DNA from: Branchipolynoe longqiensis
Taxonomy: Eukaryota > Annelida > Polychaeta > Phyllodocida > Polynoidae
Length of the DNA: 64,000 nt
Assembly (NCBI GenBank): GCA_030323885.1
Contig: CM059198.1
Location: 57,252,917 to 57,316,916, forward strand
Direction of reading: 5' to 3'
A model generated the notes under the pieces. That model worked only from the letters and a program-made list of their open reading frames with translations, made no database searches and was not told where the DNA came from. Each line of letters opens with the position of its first letter. Positions within the stretch are counted from its first letter, which is position 1. Shown in pieces: positions 1-64,000 of the stretch. The position numbers and the translations under genes were made by a program.

Positions 1-424
1 CGTTTTTGTTTTTTTTACAGTAGGGCAGTTGGCCCAGCCAGATGTCATTTGATGTAATGATTCCAATATGTCTGGTGTACCATATTGTATAGTGCATTGA
101 TTATTGACTAAATACTATCGATGATGATTGTTCATCCAAGACCATGTTATGCTATTGTCATACATTACCAAGATTGCTGAGAATAAATGATGTCGCCCTT
201 ATGTATAACATTACATTCGACTTCTAGCCTCCTTCGTTACATATATATATATTATGTATATTATATATAAGTAGGTATATATGTATATCGAGTACGCAGA
301 TCATCCATGTCCATGAGTGTCAACATTAAGTTCATATTGGAATGTATATATTATTCACATATGTCCTGTAAAGCTTATGCCAGTATAAATGCCGGAAATA
401 TCTTCATTGCCTTAAATAGTGTAG
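1..424. other. AT-rich unassigned DNA
   Basis: No recognisable gene or dispersed repeat. A short TA-rich microsatellite lies at about 238-290. Short open frames here show no domain. Confidence 0.5.
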
Positions 425-612
425 TGGTCCGCACTGACCTCTCAGGCAAGGATCCGCATAGACAGGTAAGCGTGGGTAGTATGCTGATATCGGGAAGCCT
501 GGGTGGTGTAATGGTTAGCACACTGTCCTGGAATGCAAAGAGATGTAGGTTCGAGTCCCGCTCTAGGCGCATTTCCCATTTCAACACCCCCCCAACGACA
601 ATAATTACCATT
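425..612 (+). repeat. T2 SINE, tRNA-derived
   Basis: A tRNA-like promoter is visible: A box TGGTGTAATGGTTAGC near 501 and B box GGTTCGAGTCCC near 548. It is preceded by about 70 bp (CCTCAGGCAAGGATCCG, GACAGGTAAGCGTGGG) shared with the reverse copy at 11.5 kb. Shorter relatives lie at 25.8, 46.3 and 54.8 kb. The anticodon arm is not convincingly tRNA-like, so I call a SINE and not a tRNA gene. Confidence 0.7.
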
Positions 613-1156
613 TTGTGAATAAGCTCTAATCAGAAATCATGTCCAGTGCACCATTATCTGGTCTCCAGTGCCTTCCTTGCAACAATGTATGCGGTCTATA
701 ATCCATAATGGGAATATAAACAAGATTACCACCGTCATTCTCTCCATGTATAACCGTATTGTAAGACACCTACAATACAGTGCACCAGGGATTAGTTCCC
801 ATTTGGGCCACGTCGGCGCCACCTGCTTGAACCTGTCTTGTATTTGTAGTGCCACCTTCTGTCCAGCAACTGCACATGTGTATATATATATCGATATATG
901 GGAACAGGAGTAGATTTAACAACATATATACAACAAATCTAACCTGCTATATATATACACCATATTGGGTTATCTATTCCTAGGCACATTTTCTGAAATT
1001 GTTTCTATCATGTTATCGTTTCGAATAAACTATCCATGTTAGTCCTGAGTGCAATGCTATATATATATTTTTGTATTGTTGTTGGTGATGGTGTATTTAT
1101 AGTTCCCATAGCGGTTAAGTCTAATGACTTGTTTCCGCCGCTAGACAGTAATAGTC
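613..1156. other. Unassigned intergenic DNA
   Basis: Mixed-composition sequence with short TA-rich stretches near 880-950. I see no domain or repeat relationship here. Confidence 0.45.
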
Positions 1157-1545
1157 TCATATAGCGATATAGCGATATAGCGACCGGTAGAGAGGAAGTG
1201 TGAACACTTATTTGTCTCTCATTTTTGCTTGAGTGCAAGTAAATAAGCAACACAAGGAGTAATTAGTAGCATGTGGTGAATAAGGGGTCAACTTTCCCTG
1301 GATCATCAGCCCATGCTTTTTCTAATCTATTCTTGAATGAATTAATTGACTCGGCATCACTAACATTTTGTGGGAGACTGTTCCTTATATTTATGATCCT
1401 GTTTGAGAAACTATGTTGCCTTAACTTTGATGCTTCCCCTTGTGTTATTACTTTCAGTTGTTGTGTAGCTTTCTACTGCACGAATTCCTTCTCTATTTGT
1501 AAGCATTCCTCCATATCTCCGCACCCTCTGTGATTCTGTTAATTT
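1157..1545 (-). pseudogene. LINE-A 3' end: reverse transcriptase C-terminus fragment
   Basis: On the minus strand, one frameshift joins a stretch reading RVRRYGGMLTNREGIR to NSLPQNVSDAESINSFKNRL and a stop at 1263-1265. The W/RNSLP...SVNSFKNRLD pattern is the usual C-terminal end of CR1/Jockey-type non-LTR reverse transcriptases (family knowledge). It is followed by a 3' untranslated part and a short tail of ATATAGCG-type repeats (plus-strand 1157-1185). A second copy lies at 17216-17457 with the same 3' end. It is truncated at the 5' side: no polymerase palm motifs are present. It is non-functional. Confidence 0.7.
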
Positions 1546-2088
1546 TACAATTGGTTAGTTCTTTGGTTACCTCAAGTTATTTTCCCTGACTTTCTTCACT
1601 TAGTGGTAATTTCTTTTGGTTTAACGTTTAAAGTTTTCCTCCTGGGGATATCATGCCTATCATGTTTACCTTCTAAGAGTTTCCTTGATAATCAGTGTAT
1701 TTTTAGTATTTCCTTTTGTATATTCATTATTTATATATATATACACATATATAGATATACACACACATATATATATGTGATGTATAAGCATTATGCGAGT
1801 ATAAAGCTGCGTAAGGGAATTTCTATGTCTTTATTACACTGTATTATGTTATTCCGATATTATATTATTGGCCAATGGGCTTACTGCATCTATTTGATCC
1901 CTACTCATACGGGTACCAGTGGCTCCACCACCGCCTGACCATACTTCCGCCGCTACTACTGTCACGTGCGACCGGAATTTTTCCTTTTAGGCTAGGGCAA
2001 ATATTCCCTATGCCAGAGAATATATTATCTCAACCCACATTCATTGTCTTTCTCTCTTTTGTACTGTAGCTTGTGTTTATATATATAT
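1546..2088. other. Unassigned DNA with TA/CA microsatellite
   Basis: A TATATACACATATATAG-type microsatellite lies at about 1730-1785. Nothing else is recognised. Confidence 0.45.
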
Positions 2089-2225
2089 CATCATCATCAT
2101 ACTGTCGGGAGCGATGCGATGAAGATTGCTTTCATTACTTGACTGCTGCTCTCCAATTAGCCCTCTGCTGTAAGACTGATTTCCATGAGTCGGTCATAAT
2201 GTCTCTCAGCTTCAGGTTTCTCTTG
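2089..2225 (-). repeat. LINE-B 3' fragment
   Basis: It matches the copies at 6114-6374 and 21403-21840. On the minus strand it ends with an ATG-rich tail (plus-strand CATCATCATCATACTGTC) and is preceded by a remnant of the RFKDTIKRNLKLRDIK-type C-terminus. It is heavily truncated. Confidence 0.6.
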
Positions 2226-3668
2226 ATATATATATAAACACATATATCTTTAGTTAGTCTAGCAGTGCCTTCAGCTCACTTTTGACTAATTTTGCATATG
2301 TTTGTATTGTCCCTATACTTCTTTCTTCTACGCTCTTGCCGTCATGTACTGAGTACTCCTCTCATATGATCTGTAATTGGCTCTGTTTTTTATCAGTCGG
2401 TGTTATTATCACAAACAGCTGTCCACTTTATTAAATATGAGTATTCAGATTATTTCAGGGATGAAAGCACAATCCGCCTATTAATAGTATTATTAATATC
2501 ACCATGTCATTACAAAATGTCTAATACATTGCATTCCTTTCTTTGTCTGTTATAGGTAAGTGTCATTGCGCGCGTTCTATGTCATTGCCACTCAAAAGTA
2601 AGTACCTCTTTGCAGCTTAGGATAATACATGACTTAATAGACATACAAACAGAGAAATAGAGAGATATTGATATATAGAAATACAGACAATCAGTATGAC
2701 AGACGGTTATGAAAATCTAGGCAGACATACACACCCACACACATATGAGACTGTCTCAAAAGGTGCTAAGCAATATGGGACAACACTTTGTCCTTTGTAA
2801 CGATCAACATACTATCTGCTTATGCATTTGCTCAGGATAAACTGATTTGTTTTTTACATGGTGTTTTATAATCCCAATAGAATACATATTGATTTGAAGC
2901 AAATGTCCTTGTGTTTTCAGTGCAACCTTGTCTGTGCTGTTCTGTGTCAATCGTTACATTGGACAAGAAAAAAAGAGTTATTACCTGTTGTCACATGCTC
3001 ATATACATGTGGGCCGTTCTTTGAACCTGGGTGCCACATATTTGGTGTACATGTTACAATAAGCATGGGTAATTCTGGGGTATATTATTAGCAAATCAAA
3101 TAGTTATTTGTCTTCTGTGTATTGAGTGTTCTAACAATGCTACATGTATTTAATATATCCCACAAACGGTATCAAAATTATGTTTTGTGCTAAATTGAAA
3201 ATGTAAAAATGTAAAAAAATTACATACTTACACATTTACATACATATTTACAAAAACTAGTTTGTCAACTGTTGGTCCAACTTTGTTCTTATATTGCATA
3301 TATTTGTTTGCTTAACTCTATTCAATAGCATCTTGTTTAAATGTGTTGTGTATGTTAACATGAGCTACTTGATATTTCCTTAACTTCCATGTTACAAGGG
3401 ATGTTTTAAACTATTATAGTAGCTTTGTTTCAACTCTGACATCAACCTTCATAAGTATGAACATAAATTATGCTAGTATGTGGATGTTTTCTGCTTCGAA
3501 GGCATGTTTTCACATTTGGTATCCATGTTAGAAATGTGGTACTCAGTTTCAGAGAACGACAACGCTTAATATTCATATGTAGATAGAGGAACATAGACAA
3601 ATGTAAAGACAAACATATATATGGACAGGGGGATGTATATATAAAACCAAAGCAGTGGATAAAGATGC
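2226..3668. other. Unassigned AT-rich DNA
   Basis: No gene, tandem array or known family of this window is visible. Microsatellite bits occur near 2230-2250 and 2640-2750. Confidence 0.45.
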
Positions 3669-4280
3669 AACATCACCATCATCATCAATCCCTTAACCGT
3701 TAGGGTCAGTGGGGCCCCACATATGACTTTGCAACCAGGTTTCTCTAGTTGTACCTGTTGTCCGACCAGACGGGATAGCCGAATGAGTTGAGCGTCCATC
3801 TCCTGTTGTGGGAGATCGGGGGACCCGAAGCCATGGGTTTGTGGGTTCGAACCATGGTCAAGTCAAACCGATGACTTTAAAATTGATACTTGTCGCTTCC
3901 TTGCCTGCCACTCAACATTAATATAATAAGGCAAGGACTGCTTAGCTCAGTGTCAGAATTATGTGACTGAGTGGGATATCAGGTCATGGTTCTGGTGTCC
4001 TGATTTCCCAGTGGGGTAGCAGTATAAAGTCACCATGAGTGCGCACTGTTCCAAGTTGGTACCCGTCCTGATATTACCTTAGATGTTGCTAGGACGTAAC
4101 ACAACAACAAACAAACCTGTTGTCCGCTGTCCTCTGGGACTTGCCCACCTTCAGGTCTGTACATTCTCTGAGGTTGTCTTCCCATCACTTACTGTGTACA
4201 TCATGTCTTTTACGGTATGGCCAACAGCTCTTGCCAAAAGCATCTGGCCAGGGCCGGTGAAGATGCAGACAAGGACATCT
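3669..4280 (-). repeat. Probable LINE 3' fragment split by a SINE (3669-3752 and 4127-4280)
   Basis: The left end is a CATCACCATCATCATC tail, the same type of tail as LINE-B, which suggests a minus-strand non-LTR 3' end. Removing the T1 SINE and one copy of its target-site duplication joins the two halves. The minus-strand protein is too short and decayed to place in a family. Confidence 0.4.
3765..4114 (+). repeat. T1 SINE, full length, head type A, with TSD
   Basis: This is the reference copy. The tRNA-like head has an A box (ATAGCCGAATGAGTTGAG) and B box (GGGTTCGAACC). A body follows that contains GCAAGGACTG...GTCAGAATTATGTGACTGAG and CCGTCCTGATATTACC, and a tail ACAACAACAAACAAAC. It is flanked by a 12-bp duplication ACCTGTTGTCCG at 3753-3764 (left) and, with one leading base shared with the tail, 4115-4126 (right). 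That is direct evidence of retrotransposition into the older LINE fragment. The tail probably matches the 3' end of a partner LINE (inference). Confidence 0.85.
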
Positions 4281-4358
4281 AAATAGTCATCAAGAAAGAG
4301 ACCATAGAAGGAATAGAGATATACACTTGCAGAGACATAGGGATATAAATGCACATAA

Positions 4359-4690
4359 TTGTTGTTTGTTTGAGGTTTACGTCCTGGCAACATCTAAGGT
4401 AATATCAGGAGGGGTACCAACTTGTGATACTGCGCACTCATGGTGACTTTATAGTGATGCCACACTGGGAAATCAGGCCACTGGCACCATGACCAAATAT
4501 CCCACTCAGGTACATTATGCTGACAATGATGCAACCAGTCCTTGCGCTAGCCTAATAATGTTGAGCGCCTGGCTATGAAGCAACAAGAATCAATCATTAC
4601 GTCATTGGTTTGACTCAACTGGACTTGAAACTTTGATCTACCAAAAGGGGAGAAGGACGCTCAACTCATTCAGCCATCCTGTCCGATCCG
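4359..4690 (-). repeat. T1 SINE, head type A
   Basis: It begins with the reversed tail TTGTTGTTTGTTTG, then GACGT/CCTGGCAACATCTAAGG, and ends in the reversed tRNA head (CTCAACTCATTCAGCCATCC). It is almost full length and diverged. Confidence 0.8.
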
Positions 4691-5235
4691 TATTTTGAAG
4701 GAGGGAAAACCATGAACTTTCACGTATCCGGGTTATTTCAGGCAGCGGAATAATAACGACAACAACAACAAAAAGGCTGGACACACAACACTGGTGCCAA
4801 CCTGCATTATTCAACGGGCGGTTTACGATAATGGCCGCCGCATCGCGATAAACGTATTGGGGCTTCGCGTGTGTAGCCATGGCTGTGGTATTTCAATGGG
4901 AGGCCACCAGTGAGAACTGGCACAAAGAGTGAGAACTGCTCCACCCAGAGTGAGATCTGCGCCGCTTCTACTCTACCAGCGAATAAGGACAACCATAACC
5001 CATATGTTTTAGGCATAGAATCGGCTGAGAAGGGGGTTTTTGGTAGGTCGGCGGATTCGAATTCCCCAGGTTCCATCCCTGGTTGAGTCAACCAAATGAG
5101 TTTCACATTTATATTTGTCACGACCGATAGCTGTCATGGGCGAACCCTTGCTGTGAGCGGACATTTTTGGACCGCCTTTTTTTTTCTTGTGAGTTTTCCA
5201 ACCAAGGAGATAACACTGACTATGGGAGGATGCGA
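4691..5235. other. Unassigned DNA with a T1-like head fragment
   Basis: A plus-strand piece at about 5045-5120 resembles the T1 head/body joint (GGTTGAGTCAACCAAATGA). The rest is unassigned; short open frames on the minus strand show no domain. Confidence 0.4.
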
Positions 5236-5565
5236 TTGGTTGGTTGGTTGATTGTTGGAGTTTTATGTCCTGGTAACATATATGGTCATATCAGAGATGG
5301 GTACCGACTCGTGAAAGTGCACACTCATTGTGTCATTATAGTCATGTCCCACTGGCAAATTAGGTCACCAGCACCATGACCCGATATCTCACTTAGTCAC
5401 ATTATCCTGACAGTGACAAAACCCCTCCTTGCCCAAGCTGAGCACCAGGCTAAGGAGCGACAAGCATCAATTATATAAGTTATTGGTTTGACTCGACCGG
5501 GAACCAAACTCCTGATATCCTGCACGCGAGGCCTGTGCTCTACCCATTCGGCCACTGTGCCCGGT
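5236..5565 (-). repeat. T1 SINE, head type B
   Basis: Reversed tail and body are T1. The head is the second type, read in reverse as CGAGGCCTGTGCTCTACCCATTCGGCCACTG. The B-type head differs from the A type over the whole tRNA region while the body is shared. Confidence 0.75.
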
Positions 5566-5867
5566 AGGGTACTATTGGCCTTGATGCAGGGTTGTCCAAT
5601 TGGTTGAAGAGAAGTACAGCACTAGACGTGGGTGTACTGTTAATTAGGCAAGAAGCTAATCGTGTTGATATTACCTCAATCTCATCCTCCCGTTTCTGCA
5701 GCTGCGTCTCCTTCATCTGTCCTTTATAAAGAGTGCCTTCAGGTAAGTTACTCATAGTCCTGACCGAACGAGGTTGCCGATTAGGTCAAGCAAAGCAGGT
5801 TGGAGAAACACCTGAAATGAGAGTCTGTTGGTACAATCTGTTCCATTGATATAATTCACATGCGTGA
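5566..5867. other. Unassigned DNA
   Basis: Nothing recognised on either strand. Confidence 0.4.
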
Positions 5868-6405
5868 GATGTTGAGTTTAATTCCCGGTTGAGTCAAACC
5901 AATGACTTACAAAATTGATACTTGTCACCACCTGGCCTGGCACTCGGCATTAGTAGGATAGGGCAAGTACTGGTTAGGTCTGAATCAGGATATTGTTACT
6001 GAGCGGAAAATCGGGGTACGGTACTGAAGGGACAGCACTGTTAAGTCACCATCAGTGTGAACTGTTACAAACCGGTACCTGTCCTGATATGCCCTTAATC
6101 GTTGGTAGGATCTCATCATCATCATCATGTTCTTGGTCACGATGCGACAAATACTGCTTTCATTACTTGACTGCCACTCTCCATTTAGCTCTCTGCTGTG
6201 AGAGTGATGTCAATGAGTGGTTCTTAATGTCTCTCAACTTCAGGTTTCTCTTGATGGTATCCTTGAACCGGAGACGAGGGCACCCTCTCTTTCTGTAACC
6301 AGAAGACAGTTGAGACTAGAGGATCTGCTTTGGTAGCCTGCCTGATGACATCCTCATGAGGTGTCCAGTCCACCGGTAGGATCTAAAATAACAATAAACA
6401 AACAA
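5868..6405 (+). repeat. T1 SINE, 5'-truncated, interrupted by LINE-B
   Basis: The body runs 5868-6113, beginning inside the B-box region (AATTCCCGGTTGAGTCAAACC). It resumes at 6375 with the tail AAAATAACAATAAACAAAC. The break is a LINE-B insertion with a 10-bp duplication of SINE sequence. Confidence 0.75.
6114..6374 (-). mobile_element. LINE-B 5'-truncated insertion with 10-bp TSD
   Basis: GGTAGGATCT occurs at 6104-6113 and again at 6375-6384, flanking the insertion. In minus orientation the insert ends in an ATG-rich tail (plus-strand CATCATCATCATCATG at 6114). It encodes the decayed C-terminus of a non-LTR polymerase (minus-strand RLRFKDTIKRNLKLRDIK). The pattern TSD + 5' truncation + simple tail is that of target-primed reverse transcription (family knowledge). 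Confidence 0.75.
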
Positions 6406-6424
6406 TCCCAGTCTGATGTATATA

Positions 6425-6597
6425 CAGTAAAACTGAGAACGACCTTGGAACCCACTTTAAGTGGTGGTCCATTTGGGGAGATGGTCGGTTTAGGGAGTTA
6501 TAATATGGTTACAATTGTATTATTGGGACCTAAATAAAGCGATCGATATTGGGGAGTGGTCGATCTGTAGAGGTGGTCGATTATAGAGGTTTTACTG
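6425..6597. mobile_element. Pogo/Tigger-like MITE
   Basis: The ends are CAGTAAAACTGAGAACGACC and the complement of GGTCGATTATAGAGGTTTTACTG. TA flanks both sides (6423-6424, 6598-6599). The CAGTAAAAC terminus with TA duplication is typical of pogo/Tigger-type mariner relatives. At 173 bp it has no coding capacity and is a non-autonomous derivative. Confidence 0.7.
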
Positions 6598-6599
6598 TA

Positions 6600-7506
6600 T
6601 ATAATGTATATACTAATTTACAAAGGTGGTGTCATGATGTTAGAGTGGTTAATCTTTATTCAGAAGCAGATCGGATCAGTACCTTCAAATAGATAACGCA
6701 TACATTTAAAAGTTGTTCCGATTGCATTGAAACCAATCAATCGGTCGAGCTAATTGAGAGGGTTAAGAATATAGGTAGGTACTGTTGTTGCTGTACGGTA
6801 TATATATATATATATCGCGCTATGACACTTCTTACAAGCCCAAACTGGAGATTTGTTTGACCAGTCAATCCGCCAGGCAACCCAACCTAGAAGGCTATCT
6901 CAATTGCCATATATGACGGGATGTAACATCCAAATAGATGACTTAGTATATGAGTAACATGTTTTAATCAACTGCCATTGCAGTTAGAATAAATGTCATC
7001 CAGAACTGATGATGTGCTACCCAGTGAAATAAAGAAGTTAAAACAAAGACGGGATAGCAGAATGAGTTACAGCGTCCGTACCAACAACAAAAGACACATC
7101 CCACACAAAAGAAACCTCTTCCAAGAAAAATAAGTTCAGAACTGCCACCAGTCAGCTGAAGCCTGGCTCTCCCCATCATCCTCCCGACCACCCCCCCCCT
7201 CCACCCACCCAGGGTCACCCCCACAGAAATACGCCCACACATGAGCTAGGCATCACAGCAGAAATAAAACAAGCTTAGTGTCGCTCAGCCACGCCCCAGT
7301 GCCCGCTCGGTCACGCCCCCTTGCCGCCCACTCCTGCCTCTCCTACCTCCCCAGGGCCACACCCCGCTGACCACGGGTCTCGGCAATTGGGTCATCAATC
7401 AGGGCATGTGTCACGTGGGGGTGGTACTGGACGATCTGATTGGTCGTAATTCCTTCACTACTAAATCTGGCCATATATATGTTATATATATATATTATGT
7501 ACGCAC
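6600..7506. other. Unassigned DNA; C-rich stretch and a T1 head scrap
   Basis: A TA microsatellite lies at about 6798-6816. About 35 bp of T1 head lies at 7049-7082 (GACGGGATAGCAGAATGAG). A pyrimidine-rich stretch covers 7160-7370. No gene is seen. Confidence 0.45.
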
Positions 7507-7812
7507 CAGACGGGATGACTGAAAGAGTTGAGCGTAGGTCTCCCATTTTGGTAGATCGTGGGATTCAAAACTATGGACTTGAACCCTGGTTGAGTCAAAC
7601 CAATGACTTAAAATTCTATACTTGTCGCTTCCTAGCCAGGTGCTTGACATTGTTAAGAGAGAGCCAGGACTGGTTGGATCAGTGTCAGGATAATTTGATC
7701 GAGTGGGTTATCAGGTCATGGTGCCAGTGGCCTGGTTGACAAGTGGGGCAGCACTATACTGTTGCCATGAGTGCACACTTTCACAAGTCAATACCCGTCC
7801 TGACTGTACAGG
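7507..7812 (+). repeat. T1 SINE, head type A, tail lost
   Basis: The head and body are good (CCAGACGGGATGACTG..., ...CAATACCCGTCCTGAC). The 3' tail is missing and the sequence runs straight into a second T1 piece. Confidence 0.75.
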
Positions 7813-8312
7813 TTCAGTGTCGATATAAAGTGACTGAGTCATGGTTATGGTGGACTAGTCTCCCAGGCTTCTTCTTCTTCTTCGCCCGTTGAGGCATCAG
7901 CGCCGATCCACACAAACACCTCCTCAGCCATGTCGTAGATGAACCTGTTGCCTACCGCACAACTTTGGGCATAGGCTACGAAAAGGGCTCTCCAGTTTTC
8001 CCGGTCCTGGGCCTTGAGTTTCTTGCTTGTGATTCTGTAACGTTGTTCTTTTTCCGGGGTGGGGTTGTTGGCCCTATGCCCAACCCCCAACCTGGAGGAC
8101 CAGTTGCTGCTCTTAGTCTGTCCTCTACCATGAATCCTGCCCGGCTTGGTTAAACCTGCCAGGGGGCTAGCCCCCGCCGGCATAGCTCTCATGGTCACAG
8201 AGTCTCCCAGTGGCACAGTATTATTAAGTCACCATGAGGTTGCACTGTCACAAATCAGTACCCATCGTGATATGACTTTAGATATTGCCAGGAGGTAAAA
8301 TTCCAGCAATCT
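7813..8312 (+). repeat. Second T1 SINE piece, split by a retroinsertion
   Basis: T1 body sequence at 7813-7866 (TTCAGTGTCG...) resumes at 8203 (TCTCCCAGTGGCACAG) and continues to GATATTGCCAGGAGG at about 8297. The gap holds the insert at 7867-8200. Confidence 0.7.
7867..8200 (-). mobile_element. Short RTE-like non-LTR insertion with GAA tail, 10-bp TSD
   Basis: AGTCTCCCAG flanks it (7857-7866 and 8201-8210). On the minus strand the frame is open almost throughout. It carries RLGVGHRANNPTP, resembling a leader segment I recall from RTE-type elements, and then AQDRENWRALFVAYAQS, resembling the C-terminal end of non-LTR polymerases. It ends in a GAAGAAGAAGAAGAAG tail. The endonuclease and palm domains are absent, so this looks like an internally deleted element that was mobilised as a unit. 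The family name is tentative; the insertion structure is seen directly. Confidence 0.55.
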
Positions 8313-8617
8313 TCCTATTATGCACATACTGAGTGTATTGAGACTGCTACGTAGTCGGTGCTGCTACGGCAAAACGATTACAGATGGCACCACCGGTGTG
8401 GTTCACAATAAAGAGTAATAGACTACATAAGATATATCTGCCTACACGGTGAAACGTGGAACTAAGATCCGTCAATTATTTTATGTGAAATATTTGCGTG
8501 GACAATTTTACTGAAAACTAAATTAGAGACACATGCATTGCAATATCCCCAGGGAAGTCTTTTTAGCAGGAGGCTCGTCACTCTACTTGCAAACTGACGC
8601 AAATTAAACTTGAATAT
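8313..8617. other. Unassigned DNA
   Basis: Nothing recognised. Confidence 0.4.
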
Positions 8618-8948
8618 GTTTAGTTTGTTTGTTGTTGTTTTATGTCCTAGCAACATCTAAGGTCATATCAGGATGGGAACCGACTTGTGACAGTGCACAT
8701 TCATGGTGACTTTTATAATGCTGTCCCACTGGGAAACCAGACTGCCGGATCCCACTCAGTCACATTATCCTGACACTGAGCACGCCAGTCCTTGCCCTGT
8801 CCTAATAATGCTGAGCGCCTGGCTAGGAAGCGACAAGTATCAATTTTTAAGTCATTGGTTTGACTCGACCAGCGTTCGAACCCACGACCCCGCGATCTAC
8901 CATCACATGGAGACGGACGCTCTAACTCATTCGGCCATCCCATCTGGT
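8618..8948 (-). repeat. T1 SINE, head type A
   Basis: Near full length: reversed tail TTTGTTTGTTGTTGTTT at left and head CTAACTCATTCGGCCATCCC at right. The B box is reversed as GCGTTCGAACCC. Confidence 0.85.
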
Positions 8949-9404
8949 CTCTTTTTACATTGAAGGATAGGCCGGTGACCATCCACAACTTCCGTGGTGT
9001 GAGCTGTAACTGAAACATGGCGTGCTGGGCCGTAGCTGCAGCTGCAGTCCTACCCTCAGGAACCAGCGGAAGTAGGAACCATGTGCTCGCTCTAGGTTTT
9101 ACATCCTAATAACATGTAAGGTCATATCAGGATAGGTACCGACTTGCGAAAGTGCACACTCATGGCAACTTTATAGTGATGCACCACTGGGAAACCAGGC
9201 CACCAACACCATGACCTGATATCCCACTCAGTCCCATTATCCTGAGACTGATCCAACCAGTCCTTGCCCTATCCTAATAATGCCAAGTGCCAGGCTAGGA
9301 AGCAACAAGTATCAATTATTAAGTCCTTGGTTTGACTTGACCAGAGCAGGAAATGTGTGGTGGCTCTAGACTTCAGTCCCTTCTGAGGAACGAGCAGAAA
9401 CAGG
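8949..9404 (-). repeat. T1 SINE body (9090-9345) with GC-rich flanks
   Basis: 9090-9345 carries T1 body without the head or a full tail. Flanks at 9010-9080 and 9340-9405 contain diverged units (AGTCCTTCCTGAGGAA...AGCAGGAAATGTG) that reappear in tandem at 10070-10200. Confidence 0.65.
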
Positions 9405-9658
9405 AAATGGTTGTTTGTTTGTTGTTGGTTTATGTCCTAGCAACATCTAAGGTCATATCAGGATGGGTACCGACTTGTGAAAGTGCACACTCATGGCAAC
9501 TTTATAGTGCTGCACCACTGGGAAACCTGATATCCCACTCAGTTATATTATCCTGACACTTAGTCAACCAGTCCTTGCACTATCCTAATAATGCCGAGTG
9601 CCAGGCTAGGAAGCAACAAGTATCAATTGTCTAAGTTATTTGTTTGACTTTAACTAGT
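9405..9658 (-). repeat. T1 SINE, head missing
   Basis: Reversed tail TGTTTGTTTGTTGTTGG and the body are present. It stops before the tRNA head, at TTTGACTTTAACTAG. Confidence 0.75.
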
Positions 9659-9659
9659 A

Positions 9660-10062
9660 TGCGGGTATTGCAATACCTCAGGGAGTTTGACGCCCCTGCC
9701 CTGCAGAGTTGTAAACCACTGCCTTGTGGTACAGGTTCTTGACAGAACCGAAGGCTAAGGGAGAAAACCCTAAACAGAAAACCATGTCACTGTGGCAGCA
9801 TCAAGGGCGGTTGATGTATGGAACTCCCAACATCTCCCGACCAGCCACTGCAGGGACAAATAGTTTTGCGCCTGTCTGAACATGTTCTTGCCGGTGTGAA
9901 ACCTCTATTTGCTCCCCGAGAGAGTGCCACTGGTAACTTGCAAAAGCCAGCAGCACTTCAACACTTTTGCAGGCACCTTTCATGAACATGGAGAGCGGCA
10001 GTCAAGTAATGAAAGCAGTCTTTGTCGCATCGCGACCGACAGCATGATGGTGATGATGGTTT
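9660..10062 (-). repeat. LINE-B longer 3' copy
   Basis: It shares GTATTGCAATACCTC...CCTTGTGGTACAGGTTCTTG...GGAGATGTTGGGAG-type sequence with copies at 18.07-18.47 and 21.40-21.84 kb (those lie in the opposite order on the plus strand). The right end is ATGATGGTGATGATGG, the simple tail. It has no intact reading frame. Confidence 0.6.
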
Positions 10063-10205
10063 GACTCGACCAGAGCAGAAAATGTGTGCTGGCTCTAGAC
10101 TCCAGTCCTTCCTGAGGAATCAGCAGAAACAGGAAATGTGAGCTGGCTCTAGACTCTACTCCTTCCTGAGGAATCAGCAGAAGCAGGAAATGTGAGGACA
10201 TTAGT
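10063..10205. repeat. Minisatellite, about 58-bp unit
   Basis: Two to three direct copies of a unit with GGCTCTAGACT..AGTCCTTCCTGAGGAA and AGCAGAAACAGGAAATGTG. Single diverged units lie at 9.02 and 9.35 kb. Confidence 0.65.
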
Positions 10206-10328
10206 CCTTTCTTAGCTACCTACCTGGTGTGCTGGATCTCAGGTTCAGTCCTTGCGGAGGGAACAGCTGACACTGTCATTACCCATTAGTCAGCTTGATC
10301 CACGAGGCTCATATTAATACAGAACTTA
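10206..10328. other. Short unassigned spacer
   Basis: No recognisable content. Confidence 0.35.
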
Positions 10329-10808
10329 GTTTGTTGGTTGGTTGTTGGGAGTTTTACGTCCTGGCAACATCTAAGGTCATATCATGATGGGTACCAACTT
10401 GTGACAATGCAGACTCATGGTGACTTTATACTGCTATGCCGCTGTGAGACCAGGCCACTCAAACCCTGACGCAATATCCCACTTTATCCTGATACTGAGC
10501 CAACCAGTTCTGGCCCTATCTTAAAGTTGCATGGTCCGATGGCTTTGAGTTTCTGTCATTTTCTGAGATAAATACATTAGGTTCATTATTATGATGTATG
10601 TTACCTCACTTTGAAGTAGTTTTTATTTTAAATGGCTAACTTTCAAGATATTTAATGTGTGAACATAGGAAATTAATGTTGGCAAGCACACCAACACTCA
10701 GACGCCATAGGTTTCTGTCGTAACCGGTTCAATTAAATTGCCTCAGTATTCCCTTCTTTAATAATGAGGAGCACCTGGCTAGGAAGCAACAAGTATACAC
10801 TGTTAAGT
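10329..10808 (-). repeat. T1 SINE interrupted by M1
   Basis: T1 tail and body run 10329-10520 and resume at about 10762 (TAATGAGGAGCACCTGGCTAGGAAGC). In uninterrupted copies this joint reads CCTATCCTAATAATGCCGAG, so the insertion point lies inside it. Confidence 0.8.
10521..10761 (+). mobile_element. M1 element, short copy inside a SINE
   Basis: It starts TTAA-AGTTGCATGGTCCGATGG and runs through the M1 body to AGTATTCCCTTCT-TTAA. TTAA lies on both sides. The 3' third, including the right TIR, is absent. It could be an internal-deletion derivative that moved as such, or a later deletion that happened to end at TTAA. Confidence 0.65.
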
Positions 10809-10858
10809 CGATGTTATATTACATTTACTTAACATTCCCTGCTATGAAGAAATCCAGT

Positions 10859-11196
10859 TTGTCTGTTTGTTTGTTGTTGTTTTACGTCCTAGCAACATCT
10901 AAGGTCATATCAGGACGGGTACCGACTTGTGACAGTGCGCACTCATGGCGACTTTATAGTGCTGTCCCACTGGGAAACCAAGCCGCCGGCACCATGACCT
11001 GGTATCCCACTCAGTCACATTATCCTGACACTGAGCACACCAGTCCTTGCCCTATCCTAATAATGCCGAGTGCCTGCCTAGGAAGCGGCAAGTATCAATT
11101 TTAAAGTCATTGGTTTGACTCGATCGGGACTCGAACCCACGAGCCCACGATCTACCAGCACGGGAGACGGACGCTCTAACTCATTCGGCCATCCCG
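10859..11196 (-). repeat. T1 SINE, full length, head type A
   Basis: Reversed tail GTTTGTTTGTTGTTGTTTT, complete body and head CTAACTCATTCGGCCATCCCG. It is one of the least diverged copies and useful for a consensus. Confidence 0.85.
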
Positions 11197-11527
11197 AATG
11201 TAATGTTTCAAATCTAAATAAGTGTTTTGGTTGTGGAAAGTAAAGTATTTCATCAGATGATGCGGCTATAATGGATCAGACTGTGTACTATATATGTTTC
11301 AGAATAATACTCTTGGCCTTTTTGTGTGGTGATAGCTGAGGTCGTCTCATGGGAACTGCAGCCTGATTGGCTGCCTTCTTATTACTTGTTGCACGTGACA
11401 CTTCAGTAATGAGTCACAGCTTTGATCCCAACCACTACACTTCCTTGATCCCCATCTTCATTCCTTCCCATACCTCCTCCTCCCTCCTCCTCTCCTTACT
11501 CAATATCCTTAATACACTGTCATGGGG
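11197..11527. other. M1 right-end remnant and unassigned DNA
   Basis: 11205-11275 resembles a decayed M1 3' end (CAAATCTAAATAAGTGTTTTGG...CATCAGATGATGCGGC). The remainder is unassigned. Confidence 0.45.
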
Positions 11528-11705
11528 GTGATGAAAATGGGTAATATTGTTCCTAGAGCGGGACTCGAACCCACATCTCTTTGCATTCCGGGCCAGTGTG
11601 CTAAGCATTACACCACCTAGGCTCCCTGATATCAACACACTACCCACGCCTACCTGTCTATGCGGCTCCTTGCCTGACAGGTCAGTGCAGACCACTACAA
11701 TACCT
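11528..11705 (-). repeat. T2 SINE, reverse copy
   Basis: Same element as 425-612 in reverse: B box GGGACTCGAACCC and A box GCTAAGCATTACACCACC, then the shared non-tRNA part ending CTGACAGGTCAGTGCAG. Confidence 0.75.
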
Positions 11706-11899
11706 TACTTTATATATTGTATCCCTTTCAAGCATTGCCTCGATATTAATATATACAAAATTACGCAATATTAATATATACAATATGCAATATTAATATA
11801 TACAAACTTACATTTAGGCGCAAATCAGTGTAGGTATTTACTAGGTACTAGCTTCTTGCTTGTGATTGTATCCACTGATTTGAATATTCACTATATATG
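11706..11899. repeat. AT-rich spacer with AATATTAATATATAC repeats
   Basis: Three short direct copies of ATTAATATATACAA-type sequence at about 11742-11805. No other content is seen. Confidence 0.5.
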
Positions 11900-12121
11900 T
11901 GAACAGTACATGCGCAGAACAACGTAAGCGCCGATCCAAAAATGTGATTTGAATAACAGATTAATACATCAAAATAATTGAATTCCACGTTCCATATGAT
12001 CACATGTTTATGGAGCAATGAACACAAAGGTAGGAATATAAAAACTTGTTGCTAGTTTGATTCCAATGTTTATCTCCGTTTTTGGATTGGCGTTTACGTA
12101 GTTTTGCGCCTGAAATCTTCA
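11900..12121. mobile_element. M2 MITE, copy 1
   Basis: The inverted ends are TGAACAGTACATGCGCAGAAC and (reversed) TGAAGATTTCAGGCGCAAAAC, followed inward by GTAAGCGCCGATCCAAAAA / its complement. The centre shares CATATGATCACATG...GAGCAATGAA with the copies at 30.0 and 39.9 kb. It is 222 bp and non-coding. The right flank is TA; the left flank reads TG. Confidence 0.75.
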
Positions 12122-12667
12122 TATGCATTTGAAAATGTGTACAAAGATATTTTTTGGAAACAAGTGATGAAGGAAAAATATGTGTATAGCAAATTCTAAA
12201 ATCATGCAATAGCATGTAAAGCATATTCACTGAATGCATGATACTTTATCGAACATATATTCACTGAATGCATAATACTTTTCTCGAACTGTAATTGTAC
12301 ATACTTACTACTACAGCTGATATTTCATTTATAATATGTATAATACTGTTCTTGTCAAACAGCATTTGTATGCAGTTACAAGTACAACTAATAGTTTCAT
12401 TTATATATCAAGTACTTGTACTGTACGGCCGGAAGACCAGCGCTCAGGCACTGACAAGAGATATTATTCAATGAATAACATAGATTTGAGTTAAAGAAAA
12501 TGTAAGGGAAGAGAGAAATGGAATCAGGCAGGTTACGAGATCAATGTTTAATGCTGCAACTTCCGTCTTATTCACAGAGAGCAGGCGTTGTGAAGACAAG
12601 TGCATCTGTTTCTTTGCAATATCCTGCTGTAAGTATGATGTAAACGAGCACAATTACTAACTATTAA
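12122..12667. other. Unassigned AT-rich DNA
   Basis: A short duplication (TATTCACTGAATGCATAATACTTT) occurs at about 12224-12285. Nothing else is recognised. Confidence 0.45.
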
Positions 12668-12852
12668 TCAGACAGGATGGTCAAATGAGTTCAGCCTCCA
12701 ATTTGGGTTGGTCTTGACATTTCCTCATCCCTCAGGACAAATACCACGCCTGGCTAGGTAGCGACTAGTATCGTTTTTAAATAATTGGTTTGACTCGACC
12801 AGGGTTCGAACCTCTGCGTTCGAATCCCAGGATCTACCAAAACAGGAGATGC
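12668..12852. repeat. T1 SINE scraps, both orientations
   Basis: A plus-strand head piece lies at 12668-12720 (CAGACAGGATGGTCAAATGAG) and a minus-strand head/body piece at 12745-12850 (GTTTGACTCGACCAGGGTTCG). They are probably remnants of two insertions. Confidence 0.55.
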
Positions 12853-13216
12853 ATATATATATATATTTACTTAATGTATAACGCATTATATGAGTATAAA
12901 AGCAAGCGTAACCTGTACACCCTATATTTCCTCTGTGCGCATTGATGGAGTGCCCTCCCCCCTCCCAGATGTCGGGTGCATTGCCGGGCGGGCGCCCTCG
13001 TCCCGTCACACACTGGAGGAATATATTTGTATATATACATATACATGCTTATATACTTAAGAACTAAATGCCTTTTACACCACTGAATAGTGTGTCAGGA
13101 ATGTGGGATACATTCCGACACACGCATATTGTCTATTCCAAAGGTATACTCCAATAAAACCACATATATTCTTATTTCATAATAAGAACAACCAGGCAAA
13201 GTGTTTGAATTGGCGA
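12853..13216. other. Unassigned DNA
   Basis: TA/CATATA microsatellite pieces near 12853 and 13023-13045. A GC-rich patch at 12940-13015 shows no coding sign. Confidence 0.4.
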
Positions 13217-13745
13217 TAACCGGACGGGATGGCTGAATGAGTGAGAGCGTCCGTCTCCCATGTTGGTAGATTGTGGGATCGTGGGTTTGAATCCTGTTCG
13301 AGTCAAACCAATGACTTAAAAATTTATACTTGTCGCCTCCTAGCCAGACTCTTGGCATTACTAGGATAGGGCAAGGAGCAGAGGAATGAGGAAGACCAGT
13401 CATCTGCGACTGAAATTTCCCCTGCTTAAACAACTAATGTACCAACAAATAAATAAAAAATAGTGAATCATTCCTCTGTGGAAGATTGGGCGATCGAGCA
13501 AAAAAGACTTATAAAGTTGATACTTTACTTTTCAATGGCTAGCCTGATATTCGACATCAATAGGATAGTTTAAGGACTGGTTAGCTCAGTGTCAGGATAA
13601 TGTGACTCAAAGGGAAAATGGGTCATGGAGGCCGGGTCTCTCAGTGGTGACAATAGTATACAGTTGCCATGCGTGCACTCTGTAACATGTCGGGTTCCAT
13701 CCTGATATGACCTTAGACATATAAGACATACAACCCCAAATAAGG
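13217..13745 (+). repeat. T1 SINE in two pieces
   Basis: 13217-13385 holds a good head (GGACGGGATGGCTGAATGAG) and the start of the body. After about 95 bp of other sequence, 13480-13740 holds the T1 body to near the tail. The join could be one interrupted SINE or two neighbouring copies. Confidence 0.6.
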
Positions 13746-13913
13746 AATAGTGGATCAATAATACAAAGACAAAGGACACCGAACCCCCAATCACATGTCT
13801 TCCCTTGATCGTTCAGAATGGTATTTTTGTTTTTTTCAAGCAGCATAAATTTAATATGGAGGCATCTATTTATTGTCAATGGTACTGTTGATATAGATTA
13901 GCAGTCTAACATC

Positions 13914-14578
13914 ATGGTACCAATAACCCTAACAATACCCCTAACAATATCCCTAGCAATAACCCTAACAATAACCCTGACCATAACCCTAGCAATACCC
14001 CTAACTATAACCATAGCAATGCCCCTAACAATAACCCTACCAATAACCCTGACAATAGCCCTGACAATAACTCTAGCAATAACCCTAGCAATAACCATAA
14101 CACTAAAGCTAACAATAACTTTAATGATTCCCGGAATGATAACACTAACAATAACCCTAACAATAACCCTGACAATAACCCTACCAATAACCCTAGCAAT
14201 ACCCCCAATAATACCCCCAATAATACCCCTCACAATAACCCTGACAAATACCCTAACAATAACCGTAAGTATAACCCTAACAATAACATTAACCATAACC
14301 GTAACAATAACCCTAACACTAACCCTACCACTAACCCTATTAATAACCTAAGAATTACCCTAAGAATTACCCTAACAATAACCCTAAACATAACCCTAAC
14401 AAAAACATTAACAATAACCCTAACAATAACCATAACAATAACCCTAATAATAACCCTTACACTAACCCTAACAATAACCCCAATAATACCCCTAACAATA
14501 ACCCGACCAATAGCCCTACCAATAACCCTAATAATAACCCTAATAATAGCCCTAACAATAACCATAGCAATAACCCTG
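13914..14578. repeat. Telomere-like 12-mer array, CCCTAACAATAA
   Basis: About 55 imperfect copies of a 12-base unit made of the telomere hexamer CCCTAA plus CAATAA. Because 12 is divisible by 3, open frames appear on both strands (TLTI- and VIVR-type repeats). These are artefacts of the repeat and not genes. Point changes are spread throughout, so the array is old. Confidence 0.9.
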
Positions 14579-14599
14579 AGGTGGAACCATGATTATAGA

Positions 14600-15615
14600 A
14601 TAATCCACTACGTCACGGTACCGTGACAATAGCAAATCAGACTAGGGGCACAGCCCTGTGACTATAGCAAGTCAGACTAGGGACACAGTACTGTGACTAT
14701 AGCATGTCAGACAAGGGGCATGGTACTGTGACTGTAGCAAGTCATACTAGGGCCACAATACTATGACTATAGCAAGTCAGACTAGGGACAAGAGTATGTG
14801 AATATAGCATGTCAGACTATGGACAAGATACTGTGACTATAGCATGTCACACTAGGAATGTACTCTGACAATAGCAAGTCAGACTAGGGACACAGTACTG
14901 TGAATATATCATGTCAGACTAGGGGCACTGTACTGTAATTATATCATGTCAGACTAGGGACATGGTACTGTGGCTATAGCATGTCAGACTAGGGACATGG
15001 TACTGTGAATATAGCATGTCAGACTAGGGACATGGTACTGCACATATAGCCTGTCAGACTAGGGGCACGGTGATGTAACTATAGCAAGTCAGACTAGGGA
15101 CACAGTACCGTGAATATAGCATGTCAGACTAGGGACACAGAACTGTGAATATAGCATGCCAGACTAGGGGCACATGACTGTGCATATAGCATGCCATACT
15201 AGGGGGCATATACCATGACTATATCATGCCAGACTATGGACACGGTACTGTGACTCTACCATGTCAGCTAGGGACACAATACTCTGACTATAGCATGTAA
15301 GACTAGGGACACATTAATGTGACTATATGATGCCAGACTAGGGCCACGGTAATGTGACTATAGCATGTTAGACTAGGACCATGGTAATGTGCCTATAGCA
15401 GGTCAGACTAGGGACACATTACTGTGACTATAGCATGTCAGACTAGGGTCACAGTATTGTGACTATAGCATGTCAGACTAGGGACACATTACTGTGACTA
15501 TAGCATGCAATACTAGGGACACAGTACTGTGACTATAGCATGTCATACTATGGACACATTACTGTGACTATATCATGTCAGACTAGGGACACGGTACCGT
15601 GACTATAGTCAATCC
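14600..15615. repeat. 35-bp satellite, about 28 copies
   Basis: The unit is about GACTATAGCATGTCAGACTA followed by GGGACACAGTACTGT, repeated head to tail. Both ends of the array carry GGTACCGTGAC. Copies differ by scattered substitutions and one- to four-base gaps. No transcript or protein is suggested. Confidence 0.9.
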
Positions 15616-16159
15616 GCTTTTATAGACCTCACACTCTGAACAGATATCCACATACAATAACTACCTGACTTCATGGTGACAATGGCGGATTTTATTATAT
15701 TCCCTCGCTTTCATGTTGTTTCTTCGGTGGGAAACATCAACTAGGCAGCTAGGTTTCTGGATCCCCCCAGTTTATCGATTACCAAGGAAACGGCGCCACC
15801 ACGCCCCCGTGATGTGGGGCTGATTGATGCCTGGAGGGCCGACCGCCTGCGCATGGGCCAACCCTAGAGGAGGCCTCACTCCGGGCGCCACCTGGAGGGG
15901 TGTATTAGTGCAGGATCTGCGCGGGACCAGCCAGGGTGGCGAGGGACCGGTTTACCAACGGATCGCTAAGAGAATCACATATAATACACTTCTTTTGTTT
16001 CTTGTGGAGGCTTACACCTCCTCTCCCTCCCCATTTATTGGATGGTTGGGAGTTGAAGTTTAATGCCCGGGCAATTAGTAATGGTTTCAATTGAATACAA
16101 TTGGGTGTATTCCGCCTGGTGCGCCATCTAGTGAGACCATCTGAATTAACCTCATCATG
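15616..16159. other. Unassigned, partly GC-rich DNA
   Basis: 15780-15960 is GC-rich (GGCGCCACCACGCCC, CTCACTCCGGGCGCCACC), but no domain is visible in either strand's short open frames. It could be part of an unrecognised retroelement. Confidence 0.4.
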
Positions 16160-16435
16160 CGTTGGTTTGTTGTTGGAGTTTTACGTCTTTGCAACATTTG
16201 AGGTCATATCAGGATGAGTACCGACGTGTGACAGTGTATACTCATGGCGACTTCATAGTAATTTCATTGGGAGACCAGGCCACCAGTACCATGACCTGAT
16301 ATCCCACTCAGTCACATTATCCTGACACTGAGCCAACCAGTCCTTGCATGATGCTAATAAAACCAAGTGCCTGGCTAGGAAGCAACACCTATAAATTGTC
16401 AAGTCATTGTTTTGACTCAACTAGGGTTCGATATG
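16160..16435 (-). repeat. T1 SINE, head missing
   Basis: Reversed tail GTTTGTTGTTGGAGTTTTACGTC and body, ending at the start of the B box (ACTAGGGTTCG). Confidence 0.75.
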
Positions 16436-17215
16436 TACCATGTAATGTTTTATATCTTCTTGTGATATGCCTGGATCTGATTCTTCATTCACTATTTAAT
16501 GTCTTATTATGTAACAGTTTGACTGTCAGCCCTAGATTATGATAAATACTTCCACATTTTATTAATCCATACTGAAGAATTCTACTTCTAAATACTGTCA
16601 ATTATATCTTTGTCATTAGTGTCTCATTATGAGTTTGTATTATTGTTTCACGCACACTATTTGCTTCATATTAACTGTACCACTCATGGCTGTGTATGAT
16701 GGTTATAACTGGCCAATAAATGAATACAATTTAGAATCAACAAAGCCATCTTAGGGCGCATGCGTAATTAATTAATAACAGAGACCAATTATGAATAATC
16801 AATCCCCTGAAATAGAATCATGGCATGAAGCCTCTGAGCAAATAAACCAGAGTCCCGGCTCAGCTACCGGTTTCCATGGCAATTTTATGCTAAATGTGGT
16901 GATGATTTGTTTGTATACTTTAGTGACACATTTGTTTATTCAGCAAACAAAGGCTGTTTGCGGCGAGGAGGTATTGGGCTATTTTGAGCATGTGACAATA
17001 CAATTGTTTTATAATTCACTATGCGAAAGCCGAATTGATAAATAGTGGCTTTATTAAACATGAAGTTGCATTTCCTACTTTACTTTATTCTGAAGTGATT
17101 TCAATTTAGAATTCAAACATGCCTAAATTTTGAACCATAGGTTTCTGAAATAACAGGTTCTATTAAATTGACTCAGTATTCCCTTCTATGTTTTGTGGTA
17201 TATTGTACTTTCACA
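16436..17215. other. Unassigned AT-rich DNA; decayed M1 piece
   Basis: 17055-17190 resembles the middle of M1 (CATAGGTTTCTG...ACAGGTTCTATTAAATTGACTC) but lacks both ends. The rest is unrecognised. Confidence 0.45.
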
Positions 17216-17457
17216 TGATATAGTGATATAGTGATTGGTAGACAGGAAGTGTGAACACTTATTTGTCTCTCAATTTTGCTTGAGTGCAAGTAATTAGCAA
17301 CACAAGGAATAAATTAGTAGCATGTGGTGAATAAGTGGTCAAATTTCCCTGTATCATCAGCCCATGCTTTTTCTAATCGGTTCTTGAATGAATTTATTGA
17401 GCCGGCATCTATAACATTTTGTGGGAGACTATTCCATTTTGTGGGAGACTATTCATG
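17216..17457 (-). pseudogene. LINE-A 3' end, second copy
   Basis: Minus strand reads NSLPQNVIDAGSINSFKNRL and then a stop at 17314-17316. The 3' sequence matches 1157-1265. A 19-bp piece CATTTTGTGGGAGACTATT is duplicated in tandem at 17418-17450, probably replication slippage. The copy is 5'-truncated and inactive. Confidence 0.7.
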
Positions 17458-17465
17458 TTGGTGAC

Positions 17466-18060
17466 TTCAGCATTTATTGTCACACCTGCTGAGTCAATTC
17501 ACGAGGACCTGTTACTGCGGAAAAATATGGTGTCAGAGTCCGGGCATGCTTGCCGAAACTAAATCTAGATCTTTACACTTCAAAATATCTCAAAGGTTAG
17601 TCATTTAAAGTAAAAGTCGCTTCAAAATAAAGTAAGGTAGAATCTGAAAATCATATTAATATATTGAAGTTGCAGAGTCCGATGGTTTTGAGTTTCTCTC
17701 ATTTTCTGAGATAAACATATTAGGTTGTTCATTATAATCTACCTTACTTTAGTTTGAAGTAACTTTTATTTTAAATCACTCAATTTTGAGATATTTGAAA
17801 TGGATACATGCTAAATTAATGTTGGCAAGCTTACTAAAACTATATCACCATAGGCTTCTGCAGTAACAGGATTTATTATTTGACTCACTATCCCTTTATG
17901 TGTGATGACAAATGTTTAATAAGTGCACCAGCATCTAAGTTAGATATGTAGAATCAAATCTAGATAATTCTTTTGGTTTTGACAATTTTATGTTTTTCAT
18001 CGCACTATAGTCCCTGAAAAATAACCGATACTCAAAACCATCGGACTATGCCACATTAAC
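17466..18060. mobile_element. Two M1 copies head to head
   Basis: 17466-17660 is a reverse M1 fragment (GTTACTGCGG...CAAAATATCTCAAAGG). 17664-18060 is a forward copy from AGTTGCAGAGTCCGATGG to CCATCGGACTATGCCAC-ATTAA. The forward copy carries an extra inverted end (CTCAAAACCATCGGACTATG) just after its own decayed right end, so its right terminus is a copy of a left terminus. Confidence 0.65.
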
Positions 18061-18067
18061 TACTTCC

Positions 18068-18475
18068 ATTGCTACCCAGATATGAGTCGGTCTTAATGTC
18101 TCTCAGCTTCAGGTTTCTCTTGATGGTATCCTTGAACCGGAGACAATGGCGCCCTCTCTTTCTGTAAAATTTCATGAAATCTGCCTGCAAAAGTGTTGAA
18201 GTGCTGCTGGCTTTTGCAAGTTACCAGCGGCACTCTCTCGGGGAGCAAATAAAGGTTTCACACCGGCAAGAACATGTCAAGACAGGCGCAAAACTATTTG
18301 TCCCTGCATTGTCTGGTTGGGAGATGTTGGGAGTTCCAAAATCAACCGCCCTTAATGCTGCCACAGTGACATGGTGTTCTGTTTAGGGTTTGGTCCCTTA
18401 GCCTTCGGTTCTGTCAAGAACCTGTACCACAAGGCAGTGGTTTTCAAGTCTGCAAGGCAGGGGTGTCAAACTATA
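18068..18475 (-). repeat. LINE-B 3' copy
   Basis: It contains the AGTCGGTCTTAATGTCTCTCAG part (the minus-strand KRNLKLRDIKTDS motif) followed by the GTGCTGCTGGCTTTTGC...GGGAGATGTTGGGAG segment. It matches 9.66-10.06 and 21.40-21.84 kb. It is decayed, with no usable frame. Confidence 0.6.
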
Positions 18476-18555
18476 TTACCTATTTACATACCCATATGAT
18501 AAGTCAGGAGTAAAGGAGGCATATACATGTACTCCCATAGTGATGGGTCAGAAAT

Positions 18556-18815
18556 AATTGTTTTATTTTGTTGTTGGAGTTTTACCTCCTGGAAACATCT
18601 ATGTTCATATCAGGACGGGTACTGACTTATGACCGTGTGCACTCATGCCAACTATATAGTGCTGCCCCACTGGGAGACCAGGTTGCCAGCACCATGACCT
18701 GATATCCCCCTCAGTCACATCCTGACACTTATCCTACCCTATTAATGGCGAGCGCCTGGCTAGGAAGTGAAACGTATCAGTTTTTAAGTCATTGGCTTGA
18801 GTCGACCAGGGTTCG
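18556..18815 (-). repeat. T1 SINE, head missing
   Basis: TTTTGTTGTTGGAGTTTTACC at left through AGTCGACCAGGGTTCG at right. The tRNA head is cut at the B box. Confidence 0.75.
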
Positions 18816-19449
18816 AATACAGAAGTAGTTGTAGACAATGGTGTCATAATGATAGAAGGCCTCACGAAAGAGGGTCATTAACCATGATACACTCGCATTT
18901 CTCCAAGGAACTTCAGACGCCGTCAAATGTATGGGAATGTAGACTAAGTAGAGCATTCACTTCTCATCCGGGGCATCGTGGGGTCGATCTTCTCACCCAC
19001 CTCTTACCAATGTCTCACACAATTGAGACCCAACACTCTCGGGCATGAGTGACAATGTGTGCACCTACAGTTAGAGTTTTGGCCGGTGCTGGCGCCACTG
19101 GTCCCGGGATGGAAGGAACGGAGCAAATACATTGCATATAGTAATTGGTAATAAATGGATAATAAATCACGGATACTAATAATACATTCCCTTATGTGCC
19201 TTTGTACTCCAATAATGATGATGCATCACATATATGTGTGTGGTTTTTAATCTATTATGGGAATATAAAGAAGGACACTTCCACAACTCATTTCACTCTT
19301 CTATATATATATCTTGACCATTGGTTTATTACCTACTCTCCACTATTCCAGGGCTTAGTTCCAGGTGCAGCCACACTGGCTCCTTAACAGCCAAACAACA
19401 GCTGTTTGTAGTCAATACCTCCTCCAAACCAGTGCTAATGGTCAGATTG
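18816..19449. other. Unassigned DNA
   Basis: No repeat of this window and no domain seen. A TA run lies at 19300-19312. Confidence 0.45.
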
Positions 19450-19730
19450 TTAAAGTTGCATAGTCCGATGAAATATCAAATTTTCAAAGCCAAGCCAATT
19501 ATTTAGATTTGATTTTACATATCTAACTTAGATACTGATGCACTTATTAAGCATTTGTTTCTATGTAGAAGGCAATACTGAGTCAATTTAACAGAATCTG
19601 TTACTGCAAAAGTCTATGGTCTCAGAGTTTTGGCAAGTTTGCCAACATTATTTGTCCATGTTTGCACTCAAAATATCTCAAAAGTTTACCATTTAAAATA
19701 AAAGTAACTTTGAACGAATGTAAAGTAGAT
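19450..19730 (-). mobile_element. M1 element, truncated
   Basis: TTAA-AGTTGCATAGTCCGATGAAATATC marks the right TIR read in reverse. The body runs to GTAAAGTAGATAG and then breaks, losing the other TIR. Confidence 0.75.
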
Positions 19731-21043
19731 AGGCCAATAGTCGACACCGACATCTTTAATAGATGTCAGCATCGCAATTGTTACAGTGTAGTGCATTTCT
19801 TTGTTTCATATTAAGTTATCCTAGAAACAAAACGGGTTGTTCTATTTTCTCTACCTTTACATTCAGGATCAATTTTAGAACTTTCCAACACCTCTGTCAA
19901 TGGTAAACTATAACTATGCTGTTTGACGCCGACATCCAATGCACAACGCTGACGACTTTCCCCGATTGGCCTATTTTCCTGACACTGACTCACATATGTA
20001 TGGGACACTCTCCTGAAAACTGGTCTGCATGGGATGGGATTTTCAAACATCAATAAGATAACATCCTACTTATTTTTTTCCTTGTACTTTTCATATTCAT
20101 TTTCAGATTTGATGTAAGAAATAAGGCAAATAAAATAAACTGTGTGCAACTTTGGTCCTTTTAGCTATGAAGTGTTTTTGTACCAAAAAAATACATTTTA
20201 CAGTCAGATATTTGTAACATGACATATGGGACATGGTTGGATCCTTACTAACATCTTGTATTGCATTGTTATATCAAACAAAACAGTTCCCAAATCAAAA
20301 AGGAGGTATTTATTAACATGTATGCATGCTTAAATTAAAAAAGAAAGTATTTGATGTCTACAGAAATAACATTACAAATTTCCGTCACAGATGTAACCAG
20401 TGGTGTCTGGATGCCACACAAATATTGTACACTAATTATTCAGTGAATAAAGCATGGCTGTGAATTACTTTTTTTTATCAATATAAGCACATATTTCTGT
20501 ATATTATGCCATGATTAATATGCTTCTAAGTAGGACATTATTTAATTCTGCGTAGATTGGTGTTACATCTGAGCAACACATGCTATACTGCCATAAGACA
20601 TAGCTTAATCATGGACTGCACCTTTATTTTGTATGTGATCAATTTATATTTGAGATATATGTAAAGGGGAAATTTCCAGCTTTCATTTGCAATAAAACGA
20701 TGTTAAAAATTCAAATATTAGATTTTAACTCTCCATGTGACACTTCTGGCCATTTTTTCAGGAGAGTGACCCATACATATGTTGCTAGCTAACCTGTTGC
20801 TCGATTCTGGTAGGATGGGAGGGGCTGACTGGAACAAGGTGCATTTGGCATTCACAATGAACATTTCCTCTGCTTATTGACGAAATGAAGACAAAAGAAT
20901 TAATTGGAACATATATAATGTACATCTTCCCCTCACATCTAACTATCTTAAATGGTATATTGCACTGGCAGCCTACATTTGATACGGTGGGTATATGCGT
21001 AAACACCCTACACATGCCTACCTGTGTATGTGGTATTCCACCC
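19731..21043. other. Unassigned AT-rich DNA; possible small TIR element at its start
   Basis: TAGGCCAATAGTCGAC (about 19730) and GATTGGCCTATTTTCC (about 19964) are inverted over about 12 bases and could bound a 245-bp element. The remainder to 21043 shows no gene or repeat I can place. Confidence 0.4.
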
Positions 21044-21398
21044 TTAAAGTTGCATGGTCCGATGGTTTTGACTTTCTTTAATTTTTCTGAGATAAATATA
21101 TTAAATTGATTGTTGTAATATACCCTACTTTAGCTTGAAGTAACTTTTATTTTAAATGTCTAACTTTTGAGATATTTGTAGTGCAAACATGTCAAATTAG
21201 TTTTGGCAAGCACCCCAAAACTCTGACACCACAGGCTTCAGCAGTAACAGGTTATATTAAATCGACTCAGTGTTCCGTTCTAGGTGGCAACACATGCTTA
21301 GTAAGTGCATCAGTATCTAAGTTACATATGTCAAATCAAATCTAGATATTTGTTTTGGTTTTGGAACTGTAATGGCCCATCGGACCATGCAGCTTTAA
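21044..21398 (+). mobile_element. M1 element, full length
   Basis: TTAA-AGTTGCATGGTCCGATGG at left and CATCGGACCATGCAGCT-TTAA at right. It is 355 bp counting both TTAAs, the same length as the copies at 36.45 and 57.0 kb. It is non-coding and AT-rich. TTAA duplications are characteristic of piggyBac-type transposases (family knowledge), but the tips do not show the usual CCC start, so the source family is open. Confidence 0.85.
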
Positions 21399-21402
21399 CA
21401 GT

Positions 21403-21840
21403 CATCATCATCATCATGCTGTCGGCCGCGATGCGACAAACACTGCTTTCATTACTTGACTGCCACTCTCCATTTAGCTCTCTGCTGTCAGAGTTCCATC
21501 CATGAGTCGGTCTTAATGTCTCTCATATTTCATGAAAGCTGCCTGCAAAAGTGGTGAAGTGCTGCTGGCTTTTGCAAGTTACCAGCAGCACTCTCTCAGG
21601 GAGCAAATAGAGGTTTCACACCAGCAAGAACATGCCAAGACAGTCGCAAGTGGCTGGTCGGGAGATGTTGGGCATTCCATACATCAACTGCCCTTAACAC
21701 TGCCACAGTGACATGGTTTTCTGTTTAGGGTTTTCTCCCTTAGCCTTCGGTTCTGTCAAGAACCTGTACCACAAGGCAGTGGTTTGCAACTCTGCAAGGC
21801 AGGGGCATCAAACTTGCTGAGGTATTGCAATACCTGCAAT
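21403..21840 (-). repeat. LINE-B 3' copy, adjoining M1
   Basis: It begins with the tail CATCATCATCATGCTGTCGG immediately right of the M1 copy and continues through the shared LINE-B segments to GAGGTATTGCAATACC. The CTGCAATACCTGCAATACC stretch at the end is a short local duplication. Confidence 0.65.
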
Positions 21841-22219
21841 ACCTGCATACTCAATATGTAACTTAGATATGTAGAATCAATTCTAGATATTTTTCTTTTT
21901 TTTTTAATATGAGGGCTTCAAGCAAACCCACACCTACATTGGGTATACCTATAAGGCGCTTCACCACAGGAACTCAACGCGGTATATTACTACAACATGC
22001 GTTGCCATGGTCACACTTTGCCAGGAACTGCTATCACTGCCTCCTGGCTACACTGCACATGATCATGATTGGCTGTGATTTTCTGTGATTGCAAATTGAA
22101 TGAGATTGGCTGCTATGCCGTGCTTTCCTTCCAGAACACCCCTCCCCACCACCACCCATCTACGCCCCCCCACCCCCCTTCCGCATCCTCCCCCCTGCAG
22201 TTTGAGGGTTGAGTGTAGG
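21841..22219. other. Unassigned DNA; M1 scrap and C-rich patch
   Basis: 21848-21890 resembles an M1 piece (TAACTTAGATATGTAGAATC). 22130-22200 is C-rich. Otherwise unassigned. Confidence 0.4.
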
Positions 22220-22602
22220 CAAAGACCCTATAATACTAAGACAGCTCACTCAGCCTGTACTTTGTAATCAAAATGATCAAACGCACCGCTTGGTGCACCG
22301 GCTGTTCTCTTGGTTAAACAGGTGCTATATTATATGTATAAATGGATATATGAATGTGAAAGATATGTGACGATGGCAATGCTGATGATGATGGCGATGA
22401 TGTTGTGTAATTGTTCATAGCAATTTCATATTGATGTGTATTCATACTTACCTATCTCATGTATAATATAATTGTATGTGTTTACATGTGAAACACCAAC
22501 CAGCAGCCGGGCTGATCAAACCCACCACAAGGTGGCACTGCAAAATTGACATTACCATGGGAGAGATAGAGAGTGAGCCGTCTTAGTATTATAGGGTCTT
22601 TG
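22220..22602. mobile_element. MITE with 32-bp TIRs and 7-bp TSD (hAT- or P-like)
   Basis: Left end CAAAGACCCTATAATAC... and right end are inverted over 32 bases with one mismatch. GTGTAGG is duplicated outside (22213-22219 and 22603-22609). The element is 383 bp, non-coding, with GATGATG repeats inside. Only one copy is in the window. A 7-8 bp duplication suits hAT or P superfamilies (inference). Confidence 0.75.
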
Positions 22603-22985
22603 GTGTAGGGTGGGACTGTTGGGTTGGGTGGTATTGGTGGGTTCTCAGCGTGCTGGCTATGGAGGGTTCCTGCAAATGGCCAGAGCAGTGCACATGTACA
22701 CATTGATTTAGACGGGTTATTTGTGTTGTTTCTCATTCCGTTCAATAAATACCAGTCTGGACGGTCGATTCGGTGTGACCGCCCACTGACTGGGTTATCG
22801 TGTTGGATATCGTCGGTTTAAATCCTGACCGAGTCAAACTAGTGAATTACCGAATTGCTAGTTGTCATTACCTAGCCTGGAGTTCGGGGCTGAATCATCA
22901 GTTAGCCAGTTATGTACACTGCCATACGTTGTCATCCATTGGTTTAACCTTAGCTGGTGCCAGAATGGAAGACCCTGACAGCAAA
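22603..22985 (+). repeat. Diverged tRNA-SINE (T1-like head), 22750-22985
   Basis: GGACGGTCGATTCGGTGTGACC and GGTTTAAATCCTGACCGAGTC resemble A and B boxes. The sequence then runs ATTGCTAGTTGTCATTACCTAGCCTGG, T1-like but drifting away. It may be an older T1 subfamily. Confidence 0.45.
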
Positions 22986-23507
22986 CTGTGTCATCCATGA
23001 ATGCATGTATAACTGTGTGACTTTCCAAACGTCGCATATTATTATATTAACTCAATAGCATACAGTAATTTACATTATGCCATACTTAGTCTGCCTGAGT
23101 AGTCAATGGGCTCCTAGGGGGCGGGTCACCCACCTTCAAGGGTTCACGGTTTCCATAGCAACCAATGGGTTGAAACCTGATGCCCTCCTCCTCCACCACC
23201 ACCACCACCACCCCTGCGTGTCCGTCCCCGTCTCGATGCCTAATTGAGTTATTGGTGATATATGGAAATGTGTCTACTTGACAGGGATATGTAAATTGCT
23301 GATGTTAAGGACTGTCATTGGATAAGTAGGTGTCACATCTAACTGTCAGAACAAGTGCTGCTGGCATACCATCTAAGTAGCAAGGGACTGTTTCATGAAG
23401 ACACACTCTGCCAACCTAGCTGTGGTACTAACCAGATATGAAAAACATGCACTACCTTATGAGGATATCTCACTAGATGAGATGACGTTTCTCTGTTTGC
23501 TGATGAC
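22986..23507. other. Unassigned DNA
   Basis: A CCACCA-rich patch at 23190-23215; no other content recognised. Confidence 0.4.
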
Positions 23508-23856
23508 GAGACATGATGGCTGAATGAGTTGAGTGTCGGGCTTCTGTTTTGGCAGATTGGGGTAGCCGAACACATGGGATCGTGGGTTCGAACACTGGTC
23601 GGGTCAAACCAATGACTTAAAAATGTATAATTGTCACTTTCTAGCTTGGCGCTCAGCATTATTAGGATAGGGCAAGGACTGGTGTGCTCAGTGTCAGGAT
23701 AATTGTGACTGAGTGGGATATCAGGTGCTGGTGGCCTGGTCTCCCAGTGGGACAGCACTATAAACTCGCCATGAGTGCGCACTGGCACAAGTCGGCATTC
23801 GTCCTGATATGACCTTAGCTGTAGATAGGACGTAAAACAACAACAAACACACAATA
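23508..23856 (+). repeat. T1 SINE, full length, head type A
   Basis: Head GACGAGACATGATGGCTG, B box GTGGGTTCGAAC, complete body and tail AAAACAACAACAAACACAC. Confidence 0.85.
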
Positions 23857-23857
23857 T

Positions 23858-24188
23858 GTTTGTGCTGAGGGCGTTATGTCCTTGCAACACACTAAGATCA
23901 TATCAGGACGAGTCCCGATTTCCAACATTGCATACTCATGGCAGTTGTATAGTGCTGCCCACAGGGAGACCCGGCCAGCAGTACCATGAACCAATATCCC
24001 ACTCAGTTACAGTATCCCGATACTGAGCTAACCAGCCATGTGTTCTGTCCTAGTGCAGCCAAGCGCCAGGCTATGTAGTGCAAGTGTCAATTTTGTAGAA
24101 TATTGATTTCACTTGATTGGGATTCAAACTCCCTACCTTCCGAACGGGAAGCCTGCGCTCTTACCAATTCGGCCGACGAGTCCGGTTT
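23858..24188 (-). repeat. T1 SINE, head type B, tail-to-tail with its neighbour
   Basis: Reversed tail begins at about 23858 and the head at right reads ACCAATTCGGCCGACGAG. With the preceding plus copy it forms an inverted pair with arms of about 300 bp. Confidence 0.75.
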
Positions 24189-24304
24189 AGCTAACATGAG
24201 ATGTCGTACCTTCCTGTAACTGGGTCAACCGCCAGGTTTTGTTTCATGAATCAGGCTTGGGCCTTGTGATGTATGGAATAAAAAGCTGACCTCCTCCCGT
24301 CCAC

Positions 24305-24658
24305 ACCACACCGGATGGCCGAATGAGTTGAGCATCCGGCTCCTGTTTTGGGAGATTTGGGTATCCGAACGCATGGGTTTGTGGGGTCGAACCCTGATCG
24401 AGTCATACCACTGACTTAAAGGTTCATACCTGTTGCTTCTTAGCCAGGCACTCGGCATTATTAGGACAGGGCAAGGGCTGGTTGGCTCAGTGTCAGGATA
24501 TTGTGACTGAGTGGGAAATCAGGTCATGGTGCTAGCGGCCTGGTCTCCCAGTGGGACATCACTATAAAGTTGCCATGGGTATGCACTGTAACATGTCGGT
24601 ACCCATCCTGATATTATCTTAGCTGTTACTAGGAGGCAGAACAACAACAAACAAACAT
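24305..24658 (+). repeat. T1 SINE, full length, head type A
   Basis: Head CCGGATGGCCGAATGAGTTG, body, and tail CAACAACAAACAAACATC. Confidence 0.85.
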
Positions 24659-24727
24659 CCTCCCCGCCATGTCTCAAACAAGACTGACTTGACACAGTAG
24701 ATGACAGCATGTTTGTGCACTGCGCCC

Positions 24728-25117
24728 TTAAAGCCGCATAGTCCGATCAAACATAACATTTCCAAAACCAAAACAATGATCTAGATTTGATTCTACATAT
24801 CTCACTTAGATTCTTGTGCAAGTATTAAGTATTGTGTATTATGTATTAGCCGTCATTCAGAAGGGAATCCTGAGTAAATTACCCGTCGGGATATTACCTT
24901 ATATGTTGCCATGACATGAAACTCCAAAAATCAACCAAATGGGTCAATTTAATAGAACCTGTTATTGCATAGAGTTTTGGCGTGCATGCCAAAATTAATG
25001 CACAACGGTGTCACTTCAACTATCTCCAAAATTAGCCATTAAAACTAAACATAATATCAATTTATATTAAAGTAGCATATATCATGAGCAATCTAATGTA
25101 TTTATTTATCTTAGAGC
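24728..25117 (-). mobile_element. M1 element carrying a SINE-tail fragment
   Basis: Left TIR (read in reverse) TTAA-AGCCGCATAGTCCGATC. The body is interrupted at 24881-24939 by a plus-strand T1 3' fragment (CCCGTCGGGATATTACC...GACATGAAACTCC), then continues to about 25117. The far TIR is decayed. Confidence 0.7.
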
Positions 25118-25384
25118 GGAGGACGAGTATGTGAAGGGAGAGGAGGAGGGAGTATATTTCGAAATATATACTATTCCTTGGAGGATTTCTATTTGAATTT
25201 CTTGGCAGCGGCGGGCTGGGCGGACAGAGAATGACGGTCTTAAGGCGGTGATGAGGTTAGGTAGTTCCACGCCTCATCACGGATGCCACTGAGACGGTCT
25301 TGGTTAGAGGCGGATCAGGGGGCTGAGGCTGCAGGAGGCCGCACAGATCTAGTCACGTGGTCTTGATTTTTAAAATTAGTTTTT
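25118..25384. other. Unassigned DNA
   Basis: A purine-rich stretch at 25115-25150 and moderate GC at 25200-25360. Nothing recognised. Confidence 0.4.
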
Positions 25385-25805
25385 TTCTTGTTGTAAAAAT
25401 GATGCAATCTTCAATGAGAAACATATGAGCGATGGTGTATGAGCGATGGTGTAGGAATACATATATATTTCAATTCACTTGATATTTGTTTATGTTTTTC
25501 CTGCTGTATAAATTATGCAATCTGAAATGAGAAATGTATAAGGGGTGGTGTGAGGAATAGTTATTTCCAGGGTATTTTCAATTCGTTTGAATTTTGGTTT
25601 CGTTATTCCTGCTGTATAAATTATGCAATCTGAAATGAGGAATGTATAAGGGGTGGCGTAGGAATAGTTATTTCCAGGGTATTTTCAATTTGTTTGATTT
25701 TTGTTTTTGTTGTTCCTGTTGTATAAATCATGCAATCTTCAATAAGAAACATAGAAGGGATGGCATAGGAATAGATATTTTCAGGGTATTTTCAATTTGT
25801 TCTAC
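25385..25805. repeat. 108-bp tandem repeat, about 4 copies
   Basis: Unit marked by CTGCTGTATAAATTATGCAA at 25501, 25609 and (as CTGTTGTATAAATCATGCAA) 25716, with a diverged first copy near 25388. Each unit also carries ATTTCCAGGGTATTTTCAATT. Confidence 0.85.
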
Positions 25806-25905
25806 TATTACGGTTAGCACACTGGCCCGGATGCAAAGAGATGTGGATTCGAGTCCCGCTCTCAGCACAATATTTCCCATTTTCATCACCCCCACAACAA
25901 TACCA
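25806..25905 (+). repeat. T2 SINE 3' part
   Basis: GGTTAGCACACTGGCCCGG (A box) and GGATTCGAGTCCCGCTC (B box), then ATATTTCCCATTTTCATCACCCC, as in the 11.5 and 46.3 kb copies. It sits directly at the end of the 108-bp array. Confidence 0.65.
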
Positions 25906-26055
25906 TATATAATATATAATATATATAATACATAATTCATAATATGTATACTTTATAATATACAATTTATATTATAAATATAATATATATATATTATATA
26001 TATATACATTATATTGTATATATACATTATATTGTATTATATATACATTATATTG
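25906..26055. repeat. TA-rich microsatellite
   Basis: TATAATATAT- and TACATTATATTGTATATA-type repeats. No other content. Confidence 0.7.
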
Positions 26056-26378
26056 TGTTACGTCCTACGAACATTTAAGGATTGTGACAGTGCGCACTCA
26101 TGGTGACTTTATAGTGCTGCCCCACTGGGAGACCAGATCACCAGCACCATGACCTGATATCCCACTCAGTCACATTATCCTGACACTGAGCAAACCAGTC
26201 CTTGCCCTATCCTAATAATGCCGAGCGCCTGCCGAGGAAGCGACAAGTATCAATCTTTAATTCATTGGTATAACTCGACCAGGGTTCGAACCCACGATCC
26301 CATGTGTTCGGACCCACGAGCCCATGGTCTACCAACACGGGAGATGGACGCTCTACTCATTCGGCCATCCCGTCTGGT
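26056..26378 (-). repeat. T1 SINE, head type A
   Basis: GTTACGTCCTACGAACATTTAAGG (tail side, with a small deletion) to CTACTCATTCGGCCATCCCG. The head region contains a duplicated B-box stretch (GGGTTCGAACCCACGA then GTTCGGACCCACGAG). Confidence 0.8.
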
Positions 26379-26390
26379 TGTATATATATA

Positions 26391-26958
26391 TAACCACTAC
26401 GGAAGAAGGTAAACACCAAGATGGGCTGAGTTGATTTATTAAGCCTCTGGCGGGGGTTATAATGCCCACCTACAAAAAGGAAAAAATGGTAGTAGTGAAG
26501 TTCCCTGGGGCGTTGTACAGGTGGCGCCACAATCGCGCGCTCAGGTAGATACAGGTGCGCGACTCCTAATACAGGTAAACATCGTAGCATAATAGAAACA
26601 AGACCTTAGTTCATCTACGTTACTTATATTATTATAATTAGTTAGTTATAATACACATAACCACTACGGAAGAAGGTAAACACCAAGATGGGCTGAGTTG
26701 ATTTATTAAGCCTCTGGCGGGGGTTATAATGCCAAAGACTCACCCGAGGAGTCCCCCAACCCAGCTCAATCTTCAGCCGCCAATCTGGCTGCTACCCGCA
26801 TGTCGTTAATAATGCGTAACGTTAACAGAGTTTTTAAATACTGGAATACCGCGTTGCTAGTCCAGTCTCCCCTTGTCCGAATCTAGCATAATAGAAACAA
26901 GACCTTAGTTCATCTACGTTACTTATATTATTATAATTAGTTAGTTATAATACACATA
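26391..26958. repeat. Two-part direct repeat, A-x-B / A-y-B
   Basis: A (about 73 bp, TAACCACTACGGAAGAAGG...) occurs at 26391-26462 and 26658-26733. B (about 77 bp, GCATAATAGAAACAAGACC...) occurs at 26582-26657 and 26883-26958. The parts between A and B (about 120 and 150 bp) are unrelated to each other. The repeated parts are nearly identical, so the duplication is recent or recently homogenised. I do not recognise the sequence. Confidence 0.8.
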
Positions 26959-27249
26959 ATATGACAGAAACTCAAGAGCATCAGACTAAGCAATGGTAGC
27001 ATCTGACATTGGCCCACATTCTAGCTGACCGTGTGGCGGGGTGATTGACCGGCAGCCCTGGTGAGCATGTGCGCATGCGCATGTCGGCTTTGTCGTGCTG
27101 GCAGGGCGGGTGCGCCCGCAGACTCATGGATTGTGGCGCTGTCTAAACAGGTGTACACACACCACGGGGCACGGCCCGCAGCCGCCCCCCCCCCCTACAT
27201 GCGGGCAGGGTCATCACGGCCCTTCTAGACAGGCACTGCGTTATGTGAT
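26959..27249. other. Unassigned, CpG-rich DNA
   Basis: 27030-27235 is GC- and CpG-rich (GTGCGCATGCGCATG, GGGCACGGCCCGCAGCCGCC). No exon or promoter element can be named with confidence. Confidence 0.35.
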
Positions 27250-28848
27250 GTGTATACTATGCACTCTACAGTACACACTGCGTGGTGTCTAATCTACAGT
27301 GTGCAGTATGCATTACGCACTGTGTACTGCACACTGTCCAGTATGCAATGAGCACTGTGAGCTTCACAGTGTACAGCATAACACTGAGCATTGTACACTG
27401 TACAACGCACAGTATAGACTTCACACAATGTACTGCACAATGTACAGTACACTGCATAGTGTATAATCTACAGTGCACAGTATGAACTACGCACTGTGTA
27501 CTGCACCCTGTCCAGTATGCATTGAGCACTGTGAGTTTTACTGTGTACAGCATACACTGAGCATTACACACTGTACACCGCACAGTATACACTCACACAA
27601 TGTACTGCACAATGTACAGTACACTGCATACTGTATACTCTACAGTGCACAGTATGCACTACGCACTGTGTACTGCACACTGTCCAGTATGCATTGAGAA
27701 CTGTGAGCTTTACTGTGTACAACATACACTGAGCATTGTGCACTGTACAACGCACAGAATACACTCACAACAATGTACTGCACAATGTACAGTACATGGC
27801 ATAGTGACTAATCTGCAGTGGGCAGTATGCACTATGCATTGGGTACTGCCAACTGTCCAGTATGCACTGCGCACTGTTTACTTTACAGTGTACATCATAC
27901 AGTGAACACTGTCCACTGTAAATCCCACAATATACACTGGATACACTGTCCTGCACACTGTACAATACGCACTGCGTAGTGACTAATGCACAGTGGGAAG
28001 TATGCACTATGCACTGGGTACTGCACACTTTCCAGTATGCGCTGCACACTGTTTACTTTACAGTGTACATCATACACTGAACACTGTGCACTGCACATCC
28101 CACAATATACACTGCATACACTGTCCTGCACAATGTACATTACCCATTGTGTAGTGTCTAATCTGCAGTGGGCAGTATGCACTATGCACTGGGTACTGCC
28201 GACTGTCCAGTATGCATTGCGCACTGCTTACTTTACAGTGCACATCATACACTGAACAATGTGCACTGTACATTACACAGTATACACTGCATACAATGCA
28301 CTGCACCCTGCTCAGTACACAATGTGTAGTGTCCAATCTGCAGTGCGCTGTATACACTACGCACTGTGTACTGTACAGTATGCATTGTACACTGTTTACT
28401 TTACAGTGTACATCATACACTGACCAATGTGCACTGTACATCCCACACTATACCGTGCATACAATGTACTGCATACTGTACAGTACACACTGCGTAGTGT
28501 CTAATATACAGTGCACATTATGCACTACCCAATGTGCACTGCACAGTGCACATTATGCAGTGTGCACTGTGAACTTTACAGTGTACATCATACACTGACC
28601 AGTGTGCACTGTACATCCCACACTATACAGTGCATACAATGTACTGCATACTGTACAGTACACACTGCGTAGTGTCTAATATACAGTGCACCTTATGTAC
28701 TACCCAATGTGCACTGCACACTGCACACTATGCAGTGTGCACTGTGAACTTCACAGTGTACATCATACACTGAACAATGTGCACTGTACACCCCTCAATA
28801 TACACTGCATACAATGTATGGCAGAATGTACAGTACACACTGCGCGCT
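27250..28848. repeat. Dyad-rich satellite, about 175-bp higher-order unit
   Basis: Built from 10-12 base variants of CAGTRTGCACTG, each nearly its own reverse complement. A marker of GTGTCTAATCTACAGTG type recurs at about 27282, 27460, 27640, 27804, 27979, 28155, 28328, 28497 and 28673, giving about nine higher-order copies. The many overlapping open frames on both strands (rich in C, H, Y, T and V) are by-products of this array. Confidence 0.9.
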
Positions 28849-29078
28849 GTCATTTTCAGTAAATCTTTTATTTTAAGATATGATACTTGCGGCCCCAAAA
28901 ACTCCAACTGAGGATCAGAGCATAGTAATAATAGTAACAATAAGATATTTATTTCCACATGATTATTGTACATATAAGCTGACATTTATATCAGTTACGC
29001 TTTACATTCAAAAAAGGAGAAAGCAGAAGTAGAATTATTATGAGGTGCTTTCCCCAGTTATAAATAACAGTTATACAT
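28849..29078. other. Unassigned AT-rich DNA
   Basis: Nothing recognised. Confidence 0.4.
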
Positions 29079-29240
29079 TGTGAAAGTATGACATCTGAAC
29101 ACTTTGACTTCTGGATACTGAATGCTTTAGTCACCCTCCAGGGACCTGAACCGCCGACACCCTGTGCCTCTGATGTTATCTCATTTACATATTCCTTTGT
29201 TTTCTGCTTGTGGCTGGATGTTCTATACGCATATATTACA
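29079..29240 (-). repeat. 3' LTR, 162 bp
   Basis: It aligns along its whole length with 31068-31229 and with the solo LTR at 41.06 kb. Markers are ACACTTTGACTTCTGG and CTGTGCCTCTGATG. Differences from the 5' LTR are many, so the insertion is old. A purine-rich GTGAAGGTGG (minus strand, just outside at about 29243-29252) could be the polypurine tract. Confidence 0.75.
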
Positions 29241-29686
29241 TACCACCTTCACAAATATTTTTTAGATATACACATATATACTTTAAAATGGTTACATGTA
29301 CATTGGGTTTACAGGTTAAAGCACAATATGAAAACAACACATAGTGACAATATACTGTAAAATTAGTCTTTGACCATGTTTAGCCAATGTCTTCATGTAC
29401 CCATTCACTCATGTCCTTTGGGTTATTGTCTGGCTATGTAGCTTCATTATGACATAACCTGAACTTTGAAATAAACAATGAATGTATTTTCTGAAAATAG
29501 ATCTTAATGCTAACATGCACATAGTTTTAGTGCGTCATTACAGCTGACAGGTATCTAACATTTAGAGGTCTAGCCTGTCCACCGGCCTAATCATTCGACC
29601 TGACCTAGTCAGATTAGCTGTGTGGTTCACATCTCTCTGACTTGTCGGCATGTTAGAGTTCCCCTCATCAACCCATGCCGACAGGT

Positions 29687-30013
29687 TCACCACAACACCA
29701 GATGTTTACCCAAAATGGGTTGGCAGTCCCATACTATTTGGAATACAATGTCTCTGTTGTCGATCTTGACTGAAGCCTTGCCATCGGGAGTGATCCGATG
29801 CCCCAAGAATGTCACGAGCGAACACCTGGTGTTTGTCAGTCGCACCGATGCGATCCTGACAAAGACATTCCTCAGAAGGACGTTTGCCTCCGAGCCTGTG
29901 TCAAGCTTGAACTTGACAAGATGACTGTTCATTTGGACAGTTGCATACCTAAGCTTGGTGTCTTGTTTGGTGTCGCACTCAATAACACCGACAAATAGAT
30001 CTGTCATGAACAC
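29687..30013 (-). pseudogene. Retroelement aspartic protease domain
   Basis: The catalytic box reads VKFKLDTGSEANVL (D-T-G present), and a later CQPILGKH corresponds to the ILG-type motif of retropepsins. The length, about 100 residues, fits one protease domain. It lacks the usual linkage to a reverse transcriptase: a stop follows shortly after the ILG motif. The apparent start lies at the edge of the M2 insertion and is probably not the original reading-frame start; in the family, protease is normally made as part of a gag-pol polyprotein. Confidence 0.7.
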
Positions 30014-30014
30014 A

Positions 30015-30255
30015 TGAAGAGTTCAGGTGCAAAACCATGTAAATGCCAATCCAAAACTGTAGTTTACATAAAAGCTTTTTACCTGAAAATAATTTTAAAG
30101 CTCACTAATTCCACTTTTCTCATGATCACATGGTTATGAAGCAATGAAACAAAGAGTAGGCATATAATAAAGTTAACTTTTTGAAGGTTTGATTCCAATG
30201 TTAATCTCCATTTTTTGGATTGGTATTTACATGGTTTTGCGCCCCAAACTCTTGA
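30015..30255. mobile_element. M2 MITE, copy 2, inside the LTR element
   Basis: Ends TGAAGAGTTCAGGTGCAAAAC and its inverse at right (TTTTGCGCCCCAAACTCTTGA), with TGTAAATGCCAATCCA inward on both sides. It is 241 bp. The flanks are CA on both sides and not TA. It separates gag from protease and so post-dates the LTR element. Confidence 0.8.
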
Positions 30256-31049
30256 CATTGACGTTCAACGGATCTGGGTCTTGTTTGACATTGTGAGGGT
30301 CGGGTTCTTCCATGGTCAACTCATTCACCCTGCCAAACGTTCCCAAAGTGCCGGACAAAATTCATATTGGGGTTCCTAAGCACAGTTTTGACATTGAATC
30401 TTCAATTTGCTTGCACCTGTGGTGTTTCTGGCCTTCAAAGATTGCGATTTCCAAGAAGCGAACCACTGGTGCACTGGTACACACATTTGCATATCTGTTC
30501 AGACCATGGATTTATTTTACCTCCACATCCAATTTTATTTCTTCCAACTGGTCAGCACTAAATTCACTGAGTTTGCCCATAGTAATGCACTTTTTGAGTG
30601 TGAGATCGGCTGTTTGAAGCATCGTGTTTCTCAATGTCATTTTCTTGACACCAGCAACCATACGATCACGCAAATCCATATTCACAATCTTTCATTCTGT
30701 CCATGAGGGCCGCGATATATGTGGACATATTTTCAATGGCTTGATTATGTGAGTTGAAACAGTAACATATTATTATTAAGTTTGATTTACCGGTACAGTA
30801 TGCTTGAAATGACTCTGTTAATGGCACGATCTTGTCCTGTTTGGCAAGCATGATGCCCATGTTGGCGAAAACTTTCTGGGCTTCTTCGCCTATGATGTGA
30901 AGGAAGATACAGCATTGCACTCGTTCTGTTTTTGTAAAGACTCCTGAAGCTGTGGCATATATACTATATGCTCTGATCCATATTTTCCAGTTTGGTCCTG
31001 CATTGTTGCAGAGGATGAACTGACCTGGCGGTGTGTTTGCAGGCAGCAT
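30256..31049 (-). pseudogene. Retroelement gag, decayed
   Basis: The first 127 residues are open (start 31049, stop 30666) and include GPNWKIWIRAYSIY and an HIIGEEAQKVF stretch, as in Gypsy-type capsids. After a frameshift, minus-strand DRMVAGVKKMTLRNTML (about 30610-30665) matches the conserved later capsid part. No clean zinc knuckle is readable further on. No function is expected. Confidence 0.6.
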
Positions 31050-31067
31050 TGTCCTTATCTGACACCA

Positions 31068-31229
31068 TGTGAAACTACAACGTCTGAACGCTTTGACTTC
31101 TGGATACTGAATGCTTTATTCACCATCCACGGACCTGGACCGCCAGCACCCTGTGCCTCTGACATCATCTCATTGACATATTCCTTTGTTCTCTGCTCGT
31201 GCCTGGATGTCTTTTATGCATATATTACA
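31068..31229 (-). repeat. 5' LTR, 162 bp
   Basis: Begins TGTAATATATGCATAAAAG (minus strand from 31229) and ends TTTCACA at 31068, followed at once by the primer-binding-like site. ATGCATAAAAG near the start may be a TATA-type element (inference). Confidence 0.75.
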
Positions 31230-31784
31230 TAAATTAGCAATACTTTTCATTACTAGCATTGGTTTGATCATGAAATAAACCGGTCGTGGTGTGATTTTAT
31301 TCGTCTTTTTAAACCTTACCAAATGGTGGCAGGTCAGATAATTTAGCTGGTGACAGTGAACAATCTGATCACATGCTGTAACTGTAAGATCAGTAGGAGT
31401 AAGCCGATGTCATTAAAGCCCCACCAACGTGGCTTATATCCGTCATCCTAGTTCCCACTGAAACCGCCGTTTCAGGGAGTGAAAACATGATCCAAGCCTA
31501 TGTGAGTGAGCGAATGGGTAGCATTGTAGTTAAACCATGATATATTGATGACTCGATCGAATCAGTAGATACTGTAGCATTCGGCATTGACCCCGAATGC
31601 CAGGGACAACATAGACAGGTACGCGTCGATATGACAACTGCATAAGGGAGGGTAGATAGTCTCGTTGTTAGGACTCTAGCCCCAGAATGGCAGGAAATGT
31701 CGCTTTGAATCATGTTCTAGACACGATACGTACTATTTGCAAAGATACTGTCTATGACATGGGTGTCATCCGCACGACCCCTGC
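31230..31784. other. Unassigned DNA with a possible T2-like remnant
   Basis: 31600-31715 keeps GACAACATAGACAGGTACGCG and GTTAGGACTCTAGCCC, reminiscent of T2. The rest is unrecognised. Confidence 0.4.
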
Positions 31785-32370
31785 TTTGAATCCTGGTTGA
31801 GGCAAAGCAATGACTTAAAAATTGATACTTGTCACTTCCTAGCCAGGCGCTTGGCATTATTAGGACAGGGCAAGGACTGGTTGGCTCAGTGTCCGGATAA
31901 TGTGACTGAGTGGGATACTGGTTCATGCTGCTTGTGCCCTGGTCTCCCAGTCAGGCAGCACTCTGAAGTGGTTGTGAGTCTTCTTGAAGATTTATACTGC
32001 ATATGATGGATAAGTCTGAATAGACTTGTTTTCACCATTAGACAGTTTGTCGATAGAAAGCCCCAGCCTACACTTTTACCGACCCAAGGGATTTTTAACC
32101 TCCCACACCACATAGACATGGTATGAGAGCAACCGGCCTTTGATGACACTGTAAGTTATACACAGCGGTGGAAATCCAAAGTGGCAGAGGTGGGGGCACA
32201 GGGAATCGAACCACCGACCTTCAGATTAGGAGTCCGACCTAGAAAAAAGTCAGACACTCTAACCACTCTGCCACAGAAAACACCACTGTAGATTGTCACA
32301 AGTTGGTACCTGTCCTAATATGACCTTAGCTGTTGCCAGGAGGTAACACTCCAAAGACCAACCAAGCACG
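31785..32370 (+). repeat. T1 SINE split by a T3 SINE
   Basis: T1 body 31785-31979 (...GCAGCACTCTGAAGTGGTTGTGAGT) resumes at about 32286 (GATTGTCACAAGTTGGTACC) and ends with GCCAGGAGGTAACACTCC. The head is missing. Confidence 0.7.
31980..32285 (-). repeat. T3 SINE (tRNA with long variable arm), reverse copy
   Basis: Reading the minus strand: A box TGGCAGAGTGGTTAGAGTG, an extended variable region, and B box GGTGGTTCGATTCC, then a body with TGTGGTGTGGGAGGTTAAAAATCCC. A plus-strand copy lies at 61.55 kb. The head looks like a Leu/Ser-class tRNA because of the long gap between the boxes (inference). Confidence 0.75.
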
Positions 32371-32425
32371 GTATCATTGCCGTCGCCTGTAACCTGCATC
32401 CAGGCAATCTTACAGAAAGCTGCCA
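32371..32425. other. Short unassigned spacer
   Basis: No content recognised. Confidence 0.3.
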
Positions 32426-32910
32426 CCGGTGTAACGATTTCAACTTCCCCCCCTTCCCAAGTTCCCCCCCGGGAATCTGAAAACGTTTTTAACTTCCCTC
32501 TGGGGAAATTAAAAACGTTTTCAGATTCCTGGGGGGGAACTTAAAAACTATTTTCAGATTCCTCCCCCTATTTTCAAATTCCCCCCTCCGGGAATTTAAA
32601 ATTGTTTAAAAAACTTTAAAAAACGTTTTAAATGTCAGACCTATAATATTTTTTTCTTAACCATCTTGGAGACTTTTTGTGTCATTTTTGGTTAAATATG
32701 TTTTATTGTACTAGTAATAATTTTCATTATGCTATTCTCTGTATATTATAATATTTGTCATACAAAATAACAAAAAATAACAAAAATAAAGAAAATTCCC
32801 CAAAAATGGGGGGGAGGGAAAGTTAAAACAAGGGAGGGAATTTGAAAACGTTTTCAAGTTCCTGGGGGGGAACTTGAATATAAGGGGGGAATTTGAAATC
32901 TTTACACCGG
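32426..32910. mobile_element. Palindromic TIR element, CCGGTGTA ends
   Basis: Left CCGGTGTAACGATTTCAAC... and right, inverted, CCGGTGTAAAGATTTCAAA..., each followed by a C-run. Both arms are packed with short inverted motifs (GAAAACGTTTTTAAC, TTGAAAACGTTTTCAAG, GGGGAACTT/AAGTTCCCCC). The central 180 bp is AT-rich. It is 485 bp and non-coding. The element at 63.13 kb shares the CCGGTGTA tip and the same plan of internal inverted motifs. Class unknown. Confidence 0.65.
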
Positions 32911-33426
32911 CATGCATGCATTCTCTAACAAACTGCATTTGCGCTGTGAACATTGTGTATCTTATATAAACATCATGTTTAATATTAAAGGCATTAGGCT
33001 ATTATGAAAAGTACCAGAAAGGTGGCAGCACATCAGTTATCAGACATTAAATATGTGCATTGATTATGCATTGTTATCCATGGATCACACTACATCACTC
33101 TGGTTGATTACTGGAGAACCACCTTTGTAGAGCGTGGGAAAACAACGTTGACAGCAACTACTGCGGTTGTGAGCTGATGGCTGGCATTGTGACTGGGTTA
33201 ATTGTGACAGCCGGGCAGCATTACGTGAGACCGGTCATAGATTTATGTTCAGGGAGGATCCGACGCTGGTTCAATATCCACATCGCCCAGCTTAACAATA
33301 AGCTTAAAGACCGACGTACACTATGCGACATCATATACATTCTAGACATCTATATATTTAGACATTTCTTTTATTTCCAATATCGATACATATGCTACGG
33401 ACATAAACAACCCTGTTGTTTACAAT
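32911..33426. other. Unassigned DNA
   Basis: No repeat placed. The longest open frame (plus strand, from 33177) has no recognisable domain and runs into a SINE tail. Confidence 0.4.
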
Positions 33427-33530
33427 ACAAAGTATTGGTTGTTGGTTGTTGGAGTTGTATTTGTTGGCAACATCTAAGTTCATATCAAGACGTGAATATA
33501 AATTGTAGGAACAGTGGAACCATTCATGGT
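33427..33530 (-). repeat. T1 SINE tail fragment
   Basis: GGTTGTTGGTTGTTGGAGTTG then GGCAACATCTAAGTTCATATC. Only the 3' end of the SINE is present. Confidence 0.6.
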
Positions 33531-33964
33531 TGTCTTCCCACTGGCCCTTATTAACAAATGAGCCCTGGAAGTAATATGTAAATAACTGGCATACTGGTCT
33601 TTACGGAAACAAACACATATTAGAATAAGATACGATGAGATCAGGACATGTTCCTCTGTGGCTTGGATCAGTCAGCACTGTCTCATTGCGGAAAGGTAGC
33701 CTGGATATATGATAGGAATTGCGATGCCTAGCCAAATAGTATGTTCTCAATCATAACTTATTTATACTAACTTTAGTGTATATTGAATGTATTGCTCTCT
33801 CATATTCAAGTTTTCTATTAAATACAATTTCCATTTTCCACTTCAGCATTCAGTGGTAGACTCGATAAGCCCAATAGCAAGCTTTCTTGGAGTTCTTGAG
33901 TTGGCAGCTTGGGGGAGTCAAATCAATGGCTTGCAAAAGTGCTAATATGTTGTGCTGTCAACCG
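33531..33964. other. Unassigned DNA
   Basis: Nothing recognised. Confidence 0.4.
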
Positions 33965-34880
33965 CAATCATCTTACGCTAGACCTCATTGAAGTCACACC
34001 ACATCCAGTGACATCACATTGCCACACACACTTATTTCCCTTACACTACATTTCACTTAAAGTTGCATAGTCCGATGGTTTTGAATTTCTGTATTTTTTC
34101 TGAGATAAATATATTAGATTGATCACTAGTATCTACTTTACTTTAGTTCAACGTTACTTTTATTTTAAAGGGTAAACCTTTTAGATATTTTGAGTGCAAA
34201 CATGGAACATTAGATGCCATAGACTTCTGCAGTGACACATTCAGTTAAATTAACTCAGTATTGCCTTCTACGCAGAAACAAATGCGTAATAAGTATCAGT
34301 ATCTAAGTTAGATATGTGAAATCAAATCTAGTTAATTGGTTTGGTTTTGGAAATTTGATATTTCATCGGACTATGCAGCTTTTAAGCAAAGTCACATCAC
34401 ATCCAGTCACATCACATTGCACATTAACTCACATTATCACACCCTTAATCACATCACACTACACAGCTTTGAGCAAAGTCACATCACATCCAGTCACATC
34501 ACACTGCACATTCACTCACATTACCACACCCTTAATCACATCACCCTACATCTCACGTAAGATAAGTCACATCACATCCAGTCACATCACACTGCACATT
34601 CACTCACATTACCACACCCTTAATCACAGCACACTACATCTCACTTAAGATAAGTCACATCACATCCAGTCACATCACAATGCACATTCGCTCACATTAC
34701 CACACCCTTAATCACAGCACACTACATCTCACTTAAGATAAGTCACATCACATCCAGTCACATCACAATGCACATTCGCTCACATTACCACACACTTAAT
34801 CACAGCACACTACATCTCAGTTAAGATAATTCACATCACATCCAGTCATATCACACTGCACACTCAATCAAATCACACAG
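33965..34880. repeat. About 86-bp satellite, interrupted by M1
   Basis: Unit: AAGTCACATCACATCCAGTC...ACATTACCACACCC...CACTACATCTCACTTAAGAT. Copies run 33965-34056 and 34386-34880; a degenerate relative spans 35520-35810. Intact units carry CTCACTTAAGATAAGTC at the point where M1 sits in the first unit. Confidence 0.85.
34057..34385 (+). mobile_element. M1 element inside the satellite
   Basis: TTAA-AGTTGCATAGTCCGATGG to CATCGGACTATGCAGCTT-TTAA, 329 bp (a deletion in the middle relative to 355). The site before insertion is visible in neighbouring satellite units as CACTTAAG, with a single TTAA. This proves that TTAA is duplicated on insertion. Confidence 0.9.
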
Positions 34881-35225
34881 CTCACTCAATAACCTCACGC
34901 TGCAGCTTCACACGCAGTGCAATACACACTTACTCATTTCAGTGACAGTGCGTCACAGTTTGGTGAGAGTTTCTCATCTACAACCAGTTAGAGATGATAT
35001 GTTTTGGAAATGAGGGTGTGATGAAGTGGTTACAATTCCATCCGCAACTCTTTATTACAGTTTTGGGGAAAACTAGTTTTGATCAAACGTGTCTTTTTCA
35101 TTTTGAACTTGAAAAGAATTGTACTGTTGATTTTATTTATTGTATAGGGCGTGTGATTTTACCACAGTTGTATGCTGTTTTGGCATGCATTACTGTATTG
35201 TGTTGTAGATCTCTGGAATGTAATT
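34881..35225. other. Unassigned DNA
   Basis: A satellite-like start (to about 34960), then unrecognised AT-rich sequence. Confidence 0.4.
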
Positions 35226-35436
35226 GTCTGGTTAGCTCGGCGTCAGGATAATGTGAGTGAGTGGGATATCGGGTCTTGGTATGAACTCATGGCGATATTA
35301 TAGTGCTGCCCCACTGGGAAATCAGTGGGGCAGCACTATAATATCGCCATGAGTGCATACTGTCACAAGTCGTTACCCGTCATGATATGACCTTAGATGT
35401 TGCTAGGACGTAAAACAACAACAGACAAACAAATTG
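35226..35436 (+). repeat. T1 SINE 3' half containing a perfect 32-bp hairpin
   Basis: GGTTAGCTCGGCGTCAGGATAATG starts the T1 body. 35285-35316 and 35323-35354 are perfect reverse complements around the loop GGAAAT. The second arm is in normal T1 orientation and is followed by the normal tail ACAACAACAGACAAACAAA. Confidence 0.9.
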
Positions 35437-36015
35437 AAATGTAATTTGTTAGTCAGATATGCTTAACCACTGTATGAACCTCAGTATACCCTTTTTGTGC
35501 TGGCGGTGCTCAACAAACAAACAAATTAATCATTTCAGACTACACCTCACTGGAAGCAAGTCACACCGCATTCAGTCATGTCACACTGCGCACTCAATCA
35601 CGTCACAGTGCACACTCAATCACGTCACACTGTACCTTTACTCACATTGCAACACACACCTAATCATTTCACACTGCATCTCATTCAAATCAAGTCACAC
35701 CGCAATCAGTCAGCTCACACTACACGCTAGCTCCATCTGCACTGCATACCGACACACATCACACCACGCACTCACATCATATTGCGCATTGATCCACATC
35801 AGGGTGCTGACTGACATGCCGCGCCTACACTGAGTGTACTTAATGTGGCATAAAGGTGGGGAGCCTGTCATCTCTTATTGATGAGTCAGTGGTGCGCATG
35901 CTGGCCAGCACGGCTCAGCTGAATGGTATTAACATCAGCTTGTGGCCACATTGCCTCTCACCACTCCCCCCTCACGAGTTATTGACACAGATGCACAAAC
36001 CTGCAGACATGCACA
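35437..36015. repeat. Diverged satellite (35520-35810) and unassigned DNA
   Basis: 35540-35800 keeps AAGTCACACCGCATTCAGTC and CACTCAATCACGTCACAC motifs of the 34.4-kb array, with irregular spacing. No gene is seen. Confidence 0.6.
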
Positions 36016-36315
36016 CATGATATGATTGAAGTATTCAAATATCTCCATGGTTTCTGCAAAACAGCCAGAGCCCATATCAGAGACTCCAACAACAGAACCA
36101 GCGGACACTCCCTGAAACTAAAGAGATAATCCAGGATGGATCTACAACATAACGGTTTCAGCGTTATGGTGGTTGACCTGTGGAACAACTTTCCGGAGAG
36201 TGTTGTAACATCAGAGATGGTGAACTGTTTCAAGTCCCGACTAGATGCATACTGGTCAAGCATTACATACATTTGGAAGCCACCACATCTGAAGAACTGT
36301 CTCAATTTCTATTAA
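36016..36315 (+). pseudogene. LINE reverse transcriptase C-terminus
   Basis: The plus strand reads HDMIEVFKYLHGFCKTARAH, then GHSLKLK before one in-frame stop (TAA at about 36126), then LWNNFPESVVTSEMVNCFKS and a terminal stop at 36313-36315. This order (DMIEVFK.LHG; GHSLKLK; LWNSLPE.VV.A..VN.FK.RLD) is that of the C-terminal domain of CR1/Jockey-type non-LTR elements. Only this end remains. It is a different, less decayed lineage than LINE-A. Confidence 0.8.
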
Positions 36316-36450
36316 GTAAGAGTGGCTAACATCTCCAAGGTCTATCATAACTGTGTCCTATTGACTGATTGATCAACAAACATGTATCCACAGCCAGAAC
36401 AGAGATAATATAAATGAAACACTAGTGGCTTCAGATAATTGGTGTAATAC
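36316..36450. other. Short unassigned spacer
   Basis: Possibly the LINE 3' untranslated region. No tail is recognised. Confidence 0.3.
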
Positions 36451-36805
36451 TTAAAGCTGCATAGTCCACTGAAATATCAAATTTTCAAAACCAAATCAGT
36501 TATGTAGATTTGATTTTACATATCTAACTTAGATACTGATGCACTTATTAAGCATTTGTTTCTGCCTAGAAGGCAATACTGAGTCAAGTTAACATAACCT
36601 GTTACTGCATAAGTCTATGGTGTCAGAGTTTTGGCAAGCTTGCCAAAACTAATTTTCCATATTTGCACTCAAAATATCTCAACAGTTTAACATTTTAAAT
36701 AAAAGTAACTTTGAACTAATGTAAAGTAGATACTAGTGATCGATCTAATATATTTATTGCAGACAAAATACAGACATTCAAAACCATTGGATTGTGCAAC
36801 TTTAA
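36451..36805 (-). mobile_element. M1 element, full length, reverse
   Basis: TTAA-AGCTGCATAGTCCACTG at left and CCATTGGATTGTGCAACT-TTAA at right, 355 bp. The body is collinear with the 21.0 and 57.0 kb copies. Confidence 0.85.
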
Positions 36806-37825
36806 TATAGCTTGTTCACATCTATGATATAATGCTTTTGCTATCTTATGTTGCTGCCTCCCGCCCTGTGTGGTCAAGGAGCCATATTGCATAACTATCC
36901 CAGGTCCCCTGCTTGTCTGCAGCCACTAGCCCCACGGGAGTGCAGCAGCATGCACGCTACTCTTGCGCTGTTGCTCACCACTAATCTTTAAAATTTTGAT
37001 TTTATATAAAGAGTAAGGGCTTTTCCTAGGTGCCAGCCAGAGGACTTCTCAACCAAACCATGCCTTGTCTTGTCTCTGTAGCATAGGACATACATAATGT
37101 CCGCATAATAAAGAAAGCATATTTATAAATAAATATATATGGATAGTGATAAGAATGTTATCACATGTAATAATCTCTTTAGTGTCCTGCTCCTCACACA
37201 CACACCCTTGGTGGGGCGGGTACCCGCATGCTTCACTCCATTCCCCAGCCGCCAAGCATGGGGCTGTCTCACTCCAATCACTCGGAAGTTTTTTTGTAAT
37301 TAAAGGAGTTCGGGACTTTACCGTCAACTCATACCACCCTACTTGTTTCTATCATTATTTACATACCTTGTTAGCCTAACATTATTGGGTGTCAGTCCCT
37401 GCTGACACTCAAACACATTTTACTAAGTTGCGTTGATTTTTTGGCCCTGCACCAACAGTTCTACACTGCAGACAGTATGCATGACCTTTGTACTAAGGTA
37501 AAACAGGAAAACATTTTAGCTTTTTTGAGGGCAGCTGGACTGTACCATCTCATATAGTTTACTAAATAGATTCTATCAATTATTAATAAAACTTTTCTTT
37601 TTCTATGGGAATTTGTTTCCCTTGACCACAAATATATGCTTGTGAGCTTTCTAATTTAATGAGTGTATATTGGCACACAATTGATTGTCTGCTTTTACAT
37701 GTAAAAGTGATGGTTTGAACAAAAAACAAACATTTCTCGCCGCGAATATGGCCTATGCTGCCGACACGGCGTAAAGCAACCACCAATCAATCAGTCAATC
37801 AGGCCTAACATAAGAGATATTAAAC

Positions 37826-37829
<4 letters not shown>
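36806..37829. other. Unassigned DNA
   Basis: No repeat of this window and no coding domain recognised. Confidence 0.4.

Positions 37830-37905
<76 letters not shown>
37830..37905. repeat. TA dinucleotide microsatellite
   Basis: About 37 TA repeats broken by two TATG interruptions. The flanking open frames rich in Y and I are artefacts. Confidence 0.9.
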
Positions 37906-38221
37906 GACACGCTGGTAAGGCATAAAGCGCTGCAGCACAAGCATGCATCATGCTCGACCAATAAACACTGAATAATACATCCCATAAGTGACGGGGGCAG
38001 ACGTTAATGACGTAAAACAATCGACCGCTTCCCTCCCTGTATCAATCAGTGTCAATGACGCTCCCATCAAACCTAGAGCGGCCCACCTAGTGGGATGCCC
38101 TGACATAGCACAAGCGTGATGACTGTAACGTCAGAGATATTTTTGTAAAGAGACCGCTCAGCCACACATTGCTCCGGTGAGCGATAATGGAGGATATCTT
38201 CAAGGACGGGTCATCTGGATT
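37906..38221. other. Unassigned DNA
   Basis: Nothing recognised. Confidence 0.35.
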
Positions 38222-38622
38222 CCGTTGTTTGATTGTTAGCAACATCTAAGGTCATATCAGGACGGGAACCGACTTGTGCCTCCCGGTGACCTTGCAGTGT
38301 TGCCCCACTGGGAAATCATGCCACCGGCAACCATGACCCGATATCCCACTCGGTCTCATTATTATGACACTAACCTAAACAGTCCTGGCCCTATCCTTTT
38401 AATTCAGAGCGCAAGACTAGGAAGTTATAAGTATCAAATGTAAAATCATCGGTTTGACTGGACTGGGACCCGAAACTCCCGACCCTTCCGCATACATTCT
38501 GTCCAGCGTTGAAAACAAGCACCCTCACGGGAGCTTATACGTTATGGGCAGAATAAAAAAACTTGTCACAAAAAGAAAAAAAAAGGTCTGCGCCCTAACA
38601 ATTAGGCCACCGCGCCCGGTAC
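38222..38622 (-). repeat. T1 SINE, head type B, with an internal insert
   Basis: Tail side TTGTTTGATTGTTAGCAACATC; head side GGTCTGCGCCCTAACAATTAGG. The head is split at about 38486-38586 by about 100 bp that ends in an A-rich run, perhaps a small processed insert with its poly(A) end inward. Confidence 0.65.
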
Positions 38623-38785
38623 TGGATTCCGTAGGCATGGTGTAGCGAGGGAAGAGAGCCCATTCCTAGGTCGAATCAGAGGTAATAATGAATGAAATTG
38701 TTGATTTAGTTTTGGAGTAACCATAGTCTGCTGACAAAACCTCGTCAGCCCTCTTCCTCCGAATTCCCGGTGACATCGATCCTCC
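38623..38785. other. Unassigned spacer
   Basis: No content recognised. Confidence 0.3.
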
Positions 38786-39475
38786 ACCTCCGCCCCCACG
38801 CCCCCCCTCCCCACTATCCCCACTACCCCGCTCCCCATCGCCAGATTCTCTTGCCCCCCATCCCCCTCCCCCTGTTTTCCCCTGCCAGCTTCCCATATTC
38901 CCCCCTCCCCTTACCCAAAGTGTCCCCATCCCCCCTTGTCCCTGTACCCCCCCCCCCCGTCCTCCTGAGACACTGCCCCCTTCACACCACCCCGTCTCCC
39001 CCCATCCCCTGTCCCCCGTCTCCCCCTACATCCTGTCCCCCGTCTCCCCCCCTATACTCTCCCTAATCCCCCTATCCCCCCATATTCCGTCCCCATGGAA
39101 CCCGTTCCCCTGACCCCTGCCCCAGTACCCCCTATCCCCCGGCCGCCCTATCCCCCTGCCACCCTGTCCCCTGTCCCCATATCCCTCTGCCATCCCTGTC
39201 CCTCTGCCTTTCTATCCCCTACCCCCAACCCCCGCCCCACCCTTTCCGCCCATGTCCCCCTGTCCCCCCTACCCCCCCTACCCCCCTATCCCCCCTACCG
39301 CCCCTGTCCGTGAGCCCCGTCCCAATGTCCCCAACTACCCCCACCCCCTCCTTCCGCCCTCGCTTCAACCTGCCCTTCACCTCCATAGCCCCATGCCCCC
39401 ATCCTCCCTGCGCCCATTCCCCTGCCCTATGTCCACACTCCCCCCCCCCCCCCGCCAACCAGGACCCCCACCTTT
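38786..39475. repeat. C-rich low-complexity tract
   Basis: Nearly 700 bp dominated by CCCC runs separated by T/A/G (CCCCCTGTCCCCC, CCCTATCCCCC). The minus strand has G-runs spaced suitably for quadruplexes. Proline-rich plus-strand and glycine-rich minus-strand frames are artefacts. Confidence 0.85.
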
Positions 39476-39684
39476 CGACAGACCAGCTGCAAGCATTGTC
39501 CCGGCCCCGGGGAGCCCGATGGCCGGCATTGTGTGCACCCGCACAGCGGAACACCCACCTCGCAGACAGTGTACACAGGCGCCACCCCGTGAGAGATTGG
39601 CGTCTTGAATATCCTTCCAAAATTGAAGTCAATTATAATCATTTAGCTTTCACAAACTTGGTGAGCCATTTGTAGCTTGGGATA
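39476..39684. other. Unassigned, GC-rich then AT-rich DNA
   Basis: 39480-39600 is moderately GC-rich (CCGGCCCCGGGGAGCCCG). No domain or splice-bounded exon can be supported. Confidence 0.35.
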
Positions 39685-40180
39685 TGTTTCGTTCCGACCA
39701 GTGGTCTACACCCGGTTCATCAAAGGCTGTGGTATGTGCTGTCCTGTCTGTGGGAAAGTGCATATGAAATACCCCTTGCTGCTGATCGGAAAGAGTAGCA
39801 TATATGGTGGCAACGGGTTTCCTCCACAGAAATATTTCAGAATGACCATGTATGAACAGTTCCGGTACAAAACCATGTAAATGCCAATTCACTAATGTAG
39901 CATAAAGAAATGATTATCGCGTGCAAATAGTTTTAATTCCCACTAATTCCACTTTTCATGATATTAGATGTTTATTGAACAATGAAGAAACAAGTAGGAA
40001 TGTAAACAAAGTTACGTTTTGAAGGTTTGCTTCCAAGGTTTATCTCCATTTTTCGATTAGCATTTACAAGGTCTTGCGCCTGAACGCTTCATATGTTTGA
40101 CATCCAATAACCAATGATACACAAATAAATGTGTTCTAGAGGAGTCATTATATAAAATAAGCTTTACTGTTCTTTTTAAA
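39685..40180 (+). repeat. T4 SINE 3' part, interrupted by M2
   Basis: 39685-39852 holds CATCAAAGGCTGTGGTATG, TGCTGTCCTGTCTGTGGGAA and CCCCTTGCTGCTGATCGGAA. 40092-40170 resumes with TATGTTTGACATCCAATAACC and AGGAGTCATTATATAAAATAAGC. The uninterrupted order is seen at 58.19-58.53 kb. Confidence 0.75.
39853..40091. mobile_element. M2 MITE, copy 3, inside T4
   Basis: TGAACAGTTCCGGTACAAAAC to its inverse GTCTTGCGCCTGAACGCTTCA, with TA at 39851-39852 and 40092-40093. Comparison with the uninterrupted T4 copy shows a single TATG-type site, so TA is the duplicated target. That suggests a Tc1/mariner-type source. Confidence 0.85.
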
Positions 40181-40245
40181 AGCTTGGTATTATAGTACTT
40201 GAGAGGGTATATGACCCAGTTTGGCCACCACGCTGTGGGTAGTAA

Positions 40246-40848
40246 AGGCCATGTCACACAATGACGTTTCTCGCCGGCGACCCAGCGTGAAAATGGGTGA
40301 AATGGGTGAAATATGGGTGAAATATCTAGACACGCTGGGGGCGCGTTATTCGCGTGTCAGTACACGTCGGTCCATTTCGGAACACTATCCTTGACATTGA
40401 TGGTCGGTGCAAAATGCTGGCGAGCGCTATTGGTCGGCCAAGGTTTTAAGCATGTACAACAAAAAACAATGACCACCAGCGCACGCAAATATATGGGTAA
40501 GGACGTTAGGCGGTCGTCGAGCTCCATTGGACGCGCCGGAATAACGTTATGGGAATACTAGGCAGACGGTGCGTGCACGGGCGGGTCATCTCCACACGTT
40601 GCGCCAAATCGTTGCTTTCTTGGTTTACGTCCTACCAACATCTAAGGTGATATGAGCACGTCGCGCCACACTTTTATATTTTTTTTCCCAAATGCGGCGA
40701 CACACGTTGGCAGCGCACAAATAATGTGCCATGCTGATGCCAATCTTTTTCCCCAAACCGCCGAAAAGTTGGACGTTTCTCAATGCGCAAGATTTTATTT
40801 TCAATGCTGACGGGTCGCCGGGAGAAGCGTCATAGTGTGACAGGGCCT
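40246..40848. mobile_element. PIF/Harbinger-like non-autonomous TIR element
   Basis: Left AGGCCATGTCACACAATGACG and inverted right AGGCCCTGTCACACTATGACG, with the TIR continuing to CCGGCGACCC. TAA flanks both ends (40243-40245, 40849-40851). It is 603 bp, GC- and CpG-rich with no transposase. A T1 tail scrap lies inside at 40616-40659. The 3-bp TWA target fits Harbinger (family knowledge). Confidence 0.75.
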
Positions 40849-40851
40849 TAA

Positions 40852-41056
40852 TGCTGCATGGTGAATATGTATGCAGGTTAGACTATAAGCTCCAGGAACT
40901 ATAAGCTCTAAACCAAAATTGTTATCGGACATATTACAGGAAAATTCTGTATCGTTCAGTAAATCTTCATTGTAGTTGGTTTATCCGATCAATGCTGAAC
41001 AATGGATGTGGAAAGCCTCTCTTGAAATGTATATTATAAAAACCACGACCAATCAC
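40852..41056. other. Unassigned spacer
   Basis: Nothing recognised. Confidence 0.3.
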
Positions 41057-41225
41057 TGAAAAAGTACAACGTCTTAACACTTTGACTTCTGGATACTGAA
41101 TGCTTTATTCCCATCCAGGGCTCACTGAACCGCCGGCTACACTTTCCATGACATCATCTCATTTACATACTCCTTTGTCTCACTCAATGCCTGGAACATT
41201 ATGCATCTCATTAGCATATCTTACA
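41057..41225 (-). repeat. Solo LTR of the 29.1-kb retroelement
   Basis: ACTTTGACTTCTGGATACTG, CCATGACATCATCTCATTTAC and the TAAGATATGC end match the 162-bp LTRs. No gag or pol lies on either side, so it is probably the product of LTR-LTR recombination. Confidence 0.75.
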
Positions 41226-41424
41226 ATCACCACTAACACAAGGTTAAGACAGTCAGGGAAAGTAATGATAAATAACCGCAATTAACTAACTAAACAATAC
41301 ACTCTCATTCACAAAAGAATCGCAGATAAAATCAGAAGCAATTTAAACATTATATGTAAATAAATGCTAGCATTCTTTTCCTAACTTCTATGGCACCAGC
41401 TGCCATGTTAAATCATTCACTCTG
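41226..41424. other. Unassigned spacer
   Basis: Nothing recognised. Confidence 0.3.
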
Positions 41425-42575
41425 AAGCTATATTGTGTGTGTGAAGTGGCTGTGGCTTTGTGAGTCTGATGTGGCTGTGGCATTGTGTGTGTTACGCGGA
41501 TGTGGCTTTGTGAGTGTGATGTGGCTGTGGCTTTGTGAGTGTGACATGGCTGCGGCTTTGTGAGTGTCAGGCGGCAGTGGCGTTGTGTGTGTGACATGGC
41601 TGTGGCTTTGTCAGTGTGACATGGTTGTGGATTTATGTGTGACGTGGCTGTGGCTTTGTGAGTGTGAGGTCGCTGTGGCTCTGTGAGTGTGGTGTGGCTG
41701 TGGCTTTGTGTGTGTTACATGGCTGTGGCTCTGTGTGTGTGACATGACTGCAGCTTTGTGAGTGTGACATGGATGTGACATTGTGAGTGTGAGGTGGCAG
41801 TGTCTTTGTGTGTGTGACATGGCTGTGGATGTGTGAGTGTCAGGTGGTTGTGGCTTTGTGTGTGTGACATGGGTGTGGCTTTGTGAGTGTAACATGGCGG
41901 TGGCATTGTGATCGTGACGTTGCTGTGGCTCTTTGAGTGTGAGGTGGCAGTGGCTTTGTGTGTGTTGCATGGCTGTGGCTTTGTGAGTGTGAGATGGATG
42001 TGGCTTTGTGTGTGTGACGTGGCTGTGGTTTTGTGAGTGTGAGGTGAGTGTGGCTTTGTGTGCGTGACGTGGCAGCGATGTTGTATGTGTCATGTGGTTG
42101 CAGATGTGTGTGTCTCACATGGATGCAACTTTATGTGTGTCACATGGCTGCGGTGTTGTGTGTGGCACATGGCTACGACTTTGTATGTGTCAGGTGATTG
42201 TGGATGTGTGTCATGTCGCCGTGTTGTTATGCGTGTCACATGGCTGTGGTTTGGTGTGTGTCACCTGGCTGTGGCTTTATGTGTTCACGCGGCTGCAGCT
42301 TTGTGTGTGTCACATGGATGTGGATTGATGTGTGTCACGTGGCTGCGGCATCGTGTGTCTCACGTGGCCATGGGGTTGGGTGTGTCACGTGGCTGTGGAT
42401 ATGCGTGTGTAACATGGCTGTGGCATTGTGCATGTCACATGGCTGCGGCTGTGTGTGTCACGTGGCTGCGGCTTTGTGTGTGTCACATGGATTCGGATTG
42501 ATGTGTCTCACATGGCGGCGGCTTTGTGTGTGTCACGTGGCTGCGGCTTCCCGTGTATCATGGCTGTGTCTTCGG
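41425..42575. repeat. 25-bp minisatellite, about 46 copies
   Basis: Unit about GACATGGCTGTGGCTTTGTG plus TGTGT. Since 25 is not divisible by 3, each open frame cycles through three peptide versions (for example HTKPQP, HKATAT and QSHSHV on the minus strand). The long open frames are repeat artefacts. Confidence 0.9.
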
Positions 42576-43190
42576 GTGTGGAGATCTACCATAATGGTAA
42601 TCTACCATTATGGAGATATACCAGCATGGAGATATACCACTATGGTAACATACCATACCATGTCAACTTACCATAACATATATCCACCATTATAAAGATC
42701 TACTATTTTGGCCATCTACCCTAATCGAGATCCTCTGTTCTGGTGATCTACTATTATGGAAATCTACCGTTTTGAAGATCTACCAACATGGACATTATGC
42801 AATCTACCATTATAGAGATATACCATTATGGTGACCCACTGTTATTGAGATCTGTCTTTCAGTGACCAACTGTTATAAAGATATACGGTTATGGTCATCC
42901 ACCTTAATGGAAATGACTGCCTGCATACATGTATTGACTAGCAAGTAGCATTACGTGAATTCATGTACGGCCATGTAAACGCGCCATTGTGTTTCATTAT
43001 ATGGATGTGTCGCTATGCAAATAGATAACTATGTGAATGCATCTTTATGTGAATGTACCATTACGTGAATGGTCCCGTATACTGTTAAATGGAGGCACCA
43101 ATATTAGAAGTAACAACTGCATTAATGTAGTGATATGAATGTAGCATTGTGTGAAGGTTCCATTATGTGGATGTACCTTTATGTTACTAG
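42576..43190. repeat. Degenerate short-unit repeats, about 18 bp
   Basis: 42576-42910: variants of GATCTACCATTATGG. 42940-43190: variants of ATTATGTGAATGTACC, continuing beyond the next element at 43.93-44.10 kb. The two halves look like stages of one drifting array. Confidence 0.7.
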
Positions 43191-43193
43191 ACC

Positions 43194-43927
43194 TGGGCCC
43201 ATGTGCATGAACAACATTTGATCAGTTCCAGTGTTAAGGGCGGCCACCGGGTTAGCTAACGCCGGTGTTGGAATATGTGTCACGGGAAATGTATGTGGCC
43301 AAAGCATGGCTTGGTTAGCTAACCGATGTGGTATTTATAGATTTGGGAAATCCCTCTGAGCCTGTTCCAGGCGAGCACCGCTATTTGACAATATGACCGC
43401 CAATTCGGCGGTGGCCGAGGTGTTATTATTGGTTCGATTATTGGTTTAATTTGACCAAAATTTGGCGGCGTCATTAATATCGCTTAAATGTTAGGGTTAA
43501 TTTGATGAAATTTCACTTATTGCGTATGTAATTCTGTTAAATATGATAGCATCGAATAGATTTGGCTCTAATATATCGTTGCCAATGCAGCGGTGAGTGG
43601 TGGCGGGCGGCGGCGGCAATTTGTTTAGTTTACATTCATCGATGGAGCGGCAGCATTAATATCAGTTCGATTTTAGGGTTAATTTAATGAAATTTCACGT
43701 TTTGAGTATGTACCTGTGTTAAATATGATAGTATTGAATAGATCTGGACCTACTTGGTCCCCAACACCGACGGTAAACTTGATATGGGTTGGGGTTAGCA
43801 TAGCCGACTTTAAGCTTGCGGTGTTTCCATAACACTGCTCCATACATAGCGACTTTTCGCCGCTAAACTAGAAATCCTGTCCAAACCTAGTTTTGGCTCG
43901 CTAACACCGCCCCATGCATATGGCCCA
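43194..43927. mobile_element. TIR element, CTGGGCC ends, with internal tandem duplication
   Basis: Left CTGGGCCCATGTGCATG and right CATGCATATGGCCCAG are inverted. Subterminal CGCTAACACCGCC-type motifs are also inverted (GGTTAGCTAACGCCGGTGTT at left). Inside, about 150 bp is duplicated with a spacing of about 200 bp (TTAGGGTTAATTTGATGAAATTTCAC at about 43490 and 43673). It sits inside the ATTATGTGAATG array. No protein is seen. Confidence 0.6.
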
Positions 43928-44429
43928 GTATGTGTATCATATATCTTCCGTGATGGGGATGTATTGGTACCAGTACAGGAATCAACTGCTGCATTGACAT
44001 ACATGTACTATTATGTGAATATTCTGTTTACTTGGCTGGGCTGTTATGTATATGTTCCATAATATGAATTACTCAATGCATTTATGACTTACTTGCAGCA
44101 TTAACATGGGTAATTCGGACACGAGAGTGGACAGCCGATAAACATCACCAATAAGACACTGTGGCGCCACCTCCCGGCTTCAGCCCAAAGTAACTGCGAC
44201 TCCCAGATCAAATTTCCCGCCATTTCGGTCACGTGACCCAACCTCAGTTTGAAACCTGCACACAACCATCCCAGCCGCCATCTTCGCACCATCCAGCTAT
44301 CTCCGCCCACCCACCCACACCGCTAGATACAAAAGTGAATCCATAGGGTTGATGGTTCGAGCCCCGCCCGATTCAAACCAACAGCATGGCCCACGAAGAA
44401 GAAGCAGATCAACGGCGGTTCCTGGTTCA
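43928..44429. other. Array remainder and unassigned DNA
   Basis: Continuation of the TATGTGAATAT-type array to about 44100, then about 330 bp of moderately GC-rich, unrecognised sequence. Confidence 0.4.
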
Positions 44430-45590
44430 GTGACACTTGCGGTGGTGTTGAGGTTTGTTCTGGAGTGGTGTTTGTGGTGGGGCTACTGATACAGGACTAG
44501 TGATGGTGACTCTGGTAGTGGTAGTTGTGGTGGAGGTAGACGTAGTGGTCCTTGTGGTGGTATTGATGTTTGTTGTGGAGGTAGAAGGAGTGGTGTACTG
44601 GTAGTGGTAGTAGTGGAGGTTGTGGTGGAGGTAGACGTAGTGGTGTTTGTGGTGGGGATACTGATATATGACTAGTGATGGTGAATCCGGCAGTGGTAGT
44701 AGTGGAGGTTGTGGTGGAGGTAGATGTAATGGTGCCTGTGGTGGTATCGGAGTTTGTTCTGGAGGTAGAAGGAGTGGTCTTTGTGGTGGGGCCACTGACA
44801 CAGGCCTAGTTATGGTGACTCTGGTAGTGGTAGTAGTGGAGGTTGTGGTGCAGGTAGATGTCGTGGTGCGTGTGGTGATATTGAAGTTTGTGGTGGAGGT
44901 AGATTGAGTGGTGTTTGTGGTTTGGCTACTGATACAGGTCTAGTGATGGTGAATCTGGTAGTAATAGTAGTGGATGTTGTGGTGGAGCTAGAAGTAGTGG
45001 TGCTTGTGGTGGTGGTGAAGCTTGTGGTGGAGGTAGAAGTAGTGCTGCTTGGAGGTATGAAGTAGTGGTAATAGTAAAGGCCTAATGATGGAGAATCTAC
45101 TAGTGATCATACTGGACGTTGTGGTGGAGGTAGGTGTATTGATGCTTGTGGTTGTGGTGGAGGTTGTGGTGGAGGTAGGATTAGTAGTGCTTGTATTGGT
45201 GGCAATAGTACAGGCCTAATGGTCGTGAATCTGGTAGTGATCGTAATGGAAGTTGTGGTGGAGGTAGAAGTACTGGTGTTTGTGGTGGTGGTGGAGTTTG
45301 TGGTGGGGGTAGATGTAGTGGTGCTTATGGTGGTGGTGGAGTTTGTGGTTGGGGTATATGTAGTGGTGCTTGTGGTGGTGGGAATAGCATAGGCCTAATG
45401 ATGGTGAATTTGGTAGTGGTATTAGTGGAGGTTGTGGTGTACTTACAAGTGGTGGTGGTTGTATTGGTGGTACTACTACAGGACTACTGGTGGTGAATCT
45501 GGTAGTGGTGATATTGGAGGTTGTGGTGGTGGTATAAGTAGTGGTGTTTGTGGTGGTGGTGGCATTAGTGGTGGAGGAACAGTCAGTTAC
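44430..45590. repeat. GGT-rich minisatellite with 44-bp periodicity
   Basis: GTAGTGGTGTTTGTGGTGG and GGAGGTTGTGGTGGAGGTAG alternate. A marker of the CTACTGATACAGGACTAGTG / TGGTGAATCTGG type recurs at about 44480, 44657, 44790, 44923, 45060, 45200, 45380 and 45468. Spacings are close to 2, 3 or 4 times 44 bp. Thr/His-rich minus-strand frames are artefacts. Confidence 0.85.
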
Positions 45591-46324
45591 TGATGCTCTG
45601 AGATGTAGAACAACACATGCAGGGAAAACGTGCAGAAGGTGGGGATGGACAACCACCGGACACCCAACCGTCAGGATGCGGCAGACCCGCAGTCACAACG
45701 CCCCCTGTTGGATTAACACGGCATAAGCCGGACTTCGCAGCAGCCACAGTGTCCCGCCAGGGGAAGCTTGGGGTGTCGGGCCCGTTCTATACCCGCTTGT
45801 ACAGCACACCAGCAAACAGCGCAAAGACGTCCCAGCTGAGATTAGCTGAACGATTTGATGTTCATTGTTTATTTTGTTGTGGGTAAATTGTGCTTATCCA
45901 GTAAATAATCATGGGTTTTGGATTCCGTGCTGGGAGAATGTTCTTCCTGCCATATTCTGTTGTTATTTCTTTTGGAGGGTGTGTGTAATTGATGTGTTAT
46001 TCATAAAATACACGTTTTTTTTATCAGTACTGGGAGGGAGTTCTCCCGGATTATTATGTTGTCGTGTGTGTTGGTATATGTGTGTAAATGATGTTTTATT
46101 CACTATATACAAATTGTTATATTTTTAGGATGAGGAGACTGCTCTTCCGGCCGTATTATGTCCCATTCATTCACGTAGATAATATAATCGATATATATAC
46201 AAAAGCTGATTGCAATGCAAAGAAAGGATAGTCATGTGACTTCCGAGTTGTGTAATACTAATTGTCTACGGTGAACTTCATGGGGATGCACTGTATATGC
46301 AGTACCCATTGATAGGGTGATTGC
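45591..46324. repeat. Unassigned DNA with a two-copy repeat of about 115 bp
   Basis: 45591-45900 is moderately GC-rich and unrecognised. 45920-46150 holds two diverged copies of a unit with GTGCTGGGAGAATGTTCTTCC / GTACTGGGAGGGAGTTCTCCC and TGTGTGTAATTGATGTGTTATTCA. Confidence 0.5.
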
Positions 46325-46440
46325 ATCAGGGATCCTAGGTTGTGGAATGGTTAGGACGCTGGCCTCGGAATGTGGCTTCAAATCATGCTCTAAGCACAAT
46401 ATTTCGCATTTCCATCACGCCCACAACATTAATTGTTATA
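46325..46440 (+). repeat. T2 SINE 3' part
   Basis: GTGGAATGGTTAGGACGCTGG (A box) to TTCAAATCATGCTC (decayed B box) and ATATTTCGCATTTCCATCACG. It lies just outside the recombinase retroelement. Confidence 0.65.
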
Positions 46441-46470
46441 TATGTTCAAATAATCCAAGTGATAATAAAT

Positions 46471-46637
46471 CATTCACATTACTCGGCCATGTGGCGGGAT
46501 AGCAAGACATAAGAGGAAACTGATTTAAAAGTTGTATTAAAGAAAAGTAATTGTCACCAACAGGTAGGCAGAGCAGGTTAGGGCAATTGGGCGGCTAGGA
46601 CCTGAATGTTCTGGCAATGGAGGCTGGAGCGTATGGA
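46471..46637 (-). repeat. B2 repeat of the YR element
   Basis: ATTCACATTACTCGGCCATG, then AAAGTTGTATTAAAGAAAAG, CAGGTAGGCAGAGCAGGTTA and TGTTCTGGCAATGGAGGC. It aligns with 46833-46973. This is the outer 3' end of the element on the minus strand. Confidence 0.8.
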
Positions 46638-46737
46638 TGCTGAGGCTGAGAGAGTCCAGATGATGGAGCACACAGGAGGGCATGTAGAGGTGGAAGGATC
46701 ATCACTCAGCCCCCAGTTAGAAGGTTGGTGTGTCGGG

Positions 46738-46832
46738 AAGCGAAGTATACAGGAGCGTGTGCTGTTAGAAGACAGAATAGACATAGGCTTGTATGCAAAT
46801 TACCCATGTTGACCTTGGGCCAACATGCACAA
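46738..46832 (-). repeat. A2 repeat of the YR element
   Basis: GCGAAGTATACAGGAGCGTG, GACATAGGCTTGTATGCAAA and TTACCCATGTTGACCTTGGG correspond to A1 at 52588-52720. A2 lies directly against B1, as expected for split direct repeats. Confidence 0.8.
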
Positions 46833-46973
46833 TTCACATTACTCGGCCATGATTTTAAAGTTTTATTAAAGAAAAGTAATCGTCACCTACAGGTAGGCAG
46901 AGCCAGTTATGGCAATTGGGCGGCTAGGACCCAAATGTTCTGGCAATGGAGGCGGGAGCGTATGGACATGTAC
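46833..46973 (-). repeat. B1 repeat of the YR element
   Basis: It aligns with B2 over about 140 bp: GGGCGGCTAGGACCCAAATG versus GGGCGGCTAGGACCTGAATG. It lies just after the recombinase stop region. Confidence 0.8.
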
Positions 46974-46984
46974 AAGTGGAAGGA

Positions 46985-47885
46985 TCAGCGCTCACCCAAG
47001 ATATGAGTGAACGCTGATGGAGATTCGGTGATCAGCATGGAGTCCATGTAGGTTGAGACAGCGCTGGACCTCCAGGTGCTGGTGGTCATGAGATTGGCCA
47101 GTGGGAGCCCAACAGCGTGGCAGGCTTGAGCAGCTCCCCTGTGAAGGATGTGGAGGCTGAGACATGTAGAGGCAGCGAGGCATAGAGCAGTGGTGAGGAA
47201 GCGGGCTGAGAGTGGTGCACCGGATGGAAGGAGGAGGGCATGGCAGTGTGGGGCAGGTTAGTCTTAGCAAGGTATCTGAACCAAGCCTTGAGAGGGGAGC
47301 ATGAAGAGTGAGTGATCGGGGGGAGGCAGAATACTAGAGGGCAGGCAGATTTTGGTTGAGTCTTGGTGGTATGGATATGGACAAGGAGTGCCTCAGGCTG
47401 TGACATCTGAGAAGAGAAGAGTTTGGGAGAATGACCGGGGGAAACAGTAACACAATTGCTTTGCCCGAAGCATAGTGCAATAGGCTAAGATGAGAGTGAG
47501 AACAATAACTGCAGGTAAGGGGGTCAGGCGGGTTAGGAATTAAGCGATCTGGGAGAGTTGGTCGGGGGTCAGGCCTGTGGCCTTTGTTGGGACATGGGAG
47601 GAGGACTTAATGATCACTTTCTTCATCACAGAAATCTTGTCCCTGTTAAAGAAACCCAGACCTTAACAGAAGAAAGATAATTGAACACAGTACCTGGCCA
47701 CCTATGAGCTAACGAAAGAAAACACAGGAAAGAGAGGAGGTCATAGACTCTAGCGGAGAGGGGGGAGACTGGGTGGAGGGTGCAGAACCACAAGTAGCGC
47801 CTCAAGTGGGAGGCTTTGTTGCGCCAAGTCCTATGGGTGAGTGCATTCTGGTAGACTTGGAGTAGGCCATCATGATGTTTCTACG
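46985..47885 (-). pseudogene. Tyrosine recombinase, decayed
   Basis: This enzyme class circularises or integrates the DNA copy by strand exchange through an active-site tyrosine. Minus strand: an N-terminal core-binding part with THRTWRNKASHLRRYLWFC (about 47785-47850), then LSSVKVW, and TPDQLSQIA. The C-terminal catalytic part reads HILHRGAAQACHAVG (about 47108-47152) and TSTWRSSAVSTYMDSM (about 47036-47085). The presumed catalytic Tyr codon is at 47048-47050. The HxxR box reads H-I-L-H-R, so the usual first Arg is replaced or shifted. Several frameshifts separate the pieces. A stop follows FTHILG near 46998. Confidence 0.75.
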
Positions 47886-48039
47886 AGTAGCCTGGAAGAT
47901 AAGGCAAACAGGTAATATATTCCAGGCTAGTGGGGTTTACATTGATAGTTTACATAGGAAAATCTATTATATCACTAGTCAAAGAGATTGGGATTCTAGT
48001 TAGAGACAAATTCAAGCACATAAGTGAGGCTTTGGGTTT

Positions 48040-48780
48040 AAAGAATGTATCAGATGTGGAGTGGCTTAGGGCATCTGCAAGTATTAACTGTGAACCAGGC
48101 TTATGGCATATCGCAAGTTCAATTTTATGTAAAGCAGAAAGAAGCCAGAGCTGCCTGACACAGGCACAGAAAACAGAGCCTTTGCCTCTGCCTGATGAGA
48201 GGACCTGCTGGGAAGCCAGGTTGTCTTTTTAATCTGTAATGTGTAGCTATGTGGGGAAGGGAGGAGGAGGACGGAATCTGCATGGACTAGATTGATCGGC
48301 TCGAGCTGAGTAATTGTGAGCTTCAGGTTGGCTAAGGGTGGATGGTATTTGGTTTAATTGAAATGTGTGCTGGAATAATTCCCCGTCTGCTGTCAATGTG
48401 GAATCAGACTCAATCTTCCAGGGGGATCTTGGCGTGGGGGGAATGAGTATGACCATATTGAAGGTAGCTATGAATTGTTCGAACCACTCTTAGTCCTTAA
48501 TGACATTGCGGTCGAACCAGTGTTGGCCACCAAAAGGAGTGGCTCTAACAGCTGCACGGACCCTGTTCGTGAACGTGGCTGCACATTTTATGCATTTCGA
48601 AAGCTGGTTCAGATTTCTCGTGAGATTCTGGAGCTGCTTCCTACTTGCTTTAGCCTTCTTCTTCCAGTCAGTACAAACCTGAAGAATGTCTTGCACTTTC
48701 TGAAATGGTAGAGATACTTTCTTTGTGTCTGTGACGATATTGAAGCCAAGCGATGTGAGATTAGTGGTAGGGGGAAGGCA
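48040..48780 (-). pseudogene. RNase H region of the YR retroelement
   Basis: Minus strand: KLQ-type stretch VQDILQVCTDWKKKAKAS with NQLSKCIKCAATFTNRV (thumb/connection part, about 48500-48690). Then IPPTPRSPWKIESDSTLTADG (about 48380-48445), which matches the start of the RNase H-like fold where D/S-A residues are expected. At the end comes HKPGSQLILADALSHS (about 48055-48105), the usual H-x-PG...ADALSR closing motif. One stop separates VIKD from EWFEQF. Confidence 0.75.
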
Positions 48781-49775
48781 TTTATCATGGGCAAGCTGGA
48801 GGCCTAGGGTTTTAGCTCATGAGAGAAAGTGGCTATAAGCATCAGCCGATTTTTGATATGTGCATTCTAGACGGAAAAAATCATTCAGATAACACAAGCT
48901 AAAATTACCTTGCTTATGCAGAAGCCAAACCAAGGACCTTCTGCTTGTGGCACATGTGAGTGCCGAGGGGCGACTGCTGAACTGGGGGGTATATATCGAC
49001 AATAACTGATTGTTAAGTGTAATGCCGAGAAGGGGGGATGAGAGGGGGCAGATTCTGAGCTGGCGATAAGCCCTGGCTAGATTGGCCGACCAGAGTCAAG
49101 CATTGGGGCCTAGAAAGGTAAGGCGGTCAGATAGTGTGGAGACAGTCAGAAGGGTAAAGTTAAACAAGTTGCCCTGGTAATAGCTTTTGATAATCCCGCA
49201 TTTACACTTCTCCTGGGAGAAAAGCACAAATCTAACATAACCCTCATTGTAGGGCTGACCTGCAACCAGGGATGGAAGGGAAGGCCGGAAATGGCCCTAA
49301 TATAGCACTGTGTTGACACTCACTCTTAATGTATGCTGTGATATGTGGGTCTGAATTTGCATCAGTTGTGTGATTAGTGAGTGTGGAGAGCGGGACCTTA
49401 ACTGAGGTATAGTCAATCGGCCACCCATATTCAAGATGATCTACTAATGTGTCGGGAAAGGCATGCCATGCTGTTATCAAGAAACATGAACGGATCAGAA
49501 GTTTCACTTGTAAGTAATTTTGCAGTTCTGAGGCTCCAACATGATTATAAATATTCAGATATGAGGGGAAGTCGGCCCACAGGGGGGCAGAGGCAATGGG
49601 CCAGAAGGTTGCTAGTGAGGCGCGATAAAGAAAAGGAGAGTGTCAAAGGGCATGGATGGAAGTTAGGGGGAAGTGCAAGGGCTGTTTGGACAGGCGTGTT
49701 GAACCAACCAAACATGAGATCAGGCAATGCCAGGTCAATGTCTGTTGAGTGTATTGTGTTTCAGTTGGTATGAAT
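48781..49775 (-). pseudogene. Reverse transcriptase of the YR retroelement
   Basis: It copies element RNA into DNA in active relatives. Minus strand: leader with YGWPIDYT and SAILGPFP (about 49280-49425), then LWSANLARAYRQLRICPLS (about 49050-49105), the palm motif with the first metal-binding Asp position replaced by Asn (ANLARAY where ADL is usual). Then comes the YxDD box, which reads YLND (codons at 48880-48891). Two catalytic-Asp positions are therefore altered. A stop after FLGPNA and shifts elsewhere confirm decay. Downstream RNase H is collinear. Confidence 0.75.
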
Positions 49776-49818
49776 TATGGAGAGTGAGGGTCTTGCAATC
49801 TGTGTGGTATGTGTGGGC

Positions 49819-49843
49819 GGGGGGGGGGGGGGGGGGGGGGGGG
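49819..49843 (+). repeat. Uninterrupted 25-G run
   Basis: Twenty-five consecutive G, flanked by C-interrupted G tracts (GGGCGG at 49815, CGGGCGACGGG at 49844). It lies between the RT part and the nested LINE. The length is likely to vary between individuals or assemblies. Confidence 0.85.
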
Positions 49844-49937
49844 CGGGCGACGGGTAGCGGGGGCGTGGGTTGCGGGAACCAGGTCATGGACAGGTGGCGC
49901 AGGGCCAGCTGGTTCCAGTAGTGTGGGATGTGGGGCT

Positions 49938-51215
49938 GGTGTTTTTTGTTGTTGTTTTTTTTGTTGAGGCTGTATTTATACTGTCCATAGCATATAAGCC
50001 CGGGTACCCAGGCTTGTTTTCAATGCTGGCCAGTTGTAGTGTTGGTGTTATCTTACCACACAGTGGCTGCTGATAAGGTATTTGTTTGCCTGCATTTCAG
50101 TAGCAGATAGATAATTGGTTAGTATGGTTAATAGCCTATGTTAGGTTTTTTTGGATTTTCTTGGTATATATGTATTTATTTTTTCTACTCTTATTACTAG
50201 ACTAGCCTACTCCTATTTACATATCATAGGCTTGTACGTAGTTGTGTGGTGTGTTATCTGGCTACTTTTGGCATGGTTACCTTCCATTGGGCGTCCCGCT
50301 GGTGGGCCGTGACATATCACATGCCCCTTTGGAGTGCAGCTTAGTGGGGGTTTCCTAGCCTTATTTTGCACAGATATTTTTTGTAAGTTTTTAGGTCAGG
50401 AATTTGTCGATCCTTTACTGTTTGGGCATTCCATACCGTGGCAGCCATTTCCAGCGTGCTTCTCTCATGAGCTTTTATTTGGCTTCTGGTCTGCTTTAGT
50501 AGTGGCGCATTATTTGCTCTAGTAGCCCTTTGTGGTTTTGTTAGAAGTTTAATGTTTTGACTATAGCTATATGCTAATGTTTTCAGATGAATTATTCTCC
50601 TATTTTCTAGTAGTTTCACTTTGGTTCTTTTGTGTATGTCATAGGTGGGGTGCAGCTTGTCTACTCTTAGACAGATTTTTAGGACTCTGTTCTGCAGTGT
50701 TTGCAGTTTTTTTAGTAGTTCTTTTCTCGCACCCATGTAGTTTACATCTCCATAGTCAAAATAGGGGAGCACCATGCCCTTGAAGATTTTTATTGACATT
50801 TCTTGTGTCATGTAGTCTCTTAGCTTTGCAAATAGCCACAGTTTGTGGTTTACTTTATGTATAATTTTATTTATACATAAGTTGTAGTTTAGTTGGCTGT
50901 CCAACTCAAGGCCTAGGTATTTGTAATGGTCTACATTTTCTAGTGTTTGGTTTCCTAACTTACAGTGTAATTTTCTTTCTGGCATTTGTTTATGCGAGAA
51001 GAGTACTGTTTTTGATTTGCTTGTGTTGATGGTTATTTTGTTGGAGTCAGACCACTCATCTAGTTTTAGTAGGAGTTTATTTAGTTTAGTTATTACCTCC
51101 TCTTCTGTGGTGCCATTTGCGTATATGACTGTTTCATCTGCGTATAGTTGGAGGCATTCAGTTTGCAGCCATTTTTCAAGATCGTTTATATAGATTATAA
51201 AGAGTAGTGGGAGGG
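49938..51215 (-). mobile_element. Nested 5'-truncated LINE insertion
   Basis: It contains the 3' part of a non-LTR polymerase (51210-50341) and about 400 bp of 3' untranslated DNA, ending on the minus strand at an AC/A-rich CAACAACAAAAAACACC. It interrupts the YR element between gag and RT. I could not find a clean target-site duplication. Confidence 0.65.
50341..51215 (-). pseudogene. Non-LTR reverse transcriptase, palm end to C-terminus
   Basis: About 290 codons are open without a stop, by far the least decayed protein in the window. PLLFIIYINDLEKW is the motif leading to the palm. LQLYADETVIYANG is the catalytic box with the second Asp replaced by Glu (YADE for YADD). Thumb motif HYKYLGLELD follows, then RVLKICLRVDK, and the C-terminal VWNAQTVKDRQIP...FK-type end. 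The first in-frame Met lies in unrelated low-complexity sequence, so the start is an artefact. The fingers, first palm motif and endonuclease are missing. It belongs to the CR1/Jockey/RTE assemblage; finer placement needs a tree. Confidence 0.85.
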
Positions 51216-51370
51216 GGGAAGGGTTGGGGTGTGTGTGGTAATGGGGTAATGGTAAACAATCCGGCAATTGACTTATTGGTGCCGGGGGAGGGGCTGAATC
51301 AGCTCATGGTTTCTTCTCGCGAAACTGTCGTTTATTCTGGCAATCTTCCTCTTTGTGATTTAGAGCCCTC

Positions 51371-52540
51371 CTAGTCATATATACGCATCATGCGCATATA
51401 TGCAGCTGTCTGTTGAGAAGAGTTTGTGTCAGGTGCCAAACCCGCAATCCCTCCCCCAATTCCAGTTATAGCAGGCCTTGCCTTCAGTGTCCTTACTATA
51501 GTCATCACTGGGATTGAGAGTGGCTTGAGGCTAGGTGGGGGGGGGGGGTGAAACTGAAGCTGTGGGTCAAAGGCTGGGCAGACTTGGAATGGTCTACCAT
51601 CGCGCTTAATGTCTTTAATTTGGGCAGCATTGAGCCAGCTGTCACTCAGATGACCGTCAGCTACCATCTGGAAGATGCACTCTGACCACCTCCTACATGA
51701 CACCCAATCCCATGTAATAGCCATACATTACAGGACCTGCTCGTGCTGGAGAACAGCTGGCCACTAGGTGTCAGGGAATGTGGGGTGGGAGGTGAGCTCT
51801 CTAAATATTCAGACCATGTTGCCTTGCCCATGCCAATTTTCTTGCAGCTGACCCCTCTATTAAGGAATAAGTCAGGGAGGAGTTCCATACCTTTTGTCCT
51901 CGGAAGGAGCTGGTCACTGTCCAGGAGGTCGAGTCTAGGTGGTGGCAGTCAATCTGGTCTAGGCTCTGGGCGTGGCTGGGTGGTGGGGTAGTGGGGAAGG
52001 GGGGGGGGGGGAGTCGGGAGGCTTGGTGGTGCCAGTGCTCAGTGGCAATGGTGTGGCAATTGTGGAGGGGAGTGCAACAGGGCTCAAGGGTATGTTGGCA
52101 TCATGGTAGAGGGGGGGAAGTTTTGGGTATTGAGAAGAGAGGGGGGTGAGTCTGGGGCAGGAAGCGGGGTGGCGCCGGGACCTAGAGCGGGCTGGCGGAT
52201 TGAACATATAGGGGAAAAGAGACCCTGCTTGCCTGGTACGCCTAGGTGTTGGGGACAGTGAGGCACTGTTGCGGGCTGCCAGGCGAGCAGCATTGGAGAG
52301 GCACCTATTTTTGTGGGTGAGGCGGCAAATTATGTCCCTGTCCGACTCTGTGTGTGAATACGGGGAGTCCATGGGTCCTGGAAGTGCTGGCTGTGGCAAT
52401 GTTGAGTCACTTGAGTCAGGCGAGTTCTGGTTTAGAAACTGGTCGCAGGAAGGTTCGGCTTGTCTGGGCGGTTGCCGGTGGGAGGCTCCCAGAGACAAAG
52501 GCAAGCTGCCTCATCTTTTGCATGTTGGCGGCATTCTCAC
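51371..52540 (-). pseudogene. Gag-like region of the YR retroelement
   Basis: Minus strand from about 52536: MPPTCKR, stop, then a long open stretch (52504-51959) rich in Pro/Ser/Arg with RDIICRLTHKNRCLSNAARL and PPARSRSRRHP. A second stretch (51724-51371) has WSECIFQMVADGHLSDSWL and QIKDIKRDGRPFQ. The position right after A1 and before RT is where gag lies in YR retrotransposons. The protein itself shows no universal motif, so the call is by position and composition. Confidence 0.5.
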
Positions 52541-52587
52541 CTATGTAGCACAGAAGTGGTAATCTGGTACGTTGCTATCCTAGTAGG

Positions 52588-52720
52588 GCAAGCGAAGTGT
52601 ACAGTAGTGTGTGCTGTTTGAAAGTGAGGAGTAGCAGTGCAGAGGTAAGCAAGGAATACAGAAATCGACATAGCCTTTTATGCAAATTACCCATGTTGAC
52701 CTCGGGCCAACATGGGTAAT
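52588..52720 (-). repeat. A1 repeat of the YR element, ending in an inverted repeat
   Basis: GCGAAGTGTACAGTAGTGTG and TTATGCAAATTACCCATGTTG match A2. The outer end carries a perfect 12-bp inverted repeat, TTACCCATGTTG (52687-52698) and CAACATGGGTAA (52708-52719), around ACCTCGGGC. Confidence 0.8.
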
Positions 52721-52797
52721 GATTGTGTTGTGAATGAGTGTAACACAAGAGGTTAGTTAATACATGAGTTAAAACGAATAATTCTTTGGTTATTAGG

Positions 52798-53082
52798 AGT
52801 GTCCATCCTGGCAATATCTAAGGCTATAACAGGATGGGTTCCGACTTGTGACAGTGCACACTCAAGGTGACTTTATAGTGCCCCCCATTGGGTGATCACT
52901 GTGCCTGCACTAGGACCTGATATCTAATTCAGTCGCATTATCCTGTCACTGAACTAACCAGTCCTTGCTCTAATCGAGCACCTGGCTTGGAAGGCAGTGT
53001 TTGGAACCCATGGTTACGAATCCGATGATCTACCAAAACGGGAGACGGATGCGCAAATCATTCGGCCATCCCATCTGGTCAG
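52798..53082 (-). repeat. T1 SINE, head type A, diverged
   Basis: CATCCTGGCAATATCTAAGG to AAATCATTCGGCCATCCC. A deletion has removed part of the body near 52975. Confidence 0.75.
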
Positions 53083-53839
53083 GTAAATGCGAGATTAACG
53101 CGTTTGTTATATTGAACAAAATTAAACCAGAGAAGTACACTTAGATACACACACATATACCGACGTATATACTATGTATATGCGGATGTAGGCGGCGCAC
53201 GGGGGAGACCCCCCCCCCTCCGGTTTGGCGAACCGGATGGGGGGGTCGGCTATTGTAACAGCTGCAGCACCCACTTACACAGCCCACTTGCTGCTCGCCG
53301 GCTGCCTCACTCTGCTCTGTGACGCCGGCCTGTAACAAATTTTATTTTGTATTCTGGTAGGGCACTATGTGCCCAGCCAGATACTGACTATTGACTTACT
53401 ATGTGAAATAAAGTTGTATCCTCCATTCCGTTTCTGTCTCAGTGCGTAACTTACATATATATATATACATATACTTATATGTTCCTTATAATCCATTATG
53501 GGAACATAAACAAGGACACTACCACCCATTAGTTCCCTCTCGCTCTATGCAACCATCTCCTGACCTAGAGAGTGCCTAGTGCTTTCGGACTGAGTTACAT
53601 ATTCAACCAAATAGGCATGAACTATGTTTGGTCAGTATCGCATAGCCTCAGGGCTTTGTTCCATCTCTGACCCCTACTGCCATCTTCTGACATTGGTCAA
53701 TCTCGTCTCCAGACCAGCGCAGGCGGTCATGTTTTGAATGTTTGGTGGGCTATTTAATATATTCCCACCGGAAAATATATACGTTTTCTCAGAAAGAGTA
53801 TTCCCGTTGGATGCCAGCCCTACCCCCACCCACCCCCCG
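53083..53839. other. Unassigned DNA
   Basis: 53180-53330 is GC-rich with C and G runs. TA microsatellite at 53455-53475. 53480-53580 resembles 670-760 and 19240-19290 only in the phrase CCATTATGGGAA(C/T)ATAAACAAG, perhaps a shared old repeat. Confidence 0.4.
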
Positions 53840-54575
53840 TATATTGAATACAGTATACAGATAACATAATATAATCCTATCAACACTACTTTGATATGTG
53901 GACGTACCACTTGTAATACCCCCAGCCTTCCCCCCCGCATGTACTTGCAGTATACCGATAACATGCTAGCATCCTATTAACACTGCATTGATATGTGGAT
54001 ATACCACTTGTAATATCCCCACCCACCCCATATTTACTTATATAGCATACCGATAACATGATGGAGTCCTATTAACAGGGCATTTATATGTGGATATACC
54101 ATGTGTAATATCCCCACTACCCCATATTTACTTATATAGCATACCAATAACATGATGGGAGTCCTATCAACAGGGCATTGATGTGTGGATATACCACTTG
54201 TGATACCCCAACCCATCCCTCATTTACTTATATAGCATACATATAACATGTCCTGATATAGTCCTGTTAACGCTGCATTGATATATAGAGATACCACTTG
54301 TAATACCCTCACCCACCCTCCATTTAGTTATACAGTATACAGATAACATGAAATAGTCCTATCAACAGGGCAGTAATATGTCGACATACCACTTGTAATA
54401 CCCTCACCCACCCCCATTTACTTATATGCTATAAATATAACATGATAGAGTCCTATCAACATATCATTGATACGTGGATATACCACTTGTAATACCCCCC
54501 TCCCCCACCCGGTGTATGTATATAGTATACATATAACATGATAGAGTCCTATCAACACAGCATAAATATGTATCG
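53840..54575. repeat. About 95-bp satellite, 8 copies
   Basis: Each unit has GATAACATGATAGAGTCCTA, TCAACAC.GCATTGATATGTGG and ATACCACTTGTAATACCCCC. The markers recur every 94-97 bp. Confidence 0.85.
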
Positions 54576-55364
54576 GCTTGTATCCGATGCGTCAACCGCC
54601 ATCAAGTCAGTGATGACCCATGTAACTCCAGAACCATGAATAAAAGAACCGTGACAAACGTCACAACTAATGAATAGCGTTGACGAGTCGCAATATTTTC
54701 AACAATTAATAACCTTCATCGCAATATAAAGATACCACTTAATATTGCGGCATTCCTGTCATAGCTGTGACGGAAATGGGGAAACATTGCACCTCGACTA
54801 GATTTCAAAGCCACACATATTGCCAATATGTTGTTAACCATTACACTACCTAAGCTCGCTAATACCTACTACAATCACCCTACCCATGTTTATCTCCTTA
54901 GGTGGCTGCTTGCCTGAGATCAGAGGGCAGACTACTACACTACCAATTAATACAAATATTTGCCATTTCCCACAGTTAACACAATTCAGCAACACAAACG
55001 CAGCATACATGTACTATGTAATTTATTATGTGGATATAAATAACGGCAGCCCCTTTAATGTTTCTCTGTAACCACCGTAACTTCCATGTTATTCAATGTG
55101 GAGTTGACATGCTCTCCTCCCAGCCTCCTCTACACCATGAGCATACTGTGACCCTGCTCACTTTCTAAACTTCTATTGATATTATATATGTGATGTATAA
55201 GACTTAGTTGGTATTCATTTGTATTTCATTCCTTGGTTACCGTTTCAAATGTCCTTATAGAGTATTAACCAAAGTGAAGCCATATATGCTAAATCCTTAC
55301 TCCTACGATATATGTGTCTGTTAGGTGGTGGATCAAGTATTTATAATATGATGGATCTTACTTG
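54576..55364. other. Unassigned DNA; T2 remnant in reverse
   Basis: 54825-54945 keeps TTAACCATTACACTACCTAAGC and CTGCTTGCCTGAGATCAG, a decayed reverse T2. The rest is unrecognised. Confidence 0.45.
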
Positions 55365-55880
55365 AGAAGCAATACTAAGATAACTGGCGAGTATTATGAG
55401 AGGACAAAGCAATAGATCATAGTATGTGATACAGATACATAAATGATATAACTGGTTAGTATTTTGAGAGGACTAAGCAATAGCTCATAGTATGTGATGC
55501 ACATAAATACATGATATAACTAGTTACTATTTTGAGAGGACTAAGCAATAGTTCATTGTATGTGATGCATATACATACATGAGATAATTGGCTGGTATTT
55601 TGAGAGGACTAAGCAATAGCTCATAGTATGTGATACAGATACATAAATGAGATAAATAGTTAGTATTTTGAGAGGACTAAGCAATAGTTCATAGGATGTG
55701 ATACATATACATAAATGAGATAACTGGTTAGTATTTTGAGAGGACTACGCAATAGCTCATAGTGTGTGATACACATAAATACATGAGATATCTAGTTAGT
55801 GTTTTGAGAAGACTAAGCAATAGCTCATAGTGTGTGATACAGATACATACATTATATAACTGGTTAGTATTTTGAGAGCG
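55365..55880. repeat. 68-bp satellite, about 7.5 copies
   Basis: Unit: TAGTATTTTGAGAGGACTAA, GCAATAGCTCATAGTATG, TGATACAGATACATAAATGA. Copies are well conserved. Confidence 0.9.
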
Positions 55881-56439
55881 GGTGGGTGGGTGAACAATTG
55901 AGTTGTGGTCAGTCCGGATGGATGCTACGGAGTGACCATGGATGGTGGGTTGCCGGTGCGGTCAGCTGAGGGTGTTTTGTGATTGGTGGGGTGTGGAGGT
56001 GTGTGTTGTGTTGCTAGCAGTGATGGGGTGCGCTGTGATTTGAAATGGAAAGGGTTTATAGTTTACCTGTTAACATGATATTGATTTATACGCTATCACC
56101 TTTTAATATCAATGACTATGCACCAAATTGTTGTTGGCACGTTTGACCGTTGACATAGTTTGTATTCAGACCTAGATACATCTAGCTCTAGAGTTATATA
56201 TGTTTCTGCTAGCCGATCCTCGCATTTCCACTATCTGGCTTGGCTATGGGATAACATAACTAGTCTATGACCACTATCTAAATGTAAAATAAAATATTTG
56301 TAAAATTCGGAGTTTATTTCTCGCAATGACAATGTAGTGGTGATCTGTTGATGTCCCACCGTTTTTTAATTTAATTGTTGTAGAACATTAGTTAATTAAG
56401 AATGGGAGATTTCAATCGCGGATAATGGGTCTTGCTCAT
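55881..56439. other. Unassigned DNA
   Basis: A G-rich stretch at 55881-56020 (GGGTGGGTGGGTG), then AT-rich DNA. No content recognised. Confidence 0.4.
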
Positions 56440-56590
56440 TTAAGCCCTCCTTGCCCTATCCAATAAACCCGACTACCAGGCTGGGTAGTTAACACAATCT
56501 GTTATGTCCTTGATCTGACTCGACTAGGATTCGAACCCGGGGTTTCACATGCTCCGACCTATCAAAACAGCAGGGTGATGTTCTACTCCA
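56440..56590 (-). repeat. T1-like SINE fragment
   Basis: CCTTGCCCTATCCAATAAACCC...GACTCGACTAGGATTCGAACCC: body and B box only, diverged. Confidence 0.6.
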
Positions 56591-57005
56591 ATGGTACCGT
56601 ATTGTATAAGAATTAGAGTATCACTCTAGAACAAAATCTCAGGATGTCAACATTTATGAACTCAGCAAAGTCAAACTGTTAGATTAGAGATATCTACTGT
56701 TTGTTAGTTGTTTGTTGATGCTGCCAACATCGAGCTGACTTCCTCTGACCTTATGTCCCAGCACCTGCGTTCCTTCGTCTGCACATGCGCAGATACTCGC
56801 ATTGATAACCCATGCCCTCCATAGCAATATACTGCAATAGCCCTGTTCGAGATCTGTTAATGACAGTTATCCCCTGGTGTGTCACGTGGTACCCGCTCAT
56901 TGCCCTAGGACATCGGACGCAGCTTGGGACCAGCACTTCTAGTGCTAGTGGGCGTCATTTTGGAAATGATCCCAGGTAGGCAACACGGGCAAAGTTTCCG
57001 TATAC
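56591..57005. other. Unassigned DNA
   Basis: Nothing recognised. Confidence 0.35.
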
Positions 57006-57360
57006 TTAAAGTTGCATAGTCTGATGATTTCAAGTTTCTGCCAATTTTCTGCGATTAATATAATACATTTATTGTTATATCCTACCTTACTTTAGTTTGA
57101 AGTAATTTCTATTTTAAATGTCTAAGTTTTTAGATATTTGAAGCGAAAATATATCAAATTAGTTTTGGCATACTTGCCAAAACTCTGAGACCATATGCTT
57201 CAGTAATGACAGGTTCTATTAAATTGACTCAGTATCCCTTTCTATATGTCAACACCTATTTAATAGGTGCATTCTTGTCTAAGTTAGATATGTAGAATCA
57301 ATTTTAGATTATTGTTTTGGTTTTGAAAAGCTAATGCTTCATCGGACTATGCAGCCTTAA
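57006..57360 (+). mobile_element. M1 element, full length
   Basis: TTAA-AGTTGCATAGTCTGATG to CATCGGACTATGCAGCC-TTAA, 355 bp, collinear with the 21.0 and 36.45 kb copies. Confidence 0.9.
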
Positions 57361-57627
57361 GATACTTGCAAATATCTTATCGATGCTCACATGTGAGTGC
57401 TGCATACATTTAAAGAAAAAACTTGTGTAGCAATAAAGAGTGTGCGGCAACATAGGACGTTGCCATGCGCATCTGAGTACATACATATTTCACATTTTGC
57501 CGTGCTGCCACCTAGTAGATGATAGTAACACCACTTTATGATTCTGTGATCTTATTTAGTTGATATCGGCAAAGTTTACACATATTTTTGGCGAACAACT
57601 TCAGGTACTCGTGAATGTCTTTTATAA
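57361..57627. other. Unassigned spacer
   Basis: Nothing recognised. Confidence 0.3.
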
Positions 57628-57985
57628 GCAGACGGCATGGCTGAATGAGTTGAGCGTCCGTCTCCTGTTTTGGGAGATCAGGGGATCCAAGCCCATGGGA
57701 TTGTGGGTTCAAACCCTGGTCGAATCAGACCAATGTCTTTAAAAATTGATTCTTGGTGGTTTCTAACCAGGCGCTCGACATTATTAGGATAGGGCAAGGA
57801 CTGGTTGGCTCAGTGTCAGGATAATGTGAGTCAGTGGGATATCAGGTCATGGTGCTGGGTGCCTGGTCTCCCAGAGGGGCAGCACTATACGGTTGCCATG
57901 AGTGCGCACTGTCACAAGTCCGCACCCACCCTGATATGACCTTAAATGTTGTATGGACGTAAAGCACTAACAAACAAACAAATCC
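57628..57985 (+). repeat. T1 SINE, full length, head type A
   Basis: Head AGACGGCATGGCTGAATGAG, B box GTGGGTTCAAACC, body, tail CTAACAAACAAACAAATCC. Confidence 0.85.
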
Positions 57986-58190
57986 ATGTATGTTCAAGGC
58001 TCACACATTTAGTGGTGCATACATTAGACAGAACAAGACATGGGTAGCTAGTGGTACAACAGGAAGTTGCCATGGAGGTCTCACTACACATCTTGCAGTG
58101 CTGCCACATAGTGGATGAAAGTAAGACTACCGTACGTTTCTAACAGCTTACCCGCACTAGTGGTTCAAATTGTCATGATTACCAGCTTCG
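57986..58190. other. Unassigned spacer
   Basis: Nothing recognised. Confidence 0.3.
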
Positions 58191-58535
58191 GGGGAGTGGG
58201 ACGTACGTGAGGCGGTAGAGTGTCCACCTGTGAAGGTGTGGGTCATCCCATCGATCCTGCTCAGTGGACACAGTTGCAGTTTGAGCTTTTTCTGGTTCCA
58301 ACCGGTGGTCGACAATTGGTTCATCAAAGGCTGTTGTATGTGCTGTCCTGTCTGTGGGAATGTGGATATACAAGACCTCTTGCTGCTTATCCGAATGAGT
58401 AGCGTAGCCTATGTGGCAGCAGCAGGTTTCCTCTAAAGAAATATGTTAGAATGACCATATGTTTGATGCCCAATAACCGATGATGAAAAATCAGTGCGCT
58501 CTAGAAGCGTCATTAGATAAAACAAGCTTTACTTT
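58191..58535 (+). repeat. T4 SINE, near full length
   Basis: A box GTGAGGCGGTAGAGTG, B-box-like CATCCCATCGATCC, then GGTTCATCAAAGGCTGTTGT, TGCTGTCCTGTCTGTGGGAA, CTTGCTGCTTATCCGAATGA, GCAGGTTTCCTC and AAGCGTCATTAGATAAAAC. I recall this arrangement as frequent in molluscan sequences; that supports the organism guess but was not searched. Confidence 0.75.
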
Positions 58536-58574
58536 GTTATTACCAGCTTAGCGCTGTCTGGGTATTCATCCCCA

Positions 58575-58780
58575 GCTAAAATCATGTCTGCATAACTGCT
58601 TAGCTCAGTGCCAAGATAATGCGACCGAGTGGGTCATCGGATCAAGGTGCCCGTGGCCTGGTATCGTAGTGGGACAGCACTATTAAAGGTGTCATGCGTG
58701 CCCTGTCACAAATCGGTGCTAGTCCTGATATGACCTTGAATGTTGCCAGGATGTAAACCTCTAACAGACAAACATCCATG
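58575..58780 (+). repeat. T1 SINE 3' part
   Basis: CTGCTTAGCTCAGTGCC to AACCTCTAACAGACAAACATCC. The head is absent. Confidence 0.7.
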
Positions 58781-58790
58781 TCTGTATATG

Positions 58791-59313
58791 GGTGTTGCGG
58801 TTTCCGAGGCATACCAGTTTGCCAGGCACACATTCATTCAAATGCATTGTCAGATGGCTGAATTGAGCGAACTGGGTAATGCTGTTACATGGACAAGAAT
58901 AAGATAAGGTCAGAATGATGATCATATCTTCAAATTACACCACTTAGAAACTCACCGCTTAGTACACATATAGAAAACATCTTTACCATAAAGATTATAT
59001 TAAATATATATGGTTAGGGTTCTTGATTTCTATTAATTTTGAATAAAACTAAAGTTTTGCACTGGGCGTACCATCAAACTCAAGGCATTGTCAATGGCCG
59101 TGAGCAATCTTCATACAGAAAATACAGAAAAAGTGAAATATCTCTAAAACAACAACACCTAGAAACAAATCACTGGGTACACATATAGAAAACATGTTTA
59201 CCAAAAACATTATATCAACTTTATAAGGTTAGTGACGATGCTGTTCGATTTTGACACATGCGCAGAAGCGATGTATCCCTGGCAGACTGGTGTGCCTCGG
59301 AAACTGCAACACC
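58791..59313. mobile_element. TIR element, GGTGTTGC ends, about 43-bp TIRs
   Basis: GGTGTTGCGGTTTCCGAGGC at left and, inverted, GGTGTTGCAGTTTCCGAGGC at right. The inverted match continues through CA(T/C)ACCAGT(T/C)TGCCAGG. Inside, a direct repeat of about 80 bp (ACACATATAGAAAACAT...) occurs at about 58968 and 59189. No transposase. The target duplication is unclear. Confidence 0.7.
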
Positions 59314-59647
59314 AGGACTGATTGTACCGGTCTACTTGGTAGTTCAGTGTGACACCTGTGACTAACATAAACAAGCAGCATCGACCTTGACCTTATCAGT
59401 TATTCCAACACTGCTCTATAGTCATAACAACTGTCTCCTGACGTCAATTGCCGCATGCGCGAAGCTCCATACCTGGTACTCTGCACTTCCGCTTCCGGTC
59501 ACACTCGTTCTGGGTCGCAGCTGAGAAAGGGGGCGTGGCCATACCTAAGTGGGTCAAACACTGCTCCACTTCTGGATCAAAGCTGGGCACACAGCAGTTG
59601 GGTTTTGTTTGTAATACTGTTTTTATTCAGCACAATATATTTGTCAT
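59314..59647. other. Unassigned DNA
   Basis: Moderately GC-rich at 59450-59600 with short open frames of no recognised domain. Confidence 0.35.
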
Positions 59648-59945
59648 CAGGGGTAGCCGAATTGGCAGAGTGCAGGCCTCCCGTGCGGAAGATCGGGAGT
59701 TCGATTCCCGTTCAAGTCAGATTTACAAAATTGACACTTGTCGCTTCCTAGTTTGGCGCTCAGCATTACTAGGATAGGGCAATGACTCGTTAGCTCAGTG
59801 TCAGGATAATGTGACTGACTGGGATATCACACGCGTCAGGTGGCCTAATTTCCCAGTTTGACAGCACTATAAAGTTGCAATGAGTGTACACTGTCACACA
59901 TCGGTACCTGCCATGATATTACCTTAGATTTTGTCTGGACGTAGC
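59648..59945 (+). repeat. T1 SINE, head type B
   Basis: A box GTAGCCGAATTGGCAGAGTG and B box GGGAGTTCGATTCCCG. The body is T1. It runs without a break into the following minisatellite through its tail (GACGTAGCATTCCAACGACC). Confidence 0.85.
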
Positions 59946-61315
59946 ATTCCAACGACCACCCAACCAAGCAATCAACCACATCCTTCAACCAACCACCCAA
60001 CCACATCCTTCAACCTACCAACCAAGCACATCCTTCAACCAACCACCCAACCACATCCTTCAACCAACCACATCCTTCAAACAACCACCCAACCAACCAA
60101 ATCCTTCAACCAACCAACCAACCACATCATTCAACCAACCACCCAACCACATCCGTCAACCAACCAAACACATCCATCAACCACCCAACCACATCCTTCA
60201 AGCAACCAACCAACCACATCCTTCAACCAACCACCCAACCACATCCTTCAACCAACCAACCACATCCTTCAACCAACCACCCAACCACATCCTTCAACCA
60301 ACCAACCACATCCTTCAACCAACCACCCAACCACATCCTTCAACCAACCAACCAAACCACATCCTTCAACCAACCAACCACATCCTTCAACCACCCAAAC
60401 ACATCCTTCAACCAACCACCCAAACGCATCCTTCAACCAACCACATCCTTCAACCAACCACCCACACACATCCGTCAACCAACCAACCACATCCTTCAAC
60501 CACCCAACCACATCCTTCAACCAACCAACCACATCCTTCAACCAACCACCCAACAACATCCTTCAACCAACCAACCACATCCTTCAACCAACCACCCAAC
60601 CACATCCTTCAACCAACCAACAAAATCCTTCACCCAACCACCCAACCACATCCTTCAACCAACCACCCAAACACATCCTTCAACCAACCAACAACATCCT
60701 TCAACCAAGCACCCAAACACATCCTTCAACCAACCAACCACATCCTTCAAGCACCCAACCACATCCTTCAACCAACCCACCAAACCACATCCTTCAACCT
60801 ACCAAGCAACCACATCCTTCAACCAACCACCCAAACACATCCTTCAACCAACCAACCACATCATTCAACCACCCAACCACATCCTTCAACCAATCAACCA
60901 ACCACATCCTTCAACCAACCACCCGACCACACCCTTCAACCAACCAACCACATCATTCAACCAACCACCCAACCACGTCCTTCAACCAACCAACCACATC
61001 ATTCAACCAATCACCCAACCACATCATTCAACCAACGAACCACATCTTTCAACCAACCACCCAACCACATCCTTCAACCAACCAACCACACCATTCAACC
61101 AACCACCCAACCACATCCGTCAACCAACCACCCAACCACATCCTTCAACCAACCAACCAACCACATCCTTCAACCAACCACCCAACCACATCCTTCAACC
61201 AACCAACCACATCCTTCAACCAACCACACAACCAAATGCTTCAACCAACCAACCACATCCTTCAACCAACCACCCAACCACATCCTTTAACCAACCAACC
61301 ACTCTACCACATCCT
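59940..61315. repeat. CAACCAACCAC...ATCCTT minisatellite
   Basis: Units of 21 bp (CAACCAACCAACCACATCCTT read as two parts) and 25 bp (with an extra ACCC) alternate for nearly 1.4 kb. All three plus frames are open, giving a false 482-residue reading frame (59931-61379) of PTTSFNQ/HILQPTN/HPSTNQP peptides. There is no signal, domain or codon structure beyond the repeat. Confidence 0.9.
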
Positions 61316-61548
61316 CCATCAAGCTCGTTCTTTGAATACATTTACATCGAATTCATTCTCTCTGTTGGCAACTGTTTAATGAGAGCAGGCCTATATAAGT
61401 TCAGTGTGTAGAATCAAATGTAGGTGTTATGTGGGTGTTTGTTTATCGATACTTTACTCAGACGATGCATCTTGAAAGCCCAGATACGAAGTGTTGGTGG
61501 TCTCTTAATGTGCAGCAAGATATGTTTAATAAGTACACCTGTATCTAC
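61316..61548. other. Unassigned spacer; possible M1 scraps
   Basis: TGTAGAATCAAATGTAGG (61408) and ATGTTTAATAAGTACACCTG (61523) look like M1 pieces. Confidence 0.35.
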
Positions 61549-61775
61549 CTGGCGGAGCGATTAGAGTGTGTGACGTTTTTTTAGCTCCGACTGTGTGTGG
61601 TTCGATTCCACATGCACTCACCTCTGCCAATTTGGATTTCCGATGTGTATAAGTTACTATAACTGACAGTGTCATCAATGGTCTTAAACCATGTTTATGT
61701 GGTGTGGGAGGTTAGCAATCCCATTGGGTCAGTAGAAGTGTAGGCTTAGGTTTTCTATCCATCAACTGACATTTA
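61549..61775 (+). repeat. T3 SINE, plus copy
   Basis: GGCGGAGCGATTAGAGTG (A box), GTGTGGTTCGATTCC (B box), then CACCTCTGCCAATTTGGATT and TGTGGTGTGGGAGGTTAGCA as in the 32.0-kb copy. Confidence 0.75.
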
Positions 61776-62684
61776 TATACCGCTTGCCTAACTGCAACTG
61801 AACATTAAAACTTACTGTACCTTTAGCAACTGAATAGAGAAGATAACTTCTGCTTACATTCTAAATACTATGTAAATACTCACCTTGATCTGACTAATAT
61901 TGATCTAGTTATATGACACCACTGTTACCATATTGCTATGGAACCTTTGGGTTACAGACTTGCATTGTGTTACATGCTGCAAATTGTGTATTCAACAGTT
62001 ATTGTATACCTTATTCTATATACCTTTTGTGTAAATAACCATGAATTGAAAACTGTCTGGTAGACCAGCGCGTCGGCACTGACAAAAGACTTATTCAGCA
62101 GAATAAACATATTTACCCCAATAAAACTGTCTAGTGGGGAAAACAATGACTATTCAGACTTATCCATGATAGGCACTATACATTTTCAAGAAGAAAAACA
62201 AAGATACTGAATTGGATATGTAAGATAGAATCTAGCTATAAATGTATGTCTTGAGATTATGATGCTTTTATTGGACTATGCAACTTTAAGGCATATTGAA
62301 TGAGGAACATATTTCACTTACTAAGAGAAAAGACACAAATACACTTACAGTGGATCAGTCCGGAGAACGTACTGAATATTATTGTCAAGATTTGCATCTT
62401 TTGAATACATTATGTTAAATAATATATTATTCCACTACAACTACAGCTAAAGCTCGCATCCTGGTATAACTACCTTGCGTTGGAAAACCACGCCAATCTA
62501 ATCAGAATCGATTCCTATCCAGACTCAAAACCCATCGACGGTTTTCCTCCACTGCACTCGCTTCACAAATAGTTCACCGACCATCCGCGCGAACCTCGTG
62601 AATGATTAGTGAATAGTTGGTAAATAGCCATCAACACTCCCCCACCACCTGCACCACTACTGTAATTACACCAACGGAGACATA
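61776..62684. other. Unassigned DNA with an M1 right-end remnant
   Basis: 62195-62292 keeps GATATGTAAGATAGAATCTAG and ATTGGACTATGCAACT-TTAA, an M1 right end. The rest is unassigned. Confidence 0.45.
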
Positions 62685-63008
62685 CCGGGTGTGGTGGCGG
62701 AATCGCTAGAGCGCAGACCTCCCGTGCGGGAGGTCGGGAGTTTAATTCCTAGTCAATTCAAAACTGATGATTTACTAAATTGATACTTTCCGCTGTCTAG
62801 CTTGGTGCTCAGATTTAATAGGATAGGACCAGGACTAGTCAACTATGTGTCAGGATAATGTGACTATATTACCAAGTGATGTGCTGGAAGCCTGATTTCC
62901 CAGTGGAGCAGCACTATAAAATTACCATGAGTGTGCACTGTCACAAATCGGTACCCGTCCTGATATGACCTTTAATGTTGTCAGGAGGGAACATTCCAAA
63001 AGCCAACC
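62685..63008 (+). repeat. T1 SINE, head type B
   Basis: Head GGTGGCGGAATCGCTAGAGC, CCTCCCGTGCGGGAGGTC, B box GGGAGTTTAATTCC; body; tail GGAACATTCCAAAAGCCAACC. Flanks at 62608-62655 and 63009-63057 are similar to each other over about 48 bp. Confidence 0.8.
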
Positions 63009-63130
63009 GTGAATAGCTGGTAAATACCCATCGAGCCTCCCCCACGACCACCACCAGCATTTCTGAAGCTTAGACAAGGGCAACTGGTCGAGTGGGCTTT
63101 GAACTGTGGCAGTGTGTGGTTCCCAGAGAG

Positions 63131-63830
63131 CCGGTGTAGTAAGTTCAAAACACTACCCCACAACAACACCACAGTAGTGTTTTCAACCTAGGTTCAAAAC
63201 ACTATGATAGTGTTTTCAACTTAGTTACTGGTAGGTAACTACCGTGGCCATGCTGAAACACTATCCTTAAGTTCAAAACACTCCGCTTTAAGTTCAAAAC
63301 ACTACTATCATGGTGCTGGCAGCCTGGTCTCCCAGTCGGGCAGCACTATAAAGTTGCCATGAGTGTGCACCTTCACAAGTCAGTACCCATTCTGAGATGA
63401 CGATAGATGTTGCTAATACATAAAACAACAACAAACAAACACTGCAGCACCATCGGCATAGTCTAATACATCGTGCGGTTGCTGCAGCACCATCAGCGGA
63501 TACTAATATGTGGTGCAGATGCCGCGGTGGTATCAGCGTATACTACTAGTATGTGAGTCCTGATATGACTTTAGATGTTCCCAGGATATGAAACTCCCAA
63601 TAACCAAACTAGGTTACATTTTGCGACATTACACTTACAGCCCCCACTGCCGTGTTATGATAGTGTTTTGAACTTGGGTAGTGTTTTGGACATATGTAGG
63701 GGTAGTATTTTGAACTTAACAGTAGTGTATTGTACTTAAGTTGAAAACACTACCATTGTGTTTTGAACTTAGGTTGAAAACCCTACCATAGTGTTTTCAA
63801 CTAGGTAGTGTTTTGAACATCCTACACCGG
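63131..63830. mobile_element. Palindromic element, CCGGTGTAG ends, holding SINE pieces
   Basis: Tips CCGGTGTAGTAAGTTCAAAAC and inverted CCGGTGTAGGATGTTCAAAAC. About 170 bp at each end is filled with AGTTCAAAACACTAC and its complement GTAGTGTTTTGAACTT in both orientations. The middle holds a T1 3' end (63311-63441), an unassigned GCTGCAGCACCATCAGC two-copy repeat (63444-63545) and a T1 tail scrap (63558-63608). No protein. Confidence 0.65.
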
Positions 63831-64000
63831 GCAGTGTGGTGACGGCGGAGTTCTTTGGTGTTGGAGTTTGGTGGATATTATAATACTCGGCATTGCAGAG
63901 AAGGTCCCTGGAGGGAGGACATGGAATGGTGGGGGTGGGGGGCTGTGGGGGTAGGGGGGGGGTGTGGAGAAAGGCTGAGACCTGGCAGTGGCTCCAGGCT
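63831..64000. other. Unassigned, G-rich end of window
   Basis: 63925-63965 is G-rich (GGGGGTGGGGGGC). Cut by the window edge. Confidence 0.35.

Follow-up and report, generated by a model that had tools for sequence, protein, structure and literature searches.

Split repeats and coding remnants

The window (the whole stretch of 64,000 nucleotides that was analysed) carries on its minus strand a degraded retroelement in which two pairs of repeats follow the order A1, coding part, B1, A2, B2. The left split direct repeat, A1 (52587-52720), starts with ATTA at 52720-52717. At the opposite end, the internal copy B1 (46833-47003) overlaps the end of a recombinase remnant and is followed by the internal copy A2 (46735-46832), the junction of the two reading GTGA-ATTG-TGCATG. 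Then come the right split direct repeat B2 (46473-46719) and, from end reading, a right-hand integration core (46470-46473), which is ATGA in this copy. Gapped alignment gave the full limits of B1 and B2, and 52587-52714 for A1 and 46735-46827 for A2, with edges at 52720 and 46832. B1 is without 31 bp and 43 bp found in B2 (about 74 bp more in B2), and A2 is without some 34 bp found in A1.

Each pair was compared by local alignment with 500 dinucleotide shuffles. B1 and B2 share 107 of 117 bases (score 184; shuffle maximum 29), and A1 and A2 share 55 of 60 aligned bases with one gap (score 90; shuffle maximum 28). Comparisons across pairs, A2 with B2 and A1 with B1, score 15, which is background, so the A and B pairs are unrelated. 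The A1...B1-A2-B2 order given for the minus strand in a preliminary description of this DNA, and the alignment of both pairs which it called for, are therefore borne out, while the B repeats prove longer than it had stated. The start of A contains a palindrome, a candidate recombinase-binding pair. In 11 of 14 A copies, the best inverted repeat was reached by at most 22 of 300 base shuffles; in A2 of locus L010 and in A1 of L011 and L015, at least 197 of 300 reach it.

The coding part is preserved as remnants. A putative Gag remnant in several frames, with a Cys/His-rich part, lies at 51310-51894 (minus strand; tblastn of the intact relatives L021 and L022), and an N-terminal part probably extends further up, to about 52510; it has no Pfam match and is read as Gag from its relatives. 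Reverse transcriptase (RT) and RNase H occupy 47956-49736 in three frames (minus strand; tblastn), with the RT active site YLNDF and five stops within a 414-codon stretch (49197-47956). The tyrosine recombinase remnant (46997-47919, tblastn and gapped alignment) has shifted frames, an HxxR motif reading HILH, and the same direction as RT, the internal repeats lying downstream of it. YLNDF, ILADALSHS and TSTWRSSAVSTYMDSM, the RT, RNase H and recombinase-end motifs quoted previously, were all found in the window; intact relatives have YLDDF, LADALSR and the consensus AGTWxSxAVxxYL at these places. Gag, RT, RNase H and recombinase are all broken in the window copy which, with its stops and a later LINE insertion, is indeed the dead copy it had been taken for.

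The inserted LINE fragment (about 49936-51205, minus strand, about 1.27 kb) has an RT of its own (RVT_1, 3.5e-10), an A-rich 3' end and a short imperfect target duplication. It is missing at the same point in L009 and L010 and is not part of the element itself. The preliminary description overlooked this fragment, as well as the missing methyltransferase considered below.

Relatives in the same genome and protein folds

Among 12 loci fetched, the full repeat order was also present in L009, L011 and L015, and B1-A2-B2 in L012 and L014. The active relatives supposed to exist elsewhere have a counterpart in three apparently intact copies of the same genome, L021, L022 and L023, with Gag-RT-RNase H frames of 1226, 1262 and 1142 aa and recombinases of 354, 325 and 338 aa, all measured from stop to stop. 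A1/A2 identity is 100% in L021 and 99.2% in L023, B1/B2 identity 97.7% and 99.7%; an A or B pair was looked for in L022 and none was found. The recombinase of L021 ends inside B1. In these three copies and in P0001, the part that we read as Gag shares one frame with RT-RNase H. RT trees group the window copy, L021-L023 and P0001 with a support of 1.0, the placement of the window copy beside L021-L023 rather than P0001 having a support of only 0.196. These trees contain no outgroup beyond L020b and DIRS, and the position of L020b is therefore not given. An RT-RNase H alignment of P0001-P0004 against viral contigs gave 30 stretches fitting the pattern, of which 0 were confirmed.

The recombinase structure model (pLDDT 91.8) matches Cre (3crx) with a Foldseek E-value of 1.8e-11 and a TM-score of about 0.7, and the recombinase profile matches Cre at 1.1e-11. 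The two share a fold and the pattern R..K..HxxR..W..Y, in which the residues presumably have their accepted roles. They differ in sequence (identities of 16-20% to the Cre chains listed) and in origin, the recombinase described here being the product of a retrotransposon in a large non-bacterial genome. Profiles did better than sequence searches of PDB, where the broken window read had a best E-value of 0.99 and P0001 no match at 0.01. The RT-RNase H model matches solved RTs (best E-value 5.4e-18), and RT fold and profile resemble those of caulimovirus and Ty3 RT, as would be expected of a Gypsy-like LTR element with chance repeats. That reading is extremely improbable: the repeats, far above shuffles, recur in other copies, and it is contradicted by their split arrangement and by a Cre-fold recombinase downstream of RNase H.

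Probable assignment to the Ngaro-like elements

Matches of the relatives to the window are colinear, and only 36 bp separate RNase H, which ends at 47956, from the recombinase, which starts at 47919, so that no methyltransferase fits between them. No room for one exists at this place in L021-L023 either, a Pfam scan of the Gag-RT-RNase H proteins of L021 and L022 gave RVT_1 only, and PF00078 is the sole precomputed domain in 120 of 120 RT homologs among the matches listed (120 of 335). The lack of a methyltransferase places the element on the Ngaro side and not on the PAT side. Its attribution to the PAT/Ngaro side of tyrosine recombinase retrotransposons is thus retained for the split direct repeats and narrowed to Ngaro-like. 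On the basis of repeat architecture, gene order and domains, with Ngaro and PAT compared by their published descriptions, we consider it very likely (probability roughly 0.87) that the window holds a dead Ngaro-type retrotransposon which would once have integrated through a DNA circle at ATTA(T). It shares with Ngaro-like elements the A1-ORFs-B1-A2-B2 order, RT and RNase H followed by a recombinase in this orientation, the absence of a methyltransferase, and scattered isolated A-B repeats such as those reported in Cafeteria (PMC8547959). Unlike amphibian Ngaro (PMC9210276), it leaves no space between recombinase and B1 for an ORF encoding an SGNH hydrolase.

PAT-like elements have split direct repeats in common with Ngaro, but the methyltransferase described for PAT (PMC4157794) is absent here. 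A PAT-like element whose lineage lost this gene secondarily would mimic Ngaro, and such a loss has been proposed for a C. briggsae lineage (PMC4157794). We regard this as very unlikely, since the absence extends beyond the window to the relatives and RT homologs cited above, and since the RTs of L021 and L022 are only about 22-23% identical to those of the DIRS1-like elements L044 and L045, their recombinases showing no significant BLAST similarity. L044 and L045 follow the same RT-RNase H-recombinase logic, but they match Dam just over the Pfam cut-off (28.8 and 29.1 bits for 28.1) and have 91-nt inverted arms at 99%. Membership of the DIRS1-like group was rejected, the element having neither methyltransferase nor long inverted repeats: the only inverted pair linking A1 to the 3' end (41 nt at 76%) derives from the palindrome inside A, and no DIRS1-style pair was found in L021 and L023. 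The VIPER-like group is described as restricted to kinetoplastids (PMC9210276).

The same genome contains L020b, a second split-repeat lineage without methyltransferase, whose RT is only 18% identical to that of the window and about 24.5% to that of L021 or L022. Moreover, Gag is fused in frame with RT-RNase H in the intact relatives, whereas published Ngaro have Gag, RT/RNase H and recombinase in separate ORFs (PMC8547959, PMC9210276). Both points would suit a further methyltransferase-less group which is not sister to fish and sea urchin Ngaro; this is rather unlikely, as repeat architecture and gene order match Ngaro and several Ngaro lineages are already in the literature (PMC4157794). More speculatively, and still with the odds against it, the window lineage may be a separate, still expanding branch without methyltransferase, with a fused Gag-RT-RNase H and an ATTA(T)-specific Cre-like recombinase, beside L020b and the DIRS1-like elements. 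Split repeats without methyltransferase would then have arisen, or survived, more than once.

The lineage had been presented as under-described, which is only partly right. Published counts of Ngaro elements are 53 in Lottia and 1741 and 1801 in two assemblies of Mercenaria, and such elements are also reported across bivalves; since mollusc Ngaro are already published, the window element belongs to a known kind. Tyrosine recombinase retrotransposons as a whole are called relatively rare and poorly understood (PMC4157794).

Ends, junctions and empty sites

The new detail concerns ATTA, usually present at the outer ends and at the internal B1/A2 junction. Of 25 outer A ends, 21 carry it, as do 29 of 32 readable right (B2) ends, the window copy included in the 32, for a background of 0.0058 per base in the window. 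All six other internal B1/A2 junctions read contain it (one, in L009, without the end of B1). The window copy itself has ATTA on the left, ATTG internally and ATGA on the right, and among the 13 insertions whose two ends can both be read, 3 are without ATTA on at least one side. Empty sites come from solo A-B copies of the same family, not from the window copy, and are paralogous repeats rather than orthologous sites: where a solo A-B sits in a common dispersed repeat, one ATTAT is present at the insertion point in 26 of the 31 empty copies, and for a second solo A-B in 3 of 7, the remaining four being one base different there. ATTA ends and empty sites with a single ATTAT are thus found in relatives.

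Together with the internal ATTA, these observations agree with a DNA circle recombining at ATTA(T). Following the published model, the RNA of the active family would have been reverse transcribed via the split repeats into a DNA circle, whose junction would be the B|A sequence that B1-A2 reproduces (GTGA-ATTAT-GCATG in most copies). The Cre-fold recombinase would then exchange strands between this junction and a genomic ATTA(T), which would leave ATTA at both element ends; the window copy would have decayed and taken up the LINE later. Of 28 annotated DIRS1-like elements, 23 are reported to have NTT termini, with ATT the commonest form, and recombination at a 3-bp junction has been proposed for them (PMC3266345). 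The family is present in this genome as numerous solo A-B and full copies, so that a base-by-base comparison of ends, internal junction and empty sites is possible. For Ngaro-type elements, the circle-junction model can thereby be put to the test, ATTA(T) being the candidate for the shared core. The flanks of the L021 insertion resemble each other over about 20 bp, which may reflect either an earlier repeat or a target duplication.

Repeats and coding remains of the window element

The two pairs of split direct repeats were compared by local alignment. B1 and B2 are identical at 107 of 117 positions, and their score of 184 compares with at most 29 among 500 shuffles. For A1 and A2, 55 of 60 aligned bases agree; the pair scores 90, where its 500 shuffles reach no more than 28. 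With scores so far over the shuffle maxima both pairs are real, and the minus-strand order given in the preliminary description (A1, coding part, B1, A2, B2) was recovered by alignment in the window. Gap-tolerant alignment places A1 at 52587-52720, B1 at 46833-47003, A2 at 46735-46832 and B2 at 46473-46719, all on the minus strand. Because cross-comparisons stay at background level, A and B are unrelated to each other. No second copy of the element was found in the window, where matches outside the element span only 32 to 59 bp (25871, 38499, 38794). A begins with an inverted repeat around CATGTTGGCC-CGA-GGTCAACATG, in the window (52686-52720) as in other copies. It was reached by at most 22 of 300 shuffles in 11 of 14 A copies, and is possibly a recombinase site or a hairpin.

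Only one of nine scanned pieces passed its Pfam cut-off, an RVT_1 match at 50341-51303 which belongs to a nested LINE and not to the host element. Comparison with two other loci of the genome (L009 and L010) shows that the LINE fragment (about 51205-49936) was inserted into the element, where a short, imperfect target duplication accompanies it. Read without it, the RT-RNase H-recombinase sequence has four protein homologs, the best being P0001 (48% identity, E 2.7e-140). Using intact relatives as tblastn queries, minus-strand remnants were located at 51894-51310 for Gag, 49736-47956 for RT-RNase H and 47919-46997 for the recombinase. YLNDF stands at the active site of the RT, and HILH in place of the recombinase HxxR. 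The frames are broken, with 5 stops in the 414 codons of 49197-47956 plus frame changes.

By the tblastn limits, RNase H ends at 47956 and the recombinase starts at 47919, too close for a methyltransferase to fit between them. Under the class definitions in the available text of PMC4157794, PMC8547959, PMC3783388 and PMC9210276, the element is Ngaro-like, not PAT-like. The RT tree groups the window copy with P0001 and three intact-frame relatives, L021-L023, with support 1.0. No Pfam domain beyond RVT_1 was detected in the Gag-RT-RNase H proteins of L021 and L022, and PF00078 is the sole precomputed domain in all 120 homologs listed, of 335. Phage_integrase remains under its Pfam cut-off in the recombinases of L021-L023; L021 gives two further weak matches, both unrelated. 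The recombinase fold predicted from an alignment of 25 sequences (pLDDT 91.8) resembles Cre, as does the profile, and the RT-RNase H fold predicted for P0002, another of the homologs, is like known RT-RNase H. The window element is thus very probably (about 0.87) a dead Ngaro-type copy, with the outline A1 - Gag-RT-RNase H - recombinase - B1-A2-B2 and no methyltransferase. It is an ordinary member, with a well preserved outline, of an already known type: according to the available text of PMC4157794, PMC8905726 and PMC10294476, counts of Ngaro elements exist for Lottia and Mercenaria, and further bivalves are reported to have them.

Intact relatives and family copies

The earlier view that the window copy is dead is supported, and apparently intact relatives, which it thought possible, are present elsewhere in the genome. 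L021, L022 and L023 each carry a single Gag-RT-RNase H frame (1226, 1262 and 1142 aa) and, downstream of it, one for the recombinase (354, 325 and 338 aa); all these lengths run from stop to stop. In L021 A1 and A2 are identical at 128 of 128 positions and B1 and B2 at 97.7%; in L023 the A pair reaches 99.2% and the B pair 99.7%. Neither an A nor a B pair was found in L022, whose direct repeats (28 to 62 bp, or 48 and 59 nt) look like tandem or dispersed repeats. The B pair of the window differs by 8.5% over its best 117 bp, with a K2P distance of about 0.15 over 133 sites. Since both pairs are expected to be near-identical at insertion under the model described in the available text of PMC6681497, repeat-pair identity marks L021 and L023 as young insertions and the window copy as an old one.

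Copies were searched for in the 1.85 Gb source assembly. A B1-A2 probe matches at least 45 places (40 of 603 candidates scored) and an A1 probe at least 40 (40 of 276 scored). Among 12 loci fetched around such matches and compared for repeat content, the full set A1, B1, A2, B2 is present in three (L009, L011, L015) and B1-A2-B2 in two (L012, L014); L010 holds A1, B1, A2 and a partial second A match, and the remainder are partial copies. An intact Gag-RT-RNase H frame of the window subfamily is missing from all 12: at each locus the longest open frame measures 162 to 452 aa, except in L020, whose frame of 761 aa is that of a different lineage. Queried with P0001, the genome gives at least 70 matches (39 scored of 201232 first-look candidates), and 22 of the 39 RT-RNase H matches listed lack internal stops. 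L012 also carries, beside the first remnant and in the opposite direction, a second RT-RNase H-recombinase remnant of the window clade (3020-4319, plus strand). Ten places hold solo A-B units, the counterpart of solo LTRs, in which the A and B matches together span about 360 bp at most (among them C18:31416910-31417258, C15:42540161-42540505 and C1:9490209-9490551).

ATTA(T) as the candidate integration core

Integration footprints are unusually clear in the relatives of the window element. At the outer end of A, ATTA stands in 6 of 7 copies of one set and 15 of 18 of another; in the first set the solo unit L013 has ATAA there. ATTA directly follows B2 at 9 of 11 readable ends in a first set and 20 of 21 in a second, which includes a subset of 20 ends (19 ATTA, one ATTC); these counts leave aside L013, whose end is lost, and L065, which has no readable end. 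Of 14 pairs tried, 13 could be read at both ends, and 10 of these have ATTA on either side (exceptions L052, L056 and L060); the background frequency of ATTA in the window is 0.0058 per base. Where B1 meets A2 inside the element, 6 of 7 copies show one ATTA (L009 having lost its B1 end); the window reads ATTG.

The solo unit at C1:9490209-9490551 (flanks L054 and L035) sits in a common dispersed repeat. Among the sequences compared, 31 empty copies of this repeat, which are paralogous places and not orthologous sites, span the insertion point at E 1e-10 or better (68-81% identity): 26 have ATTAT there, and most alignment rows have no gap beside the junction. For a second solo unit (L055, L033), three of seven paralogous empty copies have ATTAT and four are one base off. 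In L021 and L023 the shared core is TT or ATT, with A again next on the right. In L021 similar stretches of about 20 bp (805-830 and 6390-6415) flank the insertion; they may represent an older (tandem) repeat or a target duplication.

The available text of PMC3266345 describes DIRS1-like elements with NTT, mostly ATT, at start and end, a 3-bp junction recombining with identical genomic sequence. The ATTA(T) data extend this picture to the Ngaro-type family of the window; no report of an ATTA core in Ngaro elements was found among the titles and abstract openings listed by searches of one open-access library. What the data show directly are the junctions, the empty sites and the predicted recombinase fold. 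The intermediate of insertion would be a DNA circle, reverse transcription would presumably take part, and the recombinase would act at insertion.

Other lineages and window features

The genome also holds DIRS1-like elements. At least 57 Dam matches were obtained (150 of 4515 candidates scored; best 36 bits, cut-off 28.1). The two loci examined, L044 and L045, have a Dam match just over the cut-off, enclosed in RT-RNase H frames of 713 and 700 aa, and 91-nt inverted arms. Their RT is only about 22-23% identical to that of L021 and L022; between the recombinases BLAST similarity is not significant and profile similarity weak (20 bits for L045).

L020 (362-4610, minus strand), with L046, holds a second, intact-looking retrotransposon with a tyrosine recombinase and no methyltransferase. 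Its Gag, RT-RNase H and recombinase frames measure 361, 761 and 362 aa, its A repeats (206 bp) are 100% and its B repeats (116 bp) 92% identical, and its recombinase scores 113 bits against the profile of the window clade; both ends fall within TATATA repeats, not ATTA. A recombinase fragment in L015 (3733-4483), 27-33% identical to the window clade, is a further lineage.

The window has a mean GC content of about 43%, against 35% reported for the Mercenaria genome (PMC8905726), a difference that in one window is no evidence on the host. Many sites on both strands (e.g. 10864-11196, 23515-23853 and 57629-57980) hold copies of a dispersed repeat, about 330 bp long, whose size and number read as SINE-like. 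An array of 54.8 copies of CAATAACCCTAA, half of whose unit resembles the telomere repeat, lies at 13921-14577. In an Rfam scan, tRNA-like matches exceed the threshold at two places, 497-569 and 11550-11622.
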